In this document: positions 1-7,248 of the stretch, piece by piece
How the letters are laid out: the number at the start of each line of letters is the position of its first letter
How positions within the stretch are numbered: the stretch's first letter is position 1
Source of the DNA: a bacterium
GTDB taxonomy: Bacteria; CSSED10-310; JAJRTK01
Direction of reading: 5' to 3'
Length of the DNA stretch: 7,248 nt
Assembly (NCBI GenBank): GCA_024278345.1
Contig: JAJRTK010000218.1
Location: 1-7,248, forward strand
Made by a program: the position numbers and the translations under genes
Notes under the pieces: model-generated
What the model was told of the DNA's origin: nothing
What the model saw: the letters and a program-made list of their open reading frames with translations, nothing else
Databases searched by the model: none

Positions 1-2203
1 CGATGGTCTGCCCAAGAAGACTCACGGTCCCCGACAAGGCGCCATCCGCCACACTCCCAGTCGCTCCGATTGTAATGTTGTCATCCACCTCCGCGTCCGA
101 AACAACCGACCCCGTCGCCACCAGATTCGATGCTGTCAGGGTGTTGGAAACCATGGCGTCACTGATGGAGTTGTTCGGAAAACCCACGGAAGTCGTGGCG
201 GCAAGCGTATCCGCGGTAAGCGTCCCGGTAACGGAAGTATCGCTTCCCACCTGGACGGTTCCAGCAGCTCCGCCACCATTCCCGGCGCCGGCATTGATAA
301 GAACGTTAGCCCCCAGGTCACCTGCATTCACGCCATCTGACGCCTGGACCGTCAAGTCGCCGCCAGCGGAGGTCACGATGGCTAGGGCTCCACCGGCATA
401 GAAAGTCGGTGCCGGCCCCCCCAGTCCAAGAAAGCCACTCTCCGCCATGACCATCACGGGAGTTGAGGCATCATCGTAAACAACGAGGACAGCATTGGGC
501 TCGTTGGCATCTACGTCAAGGAAGATACCCACATTGCTGTCGGAGAAAAGTCCGGAAGCCACTAGGCCGGCGGCCGACACGGTTCCGGCAATGACCGCAC
601 CGGTCGTCTGGATCGTCCCGCTGCCCGCATTGAGGCCGCCAACCGTCGCCGTTCCGGTAGCAGTCAACGTCGTGACTCCGCTTACCGCACCAGCGTTAGT
701 GATACCGCCACTACTGGCATTCAAGCTGCTTACCGTCGTCGCCCCGCCATTGAGATTCCCCGTCGTTTGGATCGTCCCGTTACCGGCATTGAGGCTGCCT
801 ACGGCTGCTGCACCGGTGGCGATCAACGTCGTGACTCCGCTCACGGCTCCGGCGTTCGTGATACCGCCACCACTGGCATTGAGGCTGCCTACGGTCGTCG
901 CGCCACCACTGAGGTTCCCCGTCGTCTGAATCGTCCCATTCCCGGCATCGAGGCTGCCCACCGTGGCGGCACCAGTGCTGAGGTTCCCCGTCGTCTGGAT
1001 CGTCCCACCGCCCGCATTGAGGCTGCCCACCGTCGCCGTGCCCGTAGCGGTCAACGTTGTGACTCCGCTCACCGAACCTGCGTTGGTGATACCGCCACTG
1101 CTGGCATTCAAGCTGCCTACCGTGGCCGCGCCAGCGCTGAGGTTCCCCGTCGTCTGGATCGTCCCGCCGCCCGCATTGAGGCTCCCCACCGTCGCGGCAC
1201 CCGTGGCGCTCAACGTCGTCACTCCACTCACCGCACCAGCGTTGGTGATACCGCCACTACTGGCATTCAAGTTGCCTACCGTGGCCGCGCCCGACGCATC
1301 CAGCGTCGTCACTCCACTGACCGGTCCGGCGTTGGTGATACCACCGCCATTGACATCCAAACTGTCTACCGACATCGTCCCGGCACTGAGGGTCCCCGAA
1401 ATCGTGGCGCTACCAGCATTCAAGGCCCCTGTCGTCTGGATCGTTCCGCTCCCCGCGTCAAGGCTGCCGACGGTCACCGCACCAGAAGCCGCCAACGTTG
1501 TGACTCCACTGACGGCACCCGCATTGGTGACACCACCACTGGTGGCATTCAAGCTTCCCACGGTTGTGGCGCCAAGCGTTGTCGCCCCCGCATTCAACGC
1601 ACCGGATACCGTGGCGGTTCCGGCATTGAGAGCGCCCGTCGTCTGGATCGTTCCACTTCCGGCATCCAGGCTGCCCACCGTGGCCGCACCAGAGGCGCTA
1701 ACCGTGGTGAAGGAGGCACTGGCCGCCACCGACGAGCCAATGGGTGTATTGTTAATTGTGCCGCCGCTCACTGTTAGATCATCGTCCACCTCAGAGTTCG
1801 ACACCACGGAGGCCGCAGCCTGGAGATTCGCGGCAGTCCCAGCCGTTGCCGCCGTTGGCAAAAGAACATCTGGTGACAATTGTTGGCCATCGACGGAAAC
1901 TCGCAGTGTGAGGCCTGGCGTCCCCAATAAACCGGAATCCAGCGCATCAAATCCCTGACTCGTATCTCCCAGCATTACGGAAAACGCGCCATTGGAAACC
2001 GTAACGAGTACTGTGCTGTCATAGATTGCCGTGGTGGCATCCAGGATTTGGATTTGCATCGTCACGGAGCCATTGACCAGCTCACCGTTCTGAGCCAATT
2101 GGCCGCTATAGGGGATCACCACGTCGAATGCAAATGCCGGTACCACCGACAATGCCATGGCCAAAGCTCCCGCCAGGACGAGAAACCGCGAACATTTGCG
2201 CAT
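1..2203 (-). CDS. Secreted repeat-rich surface protein, 3' end outside the window (partial)
   Basis: Reading the minus strand from an ATG at 2203-2201 gives 734 codons with no stop, so the C-terminus lies beyond the left edge. Residues 1-25 look like a Sec signal peptide: basic RK, a hydrophobic stretch FLVLAGALAMALSVV, and cleavage probably after AFA. Residues 26-115 (FDVVIPYSGQLAQNGELVNG onward) resemble the small domain that often opens bacterial surface and tail-fibre-like proteins. Residues 147-155 (GGTINNTPI) are a motif I know from tail-fibre-like proteins. Residues 184-551 are a Gly/Ala/Ser/Thr-rich array of 23- and 30-residue modules, predicted to be beta-structured stalk. Residues 552-734 are non-repetitive and contain a second VVSxxEVDD motif. 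An adhesin or fibre anchored at the cell surface is the likely role, by inference; no anchor or autotransporter barrel can be seen because the end is missing. Start chosen for the signal peptide and the GAGGAG ribosome site six bases upstream. Confidence 0.85.
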   Translation of the reverse strand, partial: MRKCSRFLVLAGALAMALSVVPAFAFDVVIPYSGQLAQNGELVNGSVTMQIQILDATTAIYDSTVLVTVSNGAFSVMLGDTSQGFDALDSGLLGTPGLTLRVSVDGQQLSPDVLLPTAATAGTAANLQAAASVVSNSEVDDDLTVSGGTINNTPIGSSVAASASFTTVSASGAATVGSLDAGSGTIQTTGALNAGTATVSGALNAGATTLGATTVGSLNATSGGVTNAGAVSGVTTLAASGAVTVGSLDAGSGTIQTTGALNAGSATISGTLSAGTMSVDSLDVNGGGITNAGPVSGVTTLDASGAATVGNLNASSGGITNAGAVSGVTTLSATGAATVGSLNAGGGTIQTTGNLSAGAATVGSLNASSGGITNAGSVSGVTTLTATGTATVGSLNAGGGTIQTTGNLSTGAATVGSLDAGNGTIQTTGNLSGGATTVGSLNASGGGITNAGAVSGVTTLIATGAAAVGSLNAGNGTIQTTGNLNGGATTVSSLNASSGGITNAGAVSGVTTLTATGTATVGGLNAGSGTIQTTGAVIAGTVSAAGLVASGLFSDSNVGIFLDVDANEPNAVLVVYDDASTPVMVMAESGFLGLGGPAPTFYAGGALAIVTSAGGDLTVQASDGVNAGDLGANVLINAGAGNGGGAAGTVQVGSDTSVTGTLTADTLAATTSVGFPNNSISDAMVSNTLTASNLVATGSVVSDAEVDDNITIGATGSVADGALSGTVSLLGQTI
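551..1654 (-). repeat. Modular in-frame repeat array inside the surface-protein gene
   Basis: The array is built from two protein modules. Module A is 23 residues and begins GTIQTTG; module B is 30 residues and begins GGITNAGAVSGVTTL. GTIQTTG occurs seven times, at residues 184, 253, 347, 400, 423, 476 and 529, and the GG(I/V)TNAG module six times. The DNA spacings between the A motifs are 207, 282, 159, 69, 159 and 159 bp, all multiples of three: 159 bp is A+B, 69 bp is A alone, and the two outer intervals hold longer A variants plus B modules. The copies nearest the left are most alike in DNA, suggesting recent duplication or conversion. This pattern would allow length variation by recombination without breaking the frame. 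Confidence 0.9.
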
Positions 2204-2209
2204 GACTGA

Positions 2210-2215
2210 CTCCTC
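2210..2215 (-). promoter_or_regulatory. Ribosome binding site of the surface-protein gene
   Basis: The minus strand reads GAGGAG, six bases before the ATG at 2203. It is a strong Shine-Dalgarno match and supports that start over the in-frame ATG 15 codons further in at 2158, which would remove most of the signal peptide. Confidence 0.75.
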
Positions 2216-2340
2216 GGAAGACCTCCACCGAACCCCCGTGGCGAAAACGGGCTAAGTCGGCTTTCATTTTGAAGACAGCAAGAACTTCACACCCACTCGT
2301 AAAGCCTGTTCTCGCTGTCCTCCTTTCAATCGGATTTTTT

Positions 2341-2370
2341 ATTGTAGAGACTAGTTCGCCGGATGGTCAA
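2341..2370 (-). promoter_or_regulatory. Probable sigma-70 promoter of the surface-protein gene
   Basis: On the minus strand, TTGACC (2370-2365) is followed after 18 bases by TACAAT (2346-2341), each one mismatch from the consensus -35 and -10 boxes. Transcription would begin near 2334, giving an untranslated leader of about 130 bases before the ATG at 2203. No clear riboswitch or attenuator was seen in that leader. It is called from sequence match and position only. Confidence 0.5.
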
Positions 2371-2799
2371 CCATTCCCTCCAAAACAGTCCCAAGCTCCA
2401 AGCTGTTCGACGGGCCAATCCGCTCTTCCAAAAACCCGGATATCACATCACGGATGGGACCTATCAAATCCGGATTGACCACTTTGGCGAGGCCGACGAG
2501 GATAACGACATCCTGTTTTTGCCGACGGCCATGCCGCTGAACAGCATCTTCTCGCCTGCCGGACTGGGAGGCGCGGGAATCGAGATAACCAGACCGACGA
2601 CTCCCCTACCAGTCATGGGAATCAAGCTGCCTCGCGACAATTCCCGTGTGATGAATTGGAGAGCAACGGTTGACTTTTGTCTCCTCCACTCCTTGACTAG
2701 GCGGAGTCTTTCCCCGGAGACGGCCTCGTGTCCTGGTCTGGCTTTGGTTTTGAGTTGGCGACAGCCTGAAGAAGGAAACACTGGCGAGACGGAATCCCC
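2371..2799. other. Intergenic region without a convincing gene
   Basis: This stretch lies between the surface-protein promoter and the phosphatase start. Open frames exist on both strands, but they lack good ribosome sites, overlap one another and show no recognisable protein motif. The one distinctive item is the transposon-end-like sequence at 2456-2479. I found no well-spaced promoter for the phosphatase gene; TTGACT occurs twice near 2670 and 2693 without a matching -10 box. Confidence 0.55.
2456..2479 (+). repeat. Solitary end of a mobile element related to the one at 6431
   Basis: The sequence begins GGGACCTATCAAATCCGG and continues to TTGAC. It matches the left end of the element at 6431-6453 over 24 positions with one substitution and one single-base gap. 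The inverted partner (ATTTGATAGGTCCC or similar) was not found within the next 350 bases, and similarity stops soon after 2479. It is therefore either a decayed or truncated copy or an isolated end. Chance is unlikely for this length, but the family assignment rests on just two copies. Confidence 0.6.
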
Positions 2800-4242
2800 A
2801 TGCAAATCCTGCTCCTTCAACTGGATGGCCTCTCTCACACCGGCCTGCTGCGAGTTTTCCGGCGAGGGCTGATGCCCCGCCTGCAGGACCGCGTGGACTC
2901 GGGCAGGCTTCGCCTGCGAGCGGCCATGCCCGATCTTCCCTCTGGGACACTCTCTTTCCATGCTGGACTTTTCTACGGCCACTCCCTTCCGATTCCGGGA
3001 ACACGTTGGTGGGATCGAACAACGAGCCAAGTTATCGACGCAACTTCCCCAGCTTCTTTACGGCGGCTCGAAAAAACCTTATTTGGCAATGGCACGCCCC
3101 TCCTGGAAAAGGGTAGCGCCTATGGTGCTCAGATTACTGGCCGATCTGCGTCTCACCTTTGTGTTGCCACGAGCCGTTCACAGATTCTTCGCCAACTCCG
3201 AAGAATCCCAGCCAAGGGCCTTTTCTCGGCAGCACTCCTGGCTTTGGAACATAGCCGCCGCGAAGTCGCCCACCGCTTCCATGGGACCGCTCACCGAGGC
3301 TGCTTCAAACCCAAGAACGCACCGTTTCGTCACGGCATCTATGGACCGATGGCCGCCAGTGTCACGACGGATCTAGCCCTACAGGACCTCCATAACGGCA
3401 TTCCCATCATTTTTGCCAATTTCTTCGGCCATGACACATTCAGCCATCATTTCGGCCCGGCGGATCACCTGGTGGAGACTCTTCTCAGCATCATCGACAA
3501 ACAGCTCGAAAAACTCTTTGAGGCTGTGGACAAACAGGCGAAGCAGTGCGATGTCCTTCTCCTTTCGGACCACGGACAGGCGCCTTGCCAACCGTTCCAT
3601 TCCATTTACGGCATGAGGCTGGAGCAGTTTGTGGGTGACCTTGGGCGGGTTACGGCGGTCCAAGCCCACCTGCCACTTCGGGTGTTTGGCTCGGGCAATC
3701 TTGCCCACATCTATTTTCCCTCCTCTCGCCCCATGCTCTTCCACGAAATCAAAGAAGCAGTGCCGGGGTTCATCCGGATCTTGAGTCGCCATCCTGGAAT
3801 CCACATCGTGGCATGTCGCGGCGAAGATGGATCTACGGTGCTTGCCAGCGAAGCCAATGTAGTGCAACTGCCTCGTGGGACCTCGCCTCCATCCCGTCTT
3901 GACCTTGGAGAAAAGGGCCAGGTCATTGTGGAGCGGATCGGCGCACTCCTCGCCGGCCAGGACTCGGGAGATCTCATCCTGTTTGGGAAATCCGTCGATG
4001 GCAGGCTGGTGAGCTTCTTGGACCAGCGGGGCTGTCATAATGGCTTTTTGGCGCATCAGCTCGAATGTTTCATCGCCACCACGGCGGGCCTCGAATTAGA
4101 CATTCCCGAAACGGGATTGGCGACAAGCCTCCATCGCCAGCTCCTGTCCCTCCAGGCACCACGGCGAGAGGCGAAAGAAAGCCAAGGTCATTTCTCGATC
4201 CAGAAATCTCCCGTTGACGTTCCTCGAAGGTTCCAGCCCTGA
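2800..4242 (+). CDS. Alkaline phosphatase superfamily phosphodiesterase/phosphatase, 480 aa
   Basis: This is a metal-dependent hydrolase of the type I phosphodiesterase/nucleotide pyrophosphatase branch of the alkaline phosphatase superfamily. The expected two-metal ligand set is visible in order: D9 in LQLDGL, probable nucleophile T50 in PSGTLSFHAGLFYG, D212 and H216 in GHDTFSHHFGP, D257 and H258 in LLLSDHGQ, and H413 in GCHNGFL. By family analogy, D9, T50, D257 and H258 hold one metal and D212, H216 and H413 the other. No signal peptide or membrane segment is visible, so it is predicted cytoplasmic. The C-terminal 30 residues are polar and probably disordered. The substrate is unknown; the N-terminal LDGL...MPRL...FYG pattern is like a poorly characterised bacterial subgroup. 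The ATG is preceded by a weak GGA; an AAGGA lies further upstream. The last 55 bp overlap the convergent hyuA-type gene. Confidence 0.88.
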   Translation: MQILLLQLDGLSHTGLLRVFRRGLMPRLQDRVDSGRLRLRAAMPDLPSGTLSFHAGLFYGHSLPIPGTRWWDRTTSQVIDATSPASLRRLEKTLFGNGTPLLEKGSAYGAQITGRSASHLCVATSRSQILRQLRRIPAKGLFSAALLALEHSRREVAHRFHGTAHRGCFKPKNAPFRHGIYGPMAASVTTDLALQDLHNGIPIIFANFFGHDTFSHHFGPADHLVETLLSIIDKQLEKLFEAVDKQAKQCDVLLLSDHGQAPCQPFHSIYGMRLEQFVGDLGRVTAVQAHLPLRVFGSGNLAHIYFPSSRPMLFHEIKEAVPGFIRILSRHPGIHIVACRGEDGSTVLASEANVVQLPRGTSPPSRLDLGEKGQVIVERIGALLAGQDSGDLILFGKSVDGRLVSFLDQRGCHNGFLAHQLECFIATTAGLELDIPETGLATSLHRQLLSLQAPRREAKESQGHFSIQKSPVDVPRRFQP

Positions 4243-6119
4243 GGGATCCAGCAGGTGGCGTGAGAAGAAGTCACGATGGCCGGCCCCGGAAAAGAAGTCT
4301 CTTGACTTATCTGACCCTGCCCGATTTGCGGGACTTCCTGCCATGCTCCGCGAAAATAGGCCCGGGCAACCCGAACTCCCCGCTGCTTACCGGGCGGGCT
4401 CACCTTGGGGAGGTTTTTCAGGGGCTGTTGGCCGACAAATCGCACCGAAAGGTGAACCAGCTCAACGGGGAGATCGTGAACCGTGCCAAACCGTTGGCGA
4501 TGAGCTTCGCGGAACGCGGAGATCACTTGCCGAAGATCAGTGCAAAACGGAACCGTCAACTCGAACGACTGCCCTTGATAGCGTGCATCGATTTCCGGAA
4601 TGATACTTGTTTCGAGATTCTCCCCCGCTTGCCGGCACTGCTGATCGAACCAGCGAGCCGCTTCGTCAAGGCTCCTTTCGTTGGCCGGCTTGAGCAAACT
4701 CATGGTCACCTGAGTCACCCGTTCCGCCACCACCATCCCCAAAGCGGACAGCGTTCCCGCCAACGCGGGTACGAGGATCCGGCGAATCCCCAAACCGCTA
4801 GCGATGGCCGCGGCGTGAAGAGGACCGGCGCCGCCGAAGGCAACAAGTGTCAGCGGGCGGGGATCGACACCGCGCCTCACCGACACTACGCGCAGTGCCT
4901 GCTCCATATTTGCGTTGGCGACGCGGACAATCCCTTCAGCCATCCGTTGAACGCTCAAGGAGTTTTTCCTGGCGAGGGAATGAATGGCACGAAGCGACCG
5001 TTCCCGGGAAAGGTGAAGAGATCCGCCTAGCTCGATCCCTTCTGGGAGCCGGCCCAAAACCAGATTCGCGTCGGTCACCGTGGGCACCATCGAACGGCCA
5101 TAGCAGGCGGGACCAGGATTGGCTCCGGCGCTCTCGGGACCGACCTTGAGTAGCCCTCCGGCGTCGATCCGGGCGATGGATCCTCCTCCCGAACCGATGG
5201 TGTGGAGATCCACCATTGGCAAAGCGACTGCCAATCCGCCGATCTCGTTCCGATCCCCAAGGCGGATAGATCCGTCCACCAAGGCAACGTCGGTGGAGGT
5301 TCCTCCCATATCGAGGGTCAAGAGTCTTTCGACTCCATGCCGTCTGGCAATCCACTTTGCCCCTAAAAGACCCGCCGCCGGACCCGACAAGAGTAACCTG
5401 CAAGGAAACGGGGCAACCCGTTGGGCCTCAAGCACCCCGCCCGTCGATTGCATGACCAACACGGGCCGCTTCGAAAAGCGGCCGATCTCCGCCAAATAAC
5501 GTTCCATGAGCGGAAGAAGGTAGGCGTTGACCAGAGTCGTGGAAGCCCTTTCGTACTCCCGGAATCTGGGAAGCACCTCATAGGAGATAGAAACGGGAAT
5601 CCCCAAGCTCTTAAGGGCAGCACGGACATTCCGCTCATCCTCCCCCCCGCGATAGGAGTGAAGGAGGCAGACAGCCACCGCCTCGGCACCGATGGCACCT
5701 ATTTTCCCGGGAAGCTGCGACAGCTCGCCTTCTTCAAACGTGGACCAAACCTCCCCGCCTGGCCCTCTCCGAGCGCCGACTCCGAACCGGGAGCCTCTAT
5801 CGGCAAGTGGCCGAGGGCGACAGGGATGCAATGCATAGATATTGAGTCGCGCTTGACGCCCGATTTCGATAAGGTCCTCGAAACCTCGATTCGTGACAAG
5901 GGCTGTCCTGGCTCCCTTTCGCTCCAGGAGTGCATTGGTTGCGACAGTGGTTCCGTGGCAGAATTCGAGACGCGGATGATCCACTCTCGGGCCCAGGGCT
6001 GCTCTAACTGCCTCTGCTGGCGCTTCTGGCGTTGATGGTACTTTGCCAAGACATAGCCGCCCCTCTTCCAAAGACACCAAATCGGTGAAAGTCCCCCCTG
6101 TGTCGATACCAACTCTCAT
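4188..6119 (-). CDS. hyuA: HyuA-type hydantoinase/oxoprolinase subunit, 643 aa
   Basis: The family performs ATP-dependent steps on hydantoins, 5-oxoproline or, as carboxylase subunits, ketones. Numbering is from the ATG at 6119. The N-terminal hydantoinase/oxoprolinase domain has the nucleotide-binding motif GIDTGGTFTD (residues 4-13), HGTTVATNALLERKGARTAL (55-74) and GFEDLIEIGRQ (79-89). The central domain has LSGPAAG (244-250), LDMGGTSTDVAL (269-280), IGSGGGSIARID (308-319) and SAGANPGPACYG (330-341). Residues 402-465 (NANMEQALRVVSVRRGVDP, FGGAGPLHA) are typical, and RYQGQSFELTV (513-523) marks the C-terminal domain. Length is normal for the family. The frame extends upstream to a TTG at 6176 and an ATG at 6149, but 6119 fits the family's usual MRxGID start and lies downstream of a probable promoter. 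GAGGAAGGA sits 15 bases upstream, rather far. No hyuB is adjacent, so the exact substrate is open. Confidence 0.9.
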   Translation of the reverse strand: MRVGIDTGGTFTDLVSLEEGRLCLGKVPSTPEAPAEAVRAALGPRVDHPRLEFCHGTTVATNALLERKGARTALVTNRGFEDLIEIGRQARLNIYALHPCRPRPLADRGSRFGVGARRGPGGEVWSTFEEGELSQLPGKIGAIGAEAVAVCLLHSYRGGEDERNVRAALKSLGIPVSISYEVLPRFREYERASTTLVNAYLLPLMERYLAEIGRFSKRPVLVMQSTGGVLEAQRVAPFPCRLLLSGPAAGLLGAKWIARRHGVERLLTLDMGGTSTDVALVDGSIRLGDRNEIGGLAVALPMVDLHTIGSGGGSIARIDAGGLLKVGPESAGANPGPACYGRSMVPTVTDANLVLGRLPEGIELGGSLHLSRERSLRAIHSLARKNSLSVQRMAEGIVRVANANMEQALRVVSVRRGVDPRPLTLVAFGGAGPLHAAAIASGLGIRRILVPALAGTLSALGMVVAERVTQVTMSLLKPANERSLDEAARWFDQQCRQAGENLETSIIPEIDARYQGQSFELTVPFCTDLRQVISAFREAHRQRFGTVHDLPVELVHLSVRFVGQQPLKNLPKVSPPGKQRGVRVARAYFRGAWQEVPQIGQGQISQETSFPGPAIVTSSHATCWIPQGWNLRGTSTGDFWIEK

Positions 6120-6147
6120 TTTCGCGACCCAACGTCCTTCCTCAGGC

Positions 6148-6176
6148 ATAAAAGCATTGTGCAAAACGACTCGCAA
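6148..6176 (-). promoter_or_regulatory. Possible sigma-70 promoter of the hyuA-type gene
   Basis: On the minus strand TTGCGA (6176-6171) precedes TTTTAT (6153-6148) with the optimal 17-base spacing. Transcription would start near 6141, about 22 bases before the ATG at 6119 and downstream of the alternative starts at 6149 and 6176. This is part of the reason for choosing 6119. The -10 box is weak, so the call is tentative. Confidence 0.4.
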
Positions 6177-6204
6177 AAAATTTGCATGTTTGTGAAAAAC
6201 GACT
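6157..6204. promoter_or_regulatory. Pair of 15-bp direct repeats in the hyuA promoter region (putative operator)
   Basis: TTGTGCAAAACGACT at 6157-6171 and TTGTGAAAAACGACT at 6190-6204 agree at 14 of 15 positions and start exactly 33 bp apart, about three helical turns. One copy lies between the proposed -35 and -10 boxes and the other just upstream of the -35. That is a plausible arrangement for a regulator binding the same DNA face. No regulator gene lies in the window, so the binding protein is unknown. Confidence 0.45.
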
Positions 6205-6422
6205 GATATTGTGTATGAGCAGGGCCATGGTTATCGCCAACAGCTTGTTTTCCCCCGCACCCACCACCTGGAACTCTCATCACGGATCGTGACGAGGCTG
6301 GCGGGTGCGTTTCCACCAAGGACGAGGAAAGCCGGACACCGGAGGCGTAGTACGTAGGGATGGGGTTGTCAACTCCCCCCTGCATTACGTTGTTGGGTCG
6401 ATCGACGAGGACGCTGGTGGAA
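6205..6422. other. Intergenic sequence with an imperfect palindrome
   Basis: This is the rest of the divergent region between hyuA and the inserted element. The frames that cross it lack ribosome sites and recognisable motifs. At 6276-6296 there is a 21-bp imperfect palindrome, CTC-A-TCACG, GAT loop, CGTGA-C-GAG, with one mismatched pair. No good promoter for the PilZ gene was identified; TTGTCA near 6365 lacks a matching -10 box. Confidence 0.4.
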
Positions 6423-6430
6423 CCATCAGC
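6423..6430 (+). repeat. Left target-site duplication (CCATCAGC)
   Basis: The 8-bp CCATCAGC directly abuts the left terminal repeat of the element and recurs exactly at 6585-6592 just outside its right end. This is the expected footprint of a DDE-type transposition. Confidence 0.75.
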
Positions 6431-6584
6431 GGGACCTATCAGATCCGGTTGACAACATCACCGCTGGGGCGAGCCTCCTTCCCGGCTCCGTGCAGCCCGG
6501 AGGGCGCTACACCGGCAAGATGCCGGTGCCACCGTTTCGGCGAAGAAAATTGTAAAGCAAAAACACGACAATTTGATAGGTCCC
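6431..6584. mobile_element. 154-bp MITE-like non-autonomous element
   Basis: The ends are inverted repeats: GGGACCTATCAGAT at 6431-6444 and ATTTGATAGGTCCC at 6571-6584, matching at 13 of 14 positions. Outside both ends is the identical 8-bp CCATCAGC. The element is too short to encode a transposase, so it must be moved in trans. Its middle carries a perfect hairpin, CACCGGCA-AGA-TGCCGGTG at 6510-6528, and a smaller CTCCG/CGGAG stem at 6486-6502. The central sequence resembles, from memory, small GC-rich dispersed repeats of Verrucomicrobia and Planctomycetes. An intact duplication implies fairly recent insertion. The element ends 29 bp before the PilZ start codon, so it may alter that gene's promoter. 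The transposase family is not assigned. Confidence 0.78.
6510..6528. repeat. Perfect hairpin inside the MITE-like element
   Basis: An 8-bp perfect stem, CACCGGCA and TGCCGGTG, encloses a three-base loop. It has no following T-run, so an intrinsic terminator is unlikely. It is more like a REP-type palindrome carried by the element. Confidence 0.7.
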
Positions 6585-6592
6585 CCATCAGC
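6585..6592 (+). repeat. Right target-site duplication (CCATCAGC)
   Basis: This is the exact direct copy of 6423-6430, placed immediately after the right terminal inverted repeat. Removing the element and one copy rejoins a continuous sequence leading to the PilZ start. Confidence 0.75.
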
Positions 6593-6613
6593 AAACCACG
6601 AAGAAAATGTGTC

Positions 6614-6997
6614 ATGCGTGAAAAGCGAAGGTATTTTCGTGAGAAACTCCTCCAACCAGCCAGAATCGAATTCGACAACAAGGAGCCCAGCGGATTCATC
6701 TCCCACGGATCCTACGACGCATTCATCGTCGATCTCAGCATGAACGGAGCCTACCTCTTGAGCCCCGTAGCTGTCGATCCTGGAAGGCGGATTGCCCTTG
6801 AGATCCGGTCACAAAACGGTCTCCCTGGATTTCGTTTGCCCGCCAAGGTTGTGCGCTGTACAAGACGAGACAAGAATGACGCCGTACCCTTCGGCATCGC
6901 CATCCAGTTGGAAGAGGATCGGCGAGAGCTGGCCGCTCTTTTGGCCCAGCATATCCTTGAGCTGTACCGCACCGTTCTTCAGTCGCACATGAACTAG
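6614..6997 (+). CDS. PilZ-domain protein, 127 aa
   Basis: This is a small single-domain PilZ protein, a predicted cytoplasmic receptor for the second messenger c-di-GMP. Both ligand signatures are present: RxxxR as R5-R6-Y7-F8-R9 and DxSxxG as DLSMNG (D40, S42, G45). The following beta strands fit the PilZ barrel: AYLLSP, IALEIRS, FRLPAKVVRCTRR and PFGIAIQLEE. The C-terminal helix (residues 101-122, RRELAALLAQHILELYR) is common in the family. No membrane segment or second domain is visible, so it probably acts by binding a partner, for instance in motility, surface attachment or exopolysaccharide control; the partner is unknown. The open frame extends upstream to 6305, but that part crosses the inserted element and has no domain. 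The ATG at 6614 starts MREKRRYFR as typical PilZ proteins do. Its ribosome site is weak (GAAGAAAA). Confidence 0.9.
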   Translation: MREKRRYFREKLLQPARIEFDNKEPSGFISHGSYDAFIVDLSMNGAYLLSPVAVDPGRRIALEIRSQNGLPGFRLPAKVVRCTRRDKNDAVPFGIAIQLEEDRRELAALLAQHILELYRTVLQSHMN

Positions 6998-7182
6998 TCT
7001 GAAAGCCCCAACGCCTTTTGGGCAAAGGGCAGTCGCCAGGGGTGATGAGAAGCCGGTAGCTGCGGCTCGATGGCCGCCGACAGAAGCGGAACGCAACGCC
7101 AAAAGACGGGTATCCACGCAAAGCGGGACAATGGGTCGCGGAAAAAAAACTTGGCATCGGGCAGCGCCGCGCTCCGCTCGGC

Positions 7183-7248
7183 GGGTCACGTTTGCGTGAC
7201 TCGAAGGGTCACGTTTGCGTGACTCGAAGGGTCACGTTTGCGTGACTC
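7183..7248. repeat. Tandem 23-bp palindromic units running off the right edge
   Basis: The unit GGGTCACGTTTGCGTGACTC plus GAA begins at 7183, 7206 and 7229; the third copy reaches the window end after 20 bases. All visible copies are identical. Within each unit GTCACG and CGTGAC form a perfect 6-bp stem around a TTTG loop, extending to 8 bp with one G-T wobble. The 23-bp period is not a multiple of three, so it is not protein coding. The array length, and any link to the PilZ gene ending at 6997, cannot be judged from here. Confidence 0.85.

Follow-up and report, generated by a model that had tools for sequence, protein, structure and literature searches.

A 154-bp gene-less element with inverted ends and a conserved REP-like hairpin is very probably a new MITE family

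Results

A 154-bp element in the window

The window, by which we mean the whole stretch of 7,248 nucleotides that was analysed (contig C142 of an uncultured bacterium, from a genome of 6.06 Mb in 550 contigs that is 87.9% complete), contains a complete 154-bp element that, judged from its sequence and that of its copies, is very probably a MITE, a non-autonomous DNA transposon without a gene. Its occurrence is genuine and not due to chance, and the decisive evidence for this is genome-wide.

The element belongs to subfamily A and occupies positions 6431–6584 on the plus strand, as delimited by the copies in the genome, its own target-site duplication and the subfamily consensus. The duplication is an exact direct pair of the 8-bp sequence CCATCAGC, with the left copy at 6423–6430 and the right copy at 6585–6592. 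An inverted-pair scan and the subfamily consensus place the 14-nt terminal inverted repeats at 6431–6444 (GGGACCTATCAGAT, plus strand) and 6571–6584 (GGGACCTATCAAAT, as read on the minus strand), and these are complementary at 13 of 14 positions (93%); the stretch of the left end that is common to subfamilies A and B is 25 bp long and extends to 6455. The REP-like core is a hairpin at 6510–6528, CACCGGCA-AGA-TGCCGGTG, in which a perfect 8-bp stem (arms at 6510–6517 and 6521–6528) encloses a 3-nt loop. A CCACC tag at 6529–6533 adjoins the stem, such that on the minus strand the stem is preceded by GTGG and a single C, which places GTGG 5′ of it in the manner of the GTAG/GTGG tag of REPs. The longest open frame within the element is 51 codons, and the RNA fold of the element as a whole is strong (z −5.4 relative to shuffles). 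An earlier, sequence-only reading had described a 154-bp element with 13/14 inverted ends, an exact 8-bp duplication, a perfect hairpin and no transposase; a repeat scan reproduced its coordinates and description, and the hairpin and the lack of a transposase are likewise as it had stated.

The neighbours of the MITE are a minus-strand hydantoinase gene on one side and a PilZ-domain gene on the other. The PilZ-domain gene may start at 6614; the MITE is located directly upstream of it and could form part of its 5′ leader. The element is open in one reading frame and, since the element and its duplication together add 162 bp (54 codons), an upstream frame continues through the MITE into the PilZ gene (6305–6997). 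In a stop-to-stop open-frame test, which says little here about intergenic preference, the element copies were no different from the control. An Rfam scan of the window gave no match at threshold, weak Rfam matches around the element were judged to be chance, and a promoter and terminator scan found no feature.

Several other repeated sequences were observed in the window. The roughly 80 bp upstream of the MITE at 6267–6345 are part of another dispersed repeat, with 83% identity to the joined flanks of the MITE copy at L024. The sequence GGGACCTATCA occurs three times with no more than one mismatch, against 0.05 occurrences expected; the third, at 2456–2480, is a lone GGGACCTATCAAATCCGGATTGAC that matches the left end of the MITE nearly completely and has no partner. 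It sits inside an open frame without a Pfam match, and may be a relic end. A tandem palindromic repeat, GGGTCACGTTTGCGTGACTCGAA (23 bp, 2.9 copies), lies at 7183–7248 at the contig end, and a repetitive minus-strand open frame of 734 aa at 2–2203, open at the contig end, contains tandem units of 159 bp and 228 bp and has no Pfam match.

Copies of the element and evidence for transposition

The sequence-only reading had proposed searching the genome for further copies, and we found at least 40 at 95–99% identity, a lower bound set by the 40 candidates that were scored out of 270. When no more than one mismatch is allowed, there are 347 matches to the end pattern GGGACCTATCARAT genome-wide and none to its reversed control; there are also 228 tagged cores, with none in the control. 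The copy number is probably between about 150 and 230, a figure estimated from the ends and the tagged cores and not a count of complete elements. Many copies are visible only partially because several contigs start or stop within the element, and the element may thereby help to account for the fragmentation of the assembly. No copies were found in 40 relatives, or in plasmids, phages and viral contigs. A truncated copy of subfamily A is present at L105:4931–5042, on a contig binned as Myxococcota (JAJRTE010000302.1), and is followed by repeats resembling those of the MITE's genome; this contig perhaps derives from a near relative or is misbinned.

We examined the flanks of 55 complete copies in a survey that lists each element in both orientations, and observed an exact 8-bp duplication at 38 of the 55 and a 7/8 match at eight more (46/55 in total). 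In a shuffled-partner control, 7/8 is reached about once in 111. Exact duplications are seen at length 8 only, with none at lengths of 3–7 or 9–14. The duplicated sequences nearly all differ between copies, and the base composition of the duplicated sites is without strong preference.

For copies located in dispersed repeats, unoccupied sites with a single copy of the target are present within the genome; the sites compared are thus paralogous repeats in one genome and not orthologous sites. The copy at L098 has such unoccupied counterparts because it sits in another dispersed repeat. When its flanks are joined with one target copy retained, they match both L087 (69 bp, 98.6%) and L086 (104 bp, 94.2%) in ungapped alignments that span the junction. 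We infer that the family has been mobile recently. The earlier proposal of a MITE family is borne out by the abundance of near-identical copies, by the separate 8-bp duplication that most of them have, and by the paralogous unoccupied sites.

The parental transposase

We propose that a DDE transposase acting in trans would recognise the ends (GGGACCTATCARAT...) and move the MITE, and that a staggered cut of the target, made with no evident sequence preference, would be repaired to give the 8-bp duplication. This transposase may be of the IS1595/Merlin type, as the 8-bp duplication, the GG-starting ends and the inverted repeat of about 14 bp suggest, an assignment that is tentative and a little short of evenly balanced. 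The 8-bp duplication and GG-starting ends are those expected of the IS1595 family, and the resident IS1595-type elements were considered as the parent and rejected, having ends (GGCTCTATATGCGATCC) that do not match those of the MITE. No ends in common with a DDE_Tnp_IS1595-bearing element were found, as the resident IS1595 ends differ, and we therefore do not file the MITE as an IS1595 member.

That the MITE is instead mobilised by some other family making 8-bp duplications, such as ISL3, IS6, IS66 or IS256, is an alternative to which we give an evenly balanced probability. An 8-bp duplication alone is insufficient to name a transposase family, an ISL3 transposase is present in the genome, and no autonomous insertion sequence with the MITE ends was found in this 87.9% complete genome, so that the full-length parent that the sequence-only reading had proposed to look for did not emerge. 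A pattern search for the ends joined to unfamiliar sequence yielded only copies that were variant or damaged, along with a small number of lone ends, and no transposase. However, a Transposase_mut (IS256) gene is absent from the genome, and the MITE ends start with GG, a loose resemblance to the resident IS1595, which starts GG..CTAT. The resident ISL3 transposase also seems to have different ends; the apparent end downstream of its gene is GGCTCTTCGCC (complementary strand), which does not match, and we rejected it as the parent.

A second element, of 201 bp, was observed at L116:335–535. It is inserted in an ISL3 transposase gene and is accompanied by a 9-bp duplication (GTTCAAGCG). Its inverted ends are long (GGCCTYGGTCATRGTACCGGCCAC), it contains several hairpins, and lone ends of it occur at a dozen other loci.

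Subfamilies and conservation of the hairpin core

The copies fall into two subfamilies, both of 154 bp, with mean divergences from their consensus of 1.7% (A) and 4.5% (B), and the hairpin is at element positions 80–98 in both. The A and B consensus sequences are identical over the left end (25/25), the right end (14/14) and a central 24 bp comprising the hairpin and its CCAC/GTGG tag (24/24), whereas between the ends and the core only 23/54 and 23/37 positions agree. In subfamily B the stem has no substitutions at 16 sites in 14 copies, compared with 0.059 per site per copy elsewhere, although the copies are mutually related and the sites in this comparison are not independent. Old or diverged copies carry compensatory stem changes, from A-T to G-C and from C-G to A-T, giving stems such as CACCGG/CCGGTG, CACAGG/CCTGTG and CGCCGG/CCGGCG; the hairpin is therefore kept as a pairing and not merely as letters. 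By these sequence comparisons the core is as strictly conserved as the ends and is an integral part of the family, which is noteworthy in itself.

Besides the two ends, the central tagged hairpin is a third conserved module. It is most likely kept for aiding the movement or tolerance of the element, as a candidate binding site or as structured DNA or RNA. A stronger version, in which this third module is functional, either required in cis for transposition or coupling the element to replication or a host protein, and the element is a transposon-REP hybrid, is possible but doubtful. In one copy (L042:1571–1737) the hairpin core is tandemly amplified, with a 35-bp unit that is repeated 4.8 times and runs to the end of the contig.

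Relationship of the core to REPs

The GTGG and the 8-bp stem together have the tag-plus-stem-loop form of a REP, and we investigated whether such cores exist apart from the element. A genome-wide pattern search for tagged cores that lack the usual element surroundings, expected to overlook roughly one solo core in four, gave five places, and all five have element sequence around them: two are copies that differ by a single base, a third is a diverged copy, and the remaining two also lie with element sequence. Among 116 other genomes, three contain the core plus tag motif, each at one place. The genome has one Y1_Tnp (RAYT-like) gene, and the MITE hairpin is not found beside it. With no solo cores found by this pattern, and a RAYT-like gene lacking the hairpin, we conclude that we are dealing with a MITE that contains a REP-like module, as opposed to a REP. 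Directly upstream of the RAYT-like gene (L076:288–452) we observed a relative of the element that is strongly diverged and has a different hairpin.

The sequence-only reading had left open whether the MITE captured its palindromic core or evolved it. Capture of a pre-existing host REP seems unlikely to us. In its favour, the core is similar to tagged REPs, its conservation is that of a single block, and similar single hairpins occur in the three unrelated genomes. Against it, the MITE's genome has no family of solo cores, and since the hairpin is hardly found outside the element, the idea that a resident REP was captured lacks support. The core also occupies positions 80–98 in both subfamilies, so any capture predates the split between A and B. 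Of the two origins, an evolved core is the better fit.

Somewhat less likely still is the possibility that this is a host-beneficial repeat, regulatory or nucleoid-structuring, that is kept for its hairpin and is not mainly mobile. Preservation of the hairpin through compensatory changes, its freedom from substitutions in subfamily B and the strong RNA fold would all agree with such a role, but the independent duplications and low divergence indicate spread by transposition, and the ends are conserved equally with the core. A benefit to the host and the MITE interpretation are compatible, and one does not exclude the other. Finally, the perfect stem-loop with GTGG on its 5′ side, an arrangement known from published REPs, and the single Y1_Tnp gene might suggest a REP/REPIN-type element spread by a RAYT (an IS200-like tyrosine transposase), with the flanking repeats incidental, but this is highly improbable, as the element has 8-bp duplications and terminal inverted repeats that are unexpected for a tyrosine transposase, the RAYT-like gene is not flanked by the MITE hairpin, and the hairpin is essentially never solitary in the genome. 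To our knowledge, transposases of the RAYT kind make no 8-bp target duplications and need no terminal inverted repeats.

Discussion

We conclude that this is a new MITE family within a well-known class, and that the combination of a MITE with an internal tagged hairpin has a precedent in QMITE2. The element is abundant and comes from a lineage with little sampling, and its copies are numerous enough to show what is kept in a transposon without a gene, namely both ends and a central tagged hairpin.

Members of the IS1595 family and Merlin superfamily have GG-starting ends, inverted repeats of about 14 bp and 8-bp duplications (PMC8101967; ISApl4, PMC12561309), and the MITE is similar in all three respects; it differs in having no transposase and in its ends, which match neither those of ISApl4 (GGGGCTGTACTAGA) nor those of the resident IS1595 (GGCTCTATATGCGATCC). 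MITEAba12, for which ISAba12 is the likely parent (PMC6382973), is likewise short and gene-less with inverted ends (of 16 bp), and a resident insertion sequence is presumed to move it. However, it is AT-rich, 113 bp long and generates a 9-bp duplication, in contrast to the 154 bp and 8 bp seen here, and its likely parent is named.

The REPs associated with RAYTs have a GTAG or GTGG tetranucleotide 5′ of a short perfect stem-loop (PMC2817692, PMC3733652), an arrangement that the MITE core shares, although the MITE hairpin is confined to a transposon that has inverted ends and makes an 8-bp duplication, and no solo repeats were found. QMITE2 of Coxiella burnetii is a MITE of 150–190 bp with variable direct repeats of 7–11 nt and an internal GTAG REP (PMC5896051); both are small MITEs with direct repeats that vary in sequence and an internal tagged REP-like hairpin, a likeness judged from their descriptions. 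They differ in host lineage, in the tag, which is GTGG here, and in the duplication, which here is always 8 bp where present. With this family, the role of an internal MITE hairpin, a feature also of QMITE2, becomes directly testable.
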